Source: an uncultured Latescibacterota bacterium
Lineage (GTDB): Bacteria; Latescibacterota; UBA2968
Length of the DNA stretch: 64,000 bases
Direction of reading: 5' to 3'
Assembly (NCBI GenBank): GCA_958295785.1
Contig: OY282377.1
Location: 1,564,394 to 1,628,393 of the forward strand
In this document: piece by piece, positions 1 to 64,000 of the stretch
Position numbering within the stretch: position 1 is the first letter of the stretch
Layout of the letters: each line of letters begins with the position of its first letter
The notes under the pieces: model-generated
Seen by the model: the letters and a program-made list of their open reading frames with translations, nothing else
Told to the model about the DNA's origin: nothing
Databases searched by the model: none
Translations under genes and position numbers: made by a program

Positions 1-494
1 ACCGGCTGATCCCGCGCCGGAGCGACCTCAAAGACGACGACCCGCCCGGCTGGGTGATCGACGATAAGTAGCTCGAATCCCGTATTGGGATGCAGGCCCG
101 CCGCGAGCCACGGCAGCAGGTCTTGATTGCCCTTCGCTTTTGTGTCATAGGGATCGAAATTCGTGCCGACGACCTCGTGTGTCTCGTCGTCAATTCCGAA
201 GATCAGATAGCCCGACCCTTGACCAGCGAGGCAGGCCGAGTTCGCAAGCGCGGACAGATATTCTCCGAGTTGCTTGGGTTCGCAACGATTGCGCTTGAAC
301 TCCAACCATTCCATCTCTGTCGGCTGACCGCGCAACTGGTCAATGCGTGTGATGTTCATGTGAAAGTTATTTCGGTCATTACGGACAACGCCAGTCAAGT
401 ACCCGTCAACAACGGCATCCGGCGGGTCGGCCCGGTGGGTCAGCATCGCGCAGACGCGCTCCTCCAAGCCGCGTTCAGTGGTGTCAATGGTCAT
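1..494 (-). CDS. AlbA_2 (Schlafen-type) domain protein, C-terminus off window
   Basis: The frame is open from an ATG at 494 to the left edge (164 codons). Reversed, the start is preceded by AAGAGGAGA, a strong ribosome site about 8 bases upstream. From about residue 46 the protein reads like an AlbA_2 domain: MNITRIDQLRGQPTEMEWLE, then EFKRN, a stretch LGEYLSALANSACL and GYLIFGIDDETHEVVGT. AlbA_2 proteins are putative DNA-binding or NTPase-linked regulators, often found in defence islands. The first 20 or so residues (TTERGLEERVCAMLT) instead resemble the start of type I restriction HsdR subunits, so the gene may be a chimera. An internal ATG at 359 would give the usual AlbA_2 start but has no ribosome site. 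It is the last gene seen of the minus-strand operon. The family call is from memory of its motifs. Confidence 0.7.
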   Translation of the reverse strand, partial: MTIDTTERGLEERVCAMLTHRADPPDAVVDGYLTGVVRNDRNNFHMNITRIDQLRGQPTEMEWLEFKRNRCEPKQLGEYLSALANSACLAGQGSGYLIFGIDDETHEVVGTNFDPYDTKAKGNQDLLPWLAAGLHPNTGFELLIVDHPAGRVVVFEVAPARDQP

Positions 495-580
495 GGTTGT
501 TCTCCTCTTGCTGTCAATCATACCAGTTACGCCTGACTTCAAGGGATGGTATATCTTTGGCTGAAGGGGCACCGGCATCG

Positions 581-1345
581 TCAAATCGCAGTCAACACCT
601 CGGCGAACTCATCCGGCTTTGACCAGCGCGACACGGTGGACACCGATTCGACCAGACGGAAGTCCGCCGCTACCCAGACATCGGCAGTGTCGTCAAAAAG
701 GGAAACGAAATGCAGTGCTTCAGCACCCGTTGCGAGATGATACAGATCGTGCCAAGCGGCCAGTACGTGCTCGGTAACTTTATGCGCCGAGGATCGATTC
801 CCTGTGCTCAACACATAGACCAGAGCACTGCGCTCGCCGGTGCGAACGCAGAAATCTATGGTCCAATCGCGCCCTGAGCGACCGACCAACTTTTCGGAGC
901 GGTCAAAGGACAATGCGCGTTCGGTCAGGTAGGCACCTACTTCATCGGTGATTGATTCGAAGGCGCGGGTTCGGAACGTGAACCACAGGTCAGAGACCCG
1001 CAGGGCCGCTTGCGCCACGCGCGTAACCGCCTCGGCCAATGAGTCGCCGGGCCGACACCGCGCTTGAAGCATACCGCGATAGAACGCGACCCCGTGCGTA
1101 ACACAGGTGTCTTCGATGAGGCGGTTCTGCTTGGGAGAACGGCGTAGCGACAGCGACTGCATCCAAAGCCAGCCCGTGGTCTCGGCGAAGTCGGTTACGG
1201 TTATCATATCGCCATCGACCGCACAGAACAGGTCGATATTGTCGCCATCGGGATACAAATACGGCGTGCGAATCCGGTAATAGTCGCCGTGCTCAGTGCA
1301 TGTGAACAACGCGCCGATTTCGTTCTGCATAGCTCTATGGTTCAT
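581..1345 (-). CDS. DUF1828/DUF1829 domain protein
   Basis: A 254-residue protein. Residues about 22-110 match the DUF1828 pattern (DYYRIRTPYLYPDGDNIDLF, then ITVTDFAETTGWLW), and the C-terminal half (about 130-250) fits DUF1829, the partner domain usually fused to it. The biochemical function is unknown; these proteins turn up next to restriction and toxin-antitoxin genes. The start ATG overlaps the stop of the preceding small gene as ATGA, so translation is probably coupled. No signal peptide or membrane segment is visible. It sits fifth in the XRE-to-AlbA_2 minus-strand operon, with 86 bases to the AlbA_2 start. Family identity is fairly sure; a role in defence is inferred only from context. 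Confidence 0.7.
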   Translation of the reverse strand: MNHRAMQNEIGALFTCTEHGDYYRIRTPYLYPDGDNIDLFCAVDGDMITVTDFAETTGWLWMQSLSLRRSPKQNRLIEDTCVTHGVAFYRGMLQARCRPGDSLAEAVTRVAQAALRVSDLWFTFRTRAFESITDEVGAYLTERALSFDRSEKLVGRSGRDWTIDFCVRTGERSALVYVLSTGNRSSAHKVTEHVLAAWHDLYHLATGAEALHFVSLFDDTADVWVAADFRLVESVSTVSRWSKPDEFAEVLTAI

Positions 1346-1794
1346 TGGAACATCTCCCCTGCCCGCAACGGCGGGTTCATTCTGCCATCGTGTTTAATAC
1401 CCGCTTCCCCACAAAACTGCTTCCATACGGCCGCGGGGTCCAAAACCGACGCGGTGATGTCATTCGGAAGATAGGCTTCCTTATCCCGATACCGTTCGGA
1501 CCACCGATGCTTATGCTTTTCGCCCACTTGGTCGCACTGTGGATTGTGATGGTCTTTACCCATACATAGCCCGTAGATACGCCCCTCTGTTCGCAAAATG
1601 AGAGCATAGGTGAGCGTGCCTGCCAACGGATTATATCGGCCTTGGACAAAGAGCGGTCAGCCCGCCGCCGATTCGACTTTGGCCCGGAAAACCCGCGCCG
1701 GAGAGTGGCCCTCGTCTTCGTTCCAGACGATGTTGCCCGATATTTGCTTTTTGTCGGCCATGATAGCGGCGAACTCGGCATCAGTCAGTGGCAT
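1342..1794 (-). pseudogene. Small DUF6978-like protein interrupted by in-frame TGA
   Basis: The frame starts at ATG 1794 (MPLTDAEFAAIMADKK), inside the last codons of hsdS, and runs to a TGA at 1659-1657. The same frame then continues without shift (PLFVQGRYNPLAGTLTYALI, GKDHHNP, HKHRWSERYRDKEAYLPNDI) to its final stop at 1342-1344, giving 151 codons in all. The region after the TGA is clearly the continuation of the same protein: it carries a dense His/Asp/Asn motif typical of small proteins I recall beside DUF1828 genes (DUF6978-type). A single nonsense mutation or a sequencing error explains the break. Alternative starts after the TGA could yield a shorter 94-residue product. The ATGA overlap with the next gene shows that the original stop is still in place. 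Confidence 0.55.
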
Positions 1795-3163
1795 ATTCGG
1801 CCCTCGCGGTTTTGTGTCGCATCCGTCCGACAGGCAAACCGGCCACCTCGCGCACATCCACTTGGCCGGTGACCACGTCGGCGATCAGGCGAGTGCGGTA
1901 TTCGCTCAACAAGTCGATTTCCCGCTGGGCACGAGTAATGGCGGCGTCGATGGCGGCGGTCTGTTTGTCCAAATACGCGGCGATAGCGGCTTGTTCGGCG
2001 AGGGGGGGAACGCATACATGAAATGAACGAAAGCGACTTTCAGCAATGGCCGGATACGCAATGCCAACCGATTCCGCTGTCACGCGGTCGGTAAATGCGT
2101 TATTCTGGACCACATAACTCACGAATTTGGGCGCAGTTGCACGGCGCGGAGTAAGAACAGCAAAGCCCGTTGAGCAGATCAAGGCGTCGTTCACTTCTTC
2201 GGCAAACCAAACCGCTTTCAAGTACGTCCTCACTGTGGAGATGATGGTATCTCCGCTTTTGACGATGCGCCTAGCCCTCGATGGCGCATGAGCGAAACGA
2301 ATGGTGGAAGGTTCCTCTACGAGTACACCAGTGCCTACTGCGCCGATTTCCAGATAACGAAAATCAAAGTCGGGGTCTGTTGTTTCGGGTAGCACCGCCT
2401 CATTTATTTTGATCCAGTGCTTCAACCGCCGCACCTCCCAATGCGCCGGCACATCGCCGAGCCACTCGACGCCAGAGGGCTTGAGGGGCACGTCCGGGTC
2501 AAGCCCGCGCGTGACCACCTCATGGACGACGGCCTGCCGATACTCCTTGAGCAACTCGATGAGCCGCTCCCGGCTACGGAGGTAGCGGACGATGCGCCCG
2601 TCGGTGTGATCGAGATAGCGGACGATGGCGGCTTGTTCGGCGAGGGGGGGGATGGGGATCCTCAAGGAACCGAACTTTTCCACCGTGAAATGGGCTATCG
2701 TTGCCTTGTTGTTGATGGCGTCAAACCAGCCTGCTCGTGAAATGGAACTCATCACATACAGAAGATAATCATTCCGGCCTGTTCCCAATGCCCTGACCCG
2801 GTGAAGGGCGTTTTGAATGATATATCCGGGCGACACTTTTTCAACCAGACCGCACCGGCCCCCTTCGCCGCCTTCACAGACGAGGAGGTCGCCAGCCCTG
2901 ATGCCAAACTGTTCCATTTCGTAGAGACTCGCCCACATCGTCGGAACATCTGTTGTACGCACAGAAAACCACTGGACATGTTGTGCTTTCAGATAAGGCA
3001 CTTCTATGTCTTTTGGACTATGTGGAAAGTTCTGCAACATCTTGCCTAACTGAATAGAGTAATGTCGCTTGACCGCAGCAACGTCCCAATGCGCGGGCAC
3101 ATCACCGAGCCACTCGACGCCGGAGGGCTTGTAGGAGGAGTAGGGTTTCAGGTCGGCGGTCAT
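1781..3163 (-). CDS. hsdS: Type I restriction-modification specificity subunit S
   Basis: About 460 residues with the two-fold architecture of HsdS: two target-recognition halves, each opened by an almost identical segment (KPSGVEWLGDVPAHW) and each closed by a helical conserved region with PPLAEQAAI and a YLDH or YLDK segment, which separates the target-recognition domains and binds HsdM. It selects the DNA sequence for a type I methyltransferase/endonuclease. I place the start at 3163 (MTADLKPYSS) because this ATG overlaps the DUF4411 stop as ATGA; an in-frame ATG lies 15 bases further upstream. Neither hsdM nor an intact hsdR is in the window, so those subunits must be to the left, elsewhere, or lost. 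The end overlaps the next gene by 14 bases. Confidence 0.9.
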   Translation of the reverse strand: MTADLKPYSSYKPSGVEWLGDVPAHWDVAAVKRHYSIQLGKMLQNFPHSPKDIEVPYLKAQHVQWFSVRTTDVPTMWASLYEMEQFGIRAGDLLVCEGGEGGRCGLVEKVSPGYIIQNALHRVRALGTGRNDYLLYVMSSISRAGWFDAINNKATIAHFTVEKFGSLRIPIPPLAEQAAIVRYLDHTDGRIVRYLRSRERLIELLKEYRQAVVHEVVTRGLDPDVPLKPSGVEWLGDVPAHWEVRRLKHWIKINEAVLPETTDPDFDFRYLEIGAVGTGVLVEEPSTIRFAHAPSRARRIVKSGDTIISTVRTYLKAVWFAEEVNDALICSTGFAVLTPRRATAPKFVSYVVQNNAFTDRVTAESVGIAYPAIAESRFRSFHVCVPPLAEQAAIAAYLDKQTAAIDAAITRAQREIDLLSEYRTRLIADVVTGQVDVREVAGLPVGRMRHKTARAEYATD

Positions 3164-3650
3164 TGGGGATGCTTCCATTCAAATTGAACGTCGAGGTCGC
3201 TCAGCATGGCATAGGTATCTTGATAACGGACGCCAAACTGATGGCAGACATTGGGGAGCGGTACCCTTTTTTCCCCGCTGGATCAAATACTTCATGGGTG
3301 ACGACCACGGCATCATGGACGCTTGCATAGGCCGCAAGCCATCCATCGGCCCCTTTTGCAAACTCCGCTTTGGCGGCATTAAGGAACTGAGGATTCTGCT
3401 GAACCCAGTTCATCATTTTTCCGAAAACGGCGACAACCGAGGGATCCGCTGACGATACAAACAACCCGACCGGTGCCTGTTTGACCCAATGGACCAGTTC
3501 GGGGGGATCGATTATTTCACCGCGCACCCGGTCGATGCTTAGCACTTGACCTGCGCGGCAATAATAGCTCAAGCAGTCCCAAAATCCCGGACATAGATTA
3601 GGCGCGTAAGGCCCATGGTGAGATGCCGTGAAAACATTGGCATCGAGCAC
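3160..3650 (-). pseudogene. DUF4411 PIN-like protein with a one-base frameshift
   Basis: The N-terminal 130 residues read as a DUF4411 protein, a PIN-like RNase fold: LDANVF with the first acidic residue, CPGFWDCLSYY, SIDRVRGEI, DGWLAAYA and VVTHEVFDPAGKK. After GGGGAAAAAAGGG near 3265 the frame fails (GYRSPMS), but shifting by one base restores the expected tail (VCHQFGVRYQDTYAMLSDLD) to a TGA at 3160-3162 that overlaps the hsdS start as ATGA. The loss of one base in a homopolymer is therefore either a sequencing error or a recent mutation. A GTG at 3650 is the only plausible start; an upstream ATG in the same frame is followed by a stop. The gene pairs with the XRE/ImmA gene 23 bases upstream, a common toxin-antitoxin-like pairing. 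Confidence 0.7.
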
Positions 3651-3673
3651 GCGCAGAGGTTGATGTCAGTTCA

Positions 3674-4828
3674 TCACCACTGAATACCCATCTTATTGGT
3701 TAGGTTTTCAAAGCTGGTCCCTTTTAGTCCGGTGAGCGCGTACGCCTCGCGATAGGACAAGCGACCCGCCTTGGTTGCACGAATCACGACGGCGGCAAAC
3801 TTGGGGCCGATGCGCCATTTGGGAAGATTCCAAAAAACGCCGCCTGAGTTTCGTTGTTGTTGGTCTTCCCGATAAGCGCGATAAAATTGATTAAAGGCGT
3901 CTCGATTGACCAAATCGACGTCCAAAGCGCGCCGGGTAGCCACAATAGAACTGACCTTGAAGTGACGAGCAATCGCTTGATATGGATCGGCAGACGACTT
4001 AGCCGTGGGCCAAAAAGCGCGTAAGTCCGCCTCGGGGACCAGAAATTCAGCCGCCGCTTTGTTGCAGAACTGTTCGATAGCATGGTGTCCTGGATCGAGG
4101 TTGACGAATTTGGATAAACCGGATTTCCCAACAAAAAGATGCGCCAACTCGTGCGCCAATGTAAATATCTGAGCCGCTTTGAAGTCGGCCCCATTGACGA
4201 AAATGAGCGGGGCATACGCATCTACGAGGGCAAAACCTTGGAACTCGTCCGGGTTCAGTTTGCGGTGCGTATTGTTGCCCACAATGCCGTTGAAAATCAC
4301 CAGCACGCCAGCCGCTTCAGCCCGATCCTGCATAAGGCCCAGCGCATGGGTCCAAGAACCTTCCACCGCCGCCCAACCGTCGGCGAGTCCTAGCAACTCG
4401 CGCATCGCCGCCGACACTTGCAAGGGCAATTCAAGCCCATAAGCCCCGATGTAGGCCAGCGGCTCAGCGCCGTTTTCAATGAGTTCGTCGCGCATCCAAG
4501 ACTGGCGCCGTTGCATGAGATAGATGGTCTCGAGCAAGTCGGGACTTGGATGCGGGAGCGGGCCATCGCGCCGCGTCCTGAAATCCGCTATTGGAAGGTG
4601 CTCGGCAGGCGGCTCGGTCAAGTACAGAAAGCCGAGGGGCGTATGGGTGCAATGAGCGAGTTGGTCTGCTTGGGCAATGCTGATTTGTCCGGAGCGTTCC
4701 CACGCCAACACGCGCTCTTGGCGGACCTTTACTTTTCGCGCCAATTCATCCAAGCTCATGCCCGCGCGTTCTCGCGCCCACTGCAACACGGCTGGCTGCA
4801 AGGTTATTTGCAAGCGTCGGCTCGTCAT
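3674..4828 (-). CDS. XRE regulator with ImmA/IrrE metallopeptidase domain
   Basis: A 384-residue protein with an N-terminal helix-turn-helix of XRE type (residues about 13-70; LQWARERAGMSLDELARKV) and a C-terminal ImmA/IrrE (DUF955) zinc-peptidase domain carrying HELAH at residues 226-230 with a downstream Glu-rich helix (EQFCNKAAAEFLVPE). Such proteins sense stress and cleave repressors, or act as antitoxin-like partners of PIN-fold proteins; the DUF4411 gene follows at 23 bases. It is the first gene of the minus-strand restriction and toxin-like operon, so it probably regulates that operon. Paired GGTTATCC sites lie just upstream of its start. Family assignment is strong; autoregulation is inference. 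Confidence 0.88.
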   Translation of the reverse strand: MTSRRLQITLQPAVLQWARERAGMSLDELARKVKVRQERVLAWERSGQISIAQADQLAHCTHTPLGFLYLTEPPAEHLPIADFRTRRDGPLPHPSPDLLETIYLMQRRQSWMRDELIENGAEPLAYIGAYGLELPLQVSAAMRELLGLADGWAAVEGSWTHALGLMQDRAEAAGVLVIFNGIVGNNTHRKLNPDEFQGFALVDAYAPLIFVNGADFKAAQIFTLAHELAHLFVGKSGLSKFVNLDPGHHAIEQFCNKAAAEFLVPEADLRAFWPTAKSSADPYQAIARHFKVSSIVATRRALDVDLVNRDAFNQFYRAYREDQQQRNSGGVFWNLPKWRIGPKFAAVVIRATKAGRLSYREAYALTGLKGTSFENLTNKMGIQW

Positions 4829-4890
4829 GGTTCAGGTTATCCTTTATATACTCTTCGTTGTGCGCGTTGTTAGGGTTATCCGCTGTGATG
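4829..4890 (-). promoter_or_regulatory. Likely promoter/operator of the XRE-hsdS operon
   Basis: Just upstream of the XRE/ImmA start, the octamer GGTTATCC (plus strand) occurs at 4835-4842 and 4874-4881, 39 bases apart. On the minus strand an AT-rich AGTATATAAAG segment lies between them and could serve as a -10 region. The spacing and placement suit an autoregulatory XRE operator. The rest of the gap up to 5053 holds AT-rich sequence and no gene that I can see. Confidence 0.35.
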
Positions 4891-5053
4891 GAATAGACGA
4901 ATATGGCACCGTGCCGCTGGCGGGGCCGATATAGTTTTGGCTATTTCACAACTCGCCGGGTCTGAGATGAGAACCTCGCGGCCCGCCTATTAAAATTTTT
5001 GAAATAGCGGATTGCGTTATTAAAAGTTCGCGCTGAAAGTTTAATAACGGATG

Positions 5054-6097
5054 TTACGCAATGCGGATTTCCCGCCCGGTTTCGCCGCTTTTGAGCAGGG
5101 CTTCCATCATTTGTTGCACTTGAAATCCGTGGCGCAGGGGGGCTTCGCAGGGCGCACTGTCGAGGATGCAGTCGATAAAGTGCCCGGCAATGCGATCCCA
5201 CGATTTGGTTGGGCGCGGAATATCCACGTTGATATCGTGCGGCACGCCGTCTTGTGTTTTGAACAGTTTGAGCGGGCGGAACTGCGCGCCGGCCTCGTCG
5301 CCGAACAGTTCGATCTGCAACTCGTTGGGCTGGTGCGATGCCCAAAAGCTCTCGACCTGAAGACCCGCGCCATTTTCAAAGCGGATAAACCCGCCGGCGT
5401 AATCGTCTGAGGCGTATTGTTCGTACGTGCTTTGTGGGACTTCCCGAAAGCCCCAATAGCCGCGACCGCGCGGGCCGAATTTCGCGCCGCACACCCCTGT
5501 GACTGTGGCGGGTTTGGGCATGCCGAGCAAGTACCACACCGCGTCGAGCACATGCACGCCCATATCGCGGAACGCGCCGCCCCCTTTTTGGATAAAGCCG
5601 AGGTTCCACGCGGGAATGCCGCTGCGGCGCACGCTGCGCGCCCGGGCGTAGTAGAGATCGCCGAAATAGCCCTTGCGCGCGAGGTCGCCCAAGTACTGAC
5701 ATTGGCCGGAAAACCGGGTCGAAAGCGACATCATGTTGACCACGCCAGACGCTTCGGCAACTTCCACGAGTTGTTTGGCCGCGCGCTCGGAATCCGCCAA
5801 GGGCTTGGTCACCATCACATGCTTGTCATTTTTGACGACCTCGAGGGCAACCGGCACGTGCCATTGGTTGGGCGTGCCCACAAAAACCGCGTCGATATCC
5901 GGGTCTTTGCACATGGCTTTGTAATCGGTGTAAAATTTCTGTTCGCCCGGCAATTCGCGGGCAAAGTCTTCCATTCTCTCTGTCACCAAATCGCACAGCG
6001 CGACAACCTCGCACCGCGCATTTGCGGCAAGGGCACTGCCATTGGGCTTGCCAATGCCCATTCCCACAACACACGCACGCACTTTTTTTTCTGACAT
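5054..6097 (-). CDS. Gfo/Idh/MocA family oxidoreductase
   Basis: A 347-residue NAD(P)-dependent dehydrogenase of the Gfo/Idh/MocA family, which oxidises or epimerises sugars, inositols and related polyols. The N-terminal Rossmann motif GMGIGKPNG lies at residues 12-20, and VTKPLADS takes the place of the usual EKP motif that carries the cofactor-side lysine. The C-terminal beta-sheet domain holds FRDMGVHVLDAVWYLLG, with the His/Asp region typical of the active site. It is transcribed away from the M24 peptidase gene, sharing a 166-base divergent region. The substrate cannot be told. It is one of three members of the family in the window. Confidence 0.88.
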   Translation of the reverse strand: MSEKKVRACVVGMGIGKPNGSALAANARCEVVALCDLVTERMEDFARELPGEQKFYTDYKAMCKDPDIDAVFVGTPNQWHVPVALEVVKNDKHVMVTKPLADSERAAKQLVEVAEASGVVNMMSLSTRFSGQCQYLGDLARKGYFGDLYYARARSVRRSGIPAWNLGFIQKGGGAFRDMGVHVLDAVWYLLGMPKPATVTGVCGAKFGPRGRGYWGFREVPQSTYEQYASDDYAGGFIRFENGAGLQVESFWASHQPNELQIELFGDEAGAQFRPLKLFKTQDGVPHDINVDIPRPTKSWDRIAGHFIDCILDSAPCEAPLRHGFQVQQMMEALLKSGETGREIRIA

Positions 6098-6263
6098 AAT
6101 GCACTCCTATTGTTGAATGTACTTGACGACAAAAACGCACGCCCTATCATGCACAAAACGCGGCGCGTCACCAACAGAATTTTGTGGATAGGTTCGTTGA
6201 TTTGCCTATTCGCAGATTCGCAGATGTGCGTTTTGTCGTGTACTTTGGGAAAGGACATATCTT

Positions 6264-7388
6264 ATGCTTACCCTGGAAGGCTGTCGCGGCAGGCAGCAGC
6301 GTTTTCGGGAATCCCTCTCGGCAGAGGGGATTGACGCGGCCATCATCGCAGACCATCGGGACATCTACTATTTGACCGGCTTGTTGTTGTCGGCCTATCC
6401 GGCATTTTATTTTCCATCGCTCCTCTATTTGGAAACCGATGGGAGATCGTGGCTGGCTGCACCGACAGACGAAGGCGACGCGGTTGTGGATGAGCGCGTG
6501 GTCTATCCCTCGCATGTGCTCTACACGATGAACCCCGATCCCATGCGATTGCTCAACGCGGTTGTGGCCCAAAAATTGCGCGGCTGCCGGGGCGTTTCGC
6601 GTTTGGGCTGGCAGCAGGAAGCCATGCCCAAATTGCTCGCCGATACTGTGGCCGATGTTTTGGGCAGCGCGTGGATCGGCATAGACGATCTCCTAATGGC
6701 GCAACAAATCAAAAAGGACGCGGATGAAGTCGCGCTCTTGCAAAAGGCCATCGACATCAACCTGTGTGCCTATGACCGCGTGCAAACCGCCATTGCGCCG
6801 GGCGCGAATGAGTTGGATGTGCTGACCGCGGGACAACAGGTCGCGCTGCGGTCCGCCGGTGAGGTGATCCACCACGGCGGCGATTACCAGTGCGGGCAAC
6901 TGGGCGGGCCTGCCCGAGATCGCGCCATCCAGGATGGGGAATTGTACATCATCGACGCGCAGACCACGTACCGCGGCTATTGGTCAGACCTGTGCCGAAC
7001 CTTTGCCGTGGGCGACCCCACGGATTTGCAGGCATCGGTGTACGATCACCTCAAAGCGATTTTGGAGGATGTTTCCAATCTGGTCAAACCCGGCGGACGC
7101 GGAACCGCGCTGTGGCAGGCCATTGATGCGCGCATCCGCGAACATCCCCATCTGTCCGACATCGGCCTGATTCACCACGCGGGGCACGGCGTTGGGATTC
7201 GCGCCCACGAACCGCCCGACCTCAATCGAGATCGAGAAGGCATTTTTGAAATCGGCACGGTCTTTTCCTGCGAACCGGGCGCGTACAGCCAAGCCCTCAA
7301 CGGCGGCATTCGGTTGGAAAATACGTTTCTGGTGACGGAAAACGGGGTGCAAAATCTGACGGATTACCCGATGGTCTTGAAGCGATAA
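6264..7388 (+). CDS. M24 family peptidase (Xaa-Pro aminopeptidase/creatinase-like)
   Basis: A 374-residue pita-bread enzyme. Metal ligands of the M24 family are visible: D231 (IIDAQTTY), D242 (YWSDLC), a His near 307 (HHAGHGVG), E337 (SCEPGAY) and E352 (LENTF). The N-terminal 150 residues form the creatinase_N-like domain (AEGIDAAIIADHRDIYYLTG). Members cleave Xaa-Pro peptides or hydrolyse small amidines such as creatine; the sequence alone does not decide between them. The start at 6264 follows a GAAAGGA ribosome site. It is divergent from the Gfo/Idh/MocA gene. Confidence 0.85.
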   Translation: MLTLEGCRGRQQRFRESLSAEGIDAAIIADHRDIYYLTGLLLSAYPAFYFPSLLYLETDGRSWLAAPTDEGDAVVDERVVYPSHVLYTMNPDPMRLLNAVVAQKLRGCRGVSRLGWQQEAMPKLLADTVADVLGSAWIGIDDLLMAQQIKKDADEVALLQKAIDINLCAYDRVQTAIAPGANELDVLTAGQQVALRSAGEVIHHGGDYQCGQLGGPARDRAIQDGELYIIDAQTTYRGYWSDLCRTFAVGDPTDLQASVYDHLKAILEDVSNLVKPGGRGTALWQAIDARIREHPHLSDIGLIHHAGHGVGIRAHEPPDLNRDREGIFEIGTVFSCEPGAYSQALNGGIRLENTFLVTENGVQNLTDYPMVLKR

Positions 7389-7644
7389 AAGGCATCCGCA
7401 TAAGAAAGGCGGATCGCGGATTACACGGATTGCGCGGATTGCACGGAGGAAAGGCGGATCGCGGATTAAGCAGATTGCGCGGAGGAAAGGCGAAAAGCAA
7501 ACCCAGATGAACGCAGATGAACGTAGGTGAAAGGCAAAGGCAAGAGGCGAGGATAGAAACGTAGGGGCGGTGCCCCCGTGCTCGCCCAAAGATATTGTAG
7601 GGGCGCGGCCCCTGTGCCCGCCCGAAAAGGCAAGAAGGTAAAAA
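7389..7644. repeat. Intergenic region of degenerate short repeats
   Basis: Contains repeated GCGGATCGCGGATTA and ACGGATTGCGCGG units (about 7408-7480), a tract of GATGAACG repeats (about 7503-7530), and two copies of the GC-rich element GTAGGGGCG...TGCCCCCGTG at 7561-7587 and 7597-7628. The same unit types recur in the same order at 13727-13875. No gene is visible. Confidence 0.7.
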
Positions 7645-8562
7645 ATGTCCAGCAAAGCCAAAGGTACATCGCCGATATTTTTGGATGACATGTCAGAAGA
7701 AAGTGCCCATGTCATTTATGCCCGAAGCCATCGGCGGCGGCTTGTGTTTGGATGGTATGGGGGCAAGTTTTCGCATTTGGACTGGCTGCTTCCCCTGCTT
7801 CCAAAGTGCCATCACTATTGCGAGCCCTTTGCCGGATCGGGCGCAGTACTGCTGAATCGGGTACCCTCCCCCGTTGAAACCTACAACGACATTGACGGTG
7901 AAGTCGTGAACTTTTTTCGCGTATTGCGCGACCAACACGAAGAACTGATCCGAGCCATCACTTTGACGCCGTTTTCTCGGGAAGAATACCATCGTGCGAT
8001 CTATGCGACCCAAAATGGCATTGACGCCGTTGAGCGTGCCAGACGCTTTTATATCAAAGCGCGACAGACCAGAACGGGACTTGCCCAAACCGCGTCGCTT
8101 GGCCGTTGGGCAAATTGCAAAAACACGAGCCGCGCCGGCATGTCGGGGGCGGTCTCTCGTTGGCTCGGCGGGGTGAACGCACTTGAGGACATTGCACAAC
8201 GCTTGCTACGGGTTCAGATCGATAACCGACCCGCAATGGATGTGATCCGCCTTTACGACAGTCCGCAGACCTTGTTTTACTGCGATCCCCCGTATTTGCA
8301 TGCGACGCGCGGCGATGTGAAGGCTTACAGATTTGAGATGGATGAGGATCAGCACCGGGAATTTGCGGCGTGTGTCAATGCGTGCAAAGGCAGGGTCGCG
8401 GTTTCTGGCTATGCCCATCCACTCATGGATACGCTGTTTAAGCGAAAAAAATGGCACGAAACTTTGGGGCATCGCAAAACCATTCACTCGACCAAAGGCA
8501 CGCGACAGGAAGTGCTTTGGACCAATTATGATCCAAAAAAACAAATGGGACTCTTTGAATGA
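7645..8562 (+). CDS. D12-class DNA N6-adenine methyltransferase
   Basis: A 305-residue Dam-type methylase. The AdoMet motif FAGSGAV is at residues 62-68 and catalytic motif IV, DPPY, at 214-217. The order of motifs fits class D12 (alpha), and YGGKFSHLDWLLPLLP is the usual N-terminal motif X region. It methylates adenine in a specific DNA site and here should protect host DNA from the endonuclease encoded by the next gene, whose ATG overlaps its stop as ATGA. The start at 7645 is set by an AGAAGG ribosome site. A lone Dam-like role is possible, but the coupled endonuclease gene argues for a type II restriction-modification pair. Confidence 0.88.
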   Translation: MSSKAKGTSPIFLDDMSEESAHVIYARSHRRRLVFGWYGGKFSHLDWLLPLLPKCHHYCEPFAGSGAVLLNRVPSPVETYNDIDGEVVNFFRVLRDQHEELIRAITLTPFSREEYHRAIYATQNGIDAVERARRFYIKARQTRTGLAQTASLGRWANCKNTSRAGMSGAVSRWLGGVNALEDIAQRLLRVQIDNRPAMDVIRLYDSPQTLFYCDPPYLHATRGDVKAYRFEMDEDQHREFAACVNACKGRVAVSGYAHPLMDTLFKRKKWHETLGHRKTIHSTKGTRQEVLWTNYDPKKQMGLFE

Positions 8563-9680
8563 ATCCCCAAGAAATTTTGCGCGGCATCTATGAACGCGCT
8601 GTGGCAACTTTGAACACTACTGTTATTCCCGATCCCGTAATACGGGAGAGAGTTGACTATGTTTGCCGATGTATGAGCAATCGTGCTGGGGCACGCTTGC
8701 TCATGTCTTGTTTGCTTGGCAAGCTCGACAAGCCCGGTGTCGATCCGCGCAAACCATATACTGAGATCGGCGGTGCAGACAGCTTTTCTGGTCGCACCTA
8801 TGACGAGAGATTTTTGACCAAGTTCATCAACGAACATCGCTTGCCTGTCAACATCACTACAGCATTTCTCACGCCGACATTGAGAAATATAGATCATCCG
8901 TTGACCACGGATCGCGAACTGATAGGTCGACCTCGTGAGTTATACAAAAAGACGCTTGAACTTCTCGCAGACGTATTTGAGCAAAAAATTGCCGCTGACG
9001 TACTGTTTGTAGAAACGGTACGTGTCTTGCTACTGTTACGCGATGAAAAACTAGCACGCATGAATTCATTGCTAAAGGCATTAAAGCGAACTGGAGGAGC
9101 TTTACCTTTATCGTCAGAGGCTATTGTTACGCTGATAAGTCAACATCTTGCCTGTAAAAACGCAAGTCGCTTACCGGTTTTGGTCGTATCGGCTGCCTAC
9201 CGAGCGGCGGGGAAATGCCTTTCTGAAAGAATGTTGCCGCTAAATCCACACAATGCCGCTGACTTGCAAACCGGATCATTGGGTGATGTGGAAATTTGCT
9301 TGGTAGGCGAAGGTGCTGTTGTCACCGCATACGAAATGAAGATGAAGCGCGTGACACAAGATGATATTGACGCAGCGGTAGTTAAATTATCCAAAGCATC
9401 AAACAAAATTCATAACTATCTCTTTGTGACGACGGATGTTATTGACCCTAATGTAATCGAATATGCGGCGACGTTCTATGAAAAGACCGATGGAACCGAA
9501 ATTGCCATTCTCGACTGTATGGGATTCTTGAGACATTTTTTGCATTTGTTCCATCGCATCCGTATGAACTATCTCAATGCTTATCAGACATTGGTTTTGA
9601 ATGAACCGGATTCGGCTGTTAGCCAAACGCTCAAAGAGGTGTTTTTGGCTCTGCGACACGCCGCTGAAAGTGGCGAGTAA
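8559..9680 (+). CDS. Type II restriction endonuclease, SacI-like family
   Basis: A 373-residue protein whose body matches my memory of the SacI restriction-enzyme family: FINEHRLPVNITTAFLTPTL with a nearby DHPLTTDREL, and a late nuclease core. Residues D243 (GDVEI) and E259-M-K261 (TAYEMKMK) form a plausible PD-(D/E)xK site with 15 residues between the Asp and the ExK. The family cuts double-stranded DNA at short palindromes; the exact site of this member is unknown. Its start overlaps the methylase stop by 4 bases, so both are made from one message. Codon use is more AT-rich than in neighbouring genes, which suggests recent transfer. Confidence 0.78.
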   Translation: MNPQEILRGIYERAVATLNTTVIPDPVIRERVDYVCRCMSNRAGARLLMSCLLGKLDKPGVDPRKPYTEIGGADSFSGRTYDERFLTKFINEHRLPVNITTAFLTPTLRNIDHPLTTDRELIGRPRELYKKTLELLADVFEQKIAADVLFVETVRVLLLLRDEKLARMNSLLKALKRTGGALPLSSEAIVTLISQHLACKNASRLPVLVVSAAYRAAGKCLSERMLPLNPHNAADLQTGSLGDVEICLVGEGAVVTAYEMKMKRVTQDDIDAAVVKLSKASNKIHNYLFVTTDVIDPNVIEYAATFYEKTDGTEIAILDCMGFLRHFLHLFHRIRMNYLNAYQTLVLNEPDSAVSQTLKEVFLALRHAAESGE

Positions 9681-9756
9681 CCGCGGCGATCAGTTGCTGA
9701 GAAATTGGTATTACGCAGAATTTTGATAAGCGAAAACACAAAGAAAAGCCAACGGA

Positions 9757-10746
9757 TCAAAGCCCAATTACCCTCCCTGTATCCGCGGCTTCGCGGGCGT
9801 ATAGGCTGATGCGCGTCACTTTGATGGCTTCGTTTGGGCCAATGATGTGCGGGGCTTGGCCCGTGCGTTCGCCGTAGAGGTTGACGAGAAAGTTCTCTTC
9901 GATCCCCAAGGGCAAATCGCGGGGGGCTTGGCCCGAGCGGATCAAGTGTGCGCGGTTGTCGATCACTTCGACAACGCCTTCTGAGCCGGCAATGCGGAGG
10001 CGGTCATCGCCGTGGGTGGGGGCTGTGGATGGACGCAAATAATCGAAGTGGATCGCGGCCGTGCCGCCATTGGCAAAGCGAAAGAGAATCCCCCCGTGAT
10101 CTTCGCAACCCGGATAGTCCGGATGCGCGAGGTTGCCGTGCAATGCGGCGACTTGTGTGTATTCTTGCCCGCTTGTCCAGCGCGTGTAATCCACCGCGTG
10201 AATGGCGACCCAGGGGATTGTTCCGCCGTAATTTTCTCGCTGTTTGAAAAAGTCAGCGCGCGTGCCAAAGCGATAGGATTTTTGGGCGGTTGCCAAAATG
10301 GGTTCGCCGATCAGCCCGTCTCGCACCGCGCGGTGTGCAGCGCGAAAAGCGGGCGATAGGCGCGTGCCAAACATGGCGGTGAGGCGAATGCCGTTGTTTT
10401 TCACTGCGGTTTCGAGCGCGTCCAAATCTTCCAATGTGGTCGCAACGGGTTTTTCGCTGACGATGTCGATCCCGCGTTGTGCAACGGCTATCGACGCTTC
10501 GGCATTGAGATAATGCGGCCGGCAAATGCTGACCAAATCGATTTCTTCGGCGTCGAGCATTTCGCGGTAATCGTCATACACGCGGGTGTGCGCGCCAAAT
10601 GCCGCGTGCTTTTTGACGCCATTGAGGGTATCGCCCTCGCATCCCTTCGCGCACGCGACCCATTGCGCGTCTGGGATATGTGCGATGCCGTCGAGCACCA
10701 TATTCTGATGCCCGTCCGTGCCGATTTGTGCGATCCTAAGTGCCAT
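9757..10746 (-). CDS. Gfo/Idh/MocA family oxidoreductase
   Basis: A 329-residue dehydrogenase of the Gfo/Idh/MocA family. The N-terminal nucleotide-binding strand starts MALRIAQIGTDGHQN, with a looser glycine motif than usual. VSEKPVATTLEDLDAL carries the EKP signature, and the C-terminal substrate domain contains WVAIHAVDYTRWTSG with the conserved His/Asp region. It acts on an unknown sugar or polyol with NAD(P). It is divergent from the alcohol dehydrogenase-like gene at 10880 with 133 bases between them, so the two may share regulation. Confidence 0.86.
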   Translation of the reverse strand: MALRIAQIGTDGHQNMVLDGIAHIPDAQWVACAKGCEGDTLNGVKKHAAFGAHTRVYDDYREMLDAEEIDLVSICRPHYLNAEASIAVAQRGIDIVSEKPVATTLEDLDALETAVKNNGIRLTAMFGTRLSPAFRAAHRAVRDGLIGEPILATAQKSYRFGTRADFFKQRENYGGTIPWVAIHAVDYTRWTSGQEYTQVAALHGNLAHPDYPGCEDHGGILFRFANGGTAAIHFDYLRPSTAPTHGDDRLRIAGSEGVVEVIDNRAHLIRSGQAPRDLPLGIEENFLVNLYGERTGQAPHIIGPNEAIKVTRISLYAREAADTGRVIGL

Positions 10747-10879
10747 TGTGTTCCTTTCCGATGGGTGTTCTGATAGCCATTTATGAAGAATAAATCACGA
10801 ACATCGAAAAATGAACAGGGAAAAGTGGAATGGCTATCCAAAGCGATGGATGGGCTGACCGCTTCCAAAGGAGGGGCGA

Positions 10880-11851
10880 GTGAAAGCAGCGCACGTTGTC
10901 GCGCATCGGCAGATCGAGATGTTTGAAGCCGATGAGCCAGAGGTTGAAGATTTTCCAAATGGATCGATCAAAGTGAAGACACACATGACCGCGATTTGCG
11001 GATCGGATTCCCCTCGGTTTGTCTTGAAACATCCGCCCGAAGCGTATCCCATGAATATCGGAATTTCGATTCACGAGTGTATTGGAACGGTGGTGGCGTC
11101 ATCGTCAAACAGGTTTACGCCCGGGGATTTTGTGCAGGCGCGTCCCACAGCGGGCATTGGGGGGTTGGCCGAGTATTATATTTCCAATGAAAATGTCGGC
11201 GTGCATCTCGTGGATTTTGACCCCCGCGATGAAATGTTGATGTCTCAGCCCTTGGGCACGGTGATTTGGGCGTGCCGCAAATTGGGCAATCTCATCAACC
11301 GAGACGCCGTAGTGGTGGGGCAAGGGCCAATGGGATTGTTGATGACGCACATGTTGAGTAACTTGGGGGCGAGGACTGCGGTCGCCGTGGATACCGTGGA
11401 TTTTCGCCTCAACGCCGCTAAAAAAATGCGCGCAACCCATGTGCTCAATCCCAACCGAGACGATGTGGTGGCAGGGGTCAAAGAAATTACGCAGGGGCGC
11501 ATGGCCGATTTGGTGGTGGAAATGGTGGGACACAATCAGGAGACGGTGAACCTGTGCCTGCATTTGACCAAGCGTTTGGGCACTGTGCTGGCATTTGGCG
11601 TGCCCGATGACGATGTGTACGCGTTTCACTACCGCGACTTTTTTCGAAAAAACGTGACGCTGATCGGCTCTGTAGGGCCAGATTCGCTGAATGATTATCC
11701 CCTTGCGATGGACATGATCGCACAGCGGCGCATCGATGTTTCTCCCTTGATCACACACCACTTGCCATTTACAGACGTGCAAAAGGGGTTCGAATTGTTC
11801 GTCGATCATCGAGACGAGGCGATTAAGGTGGTGTTGGATTACGAGCAGTGA
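10880..11851 (+). CDS. Zinc-type MDR alcohol/polyol dehydrogenase-like protein
   Basis: A 323-residue medium-chain dehydrogenase/reductase. It keeps catalytic zinc-region motifs (AICGSD near residue 39 and SIHECIG near 62) and the nucleotide-binding motif VVGQGPMGLL (about 140-150). It is slightly shorter than most sorbitol or threonine dehydrogenases, and the four-cysteine structural zinc lobe is absent. The C-terminus has the usual FELFVDHRDEAIKVVLDY ending. It probably oxidises a secondary alcohol of a sugar or polyol with NAD(P). An AAAGGAGGGG ribosome site precedes the start. The PhyH gene follows after 25 bases, so the two are likely co-transcribed. Confidence 0.82.
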   Translation: MKAAHVVAHRQIEMFEADEPEVEDFPNGSIKVKTHMTAICGSDSPRFVLKHPPEAYPMNIGISIHECIGTVVASSSNRFTPGDFVQARPTAGIGGLAEYYISNENVGVHLVDFDPRDEMLMSQPLGTVIWACRKLGNLINRDAVVVGQGPMGLLMTHMLSNLGARTAVAVDTVDFRLNAAKKMRATHVLNPNRDDVVAGVKEITQGRMADLVVEMVGHNQETVNLCLHLTKRLGTVLAFGVPDDDVYAFHYRDFFRKNVTLIGSVGPDSLNDYPLAMDMIAQRRIDVSPLITHHLPFTDVQKGFELFVDHRDEAIKVVLDYEQ

Positions 11852-11876
11852 ATTAACCACTCATCCGGAGGTTTTT

Positions 11877-12623
11877 ATGCAAATGACACAAGCTCAGAAG
11901 CGACAGTTTTATCGAGATGGCTATGTGCTCGTGCGAGGGGCCGTGCCAAAGTTGATGGCCGATCAAGCGCGGCGAGCCATTAACCGGCACATGGGGGTTC
12001 GCACCATAGCACCGGGGCGAAACCCGGGGTTGAACGAGCAGCCCGTGATCGCCGATTTGTTCAACAAATCGCCGCTGTGGGGGCTGTGCGAATCGGTTGT
12101 GGGCAAGGGGAAATTGATCGCGCCGCGGGCGGGCAATGTGAAGCTCAATTTTCCCGATGCCGAAGAACGCCCCCTCACGCACGGGCACCTGGATTTGGGC
12201 GGCAAGTTGAAGGATGGGTTGTTGAGCCGCGGCATGACCTTGTTGGTGGTGGTGTTGGTTCGCGGTGTGCCCCGGCCGTTTATGGGCAATTTCTGTTTTT
12301 GGCCCGGATCGCATCGCGTTTATGAAGCGGCGTTTCAACAAGACCCCGATTACGTGGCAACCGCAAAGGCCAATCGCCGGATTCCCGATGTCGATTTGCC
12401 CCACGATCCGATCCAATTTACGGGCGAAGCGGGCGATGCGGTGATCTGCCATCACCAGATGTATCACAATGCGGGGCCAAACCATTCGCCCGATATCCGC
12501 TATGCCGTGATTTTCAGGCCCAGGCATATCCGCGCCAGCGAAAACGGCACGGCTACGATGGCCGATATTTGGCGCGAGTTTGAAGGGTTGCGCGAGATTC
12601 GGGAAGCGGCAATGGCGGTTTAG
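11877..12623 (+). CDS. Phytanoyl-CoA dioxygenase (PhyH) family protein
   Basis: A 248-residue Fe(II)/2-oxoglutarate-dependent oxygenase. The iron ligands are seen as H-x-D in THGHLDLGG (about residues 101-109) and a distal His in the segment MYHNAGPNHSPDIRYAVIFR, whose Arg would bind 2-oxoglutarate. The N-terminus FYRDGYVLVRGAV is typical of the family. Bacterial members hydroxylate diverse small molecules, so phytanoyl-CoA is not implied. The ribosome site CGGAGG lies 9 bases upstream, and the gene follows the dehydrogenase closely. A clear terminator hairpin stands after it at 12643-12680. Confidence 0.86.
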   Translation: MQMTQAQKRQFYRDGYVLVRGAVPKLMADQARRAINRHMGVRTIAPGRNPGLNEQPVIADLFNKSPLWGLCESVVGKGKLIAPRAGNVKLNFPDAEERPLTHGHLDLGGKLKDGLLSRGMTLLVVVLVRGVPRPFMGNFCFWPGSHRVYEAAFQQDPDYVATAKANRRIPDVDLPHDPIQFTGEAGDAVICHHQMYHNAGPNHSPDIRYAVIFRPRHIRASENGTATMADIWREFEGLREIREAAMAV

Positions 12624-12642
12624 GTGTTTGTTTTTGCGTATC

Positions 12643-12680
12643 CAATCCCCTGTTCTCCAATGCAGAGCAGGGGATTTTTT
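12643..12680 (+). terminator. Rho-independent terminator after PhyH gene
   Basis: Inverted repeat AATCCCCTGTTCT / AGAGCAGGGGATT (one G-T pair) with a loop of about 7 bases, followed by TTTTTT. It ends the dehydrogenase-PhyH transcript 20 bases past the PhyH stop codon. Confidence 0.8.
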
Positions 12681-12684
12681 GGCG

Positions 12685-12713
12685 TTGACACATGCTATTC
12701 TGTCGTCTATTAT
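12685..12713 (+). promoter_or_regulatory. Sigma-70-type promoter of aldo/keto reductase
   Basis: TTGACA at 12685-12690 and TATTAT at 12708-12713 are separated by exactly 17 bases. They lie directly after the PhyH terminator and 35 bases before the reductase ATG. This is the best consensus promoter I see in the window. Confidence 0.65.
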
Positions 12714-12748
12714 GCGTGGCCTTTTGACATTCTTTCGGGAGATTTGCA

Positions 12749-13726
12749 ATGCAGACGAAGGTGTTTGGCAGAACCGGGTTGAACGTGCCCATTGTCGGGT
12801 TTGGCACGGCGTTTCTCGGGCGCGTCATGGGCGCAGATGGCAGATTGTCTGCGCGGATTGACGAAGACGCAGGTGCGGAGAATGTGGTGGTTGCGATTGA
12901 GGCCGGATGCACGTTGATCGATACGGCGCCGCTCTACGGGCGCACCGCGAGTGAAAAAATCATCGGGCGCGTGTTGCGCGAGCGGCCCGATTTAGCCGCA
13001 AAATGCACGGTGACGACAAAAGTGGGCAATTTGCCAGATGGGCACGATTATTCTTATGACGGGGTGATGCGGCAAGTCCAAGACAGTCGAGCGCGCTTGG
13101 GGGTCGATGCGTTTGACGTGCTGTACATTCACGATCCAATGGATTTTCCCATGCAACAGGTCATGGCAAAAAACGGCGCGCTCGGCGCACTGCGAAAATT
13201 GCAGGCCGAGGGCGTGTTGCGCTTTGTGGGCATTGCGGCCAATGACCCCGAGTCCAATGGCCCCTATATTGAAACGGGCGAGTTCGACGCGGCCGTGGTG
13301 CCGGATGCGTGGAGCCTGTTGAATCGCACCGCAGACGCGCTCATTTTCCCCAGTGCGGCAAAACACGATGTAGGGATCGCCCTTGCAACGCCGCTCGAGC
13401 GCGGTTTGCTGGCAACGGGTCCCATACCCGGGCGGTCGTACGCGAATCGCAATTTCAGCCGGGCCGTGTTGGATCACGTCGGCAAAATCCAAGCCCTGTG
13501 CGCGGATTGCGGCATCCCACTGGTGGCCGCGTCTTTGCAGTGGTGTACGCGGCATCCCCTGATTGCGACCACCCTTTGCGGCGGGCGCGACAAAGCCGAG
13601 ACCCTCCAAAATGCCGCAGCAGGCGCGGTCGAAATCCCCGAAGCATTCTGGGACGATCTGCAACCGCTGGTCAAAGACTGGCAACAGGAGCATGTGGTGA
13701 AGGTGGGGAAAAGCAACCGCGGATAA
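12749..13726 (+). CDS. Aldo/keto reductase
   Basis: A 325-residue TIM-barrel reductase using NAD(P)H. The catalytic tetrad is visible: Asp and Tyr in LIDTAPLYG (residues about 54-62), Lys in VTTKVG (about 89) and His in LYIHDP (about 128). The opening GLNVPIVGFGTAFLG and the YGRTASEKIIGRVL stretch resemble sugar-oxidising members such as L-fucose or D-threo-aldose dehydrogenases, which fits a sugar-catabolic locus. It has its own consensus promoter and starts with a GGGAGA ribosome site. It is followed by a repeat-filled spacer, so it is probably a single-gene transcript. Confidence 0.88.
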   Translation: MQTKVFGRTGLNVPIVGFGTAFLGRVMGADGRLSARIDEDAGAENVVVAIEAGCTLIDTAPLYGRTASEKIIGRVLRERPDLAAKCTVTTKVGNLPDGHDYSYDGVMRQVQDSRARLGVDAFDVLYIHDPMDFPMQQVMAKNGALGALRKLQAEGVLRFVGIAANDPESNGPYIETGEFDAAVVPDAWSLLNRTADALIFPSAAKHDVGIALATPLERGLLATGPIPGRSYANRNFSRAVLDHVGKIQALCADCGIPLVAASLQWCTRHPLIATTLCGGRDKAETLQNAAAGAVEIPEAFWDDLQPLVKDWQQEHVVKVGKSNRG

Positions 13727-14004
13727 ACGCGGATCGCGGATTAAGCAGATTGCGCGGATTACACGGATGAAAGGCGAAAAGCAAACCCAGATGAACGTAG
13801 ATGAAAACAGATGAAAACATAAGAAAGATGCGAAAATAAAAACGTAGGGGCGATGCCCCCGTGCTCGCCCGAAAATGCAAGATACAAGATATATCGTAAC
13901 CTTTCTGTGCCAGAAATTGGGAAATTTAATTGACGTTACGCAGTATGTACGCAGTATGTCAGACGCTAATCGCTTTTTTCACTGATTTCCAAAAGGAGAA
14001 AATC
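13727..14004. repeat. Intergenic short-repeat region
   Basis: Holds CGCGGATAAACGCGGATCGCGG and ACGGATGAAAGG units, GATGAACG/GATGAAAAC repeats, one GC-rich GTAGGGGCG...TGCCCCCGTG element (13844-13874), and an exact tandem ACGCAGTATGT ACGCAGTATGT near 13935-13956. Its order matches the repeats at 7389-7644. No gene is visible. Confidence 0.65.
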
Positions 14005-14730
14005 ATGACGGATCGGGAAATTTTGAAGGCATTGGAGAAATTCGATACGCCATCCATTACCAATGTGGTGGCGACGTATCCGAACAACCCGCTGTGTTTG
14101 GGCCTTTACAATCCCTGGACGGAGAATTGGTACACGGATCAGACGATCAAGTGCATGTATCCCGAACTCGGCGCGCGGTGCGGATATGCGGTGACGTGTA
14201 CTTTTGGCTTGCCAGATGCGGGGTTTAAGCGGTTGTCGTTTATGGATGTGGCCGAAGCGTTGGATGCCTCGCCAAAGCCGACCATCCTCGCGCTGGCGCA
14301 AAAGTTCCCGCCCGAAATTGCGGGCAAGGTCGGGCTTGCGGGCGGCAATATGACGACCACGATGCAGGCGTTGGGCTGCGTGGGTTGCGTGTCGAATGGG
14401 CCGTCGAGAGACATCGATGAAATCCGCCCGATGGCATTTCAGTATTTGTTGACGGGCATCTCGCCCGGGCACGGGGATCAGGCCGTGCAAGCGGTGAATG
14501 TGCCGGTGTCGATTTGCGGCATGGATGTCGCGCCCGGCGAGATCATCCACATGGATGAAAATGGCGCGGTCAAATTTCCCGCAGATCGAATGGCCGAGGT
14601 GTTGGCAAATGTCGAGCAGTTGATCGCGGGGGAAGAAGCCCTGCAAGCGCGGGTGAAAAAGGCGACCAATATCGCCGAACTCCGCGCGGCCTATCGCGGC
14701 GAAGCGTATGGCGACGACAAGGAGAAATAG
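14005..14730 (+). CDS. RraA-like protein (HMG/CHA aldolase fold)
   Basis: A 241-residue protein of the RraA / 4-hydroxy-4-methyl-2-oxoglutarate aldolase family. Features are the swivelling-fold core VGLAGGNMTTTMQALGCVGC and the metal-site region SNGPSRDIDEIR, then PVSICGMDVAPGEIIHMDEN. Members cleave 4-hydroxy-2-oxo acids or act as RNase E regulators; next to sugar dehydrogenases an aldolase or dehydratase role in a catabolic route is likelier. I chose ATG 14005 over an earlier in-frame ATG because AAAAGGAGAAAATC stands directly before it. Its TAG stop abuts the ATG of the next gene, so the pair is translationally coupled. Confidence 0.82.
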   Translation: MTDREILKALEKFDTPSITNVVATYPNNPLCLGLYNPWTENWYTDQTIKCMYPELGARCGYAVTCTFGLPDAGFKRLSFMDVAEALDASPKPTILALAQKFPPEIAGKVGLAGGNMTTTMQALGCVGCVSNGPSRDIDEIRPMAFQYLLTGISPGHGDQAVQAVNVPVSICGMDVAPGEIIHMDENGAVKFPADRMAEVLANVEQLIAGEEALQARVKKATNIAELRAAYRGEAYGDDKEK

Positions 14731-15723
14731 ATGGAAAAAGTCAAAGCTGGCATTATCGGATTTGGGCGCGTGGCCGGCGGTCATCTGAAAACCATGCGCG
14801 AGACCGGGTTGTACGATGTGGTGGGGGTGTGCGATATTACGGCGTCCAGACGGGAAGCCGCAATGGCCGAGGGCCTGTGCGCGACCGATGATCTCGATGC
14901 GTTTCTCGCATGGGATATCGAATTGGTGTTGATCGCCACGCATTCGGCGGCGCATTATGCCGACGCGCTGAAGGTGGCCGCGGCAAAAAAGCACATGCTG
15001 ATCGAAAAGCCCATGGCCTTGACCGGGCCCCAGGCCGAGGAAATGGTGCAAGCGGCGAAAGACAATGGCGTGATGCTGACGATGCACCACAACCGGCATT
15101 ACGACCGCGATTATTGTCTGGTGAAACGCGCGGTTTTGGACGGGGCAATAGGCGAGGTGGTCGCCCTTGAAAATCGCACGATGGGCGCGCGCCCTGCGGT
15201 GGGGTTTGGCGTGGCCGACTACGACCAGCAATGGCGCGTGACCGCATCGGCGGGCGGGGGCACGTTGCTGGATTTTGGGCCACACTGGGTCGAGCAAATT
15301 CTCGATTTGATGGCGGGCTATCGCATCGTCTCGGTCTTTGCCGATGTGCGGCATACCAAATGGGGGGACGCAGACGATTTGTTCGACATTGTCATGGTGT
15401 TTGACAATGGCGTTCGCGCACGCGCTGCCAAGGCCGATATTTCCCATTACGCGCTGCCGTACAAATGGATCGTGCTGGGCACGGAAGCCACGCTCGTGTG
15501 TGCGCGTGGAGGCGCGGGCGAAGTCACCATTTACAGTGAAAATTCACGAGAAGTCCGCACCGATGCAGTGCCGCGCGAAAATCTGCACGCGAATATCGCC
15601 CGGCACCTGCGCGAGGGCGAAGACTTGATCATCACCGCCGAACACGGCTTGCGCGTGATGCAGGTCTTGCACGCGGCCCGCACATCTGGCGCGTCCGGCA
15701 AAAGCGTGGATGTGGCGATTTGA
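14731..15723 (+). CDS. Gfo/Idh/MocA family oxidoreductase
   Basis: A 330-residue dehydrogenase. The Rossmann motif IIGFGRVAGGH is at residues 8-18, LIEKPMALTGPQAEEMV has the EKP signature near residue 93, and DFGPHWVEQILDLM gives the conserved active-site His region. It starts on the base after the RraA stop, with an AAGGAGAA ribosome site inside the RraA end, so both proteins likely act in one pathway: sugar or inositol oxidation followed by an aldolase-type step. The substrate is unknown. Confidence 0.88.
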   Translation: MEKVKAGIIGFGRVAGGHLKTMRETGLYDVVGVCDITASRREAAMAEGLCATDDLDAFLAWDIELVLIATHSAAHYADALKVAAAKKHMLIEKPMALTGPQAEEMVQAAKDNGVMLTMHHNRHYDRDYCLVKRAVLDGAIGEVVALENRTMGARPAVGFGVADYDQQWRVTASAGGGTLLDFGPHWVEQILDLMAGYRIVSVFADVRHTKWGDADDLFDIVMVFDNGVRARAAKADISHYALPYKWIVLGTEATLVCARGGAGEVTIYSENSREVRTDAVPRENLHANIARHLREGEDLIITAEHGLRVMQVLHAARTSGASGKSVDVAI

Positions 15724-15803
15724 TGCGCGAAAGGGGAAAACGGCGATGGGTTTTGATCGCATGATGCACGCGCCCAAAAGCCATTAAAACAACGTATCTT
15801 GCC

Positions 15804-15838
15804 TTTTCGGGCGAGCACAGGGGCCTATCCCTACGTTT
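15804..15838 (-). repeat. GC-rich intergenic repeat copy
   Basis: Reverse-strand copy of the GTAGGGGCG...CCCGTGCTCGCCCGAAAA element found at 7561, 7597, 13844, 20069, 40912 and 41920. This copy carries a small change in its centre (GGGGCCTATCCCTAC). Confidence 0.6.
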
Positions 15839-15850
15839 CCATCTTCGCAT

Positions 15851-15900
15851 CTTTCCTCGAAGGCACAGGCGGAGCGAATAACGGGGGCCGGGGGGATAGG
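15851..15900 (+). repeat. Direct repeat, left flank of kinase gene
   Basis: CTTTCCTCG-A-AGGCACAGGC followed by GGAGCGAATAACGG and GGGGGATAGG. The same two blocks recur at 17021-17085 after the kinase gene, with 16 extra bases between them. The right copy contains the kinase stop codon. Confidence 0.6.
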
Positions 15901-15904
15901 TTTC

Positions 15905-17032
15905 ATGAACAACGCACAACACCCCATCAATGCCCTGCCCAATGGGTATCGGCTCCAGGAATACGAACTGGTGCGCGTGCTCGGGTTTGGGGGGTTTGGG
16001 ATGACGTATTTGGGGTATGACCACCACTTGGACAAACCCGTGGCGATCAAGGAATATCTGCCTTCGGATATCGCCATCCGCACGGTTGGCAACAGCGTTG
16101 TGCCGCAGGCGAGCGAGTTTCAAGGCGATTTTTCGTGGGGACTGGATCGCTTTTTGGACGAAGCGCGCACGTTAGCTCGATTTGACCATCGCCATCTGGT
16201 CAAAGTGTATCGCTTTTTTGAAGCGCACAACACGGCTTATATCGTGATGGAATACGTTGAGGGCGAGCCCCTGTCGGCGTATCTCAACCGCAAAGGGGTG
16301 CTGACCGAGGCGGAACTCAAGGCGATTCTGCATCCGATCCTCGACGGCTTGGAGGTGGTGCATCGTGCGGATTTTTTGCATCGAGACATCAAGCCTGGCA
16401 ACATCGTCATTCGAGACGAGGACCACTCGCCCGTGTTGATAGACTTTGGCGCGGCGCGTCAAGCGGTTGGTGCCAAGAGCCGTTCGGTGACATCTATTGT
16501 GACGCCGGGGTACGCGCCTATTGAGCAGTATGAAAGCCGAGGTGATCAAGGGCCTTGGACAGATATTTATGCGTTGGGGTGCTTGTGCTATCGCGCCTTG
16601 ACCGATGATGTGCCGGTTCCAGCAATGGACAGGGTGCGCCGCGATCCGCTGATTCCTATTTCGGATCGGTGCAAAAGCGGTGCGAGCCAGGAATTTCTCG
16701 CCGCAATCGATCACGCGTTGCAAGTGGATGAAACTGCCCGGCCGCAAAGCGTGTCCGCATGGCGCGCCGAGTTGGGCGACGCGCCTGTTGTTGCCCCACC
16801 TGTTGAGGCAAAGTTAGAAGCGCGGGTTGATGATGCGCCGCCAGTTCCCGAGACGGAAATCTCGCCACCGCCTGATACTCAATGTCCTGAGCCTGCGCGG
16901 TCTCAAGATGCTGTGCCTAAGTCGGTTGATGATCCCGAACAGCAAGATAAGGAACGCAAGAAAGATCGCCTTGTGTGGATCATCTTGGGCGTGACTGTGC
17001 TCTGGTTTATGATTTCCTGTCTTTCCTCGTAG
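15905..17032 (+). CDS. Membrane-anchored Ser/Thr protein kinase
   Basis: A 375-residue Hanks-type kinase. The glycine loop GFGGFG is at residues 27-32, the ATP-binding lysine K49 sits in VAIKEY, the catalytic loop HRDIKPGN at 159-166, and DFGAAR starts at 180. The kinase domain ends near 290. A proline- and acid-rich linker follows, then a charged KERKKDR stretch and one membrane segment at the very C-terminus (WIILGVTVLWFMISCL). That gives a cytoplasmic kinase on a tail anchor without an extracellular sensor. The stop codon lies in a repeat that also stands just upstream of the gene, so the end may have been created by a repeat insertion. Targets are unknown. Confidence 0.9.
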   Translation: MNNAQHPINALPNGYRLQEYELVRVLGFGGFGMTYLGYDHHLDKPVAIKEYLPSDIAIRTVGNSVVPQASEFQGDFSWGLDRFLDEARTLARFDHRHLVKVYRFFEAHNTAYIVMEYVEGEPLSAYLNRKGVLTEAELKAILHPILDGLEVVHRADFLHRDIKPGNIVIRDEDHSPVLIDFGAARQAVGAKSRSVTSIVTPGYAPIEQYESRGDQGPWTDIYALGCLCYRALTDDVPVPAMDRVRRDPLIPISDRCKSGASQEFLAAIDHALQVDETARPQSVSAWRAELGDAPVVAPPVEAKLEARVDDAPPVPETEISPPPDTQCPEPARSQDAVPKSVDDPEQQDKERKKDRLVWIILGVTVLWFMISCLSS

Positions 17033-17085
17033 GCACAGGCGTCGCCTACAATGAGCGGAGCGAATAACGGGGCCGGAGGGATAGG
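17021..17085 (+). repeat. Direct repeat, right flank of kinase gene
   Basis: CTTTCCTCG-T-AGGCACAGGC, a 16-base insert, then GGAGCGAATAACGG and GAGGGATAGG, matching 15851-15900. A shorter related stretch (AGGGGCCGGGGGATAGG) occurs near 17843, before the sulfatase gene. Confidence 0.6.
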
Positions 17086-17104
17086 GCTCGCTGAGTGCTA
17101 ACGA

Positions 17105-17212
17105 CTGACCGCTTTGGGCGGCCTGCTCGTGCTCGCGCTTGGTTTGATGACGATGATCACGGCGCGATCCCTTAGCTTTCGCCGCAGTTCATTCCCTGGA
17201 AAGTTTAGATGA
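17105..17212 (+). pseudogene. Possible remnant of a membrane protein C-terminus
   Basis: One frame is open for 35 codons and reads like a membrane segment plus basic tail (ALGGLLVLALGLMTMITARS, then LSFRRSSFPGKFR) ending in TGA at 17210. It has no start and is preceded by a stop. It may be the end of a gene lost by rearrangement, or a chance frame. Confidence 0.3.
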
Positions 17213-17673
17213 AACGCAGAGTTTATACGGATACGTCAGTCATAGGCGGCTGTCTCGATGTCGAATTTGAAAAGGCTTCGCGGCAGTTGATAGACACATT
17301 CAAGACAGGCAAGGCTACGCTCGTCTTGTCCAACTTGACGTTGTTGGAGATGCAAGCGGCACCGGCAACCGTGCGTGCCGTGCTTGAAGAAGTGGCCGAA
17401 GCCAATCGGGAGTACATTGATGTGACCGAAGAGGCAAACACACTTGCCCAGCACTACATTGATTCGGGCGTGATCGGTGTTGCAAATCAAGTAGATGCCC
17501 AGCACATTGCAATTGCTACGGTCAGTCGTGTGGATGTGTTGGTGAGTTGGAATTTCAGACACATCGTGAACCTACAACGTATCCGCGGTTACAACTCGGT
17601 GAATTTGCGTGCGGGTTATCCCCTGCTTGAGATTAGAACACCCGCGGAGGTAATCAACTATGACGAGGAATGA
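17209..17673 (+). CDS. PIN-domain protein, toxin-like
   Basis: A 154-residue single PIN domain. The first acidic site is in YTDTSVIGG (Asp at residue 7), a conserved Glu lies in TLLEMQ near 47, and the late Asp in NQVDAQHIAIATVSRVDVLV (about 97) is followed by SWNFRHIVNL. PIN proteins are metal-dependent RNases, often VapC-type toxins. The downstream small gene overlaps it by 14 bases and is its likely partner. This order, PIN first and small protein second, is the reverse of vapBC but is one I recall for this PIN subgroup. No stand-alone upstream antitoxin is present. Confidence 0.8.
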   Translation: MKRRVYTDTSVIGGCLDVEFEKASRQLIDTFKTGKATLVLSNLTLLEMQAAPATVRAVLEEVAEANREYIDVTEEANTLAQHYIDSGVIGVANQVDAQHIAIATVSRVDVLVSWNFRHIVNLQRIRGYNSVNLRAGYPLLEIRTPAEVINYDEE

Positions 17674-17830
17674 GAAATCCTTCGATGCCGTGTGTATGAT
17701 GCGCCAAATCAGGGACGCCCTGAGCAAGCAATTCAAGGGATTGACTTTCGAGGAACAGAAACAGTACATTGACAAACACATCTGCGGCAAAGTGATACAG
17801 GTGCAGCCTCAAGACCCTCCTAAACCATGA
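17660..17830 (+). CDS. Small partner protein of the PIN toxin-like gene
   Basis: A 56-residue protein (MTRNEKSFDAVCMMRQIRDA, then LSKQFKGLTFEEQKQYIDKH) starting inside the PIN gene, with GCGGAGG a few bases upstream. The pattern VxMMRQIRDxLSK...GLTFEEQxxYI recurs, from memory, in small proteins encoded directly after PIN genes, which supports a toxin-antitoxin-like pair. It has no recognised DNA-binding fold; a short helical antitoxin is one reading. Confidence 0.65.
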   Translation: MTRNEKSFDAVCMMRQIRDALSKQFKGLTFEEQKQYIDKHICGKVIQVQPQDPPKP

Positions 17831-17882
17831 AAGGCGCGAGAGGGGCCGGGGGATAGGTACCAATGGCAGGAGACACACAAAC

Positions 17883-19325
17883 ATGAAAAAACCAAATATC
17901 ATCTTCATTTTGCTGGACGATTACGGATGGGCAGATGCGGCGTGTTATGGGAGTGCGTTTTACGAAACGCCCAATGTGGATCGGTTGTGCGCCGAGGGGG
18001 TGCGGTTCACGGATGCGTACGCGTCGTGCCCGGTGTGTTCGCCAACGCGCGCGAGTGTGATGAGCGGAAAATATCCCGCGCGGGTTGGGGTGACGAATTT
18101 CATCGACTGGGGCGGCAAAAACCATCCCAATCGCGGCAAGTTGATCGACGTGCCCTATTTGAAGTATCTGCCCCGCGAGGAACGCGCGATTGCACGCGCC
18201 CTCGAGGAGGGGGGATATGCCACTTGGCACGTTGGCAAATGGCATTTGGGCGGGCCCGGGTTTTATCCGCAAGACCACGGATTCGAAGTGAATGTGGGCG
18301 GGTGTGAATTAGGATCGCCCGGGCGCGGCGGTTATTTTAGCCCCTGGACGATTCCCGCATTGGCAGATGTGGAGGTGCCCGACGGCACGTATTTGACGGA
18401 TTATTTGACCGACCAGGTCGTGGATTTGATCGAGAACCGCGATGATCGGCCTTTCTTCCTAAACCTGTGGTACTACACCGTGCATACGCCCATTCAGGCG
18501 AAACAGGAGAAGATCGAGAAGTACGAAGCGAAGGCAAAAGCACTCGGCTTGGATCAAATCGATCCCTTTGAAGCGGGCGACTTTTTCCCCGGCGAACACA
18601 AAAAGGGCCAACGCATCACGCGGCGAAAGGTGCAGTCCGATCCGGTGTACGCGGCGATGATCGAGAGCATGGATGAAAATGTGGGGCGCGTTTTGGACGC
18701 GCTGGACAAAGCGGGCATTGCCGACGAGACCGCGATTTTTTTGACCTCGGACAATGGCGGGTTGGCGACAAGTGAAGGCTCGCCAACGTGCAACGCGCCG
18801 CTTTCCGAAGGCAAGGGCTGGATGTACGAAGGGGGAACGCGAGAGCCGTTGATCGTCAAATGGCCGGGCGTGACCCGTGCGGGGACCGTGTGCGACACAC
18901 CCGTGACCAGCACGGATTTTTACCCGACCATGCTGGAAATGGCCGGCCTCGATCCAATCCCGGAACAGCATTGCGATGGCATCAGCCTCGCGCCGTTGCT
19001 CAAGGGGGGCAACTTGGCGCGAGACGCGATTTACTGGCATTTTCCACATTACGGCAATCAGGGCGGCACGCCCGGATCTTCTGTCCGTGCGGGCGATTAC
19101 AAATTGATCGAATTTTTTGAATCCGGACATGTGGAGTTGTACGATCTGCGATCCGATATCGGCGAAGAAAACGACTTGTCCGATCAACTGCCCGAAGTGC
19201 GAGACGGGTTAAGGGGGCTTTTGAAAACATGGCAAACGGAGATCGAAGCCAAAATTCCTCGAGAGAATCCCGAGTTTGAACCCTGGCAAGAGCGTCCCGT
19301 CTGGGAAACGCGGAGGGGAAAGTAG
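17883..19325 (+). CDS. Type I sulfatase (arylsulfatase family)
   Basis: A 480-residue alkaline-phosphatase-fold sulfatase. The metal-binding Asp pair DD is at residues 12-13, and the formylglycine site C52-S-P-T-R56 (PVCSPTRASVMSGKYPAR) marks a Cys-type enzyme that needs an FGE maturase. TSDNGGLATSEGS carries the later metal ligands. No signal peptide is visible, so it may act in the cytoplasm or be exported in a way I cannot see. It removes sulfate from sugars or aromatic esters; in this cluster sulfated sugars are the likely substrate. The ThuA-like gene follows after 45 bases, in the same direction. Confidence 0.9.
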   Translation: MKKPNIIFILLDDYGWADAACYGSAFYETPNVDRLCAEGVRFTDAYASCPVCSPTRASVMSGKYPARVGVTNFIDWGGKNHPNRGKLIDVPYLKYLPREERAIARALEEGGYATWHVGKWHLGGPGFYPQDHGFEVNVGGCELGSPGRGGYFSPWTIPALADVEVPDGTYLTDYLTDQVVDLIENRDDRPFFLNLWYYTVHTPIQAKQEKIEKYEAKAKALGLDQIDPFEAGDFFPGEHKKGQRITRRKVQSDPVYAAMIESMDENVGRVLDALDKAGIADETAIFLTSDNGGLATSEGSPTCNAPLSEGKGWMYEGGTREPLIVKWPGVTRAGTVCDTPVTSTDFYPTMLEMAGLDPIPEQHCDGISLAPLLKGGNLARDAIYWHFPHYGNQGGTPGSSVRAGDYKLIEFFESGHVELYDLRSDIGEENDLSDQLPEVRDGLRGLLKTWQTEIEAKIPRENPEFEPWQERPVWETRRGK

Positions 19326-19370
19326 CAATCAGCGATCAGCTAACCACTAACCACCAAAAGGAGATATATC

Positions 19371-20030
19371 ATGGCCGATTGTATGAAAGTTGCCGTCGTG
19401 ACTGGCGGGCACCGTTTTGACGTGCCGAATTTTCACGGGTTGTTCCGCAATCTCGAAGGCGTGGATGCGTATATCCAGCCGTTGGAGGATTTTGCATCGG
19501 CGCAAGAACAGGCACGCGATTTTTACGACGTGGCCGTGTTTTACAACATGCACAAGGAAGGGCCTGCGGATGAGAACCGCCCCGGATGGATGGGGCGACC
19601 GCGAACCGCATTGGAATCATGGCTGGCAACGGGCAAGGGGGTCGTGTTGTTGCACCACGCGATTTTGGCCTTTCCGGATTGGGATCCATGGGTGCAGATG
19701 GCCGGTGTGGTTGCGCGGTCATTTGAATCGTTTAGCCACGATGAGATCATGGGAATTGGCGTCTCGGATGGGGATCATCCCATTGTGCAGGGCCTGTCCG
19801 ATTGGGAGATGGTCGATGAGACATACCTGATGGGCGAGCCGGATTCAGATAGCCATGTGCTGTTGACGACCACTCACCCGCAGTGCATGAAGGCGATAGG
19901 CTGGACGCGGCACTACGAGAATACGCGAGTGTTTTGCCTGCAAAGCGGGCACGACAATCAGACGTGGCAAGATGACAATTTTCAAACCGTGCTGTTGCGG
20001 GGCATTCAGTGGGTCAGCGGGAGGCTTTGA
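19371..20030 (+). CDS. ThuA-like domain protein
   Basis: A 219-residue protein with the glutamine-amidotransferase-like ThuA fold: VAVVTGGHRFDVPNFHGLF at the N-terminus, a central GVVLLHHAILAFPDW and a late NTRVFCLQSGHDNQTWQDD. ThuA proteins occur in trehalose and other sugar-utilisation loci, where they are thought to bind or modify keto-sugars; the catalytic function is not settled. AAAAGGAGATATATC precedes the start. It is probably in one operon with the sulfatase and perhaps with the sterol-desaturase-like gene. Confidence 0.75.
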   Translation: MADCMKVAVVTGGHRFDVPNFHGLFRNLEGVDAYIQPLEDFASAQEQARDFYDVAVFYNMHKEGPADENRPGWMGRPRTALESWLATGKGVVLLHHAILAFPDWDPWVQMAGVVARSFESFSHDEIMGIGVSDGDHPIVQGLSDWEMVDETYLMGEPDSDSHVLLTTTHPQCMKAIGWTRHYENTRVFCLQSGHDNQTWQDDNFQTVLLRGIQWVSGRL

Positions 20031-20068
20031 ATCCGCAGATGGCACACAAGATGGACGAATAGACGAAT

Positions 20069-20100
20069 CGCAGGGGCAGTGCCCCCGTGCCCGCCCGTTT
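20069..20100 (+). repeat. GC-rich intergenic repeat copy
   Basis: Copy of the AGGGGCAGTGCCCCCGTGCC/CGCCCG element in the gap between the ThuA-like and sterol-desaturase genes. The centre is a GGGGCAGTGCCCC hairpin. Confidence 0.6.
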
Positions 20101-20127
20101 CGCACATTTGCCAAAAGGAGGGTCAAA

Positions 20128-21144
20128 ATGGCCGATACACGAGTGGAAGGAGAAGTCGTTGATGGCGTTGCTCGGGATGAAAAGGGCGAGTGGCAGCCGG
20201 CAAACCGCCCGGAACCCGCGCCGATTTTTGCGTGGCCGCCGCGCCCTGTTGAATCGCTGAAGTGGATGTTTGGTTTTCCGGGGTATTTGTGGCCCTGGAA
20301 TGTGATTTACATGCTCATTGCCATTGGCACTTGGTTGTATCTGCAACCCGCGCTCGAGCGTTGTGCAACGTTTCAGGTGGATTGGATTGCCGAGATGTAC
20401 GTGCGGAATACGGCGATGCTGGTGGTCATTGCGGGCGCGTGGCATGTGTGGTTCTACAAGTTCAAAGCGCAGGGCACGCGGTATAAATACACGTCGAAAT
20501 GGCTCGCCACCTCAAACCGCAAATTTCTTTGGGGCAGTCAGTTGCGGGACAATATTTTTTGGAGTTGCGCGAGTGGGGGCACGATTTGGACCGCTTATGA
20601 AGTGGTTTCCATGTGGGCGTATGCCAATGATCTGATCCCATACATAGATTGGCGGACAGAGCCGGTTTATTTTGTGGTGTTGCTGTGCGGCATTCAGTTT
20701 TGGCGGCTCTTCCATTTTTATTGGGTTCACCGCCTGACCCATTGGAAACCCCTGTACAAGTCCGCCCACTACTTGCACCACAAGAACATCAATATCGGGC
20801 CGTGGTCCGGGCTGGCGATGCACCCGATAGAGCACTTGTTGTATTTTAGCTGCATCCTGATTCACTGGATCGTGCCCTCCCATCCGATTCACCTGTTGAT
20901 GAATGCCCAACACGCGGCATTTACGCCCGCGCAAGGTCACGTCGGGTTTGACAAAATCGAGGTGAAAGGCAGTGCCAAAATGCCCGCGGCGTCGTTTTTT
21001 CACCAGTTGCACCACCGCTATTTTGAGTGCAATTACGGGGAGAACGATTTTCCGTTCGATTACTGGTTCGGCACATTTCACGACGGGTCGGCAGAAGCGC
21101 ACGCCAGCATGCGCGATAAACGCAGGGCCGTGCATCGGATTTGA
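20128..21144 (+). CDS. Sterol desaturase / fatty acid hydroxylase family protein
   Basis: A 338-residue integral membrane di-iron enzyme. The histidine boxes HRLTH, HYLHH and HQLHH are spaced as in the family, among four or more membrane segments (for example MLVVIAGAWHVWFY). It uses O2 to desaturate or hydroxylate a lipid or terpenoid. The start ATG 20128 is preceded by AAAAGGAGGGTCAAA; longer in-frame starts upstream run through the GC-rich repeat and are unlikely. The lipid substrate is unknown. A large dispersed repeat begins 40 bases past the stop. Confidence 0.86.
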   Translation: MADTRVEGEVVDGVARDEKGEWQPANRPEPAPIFAWPPRPVESLKWMFGFPGYLWPWNVIYMLIAIGTWLYLQPALERCATFQVDWIAEMYVRNTAMLVVIAGAWHVWFYKFKAQGTRYKYTSKWLATSNRKFLWGSQLRDNIFWSCASGGTIWTAYEVVSMWAYANDLIPYIDWRTEPVYFVVLLCGIQFWRLFHFYWVHRLTHWKPLYKSAHYLHHKNINIGPWSGLAMHPIEHLLYFSCILIHWIVPSHPIHLLMNAQHAAFTPAQGHVGFDKIEVKGSAKMPAASFFHQLHHRYFECNYGENDFPFDYWFGTFHDGSAEAHASMRDKRRAVHRI

Positions 21145-21183
21145 AAATGCAACAGCAGTCATGCCAATTTGATTTTTATTTCC

Positions 21184-21545
21184 TTGTCTCAAGCGTTTGG
21201 TCCTACAGCATCGTTTGTTGCCTTCGATGCGTTGGCTACGCCTGTGCCTACGGCGTGCGGCGACCTACTTTTTTTCAACAGCAAAAAAGGAAGCAAAAAA
21301 TGCCGCTCTCATGCGCCGAGGGGCTGGCACAGCGCAAATCGCTTCGTTGCACATACCACATGCGTTGGCCTGCAAGGTGGGTTGCAAGATGGCTGTGGGT
21401 TGCGAGACGGCCTTGCGCGCTGTGCGTGATGGCATGGATCTGATGGTCTTTTGGGATGGCATTTTTGCAATGGCTTCTCTGAATGACGGCGTAACGTCAA
21501 GGGAATCATTTGCGGGTCGCATATCGCATCACGTCAGGTCAACGT
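21184..21545 (+). repeat. Dispersed 300-400 bp repeat, copy A
   Basis: Shares long stretches with copies at 31197-31604 and 59233-59533, all on the plus strand: GATGCGTTGGCTACGCCTGT, CAACAGCAAAAAA, GCCGCTCTCATGCGCCGAGG, TTGCGAGACGGCCTTGCGCG and GGTCTTTTGGGATGGCATTT. A frame reading DALATPVPTACG ... KCRSHAPRG ... LRDGLARCA ends at the same TGA (21427-21429) as in copy B. This fills the gap between the sterol desaturase and ABC transporter genes; no known gene family is recognised in it. Confidence 0.75.
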
Positions 21546-21580
21546 CCATCCGTGTTCATCGGTGGTTGCTTTTTTGAGGA

Positions 21581-23074
21581 ATGCCCATGTCCACACCCCC
21601 CCGATTTGCCATGCGCGGGATTCGCAAAAGTTTTGGCGCGACAGTCGCGCTCGACGGGGTCAATTTCGCGGTTTCAAGCGGGGAAATCCACGCCCTCATC
21701 GGCGAAAATGGCGCGGGCAAAAGCACCTTGATGAAAGTGCTTTCGGGGGCTTTGCAGCCAGAGGCGGGCGAGATGCGCGTTGATAATGTGCCCTTCGCGC
21801 CGGCCAATCCGATGCACGCGCGGCAGCAGGGCGTCGCCATGGTCTATCAGGAACTCTCCCTCGCGCCTCACCTCACGGTTGCGGAAAATGTGCGATTGGG
21901 CATGGAAATCACCCGGCGCGGCGTGTTGCAAAAATCAACCATGCGTGCTCTGGTTCAAAATGCCCTCTCGGAACTCGACCACGCCGATATTGACCCCAAC
22001 GCGCGGGTGGGCATGTTGCCCATCGCCGAACAGCAGATCGTGGAAATCGCCCGCGCCCTGGCGGTTCAATGCCGCGTCCTCGTCCTCGACGAACCCACCA
22101 GCAGCCTCACGCGCGCAGATGCGGCCCGCTTGTTTCGCGCCATGAAACGCCTGAAAAAGCGCGGCTTGGCTATCGTCTTTATTTCGCACGCCTTGGAAGA
22201 AGTCAAAGAAATTGCGGATCGCTTCACGGTTTTGCGAGACGGAAAAACCACGGGCAGCGGCGCGGTTGCCCGCACGCCGATCTCGGACCTCGTCCGCCTC
22301 ATGGTCGGGCGGCAAATTGACGAATTTTTCCCGCGATCCCATCGCGTGCCGGGCGATCCCCTTCTCGATCTGTCGGCCCTATCGGCTGACCCTTTGCCAC
22401 ACAGCGCGTCTCTCGTGCTCTGTCGCGGGGAGGTCTTGGGCATTGGCGGCCTCATCGGCGCGGGGCGCACGGAACTGTTGCGCGCCCTGTTTGGCCTGTC
22501 GCCCATTCGCAAAGGCCATATCGCGTTCGCGCATCACACGGGTTGGGCGCGGCCCGATCAACGCCTCGCGCAGGGCATGGGATTGCTCGGCGAAGACCGC
22601 AAAGACGAGGGCTTGGCCCAAGCGATGAGCGTGGCCGACAACCTCGCGCTTTCGCGCTTGCCGAGGGGCATTGTCATGCCAAAAAAATTGCACGCCATTG
22701 CCCGACAGTGGATCACACGCCTCAACATCCGCACATCCGGCCCCTCGCAACCCGTTGCAGCCCTTTCCGGCGGCAACCAGCAAAAAGTCGCGCTTGCCCG
22801 CCTGCTCCACTGCGATGTGGATTGCCTGCTTTTGGACGAACCCACGCGCGGCATCGACATTGCCAGCAAAGCCGATATTTATCGCTTGATCGACCAACTC
22901 GCCACCGCGGGCAAAGCCCTCCTCCTCGTCAGCAGTTATATCCCCGAACTCCTCGGCGTGTGCGACCGCATCGCCATCATGCGCCGCGGTCACTTGGGCA
23001 CACCGCGTCCGGTTGACCAGTGCAGCGAACACAGCCTCATGCTCGAAGCCACCGCGCAGGGGGTTGCCGCGTGA
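21581..23074 (+). CDS. Sugar ABC transporter ATP-binding protein (RbsA/MglA type)
   Basis: A 497-residue protein with two fused ABC cassettes, the hallmark of carbohydrate-uptake (CUT2) transporters. The first Walker A, GENGAGKST, is at residues 41-49, and the first Walker B is LVLDEPTSSL. The second cassette has a degenerate Walker A region (GGLIGAGRTEL) and a canonical signature LSGGNQQKV with LLLDEPTRGID. It drives import of a pentose, galactose-like sugar or similar. Its TGA overlaps the GTG start of the permease gene. No periplasmic binding protein gene is next to it. Confidence 0.92.
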   Translation: MPMSTPPRFAMRGIRKSFGATVALDGVNFAVSSGEIHALIGENGAGKSTLMKVLSGALQPEAGEMRVDNVPFAPANPMHARQQGVAMVYQELSLAPHLTVAENVRLGMEITRRGVLQKSTMRALVQNALSELDHADIDPNARVGMLPIAEQQIVEIARALAVQCRVLVLDEPTSSLTRADAARLFRAMKRLKKRGLAIVFISHALEEVKEIADRFTVLRDGKTTGSGAVARTPISDLVRLMVGRQIDEFFPRSHRVPGDPLLDLSALSADPLPHSASLVLCRGEVLGIGGLIGAGRTELLRALFGLSPIRKGHIAFAHHTGWARPDQRLAQGMGLLGEDRKDEGLAQAMSVADNLALSRLPRGIVMPKKLHAIARQWITRLNIRTSGPSQPVAALSGGNQQKVALARLLHCDVDCLLLDEPTRGIDIASKADIYRLIDQLATAGKALLLVSSYIPELLGVCDRIAIMRRGHLGTPRPVDQCSEHSLMLEATAQGVAA

Positions 23075-24003
23075 CGCCTCTCTCGCGCTTTGCCCCCTTG
23101 CTCGGCCTCTTTGCGGTCTATGGCCTGTTCGCCCTGATCGGCCCGGACAGTTTTAGCAGCGGGCGCACCCTTGAAACCATTGCGCGTCAAACCGCCATTG
23201 TCGGCACTGCCGCGCTGGGCATGACCCTGGTCATCATCGCCGGGGGCATCGACCTGTCCGTGGGGTCGATCATCGCCCTCGCCACTGTGACCATTGCCGC
23301 GTCTCTGCAAGCGGGCGCGTCTCCCATGAGCGCGTCTCTCATCGGCATCTTCACCGGCGCGCTGTGCGGTTTTGTCAACGGCCTGATCATCACGCGGTTT
23401 CGCGTGGTGCCCTTTATCGTCACACTGGGCACGCTTTTGATCGTGCGCGGGATGGCCAAGGGCCTGGCCCGCGAACAAAAAATCGACGCGCCCCTCACCT
23501 ATCTCATCGACCTGCTCGCGGCATTGCCGCGCGGCGCGTGGTGGTTGCTCCCGCCCGGCGTGTGGATGCTCGTCCTCCTCGCCCTGCTCACCGGCGGCTT
23601 CCTCGCCTATACCCGCACGGGCAAACACATCGTCGCCATTGGCTCAAACGAAAACGCGGCGCGGTTGTGTGGCGTTCGCGTGGAAGCCCTCAAAGTGCTC
23701 GTCTATACCCTTGCGGGAACATCCGCGGGCCTTGCCGGTCTCCTTCAGTTTTCGCGCCTCACAGTCGGCGATCCCACCGTTGCGGTTGGCCTTGAACTCG
23801 ACGTGATCGCCGCCGTGGTCATCGGCGGCGGCAGCCTCTCGGGCGGCGAAGGCTCGGTGCTCGGCAGCGTGGTCGGCGCGCTGATCATGACCGTTATTCG
23901 CGCGGGCTGTTCGCAAATGGGCCTACCGAATTGGGTGCAAGAAATCGTCACGGGCGCGATTATCGTCATCGCCGTGGCGGTCGATAGGTTGAGGCAGAAG
24001 TAA
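23071..24003 (+). CDS. Sugar ABC transporter permease (RbsC type)
   Basis: A 310-residue inner-membrane permease with about 8-10 hydrophobic segments and the RbsC-family motif LGMTLVIIAGGIDLSVGSII near residue 50. I use the GTG start at 23071, which overlaps the ATPase stop as GTGA and gives MTPLSRFAPLLGLF at the N-terminus; upstream in-frame starts would lie inside the ATPase gene. It forms the channel partner of the upstream ATPase. Since the binding protein is missing here, substrate choice may depend on an unlinked one. Confidence 0.9.
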   Translation: MTPLSRFAPLLGLFAVYGLFALIGPDSFSSGRTLETIARQTAIVGTAALGMTLVIIAGGIDLSVGSIIALATVTIAASLQAGASPMSASLIGIFTGALCGFVNGLIITRFRVVPFIVTLGTLLIVRGMAKGLAREQKIDAPLTYLIDLLAALPRGAWWLLPPGVWMLVLLALLTGGFLAYTRTGKHIVAIGSNENAARLCGVRVEALKVLVYTLAGTSAGLAGLLQFSRLTVGDPTVAVGLELDVIAAVVIGGGSLSGGEGSVLGSVVGALIMTVIRAGCSQMGLPNWVQEIVTGAIIVIAVAVDRLRQK

Positions 24004-24024
24004 ATCCCAATAGGAGATCAAAAA

Positions 24025-25308
24025 ATGAAAAGAGAAAACGATACCGCCTTCCAGATGGGCGCGTCAAACCTGCGCTTTGGGAGGGGGACAACGCGCGAGG
24101 TCGGCATGGACCTGGTCGATATGGGGATCGAGCGCGTGCTCGTCATCACGGATCCCAACCTCGTCAACTTGCCTCCGGTGCAAACGGCGCGGGAAGCCTT
24201 AGAGGCCGAAGGCATTGCATACCATGTATTTGATCGCGTGCGCGTGGAACCCACAGATATCTCGTTCAAAGAGGCCATTGGAGTCGCCACAGAAGGCCAG
24301 TACGAAGGCTATGTCGCGATTGGCGGCGGATCGTCTATGGACACGGCCAAAGCCGCCAATTTGTTTGCCACCTATCCCGACGATTTTTTCGCGTATATCA
24401 ACGCGCCTATCGGGCGGGGCAAACCCGTGCCGGGCCCGGTCAAACCCCTCATTGCCATCCCCACCACCGCCGGCACGGGCAGCGAGACCACGGGGGTCGC
24501 GATTATGGACCTCTCGGATCGCCACGTCAAAACCGGCATTGCCCACCGGCATCTCAAGCCCGACCTCGCGATTGTCGATCCCGAAAACACGCGCACCATG
24601 CCCTCTGCAATCGCAGCGGCCACTGGCCTCGACGTGCTGTGCCACGCCTTGGAGTCGTTCACCGCCCTACCCTATACCGAGCGTCCCATGCCCCAACGAC
24701 CGATTGAACGGCCCGCGTATCAAGGCAGCAATCCCATTTCCGACATGTGGGCGCTCAAAGCCATTGAGATGACCGCGCAATACCTGCCCCGCGCGGTTCG
24801 CAACCCCAATGATGACGAGGCCCGCGCACAGATGCTCCTCGCCGCATCGCTCGCGGGCATCGGCTTTGGCAATGCCGGCGTTCACCTCTGCCACGGCATG
24901 TCCTATCCGGTGTCGGGCATGGTGCGCGATTTCAAGCCCGAAGGCATGATCACGGACCACGCAATCATCCCCCACGGCATGTCAGTGGTGCTCACCGCGC
25001 CATCTGTCTTTCGCTTCACCGCGGCCGCGTGCCCGGATCGCCACCTGCACGCCGCGCAACTCATGGGCGCGCCTATCGCCGATGCGTCGCCCGAGCGAGC
25101 GGGACACATTCTCGCGGATCAGATCGTAAGCCTGATGAAGCAACTCGAAGTGCCCAATGGGCTTTCTGCCATTGGCTTTGCCGAAAGCGATATTCCCGCG
25201 CTCGTCGAGGGCACGCTTCCCCAACACCGCGTGACCAAACTCTCTCCGCGGCCCGCAGACGCCGAGGACTTGGCGCGCCTGTTCAAAGATGCGATGGTTG
25301 CGTGGTGA
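24025..25308 (+). CDS. Iron-containing alcohol dehydrogenase (hydroxyacid-oxoacid transhydrogenase-like)
   Basis: A 427-residue group III alcohol dehydrogenase. The nucleotide site GGGSSMDTAKAAN is near residue 94, IAIPTTAGTGSETTG near 150, and metal-binding His residues lie in VLCHALESF and VHLCHGMSYPVSGM. The sequence resembles ADHFE1-type hydroxyacid-oxoacid transhydrogenases, which swap hydride between 4-hydroxybutyrate and 2-oxoglutarate. It follows the permease by 21 bases with an AGGAGA ribosome site, so the imported substrate may be a hydroxy acid or sugar whose product this enzyme oxidises. The substrate is inferred, not shown. Confidence 0.87.
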   Translation: MKRENDTAFQMGASNLRFGRGTTREVGMDLVDMGIERVLVITDPNLVNLPPVQTAREALEAEGIAYHVFDRVRVEPTDISFKEAIGVATEGQYEGYVAIGGGSSMDTAKAANLFATYPDDFFAYINAPIGRGKPVPGPVKPLIAIPTTAGTGSETTGVAIMDLSDRHVKTGIAHRHLKPDLAIVDPENTRTMPSAIAAATGLDVLCHALESFTALPYTERPMPQRPIERPAYQGSNPISDMWALKAIEMTAQYLPRAVRNPNDDEARAQMLLAASLAGIGFGNAGVHLCHGMSYPVSGMVRDFKPEGMITDHAIIPHGMSVVLTAPSVFRFTAAACPDRHLHAAQLMGAPIADASPERAGHILADQIVSLMKQLEVPNGLSAIGFAESDIPALVEGTLPQHRVTKLSPRPADAEDLARLFKDAMVAW

Positions 25309-25474
25309 GGCGCGACCGTGCGATTCCCATTGCTGTTTTTTGTGTGACGCCTTATGATGGAAGCGCGGGGGATAGCGCGGCCCATGTGGTCAGTGGTCAG
25401 CCCTCCCTTGAACCGGGATTATTTGCACTTTGCCCTCTCCACTGCTTCTAACGCATTTATTTGGAGGATTTATC

Positions 25475-27358
25475 GTGGACGCGAAATTGATTTGGCTGTT
25501 TGCTTTTGTGGGGCTGTACTGGGCGTATTGTCTGTTTTGGGGGTTTCGAGGGGCGATTTCTTCGCGCACCTCGACCGACTACTTCGTGGCTGGGCGCACC
25601 ATTGGGATTTGGGTCTTTGTTTTGGCGGCGACGGCCACGAGTTTTTCCGGCTGGACCTTTGTGGGGCATCCCGGCAAAATTCTCATCGACGGCCTGCCCT
25701 ACGCATTCGCCTCGTTCTACGCCCTCACCATTCCCTTTACGGGCGTGCTCTTTTTGCGCCGGCAATGGGTCGTGGGCCGTGCGTTTGAACACATCACCCC
25801 CGGCGAAATGTACACCGAATACTACGGCGGCAATGCCATGCGCTTGCTCACCGTGCTCGTCGCGTTCTTGTTTTCCGTGCCGTATCTCGGCGTGCAACTG
25901 CGCGCATCGGGCGACTTGTTTCACGTCTTGACCGATGGGCTGATCGGCATTGAAGTGGGCATGTTTGCCCTCTCGGCCATTGTGATGATCTACGTCGCAT
26001 CTGGCGGCCTGCGATCCGTGGCGTATGTCGATTGCGCGCAGTGCATCTTGCTCGCGCTCGGCATTGTCATCTTGGGCGGCATTGCCATCAGCTTTGCAGG
26101 CGGATGGGGCGGGTTCACAGATGGCCTTGCCGATTACGTCAAACGAGACCTGGCAGCGGGGCAAAAACTCACGCCTGACGGGTACTCGAACATCGTGGCG
26201 ATGCCCGGCGCCATCCAAGCCGTGTCTTCGGGGGCAGACGCGCAGGGCAGCGTGTGGACCGGCATGATGTGCTTGACGTACATGTTCGCGCTGATGGGCA
26301 TTCAATCTTCACCCGCCTTTTCCATGTGGTGCTTTTCCAACAAAACCAGCGAACCCTTCCGCTGGCAGCAAGTGGTGGCGTCTTCCGTGATCATCGGCAT
26401 CATCCTCTTCACCTTCACCATCTTTCAGGGCTTGGGCGGCAATATCCTCGTTGCAAACGGGGTGTTTGAATCTGCGAATGACAAAAACCTCGTGCCGCAA
26501 CTCATCAACCTGCTCACCGATGCCGCGCCTTGGCTCGTCGGCCTGCTCGCGGTGTGCGCCCTTGCGGCGATGCAATCCACCGGCGCCGCGTACATGTCCA
26601 CCTTTTCGGGCATGGTAACGCGCGATTTGTACAAGCACTATGTCGCGCCAGACGCGTCGGATCGGGTGCAAAAGCTCTGCGGGCGCATTTTTGTCATTGT
26701 CGTAACTGTGGTCGCGCTGTTTGTCGCGGCGCAATTCACCGGCGCCATTGTCATGCTCGGCGGGCTTGCGGTGGCCTACGGCTTTCAGATGTACCCGGCC
26801 CTGATGGGCGTGTGCTACTTTTCGTGGCTGACGCGCAAGGGCGTGGTGTGGGGCTTGGTTGCCGGGCTGATCGCCGTGACCCTGACGGACCGCACTGTGG
26901 CCGTGTTTGGCCTGCCGTGGGGCGCGTTTCCCCTCACCATTCACAGCGCGGGTTGGGGCATTTTTGCCAATTTGATCGTGGCCCTGCTCGTGTCGAAGTT
27001 CGGCGCGGAGAACACGGGCGGGCGCGCGCGCCGGGAAAAACACCACGCCTTCATCCAAGCGGTTTCCGGCCTGACTGACGATCAAAAAAAATGGGTGACA
27101 CCGGCGTGGATTCTCGCGGTCTTGTGGTTTCTCGTTGGGTTCGGCCCGTTCGCCACGGTTGGCAACACCCTGTTTTCCAATCCCAATGCCCCGGGCACAT
27201 GGGTGCCGTTTGGGCTACCCTCGCTGTGGGTGTGGCAATTCCTCATGCTGCTCTTTGGCATTTTCGTCATGTGGATGCTCGCCTTCAAAGTCGGCCTCTC
27301 CAAACCCGTTCCCATCGAAAAGGTGTCTGCGCAGCGCAAAGCGTTTTTTGAAAAATAA
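25475..27358 (+). CDS. Sodium:solute symporter family protein
   Basis: A 627-residue secondary transporter of the SSS family with about 13-14 membrane segments. Near the start comes the family's characteristic TSTDYFVAGRTIGIWVFVLA, followed by ATATSFSGWTFVGHPG in the second segment. It imports a small solute (sugar, organic acid or amino acid) with Na+. I chose the GTG at 25475 because TTGGAGGATTTATC lies directly before it; an upstream ATG at 25430 has no ribosome site. The last gene before the interrupted nucleotidyltransferase locus, it ends 13 bases before the next small gene. Confidence 0.9.
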   Translation: MDAKLIWLFAFVGLYWAYCLFWGFRGAISSRTSTDYFVAGRTIGIWVFVLAATATSFSGWTFVGHPGKILIDGLPYAFASFYALTIPFTGVLFLRRQWVVGRAFEHITPGEMYTEYYGGNAMRLLTVLVAFLFSVPYLGVQLRASGDLFHVLTDGLIGIEVGMFALSAIVMIYVASGGLRSVAYVDCAQCILLALGIVILGGIAISFAGGWGGFTDGLADYVKRDLAAGQKLTPDGYSNIVAMPGAIQAVSSGADAQGSVWTGMMCLTYMFALMGIQSSPAFSMWCFSNKTSEPFRWQQVVASSVIIGIILFTFTIFQGLGGNILVANGVFESANDKNLVPQLINLLTDAAPWLVGLLAVCALAAMQSTGAAYMSTFSGMVTRDLYKHYVAPDASDRVQKLCGRIFVIVVTVVALFVAAQFTGAIVMLGGLAVAYGFQMYPALMGVCYFSWLTRKGVVWGLVAGLIAVTLTDRTVAVFGLPWGAFPLTIHSAGWGIFANLIVALLVSKFGAENTGGRARREKHHAFIQAVSGLTDDQKKWVTPAWILAVLWFLVGFGPFATVGNTLFSNPNAPGTWVPFGLPSLWVWQFLMLLFGIFVMWMLAFKVGLSKPVPIEKVSAQRKAFFEK

Positions 27359-27371
27359 AGGAGATCGTGAC

Positions 27372-27584
27372 ATGGCAACGCATCGCCTGCCTCTGAAAAT
27401 GGACAGAACAACCCTGTCCACAGGCTCGCTTTCCGACACGTCGGAAGAACGGGCATACTGGCTCGCACAACCGCCCCGTGAACGCCTGAAACAAATCGAA
27501 ATTCTCCGCCGGATCAACTATGGAACTCGAGCTACCAGACGACTTCAAAGAGTTCTTGGCATTGCTCAACGAACAGGGCGTTGA
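27372..27584 (+). CDS. Small protein upstream of nucleotidyltransferase
   Basis: A 70-residue protein with AAAGGAGATCGTGAC before its ATG. The segment SEERAYWLAQPPRERLKQIE then ILRRINYG...RLQRVLGIA is the pattern of small proteins I remember directly before a MNT-type nucleotidyltransferase gene, where the two form a toxin-antitoxin-like or metabolic pair. It overlaps the next gene's start by 65 bases. Its partner gene is broken by insertion sequences, so this member is probably an orphan now. Confidence 0.6.
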   Translation: MATHRLPLKMDRTTLSTGSLSDTSEERAYWLAQPPRERLKQIEILRRINYGTRATRRLQRVLGIAQRTGR

Positions 27585-27685
27585 ATATCTTTTGATCGGT
27601 GGCTATGCCGTGGGGTACCACGGGGTTTTAACAGTTGCGTATAATCGTATAGTATCACCCAACGATTATATACGAAAGGCGCGAT

Positions 27686-28353
27686 ATGGAACAAGGCATT
27701 GTCAAAATTGGTCGTGCGGCTGAGATTTTAGGTCTTTCTCGGCAGACGCTTTTCAAGTGGGCGTCGTCGGGGGAGATGTTGCCGGCGCGGAAGTCGCATG
27801 GCGGTACGCGGTATGATGCGATGTCTGATATTTTAGGTGTGAAGTCGGGTGATATGCCGACGGTGTGTTATGCGCGTGTTTCAAGTCATGATCAAAAAGC
27901 GGACTTGGAGCGCGAGCAGGCCGCCCTGGAAGCGTATTGTGCGGCGAAAGGTTGGCAGTGGCATCCGATAAAGGACTTCGGAATCGGGCATTACCTACCT
28001 ATCGCAAGAAAGGCTTGCATGCGTTGCTGGAGAGGGTTCTTCGTCGGCGAATGAAGCGTTTGGTGCTGACACACAAAGACAGATTGTTGCGATTCGGTGG
28101 GGAGTTAATCTTTGCGTTGTGCGAGTTGCAAGGCATTGAGATTGTGATGATACACCGGGGCGAGCAACCTATTTTTGAAGAAGAATGGGCTCAGGATGTT
28201 TTGGAAATCATCACGGTATTTCGTGCTCGGTTGTATAGTGCAAGGAGTCGCAAGAACAAGCAGATATTAGACTGTTTAGAAGAAGCGACACAACGGCAAG
28301 TGACGGAATCGGCGAAGCAGTTGACTTTGAAAAATAGGATAGTCGGATGGTGA
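27686..28353 (+). pseudogene. tnpA: IS607-type serine recombinase TnpA, frameshifted
   Basis: The N-terminal helix-turn-helix (IVKIGRAAEILGLSRQTLFK) is followed by the catalytic-serine region CYARVSSHDQKADLEREQAA. Around 27975-28000 the frame breaks. The remainder, YRKKGLHALLERVLRRRMKR then LVLTHKDRLLRFGGELIFAL and MIHRGEQPIFEEEWAQDVLE, continues in another frame to 28353. Both halves align with one IS607 transposase, so this is a single frameshift. A programmed shift is possible but not supported by any slippery site. The final bases overlap tnpB. Confidence 0.75.
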
Positions 28354-29585
28354 AGACGCACAAAATCGCATTGAAGGCGACATGCGAGCAGGCGAAGTTG
28401 TTGAGTCAGCATTGTGGGTATGCTCGTGTGGCGTACAATCACGGCTTGGCGTCTTTCAAGGCGGGATTGGAAGCGGACGAATGGAAGTCGCTCTATACCC
28501 TGAAGCGTGAGTTCAATGCGGTAAAGAAAGCGGAGTATGATTGGCGTGCCGAGTTGAGTCAGTATGCGTCGAAGAATGCGATTCACCATTTGGATCGTGC
28601 GATTAAGAACTGGAAAAATAAGAAGTTGTCGGCTGGGTTTTCGAAGTATCACAAGCGCCAATATGGTCAAAGTTATCAAGCGGACAATGGCAAAGGTACG
28701 GTCAAGGTGTCTGAGAATGCGGTTCGGTTGCCGAAGATCGGTTGGGTCAAGATGCGGGAATCGTTGCGCTTTGAGGGTGAGATTGTTCAGGCGACAATCA
28801 CCAAGTCGTATGGTCGTTGGTATGTCTGCCTAACTGTGGAAACAGGCGAGGACTTGCCAGAGAAGCGCGAGGGTGAGACGATAGGGATAGATATGGGTAT
28901 CAAGACGTTGGCGACGTATTCTGATGGAACGACGGTTGAGAACCCGAAAGGGTCAATGGATCATCAGTATCGTAAGTTGGGTCGTGTGGATAAGGCGATA
29001 GCGCGTTCTAAGAAGGTTCATGGCAAGACGAACAATAGCAAGCGTAGGCAAAAGCAGTATGAACAGAGACAGCGTATTTATGGTCGCATAGCGAACATTC
29101 GTGACGATGTTCACCACAAGGCCACATCTGCTTTGGTAAAGGCGAGGTCCGTTGGCAAGGTGATTGTTGAGTCGCTCAATGTGGCGGGTATGCGTCGGAA
29201 TAAGCATTTGTCTCGTGCGTTTCACCGGGCAGGTCTTTCTGGCTTTCTGCGGATGCTGGAATACAAGTGCGGTTGGCACGGCGTTGTTTTTGAGAAGGCG
29301 GATAGATGGTTTGCCAGTACCAAGACATGTTCCGGTTGTGGAGAGAAGAAAGTGGCTATGGATTTGTCGCAACGCGAGTATGTCTGTATGGCTTGCGGGC
29401 TTGTGATTGACCGGGATTTGAACGCGGCGAAGAACTTAGCGCAGTATGATCAGCAGGACGCGGCAAGCTCTGCCGAGTCAAAAAACGGACGTGGAGGCGC
29501 GATAAGCCCTGCTGGTACAGAGGCAGAACCGATGAAGCGTCTATTGGAATCTCTACCGCAACAGTTGTCGCACGCTTTTGCCTAA
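28347..29585 (+). CDS. tnpB: TnpB RNA-guided nuclease of IS607-type element
   Basis: A 412-residue intact TnpB, ancestor-type relative of Cas12. The three RuvC acidic residues are in place: Asp in GIDMGIK (about residue 187), Glu in VIVESLNVAGM (about 275) and Asp in IDRDLNAAKN (about 355). The zinc finger has two CxxC pairs (TCSGCGEKK and CMACGL). TnpB proteins use a right-end omega RNA to cut DNA next to a short motif, which helps the element persist. The start overlaps the tnpA end by 7 bases. Because TnpA is broken, the element may now depend on a TnpA in trans. Confidence 0.9.
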   Translation: MVKTHKIALKATCEQAKLLSQHCGYARVAYNHGLASFKAGLEADEWKSLYTLKREFNAVKKAEYDWRAELSQYASKNAIHHLDRAIKNWKNKKLSAGFSKYHKRQYGQSYQADNGKGTVKVSENAVRLPKIGWVKMRESLRFEGEIVQATITKSYGRWYVCLTVETGEDLPEKREGETIGIDMGIKTLATYSDGTTVENPKGSMDHQYRKLGRVDKAIARSKKVHGKTNNSKRRQKQYEQRQRIYGRIANIRDDVHHKATSALVKARSVGKVIVESLNVAGMRRNKHLSRAFHRAGLSGFLRMLEYKCGWHGVVFEKADRWFASTKTCSGCGEKKVAMDLSQREYVCMACGLVIDRDLNAAKNLAQYDQQDAASSAESKNGRGGAISPAGTEAEPMKRLLESLPQQLSHAFA

Positions 29586-29635
29586 TATGAGATAGTATGC
29601 GATAAGATGCGGTTTGATACGATTTTAAGGAGCGG
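29480..29635 (+). ncRNA. Probable omega RNA scaffold at element right end
   Basis: In TnpB elements the guide scaffold overlaps the end of tnpB and runs to the right end, with the guide taken from the adjacent host DNA. By that rule the guide here would begin at 29636 (TACCCACGCGCCACC). I infer the location from the family; I did not fold the RNA. Confidence 0.35.
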
Positions 29636-29751
29636 TACCCACGCGCCACCAATGATCTGGATATTTGGATTGCCGTCCATCCCCAAAATGCCGAACGACT
29701 GGTCGCCACCTTACAAGCGTTTGGATTCCCCGCATCTGACCTTTATGCAAA

Positions 29752-30844
29752 TAGGACTTACGCAATCACCATTGGAATATGAGGTGCTTTGAGTTGTTGT
29801 CTCAAGAAGTCAGCCACCCCCCGGTATTTGACTTGATAAATGGTTTGTCCTGTTTGATAGGCCACCTGCGCGAGTCTTATCCAAACTAACATCGCACACC
29901 CAATATGATTTCGTACCATGCGTGCCAACCGACATTGACACTTTTCAAGCCCGGTTACCTGTTTGACTTCGCGGTGAAATGGCTCAATTTTCCATCTTTG
30001 GTGACACACCTGTTGTACCCCTGAAGAATCGTTTTGAGCATGGTCGTTAGTCACGACATACGCCGTGCGTCTGGCAGCAGACGCCACCCGGAATAATTTC
30101 ACTTTGTGGTCTTTGGGGAACCCTCTGATTTTAATTGACTTGCCTTGTTTGCGTTGCGCTTTCGTCCAAGTTAAGCTATCTACGCGCTGGTAGGGGATTG
30201 TGCCTGCCTACTCGTCCACGCGCCGGTTCGTCTTGAGGGGACAATAATAGGTTTTTTGCATCTGCTCTATGTGTCGCATGACCGTTTTGGTCGCATACCC
30301 ACTGTCCATCAAGACCCCGGTAAAAGGAAGGCGCTTCTGATAGACCAACGCAGAGAGCATGTCCTTGAGAGGATCCCATTTGGTTTTGCCATCGCCTTGC
30401 GGGTCATAAATCCGATAGTCAATCAGCCAGAACCGATCCTGTTGCGGATTGACATAGACACATGTGACCACCCCAATGCCATTGATGACGCCTTGGGCGT
30501 TGCCGCTATATTGACGGCGCACTCACGCGATCTTGCGCGCGTGTCGCTTGTCTAAAACCGGGTCATCAAAGATCACATAGCCTTTGGGCGTCAACGCGAT
30601 GGGGGCTTTGACGTGTTCCCACACCAAGCGGGGGGGGATACGATCACCGGCGAGATAGCGGTTGATCATATCATGACTGAACCCTTCGCTATGGTCGGCG
30701 AAAGGGGTCAGGGTATCGTTGAGGGGACTGCTAAGCAGATACTGACAGTAATCCAAACGCGTCGGTTGGCGCATTGATACCTCCTCAAAGTGATAAATTT
30801 TACGGAATTGCACCCTTTTTTAACTCAGCATGCGTAAGTTCTAG
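29752..30844 (-). mobile_element. IS701-type insertion sequence
   Basis: A 1,093-bp element bounded by inverted repeats TAGGACTTACGCA and, on the other strand of the right end, TAGAACTTACGCA (one mismatch). It is flanked by the direct repeat GCAAA at 29747-29751 and 30845-30849. It lies in codon-exact position inside the same nucleotidyltransferase gene as the IS607-type element. Its single transposase gene fills most of it. Confidence 0.82.
29758..30774 (-). pseudogene. IS701 family transposase with two in-frame stops
   Basis: A 339-codon frame from ATG 30774 (MRQPTRLDYCQYLLSS), with GAGGAGG 8 bases upstream, to 29758. It is interrupted by TGA at 30523-30525 (before VRRQYSGNAQGVINGIGVVT) and TAG at 30208-30210 (before AGTIPYQRVDSLTW). 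All three pieces are in the same frame and match an IS701-type DDE transposase: YVIFDDPVLDK has the first acidic region, GVLMDSGYATK the second, and QRWKIEPFHREVKQVTG the E motif. So it is an old but barely decayed copy. Confidence 0.8.
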
Positions 30845-31094
30845 CAAATATTTTTTTCAATGAAGAAGACATCGTCAGAATGGGGGTTCCTCCAATGCGT
30901 ATTGCGATTATTCCATCTATTTCGGGCGTTGATTTTGAGACTTGCTATGCAGAACGCATCGTGGATACCATCGATGAAATTCAAATTTCCATCATCAGCC
31001 TTGAACACTTGAAGGCGAACAAAAAAGCCAGCGGAAGATTCAAAGACCTCGACGACTTAGAACACCTTCCATGATTCCCCAACCCCAAACAAAA

Positions 31095-31125
31095 AACGCC
31101 ATCGGCAAACCGCTGATGGCGTTTC
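31095..31125. terminator. Hairpin terminator after split nucleotidyltransferase
   Basis: AACGCCATC, a loop of about 11 bases, and GATGGCGTT, preceded by an A tract and followed by TTTCT. It sits 21 bases past the stop of the broken gene. Confidence 0.7.
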
Positions 31126-31196
31126 TGCTATTTCCATTGCTACCCCTACGACCGCGATGAATGAGGAACAGACGTTCCATAGAGATCATGCATTGC

Positions 31197-31604
31197 TTGT
31201 CTAAAGCGTTTGGTCCTAACTCCTCGTTGGTTGCCTCCGATGCGTTGGCTACGCCTGTGCCTACGGCGTGCGGCGTCAAACGCTCAAATTATTCGCGTTT
31301 TCATACTTTTTTTCAACAGCAAAAAAAAGTAGGCGAGCGGGGTACAACTGCCTTAGCAGTTCAAAAATGCCGCTCTCATGCGCCGAGGGGTGCTCTGCAC
31401 AGCGCAAATCGCTTTTGTAGTAGCACGACATGCGTTGGCCTGCAAGGTGGGTTGCAAGATGGATGTTGGTTGCGAGACGGCCTTGCGCGCTGTGCGTGAT
31501 GGCTTTATCGGAGGGTCTTTTGGGATAGCATTTTGCGATGGCTTATTTGACGTACTGCGTAACGGCATTTGCAGGGAGCATATCGCATCACATTAGGTCA
31601 ACAG
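31197..31604 (+). repeat. Dispersed 300-400 bp repeat, copy B
   Basis: Second copy of the element also at 21184 and 59233. It has an additional 60-70 bases in its centre. A perfect hairpin, TACTTTTTTT then 7 bases then AAAAAAAAGTA, lies at 31304-31331. The frame DALATPVPTACG ... KCRSHAPRGALHSANRF ... LRDGLARCA runs to a TGA at 31497-31499, as in copy A. The remaining part of the gap to 31781 is AT-rich and may hold the promoter of the giant gene. Confidence 0.75.
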
Positions 31605-31781
31605 AAAATCAATTTGGTATGGCATTTGGTCGGTCTATCCGAAAATCAACCGCGTGTCGCTGTATTGTGGCATTCGATTTTTTTGTTTTTTTATTTTCGG
31701 CAGGTTATATATTGCCTCTCGTCAAGACCGCCATCTGCTCGTGAGATGGCCCCCTGTATCCCCAACGCAAAGGAGATAGCT

Positions 31782-34700
31782 ATGCGTAAACGGATTGTGG
31801 CAATGGGCTTGTTGATGACCGCACTGACCGTGCTGGTCTTTTTGGGCTATCAGGCCGCTGCTGAGCCCGATGCCAATGCGGGCGCGACCCCTGGGGAATC
31901 TGCCCCGAGTTCTGACCTGCGTGCGAAAATTGCCGAGGCGCGCGATGCGGGGTTGCACGGCCTGCTCGCCGAGGGCGAGGCAGAAGCCTGGCGTTCGGAT
32001 GACGCGATACAGCGTGCAAAAGTTGCCGCAGGCCCCAATGCCAATGCGCGTCTGTCGCTGGATCTGATTCCCAATGGCGGGTCGGGCAATCAACGAAATG
32101 ATGCCGTGACCTCGGGCACCGTGTCTGGACAGGGCACCAAAATTGCCATTGAAGTTTTCGCAACCGGCGTGACCACCTCATTGACCGGCATGCGAATCCG
32201 CTTTGACTTTGATGCGTCTGTGCTGACCTATGTCAAAGCCGAGAACAGCGCATTTACCTTTCCAATTCGAGCTTCAACGGGCACTGACTTCGCGGCGCTT
32301 TCCCCGGTTACATTGCCATCATCAGGTTTTCTAACACGGGCAGAGTTCACCACAGTGACCGATGTCACGGGCAGGGAATTTTCCATTGGTATTGCGTCGG
32401 TAACGCTTTCTGAAAACGCGGGTTCAAGCGATGTGATCACCACGACAAACCGAATCGCGTTTAATGCGACGACTGCCCCGACGCCGGATTTTGATGGCAA
32501 TGGGGCGGTTGATTTTTTCGACTTTTTGGCGTTTGTAGGGCAGTATGACACCCGGCAAGGGGATGGCAGATACCAAGTTAAGTATGATTTGAATAGCGAT
32601 GGCGCGATAGACTTTCAGGATTTTCTGATTTTTGTCAGCAGTTATGACAGTTCGTCTCCCGACCTGATTGTTGAATTGCCTTCTGTCAGAGATAGTACCT
32701 TGACGCCTGGGCAAACCTTCACCCTAAGTGCCACCGTTCGCAACTCGGGCACGGGACAGTCGGCCGCGACGACCTTGCGCTATTACCGCTCGTCCGACGC
32801 GACGATTTCGACCGGCGATACGGCTGTTGGCACGGATAGTGTGAGCGAGCTTGCGGCTTCGGGCACCAGTGCCAAGTCCATTAGTCTGAAAACGCCATTG
32901 AGTTCTGGCACGTATTACTACGGCGCGTGCGTCGAAAGCGTCAGTGGCGAGAGCAATACGAACAACAACTGCTCGGATGGCGTGCGCGTCACGGTGAGCC
33001 GCAGCAACATCGGGGGCAGCAACAACCCAGACTTGATTGTTGAATCGCCTTCGGTCAGCGATAGTACCTTGACGCCTGGGCAAACCTTCACCCTAAGCGC
33101 CACCGTTCGCAACTCGGGCACGGGACAGTCGGCCGCGACGACCTTGCGCTATTACCGCTCAACCGACGCGACGATTTCGACCGGCGATACGGCTGTTGGC
33201 ACGGATGCGGTGAGCGGGCTTTCGGCTTCTAACACGAGTGCTGAGTCGATCAGCCTGAGAGCACCTTCGAGTGCGGGGACGTATTACTACGGCGCGTGCG
33301 TGGCAAGCGTCAGTAGCGAGAGCAATACCGATAACAACTGCTCGGCTGGCGTGCGCGTCACGGTGAGCAGTGGCAGCGGGGGCAGCAACAACCCGGACTT
33401 GATTGTTCAATCGCCTTCGGTCAGCGACAACACGCTGACGACAGGGCAGTCCCTTACTCTGAGCGCGACGGTTCGCAACCAAGGCACGGCCACGGCTGCG
33501 GCGACAACGTTGCGCTATTACCGCTCAACCGACGCGACGATTTCCAAAGACGACACGGCTGTTGGCACAGATGATGCGATCAGCGGGCTGGCGGCGTCTG
33601 GTACCAGTGCTCAGTCAAGTAGCGTAACCGCGCCGTCGAGTGCGGGGACGTATTACTACGGCGCGTGCGTGGATGCGGTAATCAACGAGACCGACACGAA
33701 CAACAACTGCTCGGCTGGCGTGCGCGTCACGGTGAGCAGTGGTGGTGTGGGCGGCATCTGTGGGCGAACCACACAGGTGCGCGCTGCTATTTTGGAACAA
33801 ATCGCAGGCGTTACCGATTGCGCGCAGGTCACGAAAACGCATCTGACCGGGCTAAGGGATACGCTGAATATCAGAGGAAAAGGGCTGACCGCGTTGCAGA
33901 CCGCTGATTTCAATGATTTATCCAACCTGCGCGTCTTGCGCTTGGGTAGCAACCGCCTGACCGCGTTGCCCGATGATATATTCCTTGGCCTGTCTAATTT
34001 GCAAGACCTCCAACTTGGAGGCAATCTCCTGAACAGTCTGAACGCGGATGTGTTTTCAAATTTGTCCAACTTGAGAAAGCTGGACTTGGGTGGCAATCGT
34101 TTGAACCGTCTGCCCAATGGCGTGTTCTCGAACCTGTCCAACTTGCAAGTGTGCTTTCTCCACCTTAATCAACTCAGCAGTCTGCCCGATAGCGTGTTCT
34201 CTGGCCTATCCCGTTTGGAAGGGCTGAATTTGGAAGCCAACCCAGGCGCGCCGTTTCCATTGACCCTGAGTTTGGAACGCACGGACAATGCAAATTTACT
34301 CGCGCCCAGCCCGGCAACGGTGCAACTCAAAGTCGATAAAGGCGCGCCGTTTGCCATGTCCATCAGCCTGTCTGTCACGGGCGGCAGCCTGTCGCAAAGC
34401 ACGGGGACAATCGCCGCGGGCAGCACCGAGAGCAGAGGCATCACCGTGAGGCAGAGCGGGGGCAACTTGGTTCGGGTGGGGGTGCGGTCCGTGTCTGAGG
34501 TGCCAGAGGATTACAAGGGCCTGCAAATCTCCCAACCGAACCGGATCGTTTCGCTCAGCCTGTTCGCAACGTCCTCTGATTTGGTTGTCGAATCGCCTTC
34601 GGTCAGCGATAGTACCTTGACGCCTGGGCAATCTTTCATCCTACGCGCCACCGTTCGCAACTCGGGCAACTCGGGCACGGGTTCGGTTGCCGCGACGACG

Positions 34701-37700
34701 TTGCGCTATTACCGCTCAACCGACGCGACGATTTCCAAAGACGATACGGAAGTGGGCACAGATGCGATCAGCGGGCTTTCGGCGTCGGCGACGAGTGCTC
34801 AGTCAAGTAGCGTAACCGCGCCTTTGACAGCGGGCACGTATTATTACGGCGCGTGCGTGGATGCGATAATCAACGAGACCGAGATAGGCAACAACTGCTC
34901 AACCGGGGTGCAGGTGACAGTGGGGACCCCGGACTTGGTGGTTGAATCGCCTTCGGTGGATAATACCACGCCGACGCCGAGTCAGTCCCTTACTCTAAGC
35001 GCGACGGTTCGCAATCAAGGCACGGCCACGGCGGCCGCGACGACGTTGCGCTATTACCGCTCGTCCGACGCGACGATTTCCAAAGACGACACGGCTGTTG
35101 GCACAGATGATGTGGGCGGGCTTTCGGCTTCTAACACGAGTGCTGAGTCGGTCAGTTTGACCGCGCCGTCGAGTTCTGGCACGTATTATTACGGCGCGTG
35201 TGTGGATGCGATAATCAACGAGACCGACACGAACAACAACTGCTCGGCTGGCGTGCGCGTCACGGTGAGCCGCAGTGGCAGCGGGGGCAGCAACAACCCG
35301 GACTTGATCGTTCAATCGCCTTCGGTGGATAATACCACGCCGACGACAGGGCAGTCCTTTACTCTAAGCGCGACGGTTCGCAACCAAGGCACGGCGGCGG
35401 CTACCGCGACGACGTTGCGCTATTACCGCTCGTCCGACGCGACGATTTCGACCAGCGATACGGCTGTTGGCACGGATGATGTGGGCGGGCTTTCGGCTTC
35501 TAACACGAGTGTTGAGTCGGTCAGTCTGACCGCGCCGTCGAGTGCGGGCACGTATTACTACGGCGCGTGTGTCGAAAGCGTCAGTGGCGAGACCAACACG
35601 AACAACAACTGCTCAACCTGGGTGCAGGTGACAGTGGGGGCCCCGGACTTGGTGGTTGAATCGCCTTCGGTGGATAATACCACGCCGACGCCGAGTCAGT
35701 CCCTTACTCTAAGCGCGACGGTTCGCAATCAAGGCACGGCGGCGGCTACCGCGACAACGTTGCGCTATTACCGCTCGTCCGACGCGACGATTTCGACCAG
35801 CGATACGGCTGTTGGCACGGATGATGTGGGCGGGCTTTCGGCTTCTAACACGAGTGTTGAGTCGGTCAGTTTGACCGCGCCGTCGAGTTCTGGCACGTAT
35901 TATTACGGCGCGTGTGTGGATGCGATAATCAACGAGAGCGACACGAATAACAACTGCTCAACCGGGGTGCAGGTGATAGTGGGGGCCCCGGACTTGGTGG
36001 TTCAATCGCCTTCGGTGGATAATACCGCGCCGACGACAGGGCAGTCCCTTACTCTAAGCGCGACGGTTCGCAACCAAGGCACGGCCACGGCTGCCGCGAC
36101 GACGTTGCGCTATTACCGCTCGTCCGACGCGACGATTTCGACCAGCGATACGGCTGTTGGCACGGATGATGTGGGCGGGCTTTCGGCTTCTAACACGAGT
36201 GCTGAGTCGGTCAGTTTGACCGCGCCGTCGAGTTCTGGCACGTATTATTACGGCGCGTGTGTCGAAAGCGTCAGCGGCGAGACCAACACGAACAACAACT
36301 GCTCCACCGGGGTACAGGTGAAGGTCGGGGCCCCGGACTTGGTGGTTGAATCGCCTTCGGTGGATAATACCACGCCGACGCCGAGTCAGTCCCTTACTCT
36401 AAGCGCGACGGTTCGCAACCAAGGCACGGGGGCGGCTTCGGCGACAACGTTGCGCTATTACCGCTCGTCCGACGCGACGATTTCCAAAGACGACACGGCT
36501 GTTGGCACAGATGATGCGATCAGCGGGCTTGCGGCGTCGGCGACGAGTGCCCAGTCAAGTAGCATAACCGCGCCTTTGACAGCGGGCACGTATTACTACG
36601 GCGCGTGTGTGGATGCGATAATCAACGAGAGCGACACGAACAACAACTGCTCAACCGGGGTGCAGGTGACAGTGGGGGCCCCGGACTTGGTGGTTGAATC
36701 GCCTTCGGTGGATAATACCGCGCCGACGCCGAGTCAGTCCTTTACTCTAAGCGCGACGGTTCGCAACCAAGGCACGGGGGCGGCTTCGGCGACAACGTTG
36801 CGCTATTACCGCTCGTCCGACGCGACGATTTCCAAAGACGACACGGCTGTTGGCACAGATGATGCGATCAGCGGGCTTTCGGCGTCGGCGACGAGTGCTC
36901 AGTCAAGTAGCGTAACCGCGCCTTTGACAGCGGGCACGTATTATTACGGCGCGTGTGTGGATGCGATAATCAACGAGAGCGACACGAACAACAACTGCTC
37001 GACCGGGGTGCAGGTGACAGTGGGGGCCCCGGACTTGGTGGTTGAATCGCCTTCGGTGGATAATACCGCGCCGACGACAGGGCAGTCCCTTACTCTAAGC
37101 GCGACGGTTCGCAATCAAGGTACGGCGGCGGCTGCCGCGACGACGTTGCGCTATTACCGCTCGTCCGACGCGACGATTTCCAAAGACGATACGGAAGTGG
37201 GCACAGATGATGCGATCAGCGGGCTTGCGGCGTCGGCGACGAGTGCTCAGTCAAGTAGCGTAACCGCGCCTTCAATAGCGGACACGTATTATTATGGCGC
37301 ATGTGTGGATGCGATAATCAACGAGAGCGACACGAACAACAACTGCTCAACCGGGGTACAGGTGACAGTGGGGGCCCCGGACTTGGTGGTTGAATCGCCT
37401 TCGGTGAATAATACCACGCCGACGACAGGGCAGTCCTTTACTCTAAGCGCGACGGTTCGCAATCAAGGTACGGCGGCGGCTACCGCGACGACGTTGCGCT
37501 ATTACCGCTCGTCCGACGCGACGATTTCCAAAGACGATACGGCTGTTGGCACGGATGATGTGGGCGGGCTTTCGGCTTCTAACACGAGTGTTGAGTCGGT
37601 CAGTTTGACCGCGCCGAGTGCGGGCACGTATTACTATGGCGCGTGCGTCGAAAGCGTCAGCGGCGAGACCAACACGAACAACAACTGCTCAACCGGGGTG

Positions 37701-39542
37701 CAGGTGACAGTGGGGGCCCCGGACTTGGTGGTTGAATCGCCTTCGGTGGATAATACCACGCCGACGCCGAGTCAGTCCCTTACTCTGAGCGCGACGGTTC
37801 GCAACCAAGGCACGGCGGCGGCTACCGCGACGACGTTGCGCTATTACCGCTCGTCCGACGCGACGATTTCGACCAGCGATACGGCTGTTGGCACGGATGA
37901 TGTGGGCGGGCTTTCGGCTTCTAACACGAGTGTTGAGTCGGTCAGTTTGACCGCGCCGTCGAGTTCTGGCACGTATTATTACGGCGCATGCGTCGAAAGC
38001 GTCAGCGGCGAGAGCGACACGAACAACAACTGCTCAACCGGCGTACAGGTGAAGGTGGGGAGGCCGGACTTGGTGGTTGAATCGCCTTCGGTGGATAATA
38101 CCACGCCGACGCCGAGTCAGTCCCTTACTCTAAGCGCGACGGTTCGCAACCAAGGCACGGGGGCGGCTTCGGCGACAACGTTGCGCTATTACCGCTCGTC
38201 CGACGCGACGATTTCGACCAGCGATACGGCTGTTGGCACGGATGATGTGGGCGGGCTTTCGGCTTCTAACACGAGTGTTGGGTCGGTCAGTTTGACCGCG
38301 CCGTCGAGTTCTGGCACGTATTACTACGGCGCGTGTGTCGAAAGCGTCAGCGGCGAGACCGACACGAACAACAACTGCTCAACCGGGGTACAGGTGAAGG
38401 TGGGGGCCCCGGACTTGGTGGTTGAATCGCCTTCGGTGGATAATACCACGCCGCCGACAGGGCAGTCCCTTACTCTGAGCGCGACGGTTCGCAACCAAGG
38501 CACGGCGGCGGCTGCCGCGACGACGTTGCGCTATTACCGCTCGTCCGACGCGACGATTTCGACCGGCGATACGGAAGTGGGCACGGCGGCGGCGATAAGC
38601 GGGCTTTCGGCTTCTGGCACGAGTGATGAGTCGGTCAGTTTGACCGCGCCGTCGAGTGCGGGCACGTATTACTACGGCGCGTGTGTCGAAAGCGTCAGTG
38701 GCGAGACCGACACGAGCAACAACTGCTCCAGTGCTGTAACCGTCACGGTTCTGCCGTATCCGAAGATGTACTGGACGGACTCTGGCACGAATAAGATTCA
38801 GCGTGCCAACCTCGATGGCTCCAATGTCGAAGACCTCATCACCACAGGATTGGCAAGTCCAATTGGCATCGCACTGGATGTGGGGCGCGGAAAGATGTAT
38901 TGGACGGACCAGGGCACGGATAAGATTCAGCGTGCCAACCTCGATGGCTCCAATGTCGAAGACCTCATCACCACAGGATTGTCGAGGCCAGAAGGCTTCG
39001 CGCTGGATGTGGTGGGCGGAAAGATGTACTGGACGGACAACTGGACGGATAAGATTCAGCGTGCCAACCTCGATGGGTCTAATGTCGAAGACCTCATCAC
39101 CACAGGATTGGGGCATCCAAAAGACATCGCGCTGGATGTGGTGGGCGGAAAGATGTACTGGACGGAATACTCTGTCACGGATAAGATTCAGCGTGCCAAC
39201 CTCGATGGCTCCAATGTCGAAGACCTCATCACCACAGGATTGTCGGTGATAAGAGGCATCGCGCTGGATGTGGTGGGCGGAAAGATGTACTGGGTGAACT
39301 ATGGCACGAAAAAGATTAAGCGTGCCAACCTCGATGGCTCCAATGTCGAAGACCTCATCACCACAGGATTGGCAAGTCCGTATGGCATCGCACTGGATGT
39401 GGTGGGCGGAAAGATGTACTGGACGGACTCGGGCTATGGCAAGGAAAATATTCGGCGTGCCAACCTCGATGGCTCTAATGTCGAAGACCTCATCACCACA
39501 GGATTGGAGGATCCAATTGGCATCGCGCTGGATACGCGGTAG
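31782..39542 (+). CDS. Giant secreted CARDB/LRR/YWTD repeat protein
   Basis: A 2,586-residue exported protein, presumably a cell-surface or matrix component. The start has AAAGGAGATAGCT before it and a signal peptide (MRKRIVAMGLLMTALTVLV then FLGYQAAAEP). A cohesin-like domain (about 85-230) precedes two dockerin-like Ca loops (about 233-290; DFDGNGAVDFFDFLAF and DLNSDGAIDFQDFLIF). Then come three CARDB-type repeats, a leucine-rich block (about 655-825), twelve more CARDB units each opening PDLVVESPSV, and six YWTD propeller repeats (KMYWTDSGTNKIQRANLDGS type) from about 2327 to the end. The CARDB units are 342-348 bp and nearly identical in DNA, a sign of recent tandem expansion. Ligand and function are unknown. 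Confidence 0.9.
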   Translation: MRKRIVAMGLLMTALTVLVFLGYQAAAEPDANAGATPGESAPSSDLRAKIAEARDAGLHGLLAEGEAEAWRSDDAIQRAKVAAGPNANARLSLDLIPNGGSGNQRNDAVTSGTVSGQGTKIAIEVFATGVTTSLTGMRIRFDFDASVLTYVKAENSAFTFPIRASTGTDFAALSPVTLPSSGFLTRAEFTTVTDVTGREFSIGIASVTLSENAGSSDVITTTNRIAFNATTAPTPDFDGNGAVDFFDFLAFVGQYDTRQGDGRYQVKYDLNSDGAIDFQDFLIFVSSYDSSSPDLIVELPSVRDSTLTPGQTFTLSATVRNSGTGQSAATTLRYYRSSDATISTGDTAVGTDSVSELAASGTSAKSISLKTPLSSGTYYYGACVESVSGESNTNNNCSDGVRVTVSRSNIGGSNNPDLIVESPSVSDSTLTPGQTFTLSATVRNSGTGQSAATTLRYYRSTDATISTGDTAVGTDAVSGLSASNTSAESISLRAPSSAGTYYYGACVASVSSESNTDNNCSAGVRVTVSSGSGGSNNPDLIVQSPSVSDNTLTTGQSLTLSATVRNQGTATAAATTLRYYRSTDATISKDDTAVGTDDAISGLAASGTSAQSSSVTAPSSAGTYYYGACVDAVINETDTNNNCSAGVRVTVSSGGVGGICGRTTQVRAAILEQIAGVTDCAQVTKTHLTGLRDTLNIRGKGLTALQTADFNDLSNLRVLRLGSNRLTALPDDIFLGLSNLQDLQLGGNLLNSLNADVFSNLSNLRKLDLGGNRLNRLPNGVFSNLSNLQVCFLHLNQLSSLPDSVFSGLSRLEGLNLEANPGAPFPLTLSLERTDNANLLAPSPATVQLKVDKGAPFAMSISLSVTGGSLSQSTGTIAAGSTESRGITVRQSGGNLVRVGVRSVSEVPEDYKGLQISQPNRIVSLSLFATSSDLVVESPSVSDSTLTPGQSFILRATVRNSGNSGTGSVAATTLRYYRSTDATISKDDTEVGTDAISGLSASATSAQSSSVTAPLTAGTYYYGACVDAIINETEIGNNCSTGVQVTVGTPDLVVESPSVDNTTPTPSQSLTLSATVRNQGTATAAATTLRYYRSSDATISKDDTAVGTDDVGGLSASNTSAESVSLTAPSSSGTYYYGACVDAIINETDTNNNCSAGVRVTVSRSGSGGSNNPDLIVQSPSVDNTTPTTGQSFTLSATVRNQGTAAATATTLRYYRSSDATISTSDTAVGTDDVGGLSASNTSVESVSLTAPSSAGTYYYGACVESVSGETNTNNNCSTWVQVTVGAPDLVVESPSVDNTTPTPSQSLTLSATVRNQGTAAATATTLRYYRSSDATISTSDTAVGTDDVGGLSASNTSVESVSLTAPSSSGTYYYGACVDAIINESDTNNNCSTGVQVIVGAPDLVVQSPSVDNTAPTTGQSLTLSATVRNQGTATAAATTLRYYRSSDATISTSDTAVGTDDVGGLSASNTSAESVSLTAPSSSGTYYYGACVESVSGETNTNNNCSTGVQVKVGAPDLVVESPSVDNTTPTPSQSLTLSATVRNQGTGAASATTLRYYRSSDATISKDDTAVGTDDAISGLAASATSAQSSSITAPLTAGTYYYGACVDAIINESDTNNNCSTGVQVTVGAPDLVVESPSVDNTAPTPSQSFTLSATVRNQGTGAASATTLRYYRSSDATISKDDTAVGTDDAISGLSASATSAQSSSVTAPLTAGTYYYGACVDAIINESDTNNNCSTGVQVTVGAPDLVVESPSVDNTAPTTGQSLTLSATVRNQGTAAAAATTLRYYRSSDATISKDDTEVGTDDAISGLAASATSAQSSSVTAPSIADTYYYGACVDAIINESDTNNNCSTGVQVTVGAPDLVVESPSVNNTTPTTGQSFTLSATVRNQGTAAATATTLRYYRSSDATISKDDTAVGTDDVGGLSASNTSVESVSLTAPSAGTYYYGACVESVSGETNTNNNCSTGVQVTVGAPDLVVESPSVDNTTPTPSQSLTLSATVRNQGTAAATATTLRYYRSSDATISTSDTAVGTDDVGGLSASNTSVESVSLTAPSSSGTYYYGACVESVSGESDTNNNCSTGVQVKVGRPDLVVESPSVDNTTPTPSQSLTLSATVRNQGTGAASATTLRYYRSSDATISTSDTAVGTDDVGGLSASNTSVGSVSLTAPSSSGTYYYGACVESVSGETDTNNNCSTGVQVKVGAPDLVVESPSVDNTTPPTGQSLTLSATVRNQGTAAAAATTLRYYRSSDATISTGDTEVGTAAAISGLSASGTSDESVSLTAPSSAGTYYYGACVESVSGETDTSNNCSSAVTVTVLPYPKMYWTDSGTNKIQRANLDGSNVEDLITTGLASPIGIALDVGRGKMYWTDQGTDKIQRANLDGSNVEDLITTGLSRPEGFALDVVGGKMYWTDNWTDKIQRANLDGSNVEDLITTGLGHPKDIALDVVGGKMYWTEYSVTDKIQRANLDGSNVEDLITTGLSVIRGIALDVVGGKMYWVNYGTKKIKRANLDGSNVEDLITTGLASPYGIALDVVGGKMYWTDSGYGKENIRRANLDGSNVEDLITTGLEDPIGIALDTR

Positions 39543-39555
39543 TGGCAGTAGTCGT

Positions 39556-39760
39556 CCCGACCTGATCGTTGAATCGCCTTCGGTCAGCGACAACACGCTG
39601 ACGACCAGGCAATCTTTCACCCTGCGTGCCACGGTTCGCAACTCGGGTACGGGTTCGGTTGCCGCGACGACCTTGCGCTATTATCGCTCGTCCAATTCCA
39701 CGATCTCCACGAGCGATACGCAAGTGGGCACGGATTCGGTCAGCGGATTGACGCGGTTCC
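39556..39760 (+). pseudogene. CARDB unit remnant past the giant gene's stop
   Basis: After the TAG at 39540-39542 the +1 frame resumes as GSGSSRPDLIVESPSV then SDNTLTTRQSFTLRATVRNS and RYYRSSNSTISTSDTQVGT. This is a 16th CARDB unit that fuses into the convergent enolase gene region. It shows that an earlier form of the gene continued with CARDB repeats here. No start codon is present. Confidence 0.7.
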
Positions 39761-40792
39761 CTAAATCGCCCACAGGTCATCGTGAAATGAAACGCCAAAA
39801 CCCGGCCCATCATTCGGCGCGATGTTGCCATCTGTGACTCGCGGCTGATCGCGCACCCACGTCATCCACGGGCGACCGCTTTCTGCCAAGGGATCGGGGT
39901 CGAGCGCGACTATCGCGTGCAGTGCCCACACCTCGCCGCCGCGGTGGGGACAGACCGATACATTGTAGCGTTTTGCCAAGGCGTAAATTTTGACCAACTC
40001 GGTCAGGCCGCCGCACCAGCACACATCGGGCTGGTAAATCGCGTGCAAGCCCCGTTGCATCAGGGCTTCAAACCCCCGCGCGGTGTATTCGTGCTCGCCG
40101 CTCGCAATGGGGATGGGGCTTTCGCGCATCAGCCGTTCATAGCCGTCAAAATCCTCGGGCAAAAGCGGTTCTTCCAACCACGTCAGGTCGAACGCGACCA
40201 ACCGCTCGGCAGCGCGCAACGCGCCTTCCACATCCCACCTCATGGACGCATCGCACATCACTTGAATATCGGGCCCCGTGACCGTTCGGATATCGCCGAA
40301 CAAATCGGCGATGGCATCCAATTCCGCGTGGGCATCCATCGCGCCAATGCCAAACTTGACAGCCTTATACCCCTGCGCGAGGGCTTCCTCAAGTCCGTTT
40401 CGCCCGCCCGTGCGATACGAGGGCACGGCCTTGTTCGCGCCGCCGAGCACTTCCACGAGGGGCTTGTTCGCGCGCTTGCCCCGCAAATCCCACAAGGCCA
40501 AATCCACGCCGCTTTGCGCCATCATCGCAATGCCCTTGTACCCATACGCCGCGGTATGGCGATACATCGCGTCCCACAATCCCTCGACATCATCGGCACG
40601 GGCGCCGATGAGGACTTCGCGCAACGCGGTCTCGACAACGTGAATGCCCGCTGCACCGCCGCCGCCAACGCCGTATCCGGATAGGCCATCGTCGGTATCG
40701 ACCCGCACCAAAATTTGTCCGAGACTTCTGCGCCATCCCTGCGGCGCGCGGTCCGCATCGGGTTGCGTTGCGCGGAGTTGTGTGATGATCAT
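39761..40792 (-). CDS. Enolase-superfamily acid-sugar dehydratase/racemase (MR/MLE type)
   Basis: A 343-residue two-domain protein of the mandelate racemase/muconate lactonising group. The barrel holds a Lys segment (GYKAVKFGIGAMD), metal ligands Asp (VMCDASMRW), Glu (LEEPLLPED) and Glu (SGEHEY), and a catalytic His in VCPHRGGEVW, typical of the mandelate-racemase/acid-sugar dehydratase subgroup. It would dehydrate or epimerise a sugar acid, fitting the catabolic genes upstream. ATG 40792 is chosen because GGAAAGGAGATCGGAT stands before it; a longer in-frame start lacks this. It converges on the giant gene's remnant. Confidence 0.86.
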   Translation of the reverse strand: MIITQLRATQPDADRAPQGWRRSLGQILVRVDTDDGLSGYGVGGGGAAGIHVVETALREVLIGARADDVEGLWDAMYRHTAAYGYKGIAMMAQSGVDLALWDLRGKRANKPLVEVLGGANKAVPSYRTGGRNGLEEALAQGYKAVKFGIGAMDAHAELDAIADLFGDIRTVTGPDIQVMCDASMRWDVEGALRAAERLVAFDLTWLEEPLLPEDFDGYERLMRESPIPIASGEHEYTARGFEALMQRGLHAIYQPDVCWCGGLTELVKIYALAKRYNVSVCPHRGGEVWALHAIVALDPDPLAESGRPWMTWVRDQPRVTDGNIAPNDGPGFGVSFHDDLWAI

Positions 40793-41112
40793 ATCCGATC
40801 TCCTTTCCTTTTTTTTGTCTACAACAAGGGGCAAGTCAGGGTTAGTATGCGATAGCCGTTCGTCAAAGTGCCTCGGGTTTTGGGGCTATTGGACGGGGAA
40901 TGACCACTGACTTTCGGGCGGGCACGGGGGCACCGCCCTTACGATTCGTTGGGTGAAATTCATCTATTCGCGCTTTTTATCGCGTATTCTGCTGAAAAAT
41001 ATAGGGATATGACGTTGCGAAAGCCAACGCCGCTTACTGGCCTTGATATGCGATCTGATTCCGCGTATATTTATCAAAGACGACGGATTCGCCAAATTCC
41101 CGGAGGAATGAA
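40793..41112. other. Intergenic region with GC-rich repeat
   Basis: 320 bases between the divergent enolase and DUF1992 genes. The GC-rich element lies at 40912-40947 (CGGGCGGGCACGGGGG then CACCGCCCTTACG). Short AT-rich tracts at 40968-41015 could hold a promoter for the plus-strand gene. I see no gene in it. Confidence 0.5.
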
Positions 41113-41904
41113 ATGGGCAAAACGATCAGACGTGCGCCAGATGGAAAGATAGAGAGGCGCACGCCCGATGAAATGTTGCGCGATGCCGTGGTGGGCGATA
41201 CGGACTTGCCCGGCAAGGGCAAACCGCTCGACTTAAAAGCGTATTTCCAACCCGATGCGGAACACCGCATGGCGGGCAAAATTCTGCGCGACAACAACGC
41301 GCTTCCCCCGCAACTGCAAGAGCGCAAAGACGCGGAAGAACACCTCGCAAAAGCCGAAGCACACCTGCACAGCGCAAGCGAAAAAATCGCACCTTTGCGA
41401 AAAGCAATTCGCCCCCTCGCTCAGACGCTCATGCAGACCTTTTCCCACAGCGCGGAAATGCGCGAAGCACTCGGCCTAAACGCCCTGCCCGAAGATTTTC
41501 ACCCGTCTTCAAAAACGCCGCCCGCCCGCGATACTGATCTCCTTTTGGTCATTGAAAACTACGGCCAGTTGTGCAAGCGACACAACGCGCTCGTGGACAA
41601 TCTGACCGCCCGTTGCCTCGAAAACCTGCGTCTTGCCCGCGAAAATATCGAAGCCAGCAAAAAGCGGCAGTTGATCAACCGCTCGCTTTTGCCGCCTTAC
41701 GCGCCTATCGCCACTGTGGATATCGAAGCGCGGCGCGAAGACATCCAAAAGCGTTTTGCCCGCTTGCCCGAACTTTCGCCGGATTGGAAATCGCATCTGA
41801 AAACGTGGCAACGGTTTCGCCGCCCCTCTCTGTGGCAGCGCGTTTTCCGGTCTGCGCGATTCACTCTTTCACGGGCCGGGAGATGCGGGCGGACTGACGA
41901 CTGA
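41113..41904 (+). CDS. DUF1992 (DnaJ homologue C28-like) domain protein
   Basis: A 263-residue soluble protein. The N-terminal DUF1992 signature is clear (DLPGKGKPLDLKAYF then HRMAGKILRDNNALPPQLQE, residues about 35-77). The middle is helical and charged with likely coiled-coil stretches (RKDAEEHLAKAEAHLHSASE). DUF1992 is found in small bacterial proteins and in the DNAJC28 family; function is unknown, with chaperone links only by name. Starts with CGGAGGA upstream. It is longer than most bacterial DUF1992 proteins. Confidence 0.8.
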   Translation: MGKTIRRAPDGKIERRTPDEMLRDAVVGDTDLPGKGKPLDLKAYFQPDAEHRMAGKILRDNNALPPQLQERKDAEEHLAKAEAHLHSASEKIAPLRKAIRPLAQTLMQTFSHSAEMREALGLNALPEDFHPSSKTPPARDTDLLLVIENYGQLCKRHNALVDNLTARCLENLRLARENIEASKKRQLINRSLLPPYAPIATVDIEARREDIQKRFARLPELSPDWKSHLKTWQRFRRPSLWQRVFRSARFTLSRAGRCGRTDD

Positions 41905-41919
41905 AAATCATTTTTCCGC

Positions 41920-41955
41920 TTCGGGCGAGCACGGGGGCATCGCCCCTACGTTTTT
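41920..41955 (-). repeat. GC-rich intergenic repeat copy
   Basis: Reverse-strand copy (TTCGGGCGAGCACGGGGGCA then TCGCCCCTACGTTTTT), between the DUF1992 gene and rdgB. It is very close to the copy at 13844-13874. Confidence 0.6.
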
Positions 41956-41997
41956 ATTTTTGCATCTTTCTTCGTGTCCTTAGTGGATTATATTCCT

Positions 41998-42594
41998 ATG
42001 CCCATCCTCATTCTCGCCACCCGCAATCGGGGCAAGCGCGGGGAAATTCAAGCCCTGCTCGGCGCTGATATCCATGTGCAATCCCTCGACGATTTTCCAA
42101 ACGCGCCTGATACAATTGAGGATGGCGACACCTTTGAAGCCAACGCCAGCAAAAAAGCCCGCGAAATCGCCGAGTACACGGGCTTGCCGGCTTTGGCCGA
42201 TGACTCGGGCCTCGTGGTCGATGCCTTAGATGGCGCGCCCGGCATATACTCTGCGCGTTATGCCGGGCAACATGCCACCGATGAGGACAACAACCGCAAA
42301 CTCATCGCAAACCTGCGCGGCATTCCCGAAAACCATCGCACCGCGCGCTTTTGCTGTGCGATAGCCCTTGCCGCGCCCGATGGCCGCGTGCAGACCGCTC
42401 AGGCGACTTGGGAGGGGCGCATCCTCACGTCGCCCCGAGGCAACAACGGCTTTGGGTACGACCCCCTGTTTTACGTGCCCACGCACAACTGCACCGCTGC
42501 CGAACTGCCCTCCCAAACAAAAAATCGCCTCAGCCATCGGGGCCAGGCCCTACGCGCCATCTTGCCCCGCATTCTCGATCTTTTCCGCGCATAG
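41998..42594 (+). CDS. rdgB: Non-canonical purine NTP pyrophosphatase (RdgB/HAM1)
   Basis: A 198-residue Ham1-family enzyme that hydrolyses dITP and XTP to keep deaminated purines out of DNA. Motifs in order: ILATRNRGKRGEIQALL at the start, DSGLVVDALDGAPGIYSARY, and RGNNGFGYDPLFYVP followed by SHRGQALRA near the end. Length matches the family. I use ATG 41998 (MPILILATRN); an upstream GTG or TTG in frame would add eight residues. The ribosome site is weak. A small membrane-protein gene follows at 16 bases. Confidence 0.92.
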   Translation: MPILILATRNRGKRGEIQALLGADIHVQSLDDFPNAPDTIEDGDTFEANASKKAREIAEYTGLPALADDSGLVVDALDGAPGIYSARYAGQHATDEDNNRKLIANLRGIPENHRTARFCCAIALAAPDGRVQTAQATWEGRILTSPRGNNGFGYDPLFYVPTHNCTAAELPSQTKNRLSHRGQALRAILPRILDLFRA

Positions 42595-42609
42595 CATTGC
42601 GTCCATCCC

Positions 42610-42768
42610 ATGAGCGATTCCAATATCCCTCCGTCCCAACCCAAGTGGCACCAGAAAACCGGGTTCGTGCTCCTCCTCATCGCGGCGTGTATCGTCATTG
42701 CCATTATCCTCATCCTCTATATCCGCGGCATTGACCCCGTCATTACGGGATTTTACCTCTTCAAATAA
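42610..42768 (+). CDS. Small single-pass membrane protein
   Basis: A 52-residue frame, MSDSNIPPSQPKWHQKTGF then a hydrophobic run VLLLIAACIVIAIILILYI and a short tail RGIDPVITGFYLFK. It lies 15 bases past rdgB and ends at a strong terminator, which supports a real gene in the same transcript. No family is recognised. Confidence 0.6.
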   Translation: MSDSNIPPSQPKWHQKTGFVLLLIAACIVIAIILILYIRGIDPVITGFYLFK

Positions 42769-42786
42769 TCCAGATGCACATAGCCC

Positions 42787-42816
42787 AAAAAAACCTCAGC
42801 CAGGGCTGAGGTTTTT
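42787..42816. terminator. Bidirectional rho-independent terminator
   Basis: AAAAACCTCAGCC-AGG-GCTGAGGTTTTT, a perfect stem with an A tract on one side and a T tract on the other. It serves both the rdgB transcript and the convergent lytic-transglycosylase operon. Confidence 0.88.
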
Positions 42817-42832
42817 GCCATTCGTCAAAATT

Positions 42833-43024
42833 TTATTTTCGGCGGTCTCGATACCGCCCAATTCGCCGGATCAAAATCCACACCAAGCCAGCGAGTGCGA
42901 CGTATTGCACCAAATCCCAGATCCAGCCCTGCCAGCCCAAAATCTCCGGCCAGAGCGCGCCAATGCACAAAATGATAAATGCGTCTTCCACGATCAGCCA
43001 CAGTGGTCGTTCGTTCATAGTCAT
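42833..43024 (-). CDS. Small two-segment membrane protein
   Basis: A 63-residue protein with two hydrophobic stretches (LWLIVEDAFIILCIGALWP and LVQYVALAGLVWILIRRI) and a basic tail. Its start overlaps the stop of the transglycosylase gene as TATGA, so it is co-translated. A Met three codons in could also serve. It ends shortly before the shared terminator. No family is recognised; a membrane accessory to the upstream transglycosylase is only a guess. Confidence 0.62.
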   Translation of the reverse strand: MTMNERPLWLIVEDAFIILCIGALWPEILGWQGWIWDLVQYVALAGLVWILIRRIGRYRDRRK

Positions 43025-45210
43025 AACCCAATGGATGAAGTTCCCACCCTCTCATTGAGGTAGGAATAAACGCGATAATTGCGATACACCAACTTCACGT
43101 AATTGCGGGTCTCTTTATAGGGAATGCGCTCCACAAATTCATCGAAATCGCGCCTCGTCAAACGCTTTGCCCACCGCTTGGCAACCTCTGGGCCCGCATT
43201 GTACGCCGAGAGTGCCAAGCCGAGTTGCCTGCGCTCGTCTTGCTGAAATGTTTTCAGGTGATCGGCAAGATGCACGCCGCCCAACCAAATCGACATATTG
43301 GGTTCAAAGAGATCCGCAATTGAAAAATTTTTGAGCTTCACGCGGCGGGCCATCTTCTGTCCGGTCTCTGGCATCACCTGCATCAACCCGCGCGCGCCCG
43401 CCCGAGAAACCGCCTCGGCGTGAAACGCGCTTTCCTGCCGCATGATGGCAATGACGAGATGGGGATCCAGATCTATCTTTCGCGCTGTCCGATTGATCTC
43501 GCCCCAAAAATAAATGGGATACAACTGCCGAAACGAGGATAGCGTCATGGGCACCCCCAGTCCGCGCTGCAACATCGCGATTTGACTGGACACCCGAAAA
43601 GCCTTGTGCATGGCGCGCACGCGCTCATAACGCAACAGCAGGCCCTCCAGCGCGAACACATCGCGTGCGTGAATGCGCCGGGCGCGGTCGTATTCGCGCT
43701 CTGCATTGCGATACAAGCCAAGTGCCGCGAGCGCGTCGCCTTTATACACATGGGCGGATGGCTCGTATATCTGCCCGGCAAGAGGGGTTGCGCTAGGGCG
43801 TGAGGCATCGAATAAAACATCGTCTGTTTTGCCCAAAACCGCACGGGCGCGCGCCGAGTAATAAGACAGGGGGAACCCTTCGGTTGCGCGTTCCATCCAG
43901 ACTTCGGCCTCTGCTTTTTGTCCCAACGCCTGATAGCACTTGCCCGCCCAGTAATGGCCCTGATCGCGCAGGTGGTTTTCAGATGCCTGGCGCGCCGCGT
44001 GCAAAAAGGCCCTGCCCGCCGCTGCGTATTGCCGGGTCTGATACAGCGCGAACCCCGCACGCCACGCCGCACGGTCGGCATAAGCACTTGTGGGATGTGA
44101 TTTTGCCAGTTCCAAAAACAACGCGCGCGCATCGCGGTGCCGCCCGCGCCGCTCGTAGGCCATGCCCGCCTGCCAGAGGGCTTCGTCTGCGTCCGGCAAA
44201 TCCGGAAAGAGACGCGCAAACTCGACAAACCGCACAATCGCCGCCAAATCGCGCCCGCGTTTGATGGCGCATCGCCCCAGGTGAAACAGCGCTTCGGGCA
44301 CGTTATACACTTTGTACGCGCGTTCAAACGCGCTTTCGGCCATGAGATATTTTCCGCGTCGATAATACACATGGCCCAGTTCGCATTGCGCTTTGCCCTG
44401 CCAGGCGACATCGTCGGATTTTGCGACCACGCGGTACAACAAATCAGCCGCCTGTTGATAATTTGCAACATGCATATAGGCCACGCCCGCGTAAAATAAG
44501 TCCTCAACTTCGCGTAAATCGCGGAGCTTTGCCAGGATAGCGGGAACGCCCGGATGCGTGGGATGAGTTTCGATCAACCGCAATGCCGCCTCACGCGCAG
44601 CAACAGAATCTTCCAACGCGGCCCATGCCGCAGTTAGACCGGCCAGCGCGTCTCCTTCGCGTGCGCCCTTGCCGATAAGTGTCTGATAATAGGCGACCGC
44701 CCCTTCTGCATTGCCCTGTGCCAGCGCGCCCCGAGCGGCATCGAGCGCGGCCTGATCGCGGAGCAAACTCTCCGGTTCCATGTGCAAAATTTTCGCGTAA
44801 TGGCTTTCGGCCTTTGCGGCTTGCCCCATTGCTTCGGCACATTGCCCCATCCAAAACGCGATATAATCGCCAAGCACTTGACCCGCGTCTTCCAAAGCCT
44901 GAAAAATTGCCAGCGCGTCTGCGTGCTCGCCCGTGTTCATCAAACAAATCGCGCGCTGCAACTGGGTGTTGCGAACATCCCCAGCGTCGAGGGCGTCGTC
45001 ATCCAACTCCTCGAGAACAGACAATGCTTTGGCAAAATTTTGCCGCGCAATCAGTTTTTCAACCCGCAAAATAGGCTCGGATCGCTCTCCTGTGCCCAAT
45101 TGCCCCGCTATCACAAACGCGGCGAAACAAGGAAACACAAACAGCGCGACCCGCCCCCACGGGAGCGCGAATCCGCTTTTGAACACGGTTGTGATGGACA
45201 CTTTTGACAT
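43021..45210 (-). CDS. Soluble-type lytic murein transglycosylase with TPR superhelix
   Basis: A 729-residue Slt70-like protein. An N-terminal hydrophobic stretch (about residues 19-36) should export it to the periplasm. Residues 50-520 are a long series of TPR-like helices, and the last 150 form the SLT domain: IAIMRQESAFHAEAVSRAGA with catalytic Glu near residue 593, GLMQVMPETG, and LALSAYNAGPEVAKRW. It cleaves peptidoglycan between MurNAc and GlcNAc, forming the anhydro product. The start ATG 45210 is preferred to a TTG two codons upstream. It shows the organism has a murein wall and periplasm. Confidence 0.9.
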   Translation of the reverse strand: MSKVSITTVFKSGFALPWGRVALFVFPCFAAFVIAGQLGTGERSEPILRVEKLIARQNFAKALSVLEELDDDALDAGDVRNTQLQRAICLMNTGEHADALAIFQALEDAGQVLGDYIAFWMGQCAEAMGQAAKAESHYAKILHMEPESLLRDQAALDAARGALAQGNAEGAVAYYQTLIGKGAREGDALAGLTAAWAALEDSVAAREAALRLIETHPTHPGVPAILAKLRDLREVEDLFYAGVAYMHVANYQQAADLLYRVVAKSDDVAWQGKAQCELGHVYYRRGKYLMAESAFERAYKVYNVPEALFHLGRCAIKRGRDLAAIVRFVEFARLFPDLPDADEALWQAGMAYERRGRHRDARALFLELAKSHPTSAYADRAAWRAGFALYQTRQYAAAGRAFLHAARQASENHLRDQGHYWAGKCYQALGQKAEAEVWMERATEGFPLSYYSARARAVLGKTDDVLFDASRPSATPLAGQIYEPSAHVYKGDALAALGLYRNAEREYDRARRIHARDVFALEGLLLRYERVRAMHKAFRVSSQIAMLQRGLGVPMTLSSFRQLYPIYFWGEINRTARKIDLDPHLVIAIMRQESAFHAEAVSRAGARGLMQVMPETGQKMARRVKLKNFSIADLFEPNMSIWLGGVHLADHLKTFQQDERRQLGLALSAYNAGPEVAKRWAKRLTRRDFDEFVERIPYKETRNYVKLVYRNYRVYSYLNERVGTSSIGL

Positions 45211-45475
45211 AACCAAACTGTATGTAGCTATCGGCCTTCAGCCTCTACCCATCCGTCCGAAGGTTGCTGACCACTGACCGATGCTTCTAAAGTTGCACAT
45301 CGCGTTTTGAATGACAAAAACAACAAAACTTTAGTAGATAACCCGCGCAAAGTCAAGACACAAAAAGTTGCACGCCGCGCTTTCACAATTTATCTTTGTT
45401 TGGGGATCGTGCGATCAGGATGGATAGAATGAAAGGATTGAGAAAATGAAAAATTTTATGGGGAGGGGTGCCTAA

Positions 45476-46849
45476 ATGAAAGCACTCATTCTCGCAGCCG
45501 GCAAAGGCGAGCGTTTTTTTCCGTTTAATGTGTTTCGCCCCAAGCCCATGTTCCCCATCTGCAACCGCCCGTTGATTGCGTGGACAGTCTCGCGCTTGAT
45601 CGACGCCAAGATCACCGACATCGGCATTGTGGTGGGGCATCGCGGGGGCCGGGCGCGCAATTACTTTGGCAAGGGTCAAGGCTTTGGCTGTCAAATCACC
45701 TACATTGAACAGCCGCAACCCAAAGGCACCGCCCATGCCGTGGGGTTGGCGTCCGATTTTATCGGCAACGACGATGTGCTCGTCATTTTTGGCGACATCT
45801 TTTTTGGCCCCGATGCCATCCCTCGCCTGTTGGACGTGTTCAATGCCACAACTGCTTCTGGCGTCGCGGGCGTGGTCCATGTCGATGATCTCGCTGCTCA
45901 TATCCGCGCCCATGTCGAACAAGACCAGCGCGTGTCGTCCTATACGTACAAACCCCGCGGCGGAGCGGGCCGCGCCTTGGCCGGCCTCTATGTTTTCAAA
46001 AACGAGACCCTGCCCGATTTGGACAACACCGCCGATTTTGTCCCGCGAACGCAATATGGCATCTTTCCGCCCGAAGGCCGGGAAATTTGCGACATCATCC
46101 CCTTGCTCTACCGAGAAAATCGCGCGCTCATCGCAACCGATTTGCCCGGCCCATGGTTTGACATGGATCTGCCATGGCATCCGAAAAACGTCACGCGCTT
46201 GGCCCTTGCCGAAATGGCCGAGGCCCTGTCCGAATCGGTCATCGCGCCCACGGCCACCATCGATCCCACAGCCCGCGTTTGCGGCCCCATCGCAGTCGGC
46301 GAAAACACCACCATTGACAGAAATACCTCCATTGAAGGGCCAGTATGGATCGGAAAAAACGCGCAGATATTGGAAGGCTCGCGCATCGCATCGCACACGG
46401 TGATCGGCGACCACTGCAAAATTGGCCCTTTTGCCAAACTATCGGGCACAGTCGATGCCAACTGCCACATCACCTATTTGGGCGAATTGAGCGGCATCAT
46501 GCTCGAAGAAGGCCGCGTGACCCACCAGATTCAACTCTCGGGCATTTTTGGCGAACGCGCAGAAATAGGCGCGGGCACACAAGTGGGCACCCTGCGCTTT
46601 GACGACGCGGAAATCGAGGTCGAAGTGCAGGGCATCCGCCGAAAAGCTCCCGGATTTACCGGCGTGTTGTTCGGGGATTACTCGCGCACGGGCATTGGCG
46701 CGATGATCATGCCCGGGCGCATTGTTGGCCCATGCGCGATGGTGGGGCCAGGCGTTGTCCTGACAAAAAACGCGCCCCCGTACAAGGCCGTGCTCGTCGA
46801 GCAGCAACTCGCCGAAATTGACTGGTTGCCCAATATTTACGACCGTTGA
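45476..46849 (+). CDS. NDP-sugar pyrophosphorylase with left-handed beta-helix tail
   Basis: A 457-residue two-domain protein. The N-terminal nucleotidyltransferase has LILAAGKGERFFPF and RPKPMFPICNRPLI (residues 4-32) and the metal-site VIFGDIFFG near 104. The C-terminal half (about 245-440) is a hexapeptide-repeat beta-helix (APTATIDPTARVCGPIAVGE, VWIGKNAQILEGSRI and so on). This resembles GlmU or glucose-1-phosphate uridylyl- or thymidylyltransferases with an acyltransferase tail. It makes an activated sugar for glycans; which sugar is not clear. GGGGAGGGGTG precedes the start. Confidence 0.86.
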   Translation: MKALILAAGKGERFFPFNVFRPKPMFPICNRPLIAWTVSRLIDAKITDIGIVVGHRGGRARNYFGKGQGFGCQITYIEQPQPKGTAHAVGLASDFIGNDDVLVIFGDIFFGPDAIPRLLDVFNATTASGVAGVVHVDDLAAHIRAHVEQDQRVSSYTYKPRGGAGRALAGLYVFKNETLPDLDNTADFVPRTQYGIFPPEGREICDIIPLLYRENRALIATDLPGPWFDMDLPWHPKNVTRLALAEMAEALSESVIAPTATIDPTARVCGPIAVGENTTIDRNTSIEGPVWIGKNAQILEGSRIASHTVIGDHCKIGPFAKLSGTVDANCHITYLGELSGIMLEEGRVTHQIQLSGIFGERAEIGAGTQVGTLRFDDAEIEVEVQGIRRKAPGFTGVLFGDYSRTGIGAMIMPGRIVGPCAMVGPGVVLTKNAPPYKAVLVEQQLAEIDWLPNIYDR

Positions 46850-46922
46850 CATTCGGGATGAACAGGTGTATGGTTTCTCAAAGCATCGACGGCGCGACAT
46901 GGCTTTTTTGAGGACGCTTGCA

Positions 46923-47705
46923 ATGGATAAATCGCTTTTCCACATTGAGATGAAAGGGGCCGGTGTTTGTCCGCAGACGACCCCGCTAAAATCATTGGTC
47001 AATTTCCTAACAAATCTGGAAGCGACAATTTTGGAAACCGCCAAGGCTCAAAATGTCGATACAAAAGCGGGTGAGGCACCTTTGAGTTTGGTAGAAATCG
47101 CAACGGGTAGCAACAGACTTGGGCTCGCTGTTTCCCCCTTGTTTGTCCCCGTTATTGCCCAAATCACGCGCGCGATCAACACGCAAAATTTCTCAACCAT
47201 TCCCGACAGAGCGCATCAATCGCTATACGGAATTTCCGAGCAGGCAAAAAGCGAAAATTGGGAAGTGCATTTTGTAGAGGACAAATCTCAGGCGATTGAG
47301 ATTGCAACCATTTCAAATGAACGGCCCATTCCAAATCCCACATCTCCTTATGTTAAAGGCACTTCTACCATTTTTGGAAAATGTATCAGGGTAGGTGGGG
47401 CAGAGCCAAAAGTCGATATCAGATTGCCAAACCGGTCGAGACTTTTGCATGTCAAAGTGACCGAGGAGATGGCGAGAAGCCTTGCGAGGAGTTTGTACGA
47501 CGCGATTGCAATGACAGGTGAAGCGACGTGGGAAAGAGAGACGTGGTTTATCGTAAATTTCAAAGCGACCTCTGTTGTCAACATCCAAAGCGGATCGCCG
47601 CTGCAAGCATTTGAGGAACTCGGTGAGGTGGTCGGGGAAAAATGGAAGGGTATCGACGTCAATCGATTTGTGGAAGAACTGAGATCCGGAAAGGGAGGAT
47701 TGTGA
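46923..47705 (+). CDS. Hypothetical protein, 260 residues
   Basis: Starting at ATG 46923 (GAGG 10 bases upstream) the protein reads MDKSLFHIEMKGAGVCPQTT, then helical and mixed segments (LVNFLTNLEATILETAKAQN; FGKCIRVGGAEPKVDIRLPN). I do not recognise a family. Its stop overlaps a GTG that opens a PIN-like frame (TTGTGA), suggesting it once preceded a PIN toxin-like gene and may be a chromosomal antitoxin-like or regulatory partner. No signal peptide or membrane segment is visible. Confidence 0.6.
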   Translation: MDKSLFHIEMKGAGVCPQTTPLKSLVNFLTNLEATILETAKAQNVDTKAGEAPLSLVEIATGSNRLGLAVSPLFVPVIAQITRAINTQNFSTIPDRAHQSLYGISEQAKSENWEVHFVEDKSQAIEIATISNERPIPNPTSPYVKGTSTIFGKCIRVGGAEPKVDIRLPNRSRLLHVKVTEEMARSLARSLYDAIAMTGEATWERETWFIVNFKATSVVNIQSGSPLQAFEELGEVVGEKWKGIDVNRFVEELRSGKGGL

Positions 47706-47860
47706 TCTGCCTCGACACACAACCCGTTCTCTGGGGGATTCAGGCATTTGCCTCTCAAGGCCAGGAACCGATGTGGGCTTTTTTTTTCCTGCCAGACCTC
47801 GATTCCATCGCATTGAACTTGTTTAATCCCATGCAAGGAAGCACAAAATGGCGAAGATAG
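47702..47860 (+). pseudogene. PIN-domain N-terminal remnant
   Basis: Starts at GTG overlapping the previous stop and reads VICLDTQPVLWGIQAFASQG QEPM, the opening strand and helix of a PIN domain with its first Asp. It then changes to unrelated residues through TTTTTTTTTCC at 47780-47789 and ends by 47860. The rest of the PIN domain is missing. The replacing sequence includes a 29-bp copy of the uvrD 5' end. Confidence 0.6.
47790..47818 (+). repeat. Left 29-bp direct repeat of ATPase-TOPRIM module
   Basis: TGCCAGACCTCGATTCCATC then GCATTGAAC. The identical stretch, with one change, occurs at 49845-49873 across the start codon region of the uvrD-like gene. Confidence 0.75.
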
Positions 47861-49122
47861 AAGGCTTTAGTGTAAAAAATTTCAAGTCGCTCAAGGATAT
47901 TACACTGGGCCGTCTTTGGAACCAACAAAACAACGAACCGCTCACCCCTATGACGGCGGTCATCGGCAAAAACGGCACGGGAAAAAGTGCCCTATTTGAT
48001 GCGTTTGGGTTCCTCGCCGACGCCCTCAAGTCCGGCGTGGAGGAGGCCTGCGACGCACGCGGGCGTGGCGGCTTTGAGAGAATGCGGGCCCAAGGACAAA
48101 CAGGCCCTATCGGGTTCGAAGTGTATTATAGAGAACACGAAAACGCCTGGCCCATTACCTACAAGATCGCCATTGAGACGGATCAATTCGGACGGCCCTA
48201 TATGTTGCGAGAAGTAATGATCGAAGATCGGGGGAACGAGATGTCATCTTTTTTTCTTTATTTACTCGCAGGAGGGGGCCTTGCGTGGAAGGGAAACCAA
48301 GCAGTTGGTCAAGTTGATGAAGCAGCCGAAGGTTTCAAGCTATCCGATTTGATAAGTTCACTAGAAGAAGGGAAAGAATTTAGCGACGCCGAACCCATTG
48401 AATTGGAAGATCGCCGCAAGCTGGGCATTGCCACGCTCGGCGCCTTGAAACAACACCCGCGCATCGCCTCTTTTCGCCGCTTCATCGAAGGCTGGTATCT
48501 CAGCTACTTCACCCCAGACGCGGCGCGTAGCCTGCCGTTGGCCGGCCCCCAGCAACGCCTCAATGTCCACGGCGACAACATCGGCAATGTCGTGCAATTC
48601 ATGGAGCGCGAACATCCCCGGCGTTTTCGCGCCATTCTAAAAAGGATCGCCGATAAAATCCCGGGCATAGACAAAATCGACACGGAAAGAACCAGCGACG
48701 GCCGGTTGCTGCTCCGCTTCAACGACAAAGGCTTTCAGGCACCCTTTTACGCGCAGCAGGTATCCGACGGGACGCTCAAGGTATTTGCCTACCTCTTGTT
48801 GCTCGAAGACCCAACCCCGCCCGCGTTTCTCTGTATTGAGGAACCGGAGAACGGCCTGTATCACAAACTCTTGGAGACCCTCGCCGACGAATTTCGAGAA
48901 CACGCCAGCGGACGCCGGGGCGGTTCGCAAATTTTTATTACCACGCATCAGCCATACCTTGTCGATGCGTTAGATCCGAGAGAAGTCTGGATTTTGGAAA
49001 AGGGCGCGGATGGCTTTTCGACCATCCGGCGGGCGAGCGACGACCCCATTGTGAACAACATGGTCGAGGCGGGATTGCCGTTGGGCGGGCTCTGGTACAG
49101 CGATTATCTCGACGCGAGGTGA
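47848..49122 (+). CDS. AAA family ATPase, defence-type (AAA_15/21, OLD-like)
   Basis: A 424-residue SMC/ABC-like ATPase. Walker A GKNGTGKS is at residues 40-47, Walker B FLCIEEPENGLY near 327, and the His loop ITTHQPYL near 360. The opening FSVKNFKSLKDI is typical. Such ATPases work with a TOPRIM or nuclease partner in OLD-, PARIS- or retron-like defence systems. The next gene, four bases downstream, encodes a TOPRIM-like protein. The module sits between 29-bp direct repeats. A defence role is inferred from pairing and context. Confidence 0.82.
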   Translation: MAKIEGFSVKNFKSLKDITLGRLWNQQNNEPLTPMTAVIGKNGTGKSALFDAFGFLADALKSGVEEACDARGRGGFERMRAQGQTGPIGFEVYYREHENAWPITYKIAIETDQFGRPYMLREVMIEDRGNEMSSFFLYLLAGGGLAWKGNQAVGQVDEAAEGFKLSDLISSLEEGKEFSDAEPIELEDRRKLGIATLGALKQHPRIASFRRFIEGWYLSYFTPDAARSLPLAGPQQRLNVHGDNIGNVVQFMEREHPRRFRAILKRIADKIPGIDKIDTERTSDGRLLLRFNDKGFQAPFYAQQVSDGTLKVFAYLLLLEDPTPPAFLCIEEPENGLYHKLLETLADEFREHASGRRGGSQIFITTHQPYLVDALDPREVWILEKGADGFSTIRRASDDPIVNNMVEAGLPLGGLWYSDYLDAR

Positions 49123-49126
49123 TGGG

Positions 49127-49786
49127 ATGCACTTTGTGATACTCGTCGAAGATCAGTCCGGCAAAAAGGCCCTCGACATCTTGATGCCGAAGATCTACGG
49201 CAATCAACATACAGCCAGGGTTCGCAGTTACCGGGGCATTGGTCGCATTCCAAAAAATCTCAAAAGTAGCACGGATGCGAGCAAACGTCTTTTGCTCGAC
49301 CAACTTCCCAAGTTACTCAGGGGGTATGGGAAAACATTTGCCAACTACCCCGTCAACTATCCAGCAGCGGTGATTGTGGTTTGCGACTTGGACGACAAGT
49401 GTCTAAAAACATTTCGCCGAGAACTCTTCACCGTCTTGAATGCGTGCAAACCCAAGCCAGAGACCCGGTTTTGTATTGCCATAGAAGAAGGGGAAGCGTG
49501 GTTGCTCGGCGACATCCCCGCGATCAAGGCAGCGTATCCACAGGCCGAGGACGGTGTACTGAATCGCTATCAAAACGACTCGATTTGCGGCACCTGGGAA
49601 CGGCTGGCCGACGCGGTATTTGTCGGCGGCTCAAATGCGCTGAAAAACAAGGGGGCTGTAGGCAGAGAAAAATCAGCGTGGGCAGAGAAAATCGCGCCGC
49701 AGATGAATGTCGATAACAACGCATCGCCCAGTTTCCGCTACTTTCGGGAAAAGATTCGAGAACTGACCCGTAGTTTTTCCACGTAA
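49127..49786 (+). CDS. DUF4276/TOPRIM-like partner protein
   Basis: A 219-residue protein with the layout of a TOPRIM domain: an N-terminal strand ending in Glu (HFVILVEDQSGKKAL), a central DxD (VIVVCDLDDKCLK, about residue 90) and a second acidic region FCIAIEEGEAWLLGD. It matches my memory of DUF4276-type proteins encoded with AAA ATPases. The TOPRIM acidic residues would bind metal for nicking or nuclease activity. It ends one base before an upstream in-frame codon of uvrD, so the genes are packed closely. Confidence 0.72.
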   Translation: MHFVILVEDQSGKKALDILMPKIYGNQHTARVRSYRGIGRIPKNLKSSTDASKRLLLDQLPKLLRGYGKTFANYPVNYPAAVIVVCDLDDKCLKTFRRELFTVLNACKPKPETRFCIAIEEGEAWLLGDIPAIKAAYPQAEDGVLNRYQNDSICGTWERLADAVFVGGSNALKNKGAVGREKSAWAEKIAPQMNVDNNASPSFRYFREKIRELTRSFST

Positions 49787-49843
49787 ATGGCAACTATCTG
49801 TCGCTATCAGCCCCTCCCCATCCGCTTACTGACCCTCGATCCC

Positions 49844-52804
49844 ATGCCAGACCTCGATCCCATCGCATTGAACGAACGCCAGCGCGCGGCTGTCACCGCG
49901 CCGATGGGCCCTGTGCTCGTCCTCGCCGGGCCGGGCACGGGCAAAACGCGCGTGTTGACCGAGCGCATCGCGCATCTGATCGCGCATCGCGGCGTTGGGC
50001 CAGAAAACATCTTGGCACTCACATTTACCAACAAAGCCGCCGCAGAAATGCAAAGCCGCTTGGCCCGCGCTATGGGCAAAGCCGTTGCAGAGGCCGTCAC
50101 CGCGGGGACATTTCACCGGTTCTGCGTTGACATATTGCGCCAGCATCGAGAAACCGCCGGCCTGCCGCGGCATTTTGGCATTGCGGATGAAGACCTCCAG
50201 CGCACGCTCATCTATCGCGCATTTCCGCGTCTCAATCCCAACGAAAGCAACTTGAACAATGCGATGCAAAACGTGAACCGCCTGAAATGGCAACGGCGGT
50301 ACAAACCGCACGTTCCGATGAAAAAAGGGGATGCGGACCTGCTCGACAAGTATGAAGCCGAACTGTCAACAAACCGCTTGATCGACTTTGACGACCTCAT
50401 CTTTCGCGCACACGATTTGCTCCATGCACACCGCGAGATATTGTCGGCGTACCGCGCGCAATTTCAACACCTTCTCGTCGATGAATTTCAAGACACGGAC
50501 CCGGTGCAATACGCGCTGGTCTGCCTCTTGGGCGCGGCCCATCGCAGCGTCTTTGTGGTGGCAGACGACGAGCAATCCATCTACGGCTGGCGGCACGCCA
50601 CGCCCGAACACATCGCGCAATTTCAACGCGACTTTCCCAAAAGCCGCCCGCCCATTCTCTTGGAGGAAAACTACCGATCCTCTGCGGAAATTCTGCGCTT
50701 GGCACGCCTGTTCATCGCCCACAACGACGCCTTGTTTGAACGCGCGATCAGAACCCAAAAATCGGGCCGCCGCGTGCGGGGCATGGCATTTGACACCTTT
50801 TTGGAAGAGGGCGAATTTATTGCCGGCGACATCTGGGACCGCATCCGCGAAACGCCCGACCTGATGCACCGCGACATGGCCGTGCTCTATCCGCAACACG
50901 CCATTGGCAACGAACTCGAGCGCATCTTTATGCGCGCCAATGTCCCCTGCCAGATGGCGCATCGCAGGGGCTTGTTCGACCAACCCGTGATCCGCCGCGC
51001 CCTGTCTGTGTTGCGCTACGCGCTGGACGGGGCGAATGACGCGAGCCTGGAATTGTTCTTGCGGCGCGAACTCGAAGCGGTCGATCCCAAACTCTATCCG
51101 GCCGTGCGGGGGTTTCAAAAACGCAGTGCTATCGGCAGTTTCAAACAGGCGGCTTTTCTCTATCCGCGCACGGTCGAACCGGCAGAAGGCATTGAAGTCG
51201 AACGCGCCCTGGGGCTGGCAGGCGTGGTACACAACGCCGTGCAAAAAGGCGCGGTCGCATCCCTGCCCCATCTGGTGGACGACATTCTCGACCAACTGAA
51301 CACCTCGGAATTGCCATCGCTGAAAAACCACCTCCACCACATCGTCGATCCGCTCGCGTTTCCGGGCATTGACGCCGCGCTCGACCGCGTGTTGCCCCTG
51401 TGGCGTGCGGGCGGCACCTTGTATGTCGCGTGCAAAGACGAGGTGACGCGCCACCTGCTCACCACGCTGATCCGCGATGCACTCGCGCGCCCGGGCCTCA
51501 CCATCCGCGAGGCCGCGCCCGGTAGCCGATTGGAACTGTTGCCAGACACGCTCATTTTGTCTTTTGACGAAGACCCGCCCAAAACGCCCGGTCACTTCTT
51601 GCACTTGGGCACATCGCACAGTGCCATGCTCATCGCCCTCAAATTGTGCCAAGCGATCCACTGCGCGGACCTGCCGCCCTATCTGCCGGAATACACAACT
51701 TGCGCGCTGGAAACCACGAGCGGAGATCCCGACCACGCGCAAATCGAGGCCATTGCCGCGGTGCGCGTGCGCGATGGCCGCGTTGCCGAAACATTTTATT
51801 CGCCCGTGCGATTGCGAGAAACCGAGGGCACAACCCCCACATTTCAGGAAATCTACCTCGCGTTTCAATCCTTTGTCGGCATCGACATCATGATCGCGCA
51901 CAACGGGTATGCGTTTGCCTTTCAGGTCTTGCACCGCGAGGCCCGGCGCAATGCCCGCTCGCGCATGTCCAATCCCACCATTGACACCTTGCCCATGGCG
52001 CGGAGCTATGGCGCGCCCTCGGCCCGGGATCTGCAATCCCTTTGCGATCAGTACGGCATCGCGCCCGAGGCAAACGCGCCGCCCGCCCTCGCGCAGGCCC
52101 TCGCGCTCTATCGCGCATTTGAAGCGATGAAACGAGAACGCGCATCTCGCTATCGGCGCATGACCCACGAACGCCTGTTGGATCAAGTCGCTTTGGGCAT
52201 GCTTTTTTGCCAACGCCGCGCACGGGGTCAAAAATTCTCTCTCGAAGAACACCTGCATTTTAACTTGGGGGCGCAGCGTTTGATGGGGCCGGCCAATTTG
52301 TGCATTCGCAACCTCGTCCAGCAATTTCCCCGGTTGGACGCGGACCGGTTGCGCGGCCAGGCGCGGATGCTGCTCGGCGAAGATCCGCGTCCCGAAGTCC
52401 TCGCCCTGCATGCGCCGGATCAAATTCAACGCTTTCGAGACCTGTGCCAACGCCACGGCACAGCCGCGCCCTCTCTGCAAGAAGGCATTCGCAACTTGCT
52501 CGATTTTGCGGACCTCTACAAAGTCGAATTGGACACCCTCGACCGCGATGCCGTGCATCTGCTCACCTTGCACGCGGCAAAAGGGCTCGAATTTCACGAG
52601 GTCTATATCTGCGGCTTGGAAGACCGCATCTTGCCCAATGCGCGCGCCCTCAACAGCGCGGACATGGCCGAGCAGCGCAGGCTCTTGTACGTGGGCATGA
52701 CCCGCGCAATGGACCGCCTCACCCTCTCCTGCGTGCGCCAACGCCCGGGCCGAAACATGACGCCGTCCAGATTTTGGGACGAACTCGCCTTAGAACGCGA
52801 GTAG
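49844..52804 (+). CDS. UvrD/PcrA-type helicase with degenerate exonuclease insert
   Basis: A 986-residue superfamily 1 helicase. Motif I GPGTGKT is near residue 30, motif II DEFQDTDP near 214, and the C-terminal motifs lie in HAAKGLEFHEVYICGLEDRI and RRLLYVGMTRAMDRL. It unwinds DNA in repair. Between the helicase halves (about 612-770) is a DnaQ-like fold in which the catalytic acids are lost: ALETTS in place of DxETT, AHNGYAFAF in place of HNxxFD, and no late HxxxxD. Start ATG 49844 is preferred; an in-frame start 57 bases upstream overlaps the previous gene's end. The first codons form one of two 29-bp repeats. Confidence 0.85.
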   Translation: MPDLDPIALNERQRAAVTAPMGPVLVLAGPGTGKTRVLTERIAHLIAHRGVGPENILALTFTNKAAAEMQSRLARAMGKAVAEAVTAGTFHRFCVDILRQHRETAGLPRHFGIADEDLQRTLIYRAFPRLNPNESNLNNAMQNVNRLKWQRRYKPHVPMKKGDADLLDKYEAELSTNRLIDFDDLIFRAHDLLHAHREILSAYRAQFQHLLVDEFQDTDPVQYALVCLLGAAHRSVFVVADDEQSIYGWRHATPEHIAQFQRDFPKSRPPILLEENYRSSAEILRLARLFIAHNDALFERAIRTQKSGRRVRGMAFDTFLEEGEFIAGDIWDRIRETPDLMHRDMAVLYPQHAIGNELERIFMRANVPCQMAHRRGLFDQPVIRRALSVLRYALDGANDASLELFLRRELEAVDPKLYPAVRGFQKRSAIGSFKQAAFLYPRTVEPAEGIEVERALGLAGVVHNAVQKGAVASLPHLVDDILDQLNTSELPSLKNHLHHIVDPLAFPGIDAALDRVLPLWRAGGTLYVACKDEVTRHLLTTLIRDALARPGLTIREAAPGSRLELLPDTLILSFDEDPPKTPGHFLHLGTSHSAMLIALKLCQAIHCADLPPYLPEYTTCALETTSGDPDHAQIEAIAAVRVRDGRVAETFYSPVRLRETEGTTPTFQEIYLAFQSFVGIDIMIAHNGYAFAFQVLHREARRNARSRMSNPTIDTLPMARSYGAPSARDLQSLCDQYGIAPEANAPPALAQALALYRAFEAMKRERASRYRRMTHERLLDQVALGMLFCQRRARGQKFSLEEHLHFNLGAQRLMGPANLCIRNLVQQFPRLDADRLRGQARMLLGEDPRPEVLALHAPDQIQRFRDLCQRHGTAAPSLQEGIRNLLDFADLYKVELDTLDRDAVHLLTLHAAKGLEFHEVYICGLEDRILPNARALNSADMAEQRRLLYVGMTRAMDRLTLSCVRQRPGRNMTPSRFWDELALERE
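49845..49873 (+). repeat. Right 29-bp direct repeat of ATPase-TOPRIM module
   Basis: TGCCAGACCTCGATCCCATC then GCATTGAAC, one mismatch to 47790-47818. It overlaps the uvrD start codon and encodes MPDLDPIALN. Confidence 0.75.
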
Positions 52805-52879
52805 ATGCACCGACGCGGGATGTGGTAGGGTAAATGCGTCTATACGGGATGACACCACTTTAGCTGCGTTTATCTGTGT

Positions 52880-55800
52880 TCATCTTTTCGCCTCATAGAC
52901 TTGGACAAAGCGCAGGAAGTCGCCGAAGCCAACGCGCCCATCGGCGTTGAGGTCGAAGCGCGGGTCAGCCGTGTCAAAGGCATGGGCGAACATCAGAAAA
53001 TCGCGGAAGTCGAGGCGGCCATCGGCATTGAAGTCGGTGGTTTTTTTATGGCTTGCAGATGCTGTGATCGCCGAATCGAAAGCAATGGCGAGTTCGCGGA
53101 TTCGGTGATTTCCCGCGTCTGCGATGAGCAGGGTGCCCGTGGGGCTGATCGCCAACCCGCGCGGCGCGTTGAGGCTCACCGCGAGGCCCCCGCCCGATTC
53201 GAGGTCGCGTTGTCCCAAACCCGTGCCGCCCACGCTTTGGATCAAGCCGTTGTTCAGGTCGAGCAAGCGAATGCGGTGGTTGCCCGTATCCGCGATGAAA
53301 AGATACCCGCGCCCATCGACTGCAATGCCCTGCGGTCGGTTGAGCCGCGCCCATAGACCCGCTTCCCCATCGCCGGAAAATCCGCTCGTGCCCGTTCCCG
53401 CAAGGGTGGTGATGTTGCCCGTGGGATCAATTTTGCGGATGCGGTGGTTGTCCGTATCCGCGATATAGACATTGTTTTGCGCGTCTATGGCAATGGCACT
53501 CGGGCGGTTTAGGCGGGCCTGTGTGCCCGCGCCGCCATCGCCGGCAAATATCCCCTGATCGGGGGCGCCGCTGCCGGCAAAGGTGGTGATGTTGCCCGTG
53601 GGATCGACTTTGCGGATGCGGTGGTTGTCCGTGTCTGCAATGTAAATGCTGCCGCCTCGATCAACGGCGAGACCCGTGGGGCCTCTGAGGTTGGCATTGG
53701 ATGCCCGCCCTCCGTCGCCGCCAAACTGACCGATGCCCGTGCCTGCAAGGGGGGCCAGCGCGCCGTTGCGTATTTCGCGCACCACATGGCCTTGGGTTTC
53801 GGTGATGACCAACGCATTGCCCTTGAAGGCCAAGCCATAAGGCGCGGCGAGCCCAGCCTCTTGCCCTGTGCCCGCGAGGGTTTGGATCGCGCCGGTTTCC
53901 ACGCCGATGCGGCGAATGCGGTTGTTGCCCGTATCGGCGATGTAAATATTGCCCAAGGTATCGACCGAGACGCCTTGCGGATTTTGGAGGAGTGCGTCTG
54001 TTGCCGCGCCGCCATCGCCGGCAAATCCGCCGGTTTCATCCCCAGAACCGGCGATGGTGCGTATGGTCAGGGCGTCTTCTGCAAAGGGTTGGATGAGTTC
54101 AAGTTCAACGCGGCCGGGCGCGAGCCCCTGGCTTTCCGCGACAATGACAACGCGGCCGGGGTCTTGCCCTGCGCGATAACGCGATGTCGCAACCCCGTCG
54201 CGCACTGCAATTGAATCTGCGCCTACTTGCTCTGAATTTGGCGAGGGGATGATCAAGCCGCTGCCGGTTTCAATGCGGAATCGCACGGCGCGACCGCTGG
54301 CAACCACGGGCCTGTTTTCGCGGGTGAGAATCCGCGCGGTCAGTTCGGTCTCAGAGATGCCATTGCCCAATAAGTGGGTCGCGTCTGCGGTTAAGAGCAC
54401 GCGCGCTGCCGGGCGTGGCACCTGCTCGGTGATGTCGATGATGCGATTGACCGATAAATCGTCTGTATCGCCGCGAAATTGCTGCACGATGCCACTAGGC
54501 CAGCGCAGGGAAAGCACCGAGACGCGCTCGGCATTGCCTATGCCGAACCACGCGATAGGCGCGTCTTGAGATAAGAAGGACGCGCCGCCGGAAATTTCGC
54601 GCATGGCGCGGCGGTTGTCGCCATAGCTCATTTCAATGCGCGTGCCAATGGCGTCTGCGCTGCTTTGCGTGCCGCGCAGGCGAATGCCAAGCCAATTGCC
54701 ATCGGCCTCGCGGTTGCGATACAGAACATCCGGGCCATTTTGCACCGCGATGTACAAATCCAACTTGCCATCGGCGTTGAAATCGGCAAGCGCGAGGCCC
54801 CTGCTGTCCGCGCTGAGGCCGAGGCCCAATGTATCGGCCATTTCTGCAAATTCCTGCCCGCCTCGATTTTTGTAATACAAATTGGGTTGCCCGCTGTTGG
54901 TGACATAGAGGTCGAGGAATCCATCGTTGTCAAAATCGCCCCAGGCCGCGCCTCTGCCGCGCCCATCGTGGTCGAGGCCCATGTCCGGGGCGCGATCTGT
55001 GAACTTGCCGCTGTCATTGACATACAATCTGTTGTTCGCGCCAAAGTAGGGGATGAACAAATCGAGATCGCCATCGTTGTCAAAATCGCCCCAGGCCGCG
55101 CCAAAACTCGGCCCGGCATCGGTTGGGCTGAAGTTGTTTTCGACGGCCGCGAAATGGCCGCCATCATTGCGAAAGAGGCGGTTGGGGCCGCTGTTTGCCA
55201 AAAAGAGATCCGGATCGCCATCGTTGTCAAAATCGCCCCAAGCCGGCTGAATCCCGCTTTCCACATCGCCGAGGCCCAAGGTGTCGGCGCGCTCGACAAA
55301 GCCATTGCCATTGTTCTGGTAAAACCGGTTCGCGCCAAAATTGGCGACGTAGAGATCCAGGTCCCCATCGCGGTCGTAATCCGCCCAGGCCGCGCCGTAT
55401 CCGTCGCCGGGATCGGCAACACCCATGGCCGGGGCGATGTCGGTAAAACGCTCGCCATCATTGCGATACAACCGGTTGGGTTCGCCGAAATTGGTGACGT
55501 AGAGATCCAGGTCCCCGTCGCGATCCACATCGCCCCATATTCCCGCGCTTCCGTCGCCGGGGTCGTCAACGCCCATGATCGGGGCGATGTCGGTAAATCC
55601 CGCGCCATCGTTGCGATACAACCGGTTGGGTTCGTTGCTGCGGACGAGGTAGAGGTCGAGATCTCCGTCCTGGTCGTAATCCGCCCATGCCGCGCCAAAT
55701 CCCGCGCCGGAGTCACCCAACCCCCCATTGGACGACACATCGGAAAATCCGCCGGTTTGGGCGCGTTGCCCAATGCCCTGCAATTGGATCGCGGTCTCGG

Positions 55801-57553
55801 CGTTTGCGGGCGCGTTGCTAAAAATGGTGAGCGATGCGCGTTGCAGGGCTTCGGCCGTCGGGCGAAACGCAATGCGAAAGTCCCGGCTTTGTCCCGAGGC
55901 AATCCGCAAGGTGTCGGTGTGTTCAACGACAAATTGCGAGTCGGTCGTCGCGGCATGGGAAACGACCAGCACGCCCGCGCCCAAGTTGGAAATGCGTACG
56001 GACATGGATTGCGATTGCCCAATGGGCGTGGGATCAAAAACCAAGATATCGGATGGAAAAAGTCCGATGGCAGCGGCTTCTCCCACCCCCTGCACGCGGA
56101 CTGTGGCAGAAGGTGTACGCGGATCATCGGTGGTCAGGGTAATCACCCCCTCGGCGCGCCCCTCGCGCGTGGGGTTAAATACGAGTTCAATTTCAGCCAT
56201 TTGTGCGATGCCCACATCTATGGGCAAGGCAGACAGGACGCGAAACGCGGCGTTATTGGAAACAACAGGGTCGATGCGAACGGGCAAATTGCCGCGGTTT
56301 TCAACGGACAGACCGCGCACAGCGGGATCGCCAATGCTGACCCTGTCAAAGTCGATATCCGCGGCAGCGGCGCGGAAAAGGGGCATGCGAAACCCCGGGT
56401 CGCGCAATTTGCGGATGCGGTTGTTGGCGATAAAAATGAGGTCGCCATCGCCGTCGATCAACACGCGCGTGGGGTGTTGCAAATCGGACAGGAGGCCGAG
56501 TGCCCCATCAGAACCCGCGCCCGACATGCCCGTTCCAGCAAGGGGCAACACAACGCCGGTTTCCGATTCGATGATGCGGATGCGGTTGTTGCCCGTATCG
56601 CCGATGTAAATATTGCCGCGTTGATCAACAGCAACGCCCGACGGGTTGAAAAACAACGCGCTTGTCGCGGCCCCGCCATCGCCTTTGTCGCGGTCGCCCA
56701 AGCGCGTTTCTTCAGGAGTCGCCTCCCGCCCGCCCACCGTGTTGATAACGACGGCAACGGTCGTGTCTTGCGCCACGCGGCTGATCCTGCGGACGCGCCC
56801 GTTGTCGGCATCGGCAATCAACAGATCGCCATTGCCCGCGAGGGCGAGTTGCCCAGGGGTCAATCCCGCTTGGTGCGCCAGCCCCCCATCCTGAATACTG
56901 GACGCCCGAGCACTGCCATTGCCCGCGACTGTACCGACGGTATTGTTTCTCAGATTGAGTTGCCGCACGCGGTTGTTGCCCGGTCCACTTGGATCGCCCC
57001 CATCTGAAATCAACAGCGCGGCATCGCCCAACATCGCCAGCGCGACAATGTCGTGGAACGTGGCTTCCAAAGCGGGCACGCCATCGTTGAACCCTCCTTC
57101 GCCGGTGCCTGCCACTGTGGCGATGATACCCGAGGGATCGACGCGCCGCACGCGGCGATTTTGCGCGTCACTCGCGCCTCCGCTGCTGAAATAGATATTG
57201 CCCGCGCTGTCAATCGCAATGCCTTGGGGCGCGTTGAGCATGGCGCGTGTGCCCGGACCGCCATCGCCCGAGAACCCAGGTTCGCCCGTGCCCGCGACAG
57301 TCGTGATGATGCCCGTCGTTGCATCGACCCGCCGAATGCGGTGGTTGTCCGTATCCGCGATGTAGAGGTTGCCCCGCGCATCTAAGGCAATGCCGAGCGG
57401 CCGGTTGAGCATCACATCCGTTGCCGGCACATTGTCGCCGTCTTCCAAACCCCCCCCGGCGATGGTGACTATCGCGCCCGGTGCTTGGGCAAAAACGCGC
57501 GTTGCCAATCCCGAAATCAGGAGGCATAAAAGAAAAATGTAGATATGGCGCAT
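52880..57553 (-). CDS. Giant secreted NHL/FG-GAP/ASPIC protein with dockerin-like tail
   Basis: A 1,557-residue exported protein starting MRHIYIFLLCLLISGLATRV (signal peptide). NHL propeller repeats fill about 24-400, followed by two HYDIN-like (choice-of-anchor D) domains (about 400-600), then seven or eight FG-GAP/VCBS repeats (AAWADYDQDGDLDLY type, about 600-930), an ASPIC/UnbV domain (about 950-1045), an Ig-like domain, a second NHL propeller (about 1168-1482) and two dockerin-like Ca loops at the end (DFNADGRLDFRDFLMF and DLNADGRVGFGDFLRF). It is probably a surface or matrix protein that binds glycans or partners; its ligand is unknown. The end motif matches the one in the CARDB giant protein. 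Confidence 0.9.
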   Translation of the reverse strand: MRHIYIFLLCLLISGLATRVFAQAPGAIVTIAGGGLEDGDNVPATDVMLNRPLGIALDARGNLYIADTDNHRIRRVDATTGIITTVAGTGEPGFSGDGGPGTRAMLNAPQGIAIDSAGNIYFSSGGASDAQNRRVRRVDPSGIIATVAGTGEGGFNDGVPALEATFHDIVALAMLGDAALLISDGGDPSGPGNNRVRQLNLRNNTVGTVAGNGSARASSIQDGGLAHQAGLTPGQLALAGNGDLLIADADNGRVRRISRVAQDTTVAVVINTVGGREATPEETRLGDRDKGDGGAATSALFFNPSGVAVDQRGNIYIGDTGNNRIRIIESETGVVLPLAGTGMSGAGSDGALGLLSDLQHPTRVLIDGDGDLIFIANNRIRKLRDPGFRMPLFRAAAADIDFDRVSIGDPAVRGLSVENRGNLPVRIDPVVSNNAAFRVLSALPIDVGIAQMAEIELVFNPTREGRAEGVITLTTDDPRTPSATVRVQGVGEAAAIGLFPSDILVFDPTPIGQSQSMSVRISNLGAGVLVVSHAATTDSQFVVEHTDTLRIASGQSRDFRIAFRPTAEALQRASLTIFSNAPANAETAIQLQGIGQRAQTGGFSDVSSNGGLGDSGAGFGAAWADYDQDGDLDLYLVRSNEPNRLYRNDGAGFTDIAPIMGVDDPGDGSAGIWGDVDRDGDLDLYVTNFGEPNRLYRNDGERFTDIAPAMGVADPGDGYGAAWADYDRDGDLDLYVANFGANRFYQNNGNGFVERADTLGLGDVESGIQPAWGDFDNDGDPDLFLANSGPNRLFRNDGGHFAAVENNFSPTDAGPSFGAAWGDFDNDGDLDLFIPYFGANNRLYVNDSGKFTDRAPDMGLDHDGRGRGAAWGDFDNDGFLDLYVTNSGQPNLYYKNRGGQEFAEMADTLGLGLSADSRGLALADFNADGKLDLYIAVQNGPDVLYRNREADGNWLGIRLRGTQSSADAIGTRIEMSYGDNRRAMREISGGASFLSQDAPIAWFGIGNAERVSVLSLRWPSGIVQQFRGDTDDLSVNRIIDITEQVPRPAARVLLTADATHLLGNGISETELTARILTRENRPVVASGRAVRFRIETGSGLIIPSPNSEQVGADSIAVRDGVATSRYRAGQDPGRVVIVAESQGLAPGRVELELIQPFAEDALTIRTIAGSGDETGGFAGDGGAATDALLQNPQGVSVDTLGNIYIADTGNNRIRRIGVETGAIQTLAGTGQEAGLAAPYGLAFKGNALVITETQGHVVREIRNGALAPLAGTGIGQFGGDGGRASNANLRGPTGLAVDRGGSIYIADTDNHRIRKVDPTGNITTFAGSGAPDQGIFAGDGGAGTQARLNRPSAIAIDAQNNVYIADTDNHRIRKIDPTGNITTLAGTGTSGFSGDGEAGLWARLNRPQGIAVDGRGYLFIADTGNHRIRLLDLNNGLIQSVGGTGLGQRDLESGGGLAVSLNAPRGLAISPTGTLLIADAGNHRIRELAIAFDSAITASASHKKTTDFNADGRLDFRDFLMFAHAFDTADPRFDLNADGRVGFGDFLRFVQVYEAKR

Positions 57554-57599
57554 GGTTGAAGAATCAGTGGTTAGTGGTCGGCGGTCAGTCCCATCCATC

Positions 57600-59231
57600 C
57601 TACTCGTCCAAGCGTTTCAGGATGAACACGCCGCTTTGCCCGGCACCTAATGGCGAAAAGGCATGCCATGCCAATTCCGGGCGTTGCGTGGGGTAGGGGA
57701 AAACATCCAGCTTGGCGATGACCGCATAGCGTGCGGCGAACTGTTTCACAAGCTCCTCGGACAGCCCGCCAAAGCCGATGATCCAGTCCGGCGTGTTCTC
57801 CTCAATATAGAGCGGGGCTTGCAACGCCGCCACCTTTTCCCTTGGCAGCAGCGTGTTCTCGTCCAAGAAACAGCAAAACCGCACATGGTCGCCTGCGTAG
57901 AATATCAGCACATCGCGATCCGCGTAACTTGGCACATACACCAAGTCATCCTTTTCGGCATTTTGCAGCAGGTAGTTGGAAACCGCGGATATGGAATCGC
58001 GGTACGGACGATGCACTTCGCGGATGAATTGGAACAAGTGCATGCCGAAGGTGGCTTTGCCGGTGAACACATTTTTCAGGTTGAAAGGCGCCGCGCCGAT
58101 GCTGGAGAACAACAACGCACAGAGCACCGCCGCGCCTGCGACGACATGCTTGCGCCATACCCATTCGACGAACAGCCCTTTCATCGCCAGCAGCAGGGGC
58201 AACGCGCCCATCGCGATGATTTTTCCCGTTGCGACCCGTGGAAAATCGCTATCGGGGGGTTGGGGCGGAGAAGCCCGGCGTCGATTTCGTCGCCGCGCGG
58301 GCCGAGATGAACCGGTCCAAGCGAGCAACATCACACCTGCGAACCACAGGAAAACCGGCCAGGAAATCCAGTCCGCGGTGAACAGTTCCCGAATGTATGC
58401 CCACATTTTCCAAAGAAAAAGGGCAAGGGGGGATAAATCGCCGCGATACGGCTCGGCTTGGGCGCCAAAATCCAGAAAACCACTGCGCTCGCCGCCGAGG
58501 ACGCCGAGCCAAGCCAAGTAGAACGCACCCACAGCGACGACTCCCGCGCCACAGAGCGCGAACAACCCCCACTCTCGCCGCGAGGTCGCACGACCGCGAA
58601 AGAAAATATGATATGCGGCCAACGAAAGCATCGTCGCCGCGCCGCCGGCGTAGTGATTGAAAAACGACAGCGCGGCCACGATTGCGGCGGCGGGGAGATA
58701 TGCCGGATTTTTGCTTTGCCAGTAGCGTTCGTACAAATAGTAGAGGAGAAACAGCGCGAACACCATCATCGAAAAGTAGCGGGACTGGCGGAAGTACAGC
58801 AACAACTGCGCGGACCAAGCGGCGAATGTGAAGATGAAGAACACCAAGCGCGGGTGGGATGGCAGGTGCTGGCGCAGCAACAAATAGAAGACGCCGAGTG
58901 TTGCGATGCCGATGATCGCGTGGACGATGCGCGCGCCGGTTTCGTCAATCCCGAAGATGGCGAACCCCGCCGCGTTGAGCGCGTACATCAACGGCGGCCA
59001 TACGCCGCGCAAGTCCTCGTTGAGCATGGTATGCCCCATCAAATTGCGCCCGTCCCAGCCGGTGATGTCGCCCTGTTGCAGCAGGATCTCGCCGTGAACA
59101 GCGGTGGGGCCCTCGTCGTGCCACAGCGCGGCGTAGTCGAGGTTGACCAAGCACAGGTACGCGGCGATCAGGAATACCCCTGCGGTGGCCAGGGTGTAGA
59201 ACTTGGAAACGTTGGGGTTGGAAGTGTTCAT
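57600..59231 (-). CDS. GT39-like integral membrane glycosyltransferase
   Basis: A 543-residue membrane protein with about 10-12 hydrophobic segments. It has the first-loop motif ALWHDEGPTAVHGEIL, with the Asp-Glu pair of lipid-linked-sugar transferases of the PMT/ArnT type (GT-C fold). The C-terminal 170 residues form a soluble domain (DDLVYVPSYADRDVLIFYAG). It would transfer a sugar from a polyprenyl phosphate to a glycan or protein outside the membrane. It lies 47 bases upstream of, and in the same direction as, the giant NHL protein, so it may modify that protein. That link is inference. Confidence 0.8.
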   Translation of the reverse strand: MNTSNPNVSKFYTLATAGVFLIAAYLCLVNLDYAALWHDEGPTAVHGEILLQQGDITGWDGRNLMGHTMLNEDLRGVWPPLMYALNAAGFAIFGIDETGARIVHAIIGIATLGVFYLLLRQHLPSHPRLVFFIFTFAAWSAQLLLYFRQSRYFSMMVFALFLLYYLYERYWQSKNPAYLPAAAIVAALSFFNHYAGGAATMLSLAAYHIFFRGRATSRREWGLFALCGAGVVAVGAFYLAWLGVLGGERSGFLDFGAQAEPYRGDLSPLALFLWKMWAYIRELFTADWISWPVFLWFAGVMLLAWTGSSRPARRRNRRRASPPQPPDSDFPRVATGKIIAMGALPLLLAMKGLFVEWVWRKHVVAGAAVLCALLFSSIGAAPFNLKNVFTGKATFGMHLFQFIREVHRPYRDSISAVSNYLLQNAEKDDLVYVPSYADRDVLIFYAGDHVRFCCFLDENTLLPREKVAALQAPLYIEENTPDWIIGFGGLSEELVKQFAARYAVIAKLDVFPYPTQRPELAWHAFSPLGAGQSGVFILKRLDE

Positions 59232-59232
59232 G

Positions 59233-59533
59233 GTCGCTGTTGGTTGCCTTTGATGCGTTGGCTACGCCTGTGCCTACGGCGTGCGGCGACTTCCTTTTTT
59301 TCAGCAGCAAAAAAAAGGAAGCAAAAAATGCCGCTCTCAGGCGCCGAGGGGTGCTCTGCACAGCGCAAATCGCTTTTGTAATAGGACGACATGCGTTGGC
59401 CTGCGAAGAGAGTTAAAAAATAAAGGTTGGTTGCGAGACGGCCTTGTGCGCTGTGCGTGATGGTTTTGTCTGATGGTCTTTTGGGATGGCATTTTGCCAT
59501 GGCTTCTCTGAATGACTGCGGAACGTCAGCGCA
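59233..59533 (+). repeat. Dispersed 300-400 bp repeat, copy C
   Basis: Third copy of the element at 21184 and 31197, on the same strand although the neighbouring genes here run on the minus strand. The hairpin is CTTCCTTTTTTT / AAAAAAAAGGAAG (59290-59321), with different but matching outer bases from copy B. The frame KCRSQAPRGALHSANRF ... LRDGLVRCA ends in TGA as in the other copies, but the start half is shifted relative to it. It fills the gap between the glycosyltransferase and TMTC-like genes. Confidence 0.75.
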
Positions 59534-59539
59534 ATCCGT

Positions 59540-61597
59540 TTAATCCGTGATCGCTTTTTCCCGCCGCATCACTTCCCGATTGACCCGCACATCCTCGAGC
59601 GTCGGATCGAGAGACAAGGCCCGGTCCAAACTCGCCAGCGCGTCCTCAATTTTGCCCAAGTGGTAGAGCGCGATGCCCAGGCCAGAGTGCGCCGCCGCGT
59701 TGTCCGGGTTTGTTTCAATGAGTCGGCGATAGTGTTCCAACGCCTCGTCGTAATGCTGGCGCTTGAGTTGCAACAAGGCCAAGTTTTGAAGCGCGATGGC
59801 ATAGCGCGGATCCAGGTTCAGGACGTGGCGCAAGTGTTTCTCCGCGTCATCGAATTTGCCTTGCGCCATGAGCGCGACGCCAGCGTCGGCATGTGCCCTG
59901 ATTTGTGGCATGCCTTTGCGGTTGATGAGGGCCTCTTCAAAGGTCGGGTCAATGGCGAGCGCGCGGTCAATGCTTTGCAGTGCCTCGTCTGTCCGCCCCA
60001 TGTAGTAGAGCGCGATGCCTAGGCCAGAGTGCGCCGCCGCGCTGCGGGGGTTGATCTCGATGAGCCGGCGATAAGCAGCCACCGCTTCTTCGTGGCGTTG
60101 CTTCCTAACCAGCACCGACCCCAGGTTCTGGCGCGCGCTTTCATCGCGGGGATCGAGTTTTAGGGCGTGGCGCAAGTGTTCCTCTGCCTCGTCCAACTGC
60201 CCTGCCCCACTGAGCGCGGTGCCCAGGTTGTAGTGGGCTATCGGCGCGGTTGGATTGTGCGCGATGACGTGGCTCCAGAAGGTCACTTTGTCCCGATAGA
60301 TGCCCGATTGCCGCCAAGTCAGCGTTCCCAAGACGACCAACGCGACTGCAGCGATCGTGCGTGCGATTTTTTGCCGCGCGCACCTGCTCGCCCCGTACGC
60401 CGCCGCGCCGATGACGACGAGCAGCACCCCAATGCCGGCCAAGTACTGGTACCGGTCCGCGACAAAGGAGAACTGCATGTACCCGTAATCCACAAATCCG
60501 AGCACGGGCGACAAGGTGACCGCAAAGAACAGCATGCCGGCAAGCGGCCCTCGTCCGATCCTGTCTCGAAAAAAATAGAGCAGTGCCGCAACGGCCCCAG
60601 TTGCAACAAGATACGCCCACGCCAGCGGGTCGGCAACGCTGACTTCCCAGTGGGGGTAAATGATCGCCAGTTCGGTCGGCCACAGCAATTTGCCGGCGTA
60701 AAACCACAGGATACGCGCCGCGATGAGCACCCGCTCAATGGCCGAGTACCCGAAGGAGATGACTTCATTGGATTGGTAAAACGATGCGTCCGCGATGGCG
60801 ATGAACAGCCCCACCGCAAAGAAGGGCACGAGCCGAAACAAGTCGGCACCAGTCGTGCGGCCCTGCTTCCACCAGTGATAGATCAAGAGGGCAACCGGCA
60901 GCGTGACCGCGATGGATTTGCACAGCATCCCCAGCGCGAACAGGAACAGGGCGAGGAAGTAGCGTCTCGGTCTGCGTTCCGCCACAAAGCGAATATAGGC
61001 GGAGAATGCGCCGAGATAGAACAGGGTAGAGAGCAGGTCTTTGCGCTCGATCACCCATGCGACGGATTCGACATGCAGGGGATGGACTGCGAACGCGGCG
61101 GCGATGATCCACGCGCCGGGCACGACCAACCTCGCCAGCAAGTGCCACAGCAGCAGCGTATTGACCAAGTGCAGCAGAACGTTGACAATGTGATACCCCG
61201 CTGGGTCGAACCCCCACAACTTGTGCTCCAGCCAAAAGGTTGAATAGACCAGCGGCCAGTAGTGCCCCTCCCACATCTTCATATCGCCCGGTGAGAACCA
61301 GAGTTGCCACAGGCCGGACAGCTCTCGAATCGGCGGGGCTTCGGTTATGACGCGGTCGTCCCAAACAAAGCCGCCCCACAGCATGGCCGGCAAATAGCTG
61401 ACGCCCACAAACAGGCCGAGCGCGAGGATGCCCAGCGCGTCCCGCCGCGTCAGTGTGCGCGATTCGCGGCGCGGTTGATGCCGGCGCGTCTTTGCGTTTT
61501 TTCGATCCGCCAGCCTGCGCTCCCGCCGCGACGCATGAACGCTTTGCTCGGTGGACGATCTGTTGCGCGTCCTGTTTGCATGCGTTCTTTTCGCCAT
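59540..61597 (-). CDS. TMTC-like membrane protein with TPR tail, paralogue 1
   Basis: A 685-residue protein: a basic N-terminus (about 50 residues, rich in Arg), about 10 membrane segments with the TMTC/GT-C-like motifs FVWDDRVITEAP and HVESVAWVIERKDLLSTLFY, and six or more TPR repeats from about residue 455 to the end (AIAHYNLGTALSGAGQLDEA type). Proteins of this layout are putative polyprenyl-sugar glycosyltransferases whose TPRs hold substrate proteins. It is the first of three tandem copies, the closest to the repeat, and has the longest TPR tail. Confidence 0.82.
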   Translation of the reverse strand: MAKRTHANRTRNRSSTEQSVHASRRERRLADRKNAKTRRHQPRRESRTLTRRDALGILALGLFVGVSYLPAMLWGGFVWDDRVITEAPPIRELSGLWQLWFSPGDMKMWEGHYWPLVYSTFWLEHKLWGFDPAGYHIVNVLLHLVNTLLLWHLLARLVVPGAWIIAAAFAVHPLHVESVAWVIERKDLLSTLFYLGAFSAYIRFVAERRPRRYFLALFLFALGMLCKSIAVTLPVALLIYHWWKQGRTTGADLFRLVPFFAVGLFIAIADASFYQSNEVISFGYSAIERVLIAARILWFYAGKLLWPTELAIIYPHWEVSVADPLAWAYLVATGAVAALLYFFRDRIGRGPLAGMLFFAVTLSPVLGFVDYGYMQFSFVADRYQYLAGIGVLLVVIGAAAYGASRCARQKIARTIAAVALVVLGTLTWRQSGIYRDKVTFWSHVIAHNPTAPIAHYNLGTALSGAGQLDEAEEHLRHALKLDPRDESARQNLGSVLVRKQRHEEAVAAYRRLIEINPRSAAAHSGLGIALYYMGRTDEALQSIDRALAIDPTFEEALINRKGMPQIRAHADAGVALMAQGKFDDAEKHLRHVLNLDPRYAIALQNLALLQLKRQHYDEALEHYRRLIETNPDNAAAHSGLGIALYHLGKIEDALASLDRALSLDPTLEDVRVNREVMRREKAITD

Positions 61598-61628
61598 TTT
61601 ACTTCCTTGAGAAAAAGGGCGTATTCAA

Positions 61629-63461
61629 TTATTGCCCGCGTTGTCGCAAGATCTCCCGCACCGCGTCGCGGTTGGTCCGTATGTCCTCGCGCATTGGGTC
61701 TAGGGTCAACGCTCGCTCCAAAGCATTGAGCGACTCGTCGGGTCTGCCCAAGAAGTACAGCGCAGTGGCAACGCCGTGGTGGGCACTCGGATTGCGGGGA
61801 CTGACTTCGACGAGGCGGCGATAGAGATCGAGTGCTTCGCCGTAGCGTTGTCGCATGACCTGTAGCGCGGCCAGATTTTGAAGGGCGTATACGGAGCCGT
61901 ATACGGAGCGGGGATCGAGTGCCAGAGCGCGACTCAGCGGGCCCTCGGCCTCGTCTATCCGGTCTAGCTTGATCAGCGCGGCCCCGACGTTGGAGTGTTC
62001 ACGGGCGTCGTTCGGGGCCTGTTTTAAGGCGATGCGAAAGGCGGCGAGGGCTTCTTCCCAACGATTCTGCTTGGTCAATGCCTCGCCCAGATTGCGATGG
62101 GCTTGTCGCGCCGTGGGGTTGTGTGCAATGATGTGACTGAAAAAGGTTACACCATCTCTGTAGATGCCCGCCTGCCGCCAAGTCAGAGTTCCCAGGACGA
62201 CCAGTATTGCCGCCGCGGCGCATGCTGCCCCCTTTCGCCATCCCTCCGGCCAGCGGCCCGCACTGTGCGTCGCTGCGCCTACGAGCACCGCCATCACTCC
62301 GATACCGGCCAGATATTGGTAGCGGTCCGCGACAAAGGAGAACTGCATGTAGCCAAAGTCCACAAAGCCGAGCACCGGCGACAATGTGACCGCGAAGAAC
62401 AGCGCGCCGGCCAGCGGCCCTCGCCCGATCCGATGCCGAAAGCGGTAGAGTGCCGCGACCCCTGCGAAAGCGGTTATGACATAGCCCCACGCCAGCGGAT
62501 CTGCAATGTTCACCTCCCAATGGGGATAAATGACGGCCAAGTTCGCCGGCCAGAGCAGTTTGCCCGCGTAAAACCACAGGGCGTGCGCTGCGATGAGCAC
62601 CCGCTCGGCCATTGAGTAGTCGAGGGCAAGGGGTTCCCTGGACTGGTAGAATATTGTGTCCGCCACCGCGGCGATCAGCCCCACTGCGAAGAACGGCATC
62701 AGCCGGAGCAGATCCGCGCCGGTCGTGCGGCCATGTTGCCACCAATGATAGATCAACAGCGCAACGGGCAGAGTGACCGCGATGGACTTGCACAGCATCC
62801 CCAGCGCGAATAGGAATAGGGCGAGGAAATAGCGTCTCGGTCTGCGTTCCGCCACAAAGCGGATATAGGCGGAGAAGGCGGCGAGATAGAACAGGGCCGA
62901 GAGCAGGTCCTTGCGCTCGATTACCCAAGCCACGGATTCGACATGCAGGGGATGGATGGCGAACACCGCCGCGACGATCCACGCGCCGGGCACGGTTAGA
63001 CGCGCCACCAGACGCCAAAGAAGCAAGGTGTTGACGAGGTGTAGCAGAACATTGACGATATGATAGCCGGTCGGGGCATAGCCCCACAGTTTGTGCTCTA
63101 ACCAAAAGGTCGTATAGACCAGCGGCCAGTAGTGCGCCTCGTTCTCGATCTCCGCAGGCGAGAACCAGACGCGCCACAGGCCGTCCATGTCTCGGACCGC
63201 GCGGGCCTCGGTGAAGACGCGGTCATCCCAGACAAAACCGGCGAAGAACGCGGGGAAGTAGCTGCCCACCAGTAGCAGGCCGAGCGCGAGGATGCCCAGC
63301 GCGTCCTGCCGCGTCAGTGTGCGCGATTCGCGGCGCGGTTGATGCCGTCGCGTCTTTGCGTTTTTTCGATCCGCCCGCCTGCGCTCCCGCCGCGACGCAT
63401 GAACGCTTTGCTCGGTGGACGATCTGTTGCGCGTCCTGTTTGCATGCGTTCTTTTCGCCAT
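61629..63461 (-). CDS. TMTC-like membrane protein with TPR tail, paralogue 2
   Basis: A 610-residue tandem paralogue of the gene at 59540, nearly identical over the first 50 residues and the membrane core, and with a shorter TPR tail (about four repeats). The TPR region is almost the same as that of the partial copy to the right, differing by a few residues and a four-codon insertion made by a 12-base tandem duplication (GTATACGGAGCC type) near 61890. The spacing sequence after it (GAGAAAAAGGGCGTATTCAA) is identical to the one after the next copy, so the duplication is recent. Confidence 0.82.
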   Translation of the reverse strand: MAKRTHANRTRNRSSTEQSVHASRRERRRADRKNAKTRRHQPRRESRTLTRQDALGILALGLLLVGSYFPAFFAGFVWDDRVFTEARAVRDMDGLWRVWFSPAEIENEAHYWPLVYTTFWLEHKLWGYAPTGYHIVNVLLHLVNTLLLWRLVARLTVPGAWIVAAVFAIHPLHVESVAWVIERKDLLSALFYLAAFSAYIRFVAERRPRRYFLALFLFALGMLCKSIAVTLPVALLIYHWWQHGRTTGADLLRLMPFFAVGLIAAVADTIFYQSREPLALDYSMAERVLIAAHALWFYAGKLLWPANLAVIYPHWEVNIADPLAWGYVITAFAGVAALYRFRHRIGRGPLAGALFFAVTLSPVLGFVDFGYMQFSFVADRYQYLAGIGVMAVLVGAATHSAGRWPEGWRKGAACAAAAILVVLGTLTWRQAGIYRDGVTFFSHIIAHNPTARQAHRNLGEALTKQNRWEEALAAFRIALKQAPNDAREHSNVGAALIKLDRIDEAEGPLSRALALDPRSVYGSVYALQNLAALQVMRQRYGEALDLYRRLVEVSPRNPSAHHGVATALYFLGRPDESLNALERALTLDPMREDIRTNRDAVREILRQRGQ

Positions 63462-63492
63462 TTTACTTCCTTGAGAAAAAGGGCGTATTCAA

Positions 63493-64000
63493 TTATTGCC
63501 CGCGTTGCCGCAAGATCTCCCGCACCTCGTCGCGGTTGGTCCGTATGTCCTCGCGCATCGGGTCTAGGGTCAACGCTCGCTCCAAAGCATTGAGCGACTC
63601 GTCGGGTCTGCCCAAGAAGTACAGCGCGGTGCCAACGCCGTGGTGGGCACTCGGATTGCGGGGACTGACTTCGACGAGGCGGCGATAGAGATCGAGTGCT
63701 TCGCCGTAGCGTTGTCGCATGACCTGTAGCGCGGCCAGGTTTTGGAGGGCGTACACCGAGCGGGGATCGAGTGCCAGAGCGCGACTCAGGGGTCCCTCGG
63801 CCTCGTCTATCCGGTCTAGCTTGATCAGCGCGGCCCCGACGTTGGAGTGTTCGCGGGCGTCGTTCGGGGCCTGTTTTAAGGCGATGCGAAAGGCGGCGAG
63901 GGCTTCTTCCCAACGCTTCTGCTTGGTCAATGCCTCGCCCAGATTGCGATGGGCTTCTCGCGCCGTGGGGTTGTGTGCAATGATGTGACTGAAAAAGGTT
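63493..64000 (-). CDS. TMTC-like paralogue 3, C-terminal part
   Basis: Open on the minus strand from the right edge to 63493, giving the last 169 residues of a third paralogue: the TFFSHIIAHNPTAREAHRNL segment and TPR repeats such as EEALAAFRIALKQAPNDARE. It matches paralogue 2 with a few substitutions. The membrane part is outside the window. Confidence 0.85.
   Translation of the reverse strand, partial: TFFSHIIAHNPTAREAHRNLGEALTKQKRWEEALAAFRIALKQAPNDAREHSNVGAALIKLDRIDEAEGPLSRALALDPRSVYALQNLAALQVMRQRYGEALDLYRRLVEVSPRNPSAHHGVGTALYFLGRPDESLNALERALTLDPMREDIRTNRDEVREILRQRGQ

Follow-up and report, generated by a model that had tools for sequence, protein, structure and literature searches.

MITEs carry terminal inverted repeats and a short target duplication, have no coding capacity and can number in the hundreds between the genes of a single species; their interiors usually drift and are normally not conserved across families. 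The dispersed intergenic palindromes of the REP/REPIN type, found with RAYT, are likewise kept paired, and HEARO and the omega RNAs of IscB and TnpB are multi-copy structured elements that sometimes stand alone. The element described here came to light as three related segments (copies A, B and C) in a 64,000-nucleotide stretch, hereafter the window, of an uncultured Latescibacterota genome. It shares the ends, duplication, lack of coding capacity and copy number of MITEs but, unlike their usual interiors, its core is conserved over three bacterial families. Compared with REP/REPIN it is much larger, and the genome with most copies is without a Y1 transposase. It is multi-copy and structured, as are HEARO and the IscB and TnpB omega RNAs, but no Rfam covariance model matched the element or its core, in agreement with the preliminary description, which had recognised no family. 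No protein family recurred beside the cores in a survey of their neighbours, and the literature searched contained no description of either element or core.

Comparison within the window showed that A, B and C are mutually homologous, each lying in an intergenic gap on the plus strand. That they form a genuine shared repeat was borne out by the genome search, which gave 40 scored matches from 307 first-look candidates, with E values down to 1e-188, and by a 37-mer of the element found at 147 places with up to 3 mismatches, against none for a reversed control pattern. A consensus built from about 50 genomic copies put the intact element at ~470 bp, to which the copies are 78–93% identical (median 88%). 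In 38 evenly spaced 20-kb stretches, 23 copies reached a length of 200 bp or more, which scales to ~170 for the genome; merging the listed matches of four genome searches gave 176 distinct places. The 5.66-Mb genome has about 170–200 substantial copies. Intact copies start with a terminal inverted repeat of ~24 bp, TACCAAWTTGATTTTNNNTTGTCC, and end with its reverse complement. They are flanked by exact 3-bp target duplications, TTA/TTA or TAA/TAA, in 21 copies and by TAA/TTA in 4, in a listing that counts both strands; no duplication of 4 bp or more was seen. With these inverted repeats, a duplication of fixed length, no transposase, a length below ~600 bp and many dispersed copies, 95 of the 96 own copies examined lying outside genes, A, B and C are degraded copies of a ~470-bp non-autonomous MITE, one of the readings first proposed. 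The plus-strand placing noted for the three copies does not extend to the genome, where 108 copies are on the plus strand and 68 on the minus strand. The positions of the copies and their parts are collected below.

Positions in the window of the three copies and of their palindromic parts
Feature	Position	Strand	Remarks
Copy A	21162–21543	+	consensus 89–453 = window 21180–21543; decayed left inverted repeat 21162–21177, followed by an internal deletion of ~70 bp; right inverted repeat gone
H1 palindrome, copy A	21264–21293	+	CCTAC-T7 / A6-GGAAG; outer pairs broken
H2 GC-rich hairpin, copy A	21302–21324	+	loop TCATGCGCC; A-run 21295–21300 immediately 5'
P3 long-range palindrome, copy A	21327–21425	+	GCACAGCGC 21327–21335 with GCGCTGTGC 21417–21425
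Copy B	31156–31619	+	consensus 52–470 = window 31156–31619; no left inverted repeat; right one retained (GAAAATCAATTTGGTA 31604–31619); two inserts
Short palindromic insert, copy B	31333–31366	+	GCGAGCGGGGTACAACTGCCTTAGCAGTTCAA; its 17-mer at 108 genome places (up to 1 mismatch)
P3 palindrome, copy B	31397–31495	+	GCACAGCGC 31397–31405 / GCGCTGTGC 31487–31495
Copy C	59239–59536	+	consensus 122–417 = window 59239–59536; core and inner flanks only; neither end kept
P3 palindrome, copy C	59358–59456	+	GCACAGCGC 59358–59366 / GCGCTGTGC 59448–59456

Two further features of the window were noted. The listed TTG start of a 2657-residue reading frame (31569–39542, plus strand) falls inside copy B; its true start is likely an ATG near 31782, after AAGGAG and outside the element. 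A PF01609 transposase match at 29884–30324 on the minus strand (254 residues, one internal TAG) apparently belongs to the same group as an abundant IS, one copy of which, with a transposase of 353 residues, is inserted in the MITE copy L079. The short palindrome AGCGGGGTACAACTGCC..CAGTTC is an insert in a subset of MITE copies, and a similar insert occupies another core position in a further genome (L075 in G008); it may be a mobile mini-palindrome in its own right.

The end pattern matched 225 times in this genome against once, with 2 mismatches and chance-like, in 22 relatives, so that the MITE burst belongs to this species. Duplications of 3 bp at TWA are compatible both with PIF/Harbinger transposons, which use TWA targets, and with the IS1031 group of the IS5 family, whose targets are TNA. 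Many other ISs populate the genome, which has about 150 PF01609 matches. Transposase searches with PF01609 and PF13586 found no autonomous element with TACCAAWTTGATTTTNNNTTGTCC-type ends among the fetched IS5-type loci or in the ~1.2 Mb read. Three candidate partners were rejected: the IS5-type elements of this genome, whose ends (AGAAGCCCTAACA) are unlike those of the MITE and some of which sit inside MITE ends; a 2-kb inverted-repeat pair at C1:4051240–4053239, a fragment adjoining a MITE; and the IS of the interrupted copy L079, whose transposase is likely IS701-like. Plasmid and viral collections yielded no matches.

The distribution of the middle of the element is different from that of its ends. 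A DNA search of 60 relatives matched the ten congeners and one further genus over this middle only, in copies without the inverted repeats of the present MITE; the core of ~175 bp is thus not restricted to this species. With a covariance model, cores were detected in 21 of the 64 genomes of the phylum, covering 8 genera and the families f1, f2 and f3, at 1–3 up to more than 40 per genome, and in none of 25 genomes of family f4. Read by eye, the cores of congeners are housed in other inverted repeats, GGGTGTGCATAA../..TTATGCACACCC and TGAYGTTACGCA../..TGCGTAACRTCA, and a remnant of the latter housing, CTGCGTAACGTCA, is still present in the current MITE; no inverted repeats were seen around the cores of G014, in another genus, or of family f2. 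The core is therefore far older than the MITE and outlives the transposon ends that surround it. Similar A/T hairpins with a AAAGTAAGCAAA motif may occur in Proteobacteria and Bacteroidetes, but this lead is unproven, because an exact-pattern scan of 84,980 species matched nothing beyond Latescibacterota contigs and a single contig labelled Gemmatimonadota, which is identical with G010:C7 of the present analysis.

Core-bearing elements have also been gained or lost within the genus, which lends the MITE reading further support. One orthologous site (site 4) is filled in 2 species and empty in 5; another (site 5) is occupied in a single species and empty in 2; at a third (site 1), gap lengths suggest empty sites in several congeners. 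The empty sites are not exact at base level: at site 5, ~29 bp were lost as well and no exact target duplication was read.

From its 5' end, the core comprises TGCC-WWCG-GGCG, the T-run/A-run palindrome H1, a linker of 4–7 As, the GC-rich hairpin H2, whose loop is often TCAARYGCC, and P3, whose two arms are separated by ~80 bp and enclose the partly conserved motifs AAATACC, GGCCTNC and GACGGAAT. The types of the 5' and 3' arms of H1 match as subfamilies in 30 of 53 own copies. The genus has P3 arms of the form GCACAGCGC/GCGCTGTGC; most copies of G014 have GATTTTCCGCA/TGCGGAAAATC instead, GCATGGCGC/GCGCCCTGC predominates in f2, and L202 has GCTTTTCCGCG/CGCGGAAAAGC. Three G014 copies (L177, L181 and L185) have GCACAGCGC-type arms around a G014-type interior, a mixed makeup which indicates that both arms changed jointly and not through a swap of the whole segment. 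Several variants were noted besides. An alternative H1 region, AAACGCTCAAATTAYTCGYGTYTTCATAC, is common to copy B (31274–31306) and L185, a copy from another genus; a second G014 subfamily (L169, L171, L172 and L186) joins the head, from H1 to H2, to a different conserved tail of CCAACTGCACAACGGCC type; the sequence upstream of the core (L189–L201) is a pyrimidine tract poor in G, with T abundant in f1 and C in f2; and in L128 the core ends just past H2 and is fused to coding sequence at GGGCTGGC, probably by a deletion between short repeats.

A central hairpin whose outer bases change together had been described in the window. This is correct for copies B (TACT/AGTA) and C (CTTCC/GGAAG) but not for copy A, where the outer pairing of CCTAC with GGAAG is broken. 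Across 51 divergent cores, 97.9% of cells were paired, double changes were present in 22 of 28 pairs and the covariation score was 0.429, figures that lean towards the structure since this alignment was fitted to the model. Shuffled controls gave 80.1%, 12.1 pairs with double changes and 0.139, and controls slid by 1–3 columns gave 48–56% and 0.035–0.104; in an unfitted alignment of 25 sequences, double changes were already present in 12 of 28 pairs. Paired arms thus change jointly, and H1 and the long-range P3 have undergone complete sequence turnover with pairing retained. If selection acted on an RNA, G-U would be expected to be much better tolerated than C-A on the strand that is transcribed. 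As H1 and P3 together contained 2 G-U and 8 C-A cells, the near-absence of G-U points to DNA-level palindromes, arm-to-arm repair or an RNA from the minus strand. Folding energies of the 51 cores did not differ between the strands (mean z −0.66 and −0.65; Wilcoxon p 0.90), and a strand preference hinted at by six examples disappeared in this larger set. Almost pure Watson-Crick pairing and strand-neutral folding make a DNA-level palindrome as likely as an RNA. Of the structured RNA first suggested, the structure is strongly upheld by covariation across three families, whereas its being RNA rather than DNA is not, neither strand being clearly favoured by the type of pairing or by the folding energies.

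Taken together, these data are probably best explained by a non-autonomous MITE, ~470 bp long, whose cargo is an old core rich in palindromes. A DDE transposase acting in trans would have cut and pasted the copies through their TACCAAWTTGATTTT ends into TWA targets, and would since have been lost or have escaped our searches. The core would be a mobile module of its own, older than the MITE, which at least three inverted-repeat housings have captured in the genus, and the pairing of H1, H2 and P3 would be maintained as a palindrome through selection or repair. The most likely reason would be that the core is encountered as a single-strand hairpin, either by the replication machinery or by a protein of the host or the transposon. 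Purely passive cargo does not explain why the core is retained, since it outlives its housings. The MITE itself is ordinary; its conserved, re-housed palindromic core is the new part. A broader proposal, which we regard as tentative, is that the core belongs to a type of mobile, structured nucleic acid not described before, so far seen only in one Latescibacterota lineage, self-spreading in some genera and repeatedly captured by unrelated ends because its palindromes help the carrier as terminator, hairpin substrate or small RNA. As to its role, we place most weight on a palindrome recognised as DNA or on a terminator or insulator, and less on a small RNA.

An insulator would be a palindromic terminator that blocks read-through and makes insertion cheap for the host, so that carrier MITEs persist. 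The nearly always intergenic position of the copies, the conserved GC hairpin adjoining an A/U run and the retention of the core in several different housings all fit this role; however, orientations that would end a gene are not in excess, the four gene contexts being occupied about equally in relatives (18, 16, 14 and 12) and by 33, 20, 14 and 13 of the own copies, and we consider this rival reading rather unlikely. With all four contexts occupied, the fixed position and strand relative to genes of a cis-regulatory RNA were not found either, nor was a recurrent neighbour protein, once orthologous sites, common gene families and frames of the element itself were set aside.

Somewhat more doubtful is a mobile small RNA gene read right-to-left from the minus strand, with P3 as closing stem and H2 plus the U-run encoded by the A-linker as terminator. 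On that strand most subfamilies do have a GC-rich hairpin followed by U4–U7, the closing stem is kept by compensation and the internal motifs AAATACC, GGCCTNC and GACGGAAT stay similar. In copies A and C, however, nothing resembles a promoter and no terminator stands out from shuffled sequence (in a scan of loops of 3–8, the H2 loop being 9), wobble pairs show no clear strand preference, and the absence of a folding preference in the 51 cores and of an Rfam match counts against it as well.

The orientation of the copies bears on a further, improbable alternative, a single-strand DNA hairpin that a dedicated HUH (Y1) transposase would mobilise on the lagging-strand template in the manner of REP/RAYT or IS200/IS605. 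Outside 3.36–4.66 Mb, 99 of 139 copies are on the plus strand, against 9 of 37 within that segment (Fisher p 3e-7); none of 200 permutations reached the best segmentation. One switch lies at dnaA (4.696 Mb) and GC skew changes sign across the same segment, which places 127 of 176 copies (72%) along the leading strand. That orientation follows replication is suggestive only, as the skew is weak and the second switch would require either replichores of very different length or a rearrangement. This bias, the almost solely Watson-Crick pairing and the lack of visible inverted repeats in G014 and f2 would suit a Y1 enzyme, but Y1_Tnp is absent from this genome, which has most copies, and from the core-bearing G008, G013, G015, G017 and G018, and is frequent in genomes without cores.

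The small peptide gene proposed at the outset, ending in LRDGLARCA and expressed from each copy, can be set aside with little hesitation: although the frame is open for 40–113 residues in most copies, substitution rates at the three codon positions are equal (0.082, 0.074 and 0.081 in 70 copies), frameshifts occur among copies and some frames are shortened to 15–50 residues. The common TGA does exist (21427–21429, 31497–31499 and 59458–59460) and directly abuts the P3 arm GCGCTGTGC in A, B and C; as it adjoins a conserved structural arm, a common stop is expected, and the shared frame is a by-product of the structure.

Nearly all that is known of the phylum in which the MITE and its core occur comes from metagenomes. 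The near-absence of G-U pairs and the replication-linked orientation are relevant to the question of whether covariation among repeats is necessarily a sign of RNA, and a core whose pairing is kept across genera despite the turnover of its arms offers a clean test of what use a non-coding cargo is to a mobile element.

Follow-up and report, generated by a model that had tools for sequence, protein, structure and literature searches.

The window analysed here, a stretch of 64,000 nucleotides from an uncultured Latescibacterota bacterium whose genome is a single contig of 5.66 Mb, carries a gene for a UvrD/PcrA-like SF1A helicase with a DnaQ-fold exonuclease domain nested in its 2B region. We consider it likely that this DEDDh domain, once active, is now dead and has been retained as a contact element of the helicase. 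The original prediction had described a domain of this kind within a UvrD helicase and stated that each of its metal-binding acids seemed to be lost; the location and the domain were right, but the extent of the loss was overstated, since one of the acids, E642, is kept.

Architecture of the helicase gene

The open reading frame extends from 49787 to 52804 on the forward strand and encodes a UvrD-like (SF1A) helicase of 1005 amino acids. Its first in-frame ATG is at 49787; because the congeners align from about M20, whose codon is at 49844, the latter is the likelier start, and from the congener alignment and the list of open reading frames the gene with its nested pseudo-exonuclease is placed at 49844..52804 (+). 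The motor part (1A/1B/2A-N) comprises residues 28-394 (49868..50968, +), delimited by Pfam and by alignment to solved chains, with an end point set by us, and both the Walker A motif GPGTGKT and the DEFQD motif can be read directly in it. Next comes a first 2B-region segment, defined by the solved-chain alignment (residues 395-631; 50969..51679, +), and then the nested, catalytically degenerate DnaQ/DEDDh-fold domain, delimited by Pfam, alignment and models (residues 632-790; 51680..52156, +). A second 2B-region segment (residues 791-915; 52157..52531, +) leads to the C-terminal part of 2A (residues 916-1000; 52532..52786, +; Pfam and solved-chain alignment), which by its position we take to hold motifs V and VI. 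The name 2B and the motif names are used as we assume them to apply to these helicase regions.

Three Pfam families were recognised in this order: UvrD-helicase at residues 28-284 (PF00580, 266.8 bits), RNase_T at 641-759 (PF00929, 34.4 bits with the whole protein and 39.4 bits with a sub-fragment, against a cut-off of 24 bits) and UvrD_C, with its best stretch at 879-984 (PF13361, 139.5 bits). When solved chains of PcrA, UvrD and Rep were aligned to the protein, the alignment ended at residues 420-454 and, for PcrA, was resumed at residue 916. The order of the Pfam domains and this break in the alignment therefore place the DnaQ-like domain in the 2B-forming region, and its RNase_T score bears out the prediction of such a domain inside a UvrD helicase. 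With N- and C-terminal UvrD helicase domains and motifs all present, the protein belongs to the SF1A UvrD-like helicases.

Fold of the nested domain

The model of the full-length protein has a mean pLDDT of 70.8 and a pTM of 0.48, and is poor beyond residue 910. It could be superimposed on UvrD (2is2) with a Z score of 28.9 and 6.9 Å over 383 residues, and for residues 634-783 a superposition with E. coli epsilon gave a Z score of 16.6 and 3.0 Å over 147 residues. A second model, restricted to the module of residues 537-800 and made with exonuclease relatives, reached a pLDDT of 83.4, with values above 90 across much of the exonuclease core. The best match of the module was PolC (Z 19.7, rmsd 2.4 Å over 156 residues), accompanied by Pol III epsilon (Z 19.2, 2.2 Å over 148 residues) and S. 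aureus DinG (Z 18.5, 3.8 Å over 162 residues); the best rows of the comparison ranged in Z from 18.5 to 19.7, one PolC entry scored 16.4, and the same families were returned by Foldseek. No separate match to a known fold was obtained for residues 537-630, the N-terminal part of the module, which the structure comparison scarcely probed.

As judged from the predicted model, the nested domain is a DnaQ fold that has been retained, in agreement with the claim that the exonuclease fold pattern was kept. By fold and homology, that is, by the DnaQ fold of the predicted model and by the RNase_T profile, it is a DEDDh exonuclease. A comparison by sequence only with the PolC exonuclease 2p1j gave an E value of 1.5e-5 for the window domain and 5.5e-25 for the intact domain of the orthologue L018. 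Likewise, the RNase_T scores were 123-132 bits in three intact domains, 46 bits in one congener and 34-39 bits in the window protein.

Loss of the catalytic residues

Thirteen orthologues were aligned (alignment A1), namely the window protein, nine congeners and the outgroups L018, L019 and L020. At the five DEDDh positions the outgroups read D, E, D, H, D, the nine congeners A, E, D, P, R, and the window protein A640, E642, A711, P765 and Q770; the residues kept are thus five, two and one of five, respectively. The window domain, from which four of the five DEDDh residues and three of the four acids are gone, does not have the set of five catalytic residues of a functional DEDDh 3'-5' exonuclease. 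The position of the Exo I Asp (A640; 51704..51706, +) is occupied by Asp in 3/3 outgroups, and that of the Exo II Asp (A711; 51917..51919, +) by Asp in 9/9 congeners and 3/3 outgroups. In Exo III the position of the His is taken by P765 (52079..52081, +) and that of the Asp by Q770 (52094..52096, +), which is Arg in 9/9 congeners. The sole DEDDh residue kept in the window protein, E642 (51710..51712, +), is Glu in 13/13 aligned orthologues.

In terms of motifs, D-x-E reads A640-L-E642, HN-x-x-x-F-D reads HNGYAFA, and H-x4-D reads P765...Q770. The prediction that ALETT stands for a degenerate D-x-E was correct as regards the Asp and mistaken as regards the Glu, while its readings of HNGYAFAF as devoid of the Exo II Asp and of the late region as devoid of H-x4-D were both confirmed by these positions. 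Furthermore, the relatives with intact DEDDh residues that it had proposed to look for do exist, in the form of the three outgroups.

The first Asp, the His and the last Asp are lost in 10/10 aligned genus members, and the loss of the Exo II Asp is found in the window protein only. The genus members are also devoid of 15 residues around the HGIT loop, which leaves a domain of 159 amino acids compared with 174. Since the outgroups read D, E, D, H, D and three of the losses are common to all ten genus members, these losses are not a matter of chance. It should be noted, as a counter-point to a dead nuclease, that the congeners still have the Glu and the Exo II Asp.

One could also suppose that nuclease activity persists in the domain, with metal ligands around E642 that have moved or been replaced by others, given the invariance of this Glu, a fold that is predicted to be intact and the acid relocation known in the RNase H-like superfamily (PMC3985635). 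We find this highly improbable, because the window protein has lost the His as well as the Asp of each Exo motif (I to III), and the fastest evolution is seen in the flanks of the active site, which is where one would expect new ligands.

Evolutionary history

The identity is 71-72% for L018 (same family), 61% for L019 (same order) and 46% for L020 (same family). In a maximum-likelihood tree of the non-exonuclease part, for which the root on L020 was our choice, the ten genus members were set apart from L018, L019 and L020 with a support of 100. The gene tree disagrees with the taxonomy, in that L019, from another family, is closer than L020, from the same family. Because all three outgroups and the DEDDh family at large are intact, parsimony gives an intact ancestor; the three residue losses and the 15-residue deletion would then fall on the genus stem, and D711A later, on the window branch. 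As far as the sequences indicate, the domain very probably had 3'-5' exonuclease activity in the ancestor, which would make the protein of that time a helicase-nuclease.

The rates of change along the genus stem differ between parts of the protein. The maximum-likelihood length of this stem was 0.531 for the exonuclease domain, 1.049 for its flanks and 0.078 for a block formed by residues 684-741, compared with 0.189 for the non-exonuclease part and 0.186 for the motor. For the domain as a whole, the stem rate is about threefold that of the remaining protein, and the excess is located in the active-site flanks, whose rate was about five times that of the rest. In dN counts on three-taxon trees, the exonuclease showed 0.26-0.30 on the genus branch vs 0.03-0.05 on the L018 branch, and the rest of the protein showed 0.10-0.115 on both. 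Six taxon choices were bootstrapped, and in 500/500 replicates of each the exonuclease showed a larger dN excess than the remaining protein. For one of the six, the 2B part C-terminal to the domain evolved faster as well (0.089, interval 0.012-0.176).

Present-day selection on the nested domain

By the Nei-Gojobori method, the dN/dS of the exonuclease domain was 0.093 within the group of nine congeners and 0.111 when the window protein was compared with that group; the four other regions gave 0.054-0.087 and 0.053-0.090, respectively. These values, slightly above those of the other regions, indicate that some relaxation goes on; nevertheless, the domain is just mildly more relaxed than the helicase and is still under purifying selection.

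The constraint is concentrated in the block of residues 684-741 (51836..52009, +), a selectively retained segment that consists of helix A, strand 4, helix B and DTLPMARSY. Its boundaries were picked after inspection of the alignment, and the P values that concern it are therefore exploratory. Between the genus members and L018, identity was 0.86 in the block and 0.47 in the remaining domain, a contrast matched by 0/10000 permutations; the pairs of intact domains do not present it (L018-L019, 0.71 in the block and 0.79 in the rest of the domain; L018-L020, 0.62 and 0.63). Among the nine congeners, pN/pS was 0.003/0.22 in the block, 0.044-0.046/0.27 in the flanks and 0.016-0.022/0.24-0.26 in the motor.

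Variable columns among the nine amounted to 2/58 in the block, 21/92 in the flanks (Fisher P 0.0009) and 52/452 in the motor, the difference between block and motor not being significant (Fisher P 0.07). With the window protein included, the counts were 10/58, 40/92 (P 0.001) and 90/452 (P 0.73). Stretches of 58 residues that vary as little as the block, or less, numbered 57/919 among the nine and 311/919 when the window protein was added, and residues 698-741 constitute the second-longest invariant run in the protein. The column counts therefore distinguish the block from the remaining domain and not from the helicase. As the nine congeners are mutually 93-97.5% identical, their counts are non-independent and the values descriptive. 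In addition, R717, R721, R726 and R739 are invariant in 13/13 orthologues, and the segment HNGY is retained in the domain.

Gene conversion as the origin of the conserved block was judged unlikely, because its synonymous difference is not clearly lowered. The block pS with respect to L018 was 0.70-0.74 and that of other segments 0.64-0.83, values near saturation that make this a weak test of gene conversion; the block was second-lowest of seven segments in both L018 comparisons and, by little, the lowest among the nine congeners (0.22 vs 0.23-0.27).

These data bear on the idea that the domain is a functionless relic drifting toward deletion, which would be in line with the three losses on the stem, the fourth in the window protein and the fivefold stem rate of the flanks. 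We hold it to be very improbable, given a domain dN/dS of about 0.1, the absence of in-frame stops from 13/13 orthologues and a block with so few variable columns among the nine congeners (2/58). Judging from the sequence, the domain is a retained pseudo-exonuclease and not decaying DNA.

Distribution and genomic neighbourhood

A profile of 557 positions that covers 2B and the exonuclease found end-to-end matches in 13/64 Latescibacterota genomes: those of the window, the nine congeners, G011, G013 and G019. The SF1A helicase with a DEDDh domain nested in 2B is thus an architecture conserved across orthologues. A further 12 of the 64 genomes gave partial profile matches only, of about exonuclease length, and the genome of a tenth congener (G010, the fourteenth genome) contains a fragment of the helicase N-terminus at a contig end. 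As most of the 64 genomes are drafts, absences of the profile are not firm. A scan of genome contigs with a single protein, which finds close relatives only, gave 7 loci. Seven near relatives could be named, six of them Latescibacterota MAGs and one a short contig labelled Poribacteria.

A viral or plasmid origin was also considered and rejected. Of 22 pattern matches in the viral contigs, none was confirmed as a relative, and none of the records obtained by tblastn covered 80% of the query, neither on plasmids (362 records with the 2B and exonuclease query; 1792 with the full L020 protein) nor on phages (104 records). The plasmid and phage matches listed look like free-standing helicases or free-standing exonucleases; among them, the plasmid match with the widest coverage, from Acetoanaerobium noterae, is unannotated and consists of two pieces that together span 78% of the query at 26.9% identity.

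Directly upstream lie two genes, for an ATPase and a DUF4276 protein, that score as HEC-01, a candidate system of PADLOC, with 601.6 and 309.4 bits; GajB models match the helicase itself with 312.9 bits. That the three genes constitute a Gabija-like anti-phage system seems to us, however, exceedingly improbable, since GajB scores can arise from the shared UvrD motor alone and the upstream pair is unmatched in the 10 related loci that were compared (five span 5 kb upstream, and the others less, between 63 bases for L019 and 4.2 kb for L034). For this last reason the Gabija or defence partner was rejected. In Gabija, GajB is adjacent to GajA, which we take to be a fused OLD ATPase-Toprim protein; here, the upstream genes encode separate AAA_21 and DUF4276 proteins.

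On the other side of the helicase, a metallophosphoesterase gene follows in 7/8 aligned loci, the open reading frame taken in L019 being something else. In the three loci where it was profiled, LpxH was the nearest family, with scores under the LpxH cut-offs. The window genome contains a relative of this metallophosphoesterase elsewhere (G000:C1:2999194, 72%), and the gene is probably a housekeeping neighbour.

Proposed role of the nested domain

Our best reading is that of a non-catalytic element on the 2B arm that would contact DNA or protein. The ancestral, active-looking domain could have trimmed the 3' end offered by the helicase. The nuclease would have been switched off on the genus stem, where the first Asp, the His and the last Asp disappeared together with the 15 residues around the HGIT loop; the Exo II Asp went later, in the window lineage. 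The predicted fold was kept all the same: the halves of the active site drifted, and the block of helix A, strand 4 and helix B stayed about as constrained as the motor. The dead domain most likely keeps a grip or a docking surface and has lost the cut: through its conserved basic block it would retain either single-stranded DNA or a 3' end, or would offer a partner a docking site, and such a contact would bias the position of 2B and the activation of the helicase. From the residue losses we infer that the domain would be inactive as a nuclease in vitro, and the proposed binding and steering are suggested by its position in 2B and by which part of it is conserved.

Inserted in 2B, the domain should move with the 2B arm. 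In UvrD-family helicases 2B is regulatory: its contact with duplex DNA inhibits the monomer, and dimerisation or partners cause it to rotate (PMC13238157). In Rep, 2B is required for efficient protein displacement (PMC6158625). A stronger version of the contact element, which we advance tentatively, is that the domain has been neofunctionalised into a reader carried by the 2B arm, which would capture single-stranded DNA or a 3' end without cutting it, using the former substrate groove together with the conserved basic block of helix B, and would control the closed-to-open switch of the helicase. If this were true, then, with both of the helicase-linked exonuclease domains found in this lineage degenerate, a whole helicase-nuclease strategy would have shifted from cutting to holding.

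The invariant Arg 717, 721, 726 and 739 together with HNGY fit a nucleic-acid contact, although packing against 2B would explain their conservation equally, and the block may be conserved solely through such packing, with no binding role. It is possible, if doubtful, that the dead domain is a pure scaffold with no ligand of its own, which stays since 2B folds around it and whose block is the face packed against 2B, in the manner of the vestigial 3'-5' exonuclease domains that some Pol I enzymes carry. For a nested domain, a precise loss would presumably require that 2B be rejoined, and the constraint is gathered in one contiguous alpha-beta-alpha block, as an internal interface would show; on the other hand, the invariant arginines and HNGY would seem to resemble a surface or ligand site more than a packing face.

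Comparison with known systems

The window helicase has in common with PcrA, UvrD and Rep the motor domains and motifs, but it is of about 1000 amino acids vs about 670-770 and carries an extra domain in 2B. Its scores in the NCBIfam equivalog models, 275-392 bits, lie below the cut-offs of 911-1168 bits (TIGR01073, 392 of 911; NF008743, 373 of 965; TIGR01074, 359 of 951; TIGR01075, 356 of 1144; NF008172, 275 of 1168), and by these cut-offs it is none of the named equivalogs PcrA, UvrD or Rep. The nested domain resembles Pol III epsilon and PolC in its fold and alignable motifs, and the outgroup orthologues have all five catalytic residues; it differs in that the window domain has one of the five and no HGIT loop. 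In RecB, AddA and AdnAB an SF1A motor is also joined to a nuclease domain, and the window model matches their chains structurally; however, the nuclease domain of these enzymes is C-terminal and of the RecB type (PD-(D/E)XK), whereas here a DEDDh domain lies inside 2B. A dead nuclease fold inside a working DNA machine is also present in some family A polymerases, as a vestigial exonuclease domain, and in RecC, which carries defunct nuclease and helicase folds, but in other protein families and at other positions.

Neither the UvrD-DnaQ nor the UvrD-DEDDh fusion appeared in any title or abstract opening among the matches listed in a full-text literature search, and the same held for the matches listed on inactive exonuclease or nuclease domains. 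We claim no priority for the architecture beyond these searches.

The closest parallel is offered by the DinG-like helicases, which comprise ExoDinG and pExoDinG, with an active or a pseudo-exonuclease domain at the N-terminus; the dead exonuclease-fold domain of pExoDinG has been proposed to bind single strands and to influence the helicase (PMC11981726). Both cases join a helicase to a DnaQ-superfamily exonuclease domain whose catalytic residues are lost in one subgroup. Their motor, however, is XPD-like of SF2 with an N-terminal exonuclease domain, which in pExoDinG is closest to DEDDy enzymes, whereas ours is SF1A with a DEDDh-type domain nested in 2B; with this motor and a domain at residues 632-790, the window protein is neither an ExoDinG nor a pExoDinG. 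A separate DinG-type fusion exists in the window genome, and both helicase-linked exonuclease domains found in this lineage, UvrD-like and DinG-like, are degenerate. The present protein carries the pExoDinG idea to an SF1A motor, a nested 2B domain and a graded series of orthologues, in which intact, part-dead and dead versions are found among 13 orthologues of one order. A single family therefore offers an active-looking, a part-dead and a nearly fully dead nested exonuclease on an intact helicase motor, and by virtue of this series both the non-cutting contribution of an exonuclease domain in 2B and the reprogramming of the regulatory 2B by an inserted domain become directly testable.

A second DnaQ-like domain

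The search of the window genome with profile A4 gave two matches in total at E values up to 0.1, one of them being the helicase's own nested domain. The only further DnaQ-like domain that this profile detected was L068, which forms the N-terminus of a DinG-like helicase (G000:C1:4118793-4119227, minus strand). This domain is likewise degenerate: D-x-E is changed to D-x-D and FD to RFE, and the His of Exo III is removed by a six-residue gap. D-x-E and H-x4-D are both still present in the counterparts from ten congeners (G001-G010), and the change of FD to FE was observed in all 18 rows of the L068-domain alignment. When the same genome was searched with PF00929, L068 was the sole domain listed and the nested domain of the window helicase was missed, so genome searches of this type are not exhaustive.

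Relationships and genomic context of the helicase

The helicase gene tree is at odds with the taxonomy for three rows of alignment A1, the outgroup orthologues L018, L019 and L020 (from genomes G013, G019 and G011, respectively). L020, from the same family, shows 46% identity and is far more divergent than L019, which comes from another family and shows 61%. This conflict suggests a transfer or an old duplication.

Antisense to the helicase there is an open frame of 791 aa (50366-52741, minus strand), whose matches in the congeners are split over several shorter frames, although in L019, too, the antisense strand is open over a long stretch (927 aa). The 791-aa frame is probably an effect of composition.

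Directly upstream of the helicase, an AAA_21 ATPase and a DUF4276 gene (47848-49786) form a pair that scores 601.6 and 309.4 bits to HEC-01, a candidate defence system of PADLOC. Comparison with 10 related loci, of which five extend 5 kb upstream, gave no counterpart of the pair, and it is probably a lineage-specific insertion. Downstream lies a large ORF of 1572 aa (52880-57598, minus strand), read as carrying putative NHL and FG-GAP-like repeats. In the congeners this position is occupied by a metallophosphoesterase gene, and in locus L029 a glycerol kinase is also found there. Since the large gene replaces the phosphoesterase at this position, and the relative of the latter in the window genome is sited at G000:C1:2999194, the helicase locus has been rearranged.

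It should be mentioned that the beginning of this helicase, at 82% identity, was observed at the edge of a contig labelled Candidatus Poribacteria (L034:4235-4753), which reflects either misbinning or transfer. In addition, a paralogous UvrD-like helicase of the window genome (L035:33-3086) has a long N-terminal extension, which we take to be a putative PHP-like region from its appearance; PHP-UvrD fusions are a known family.
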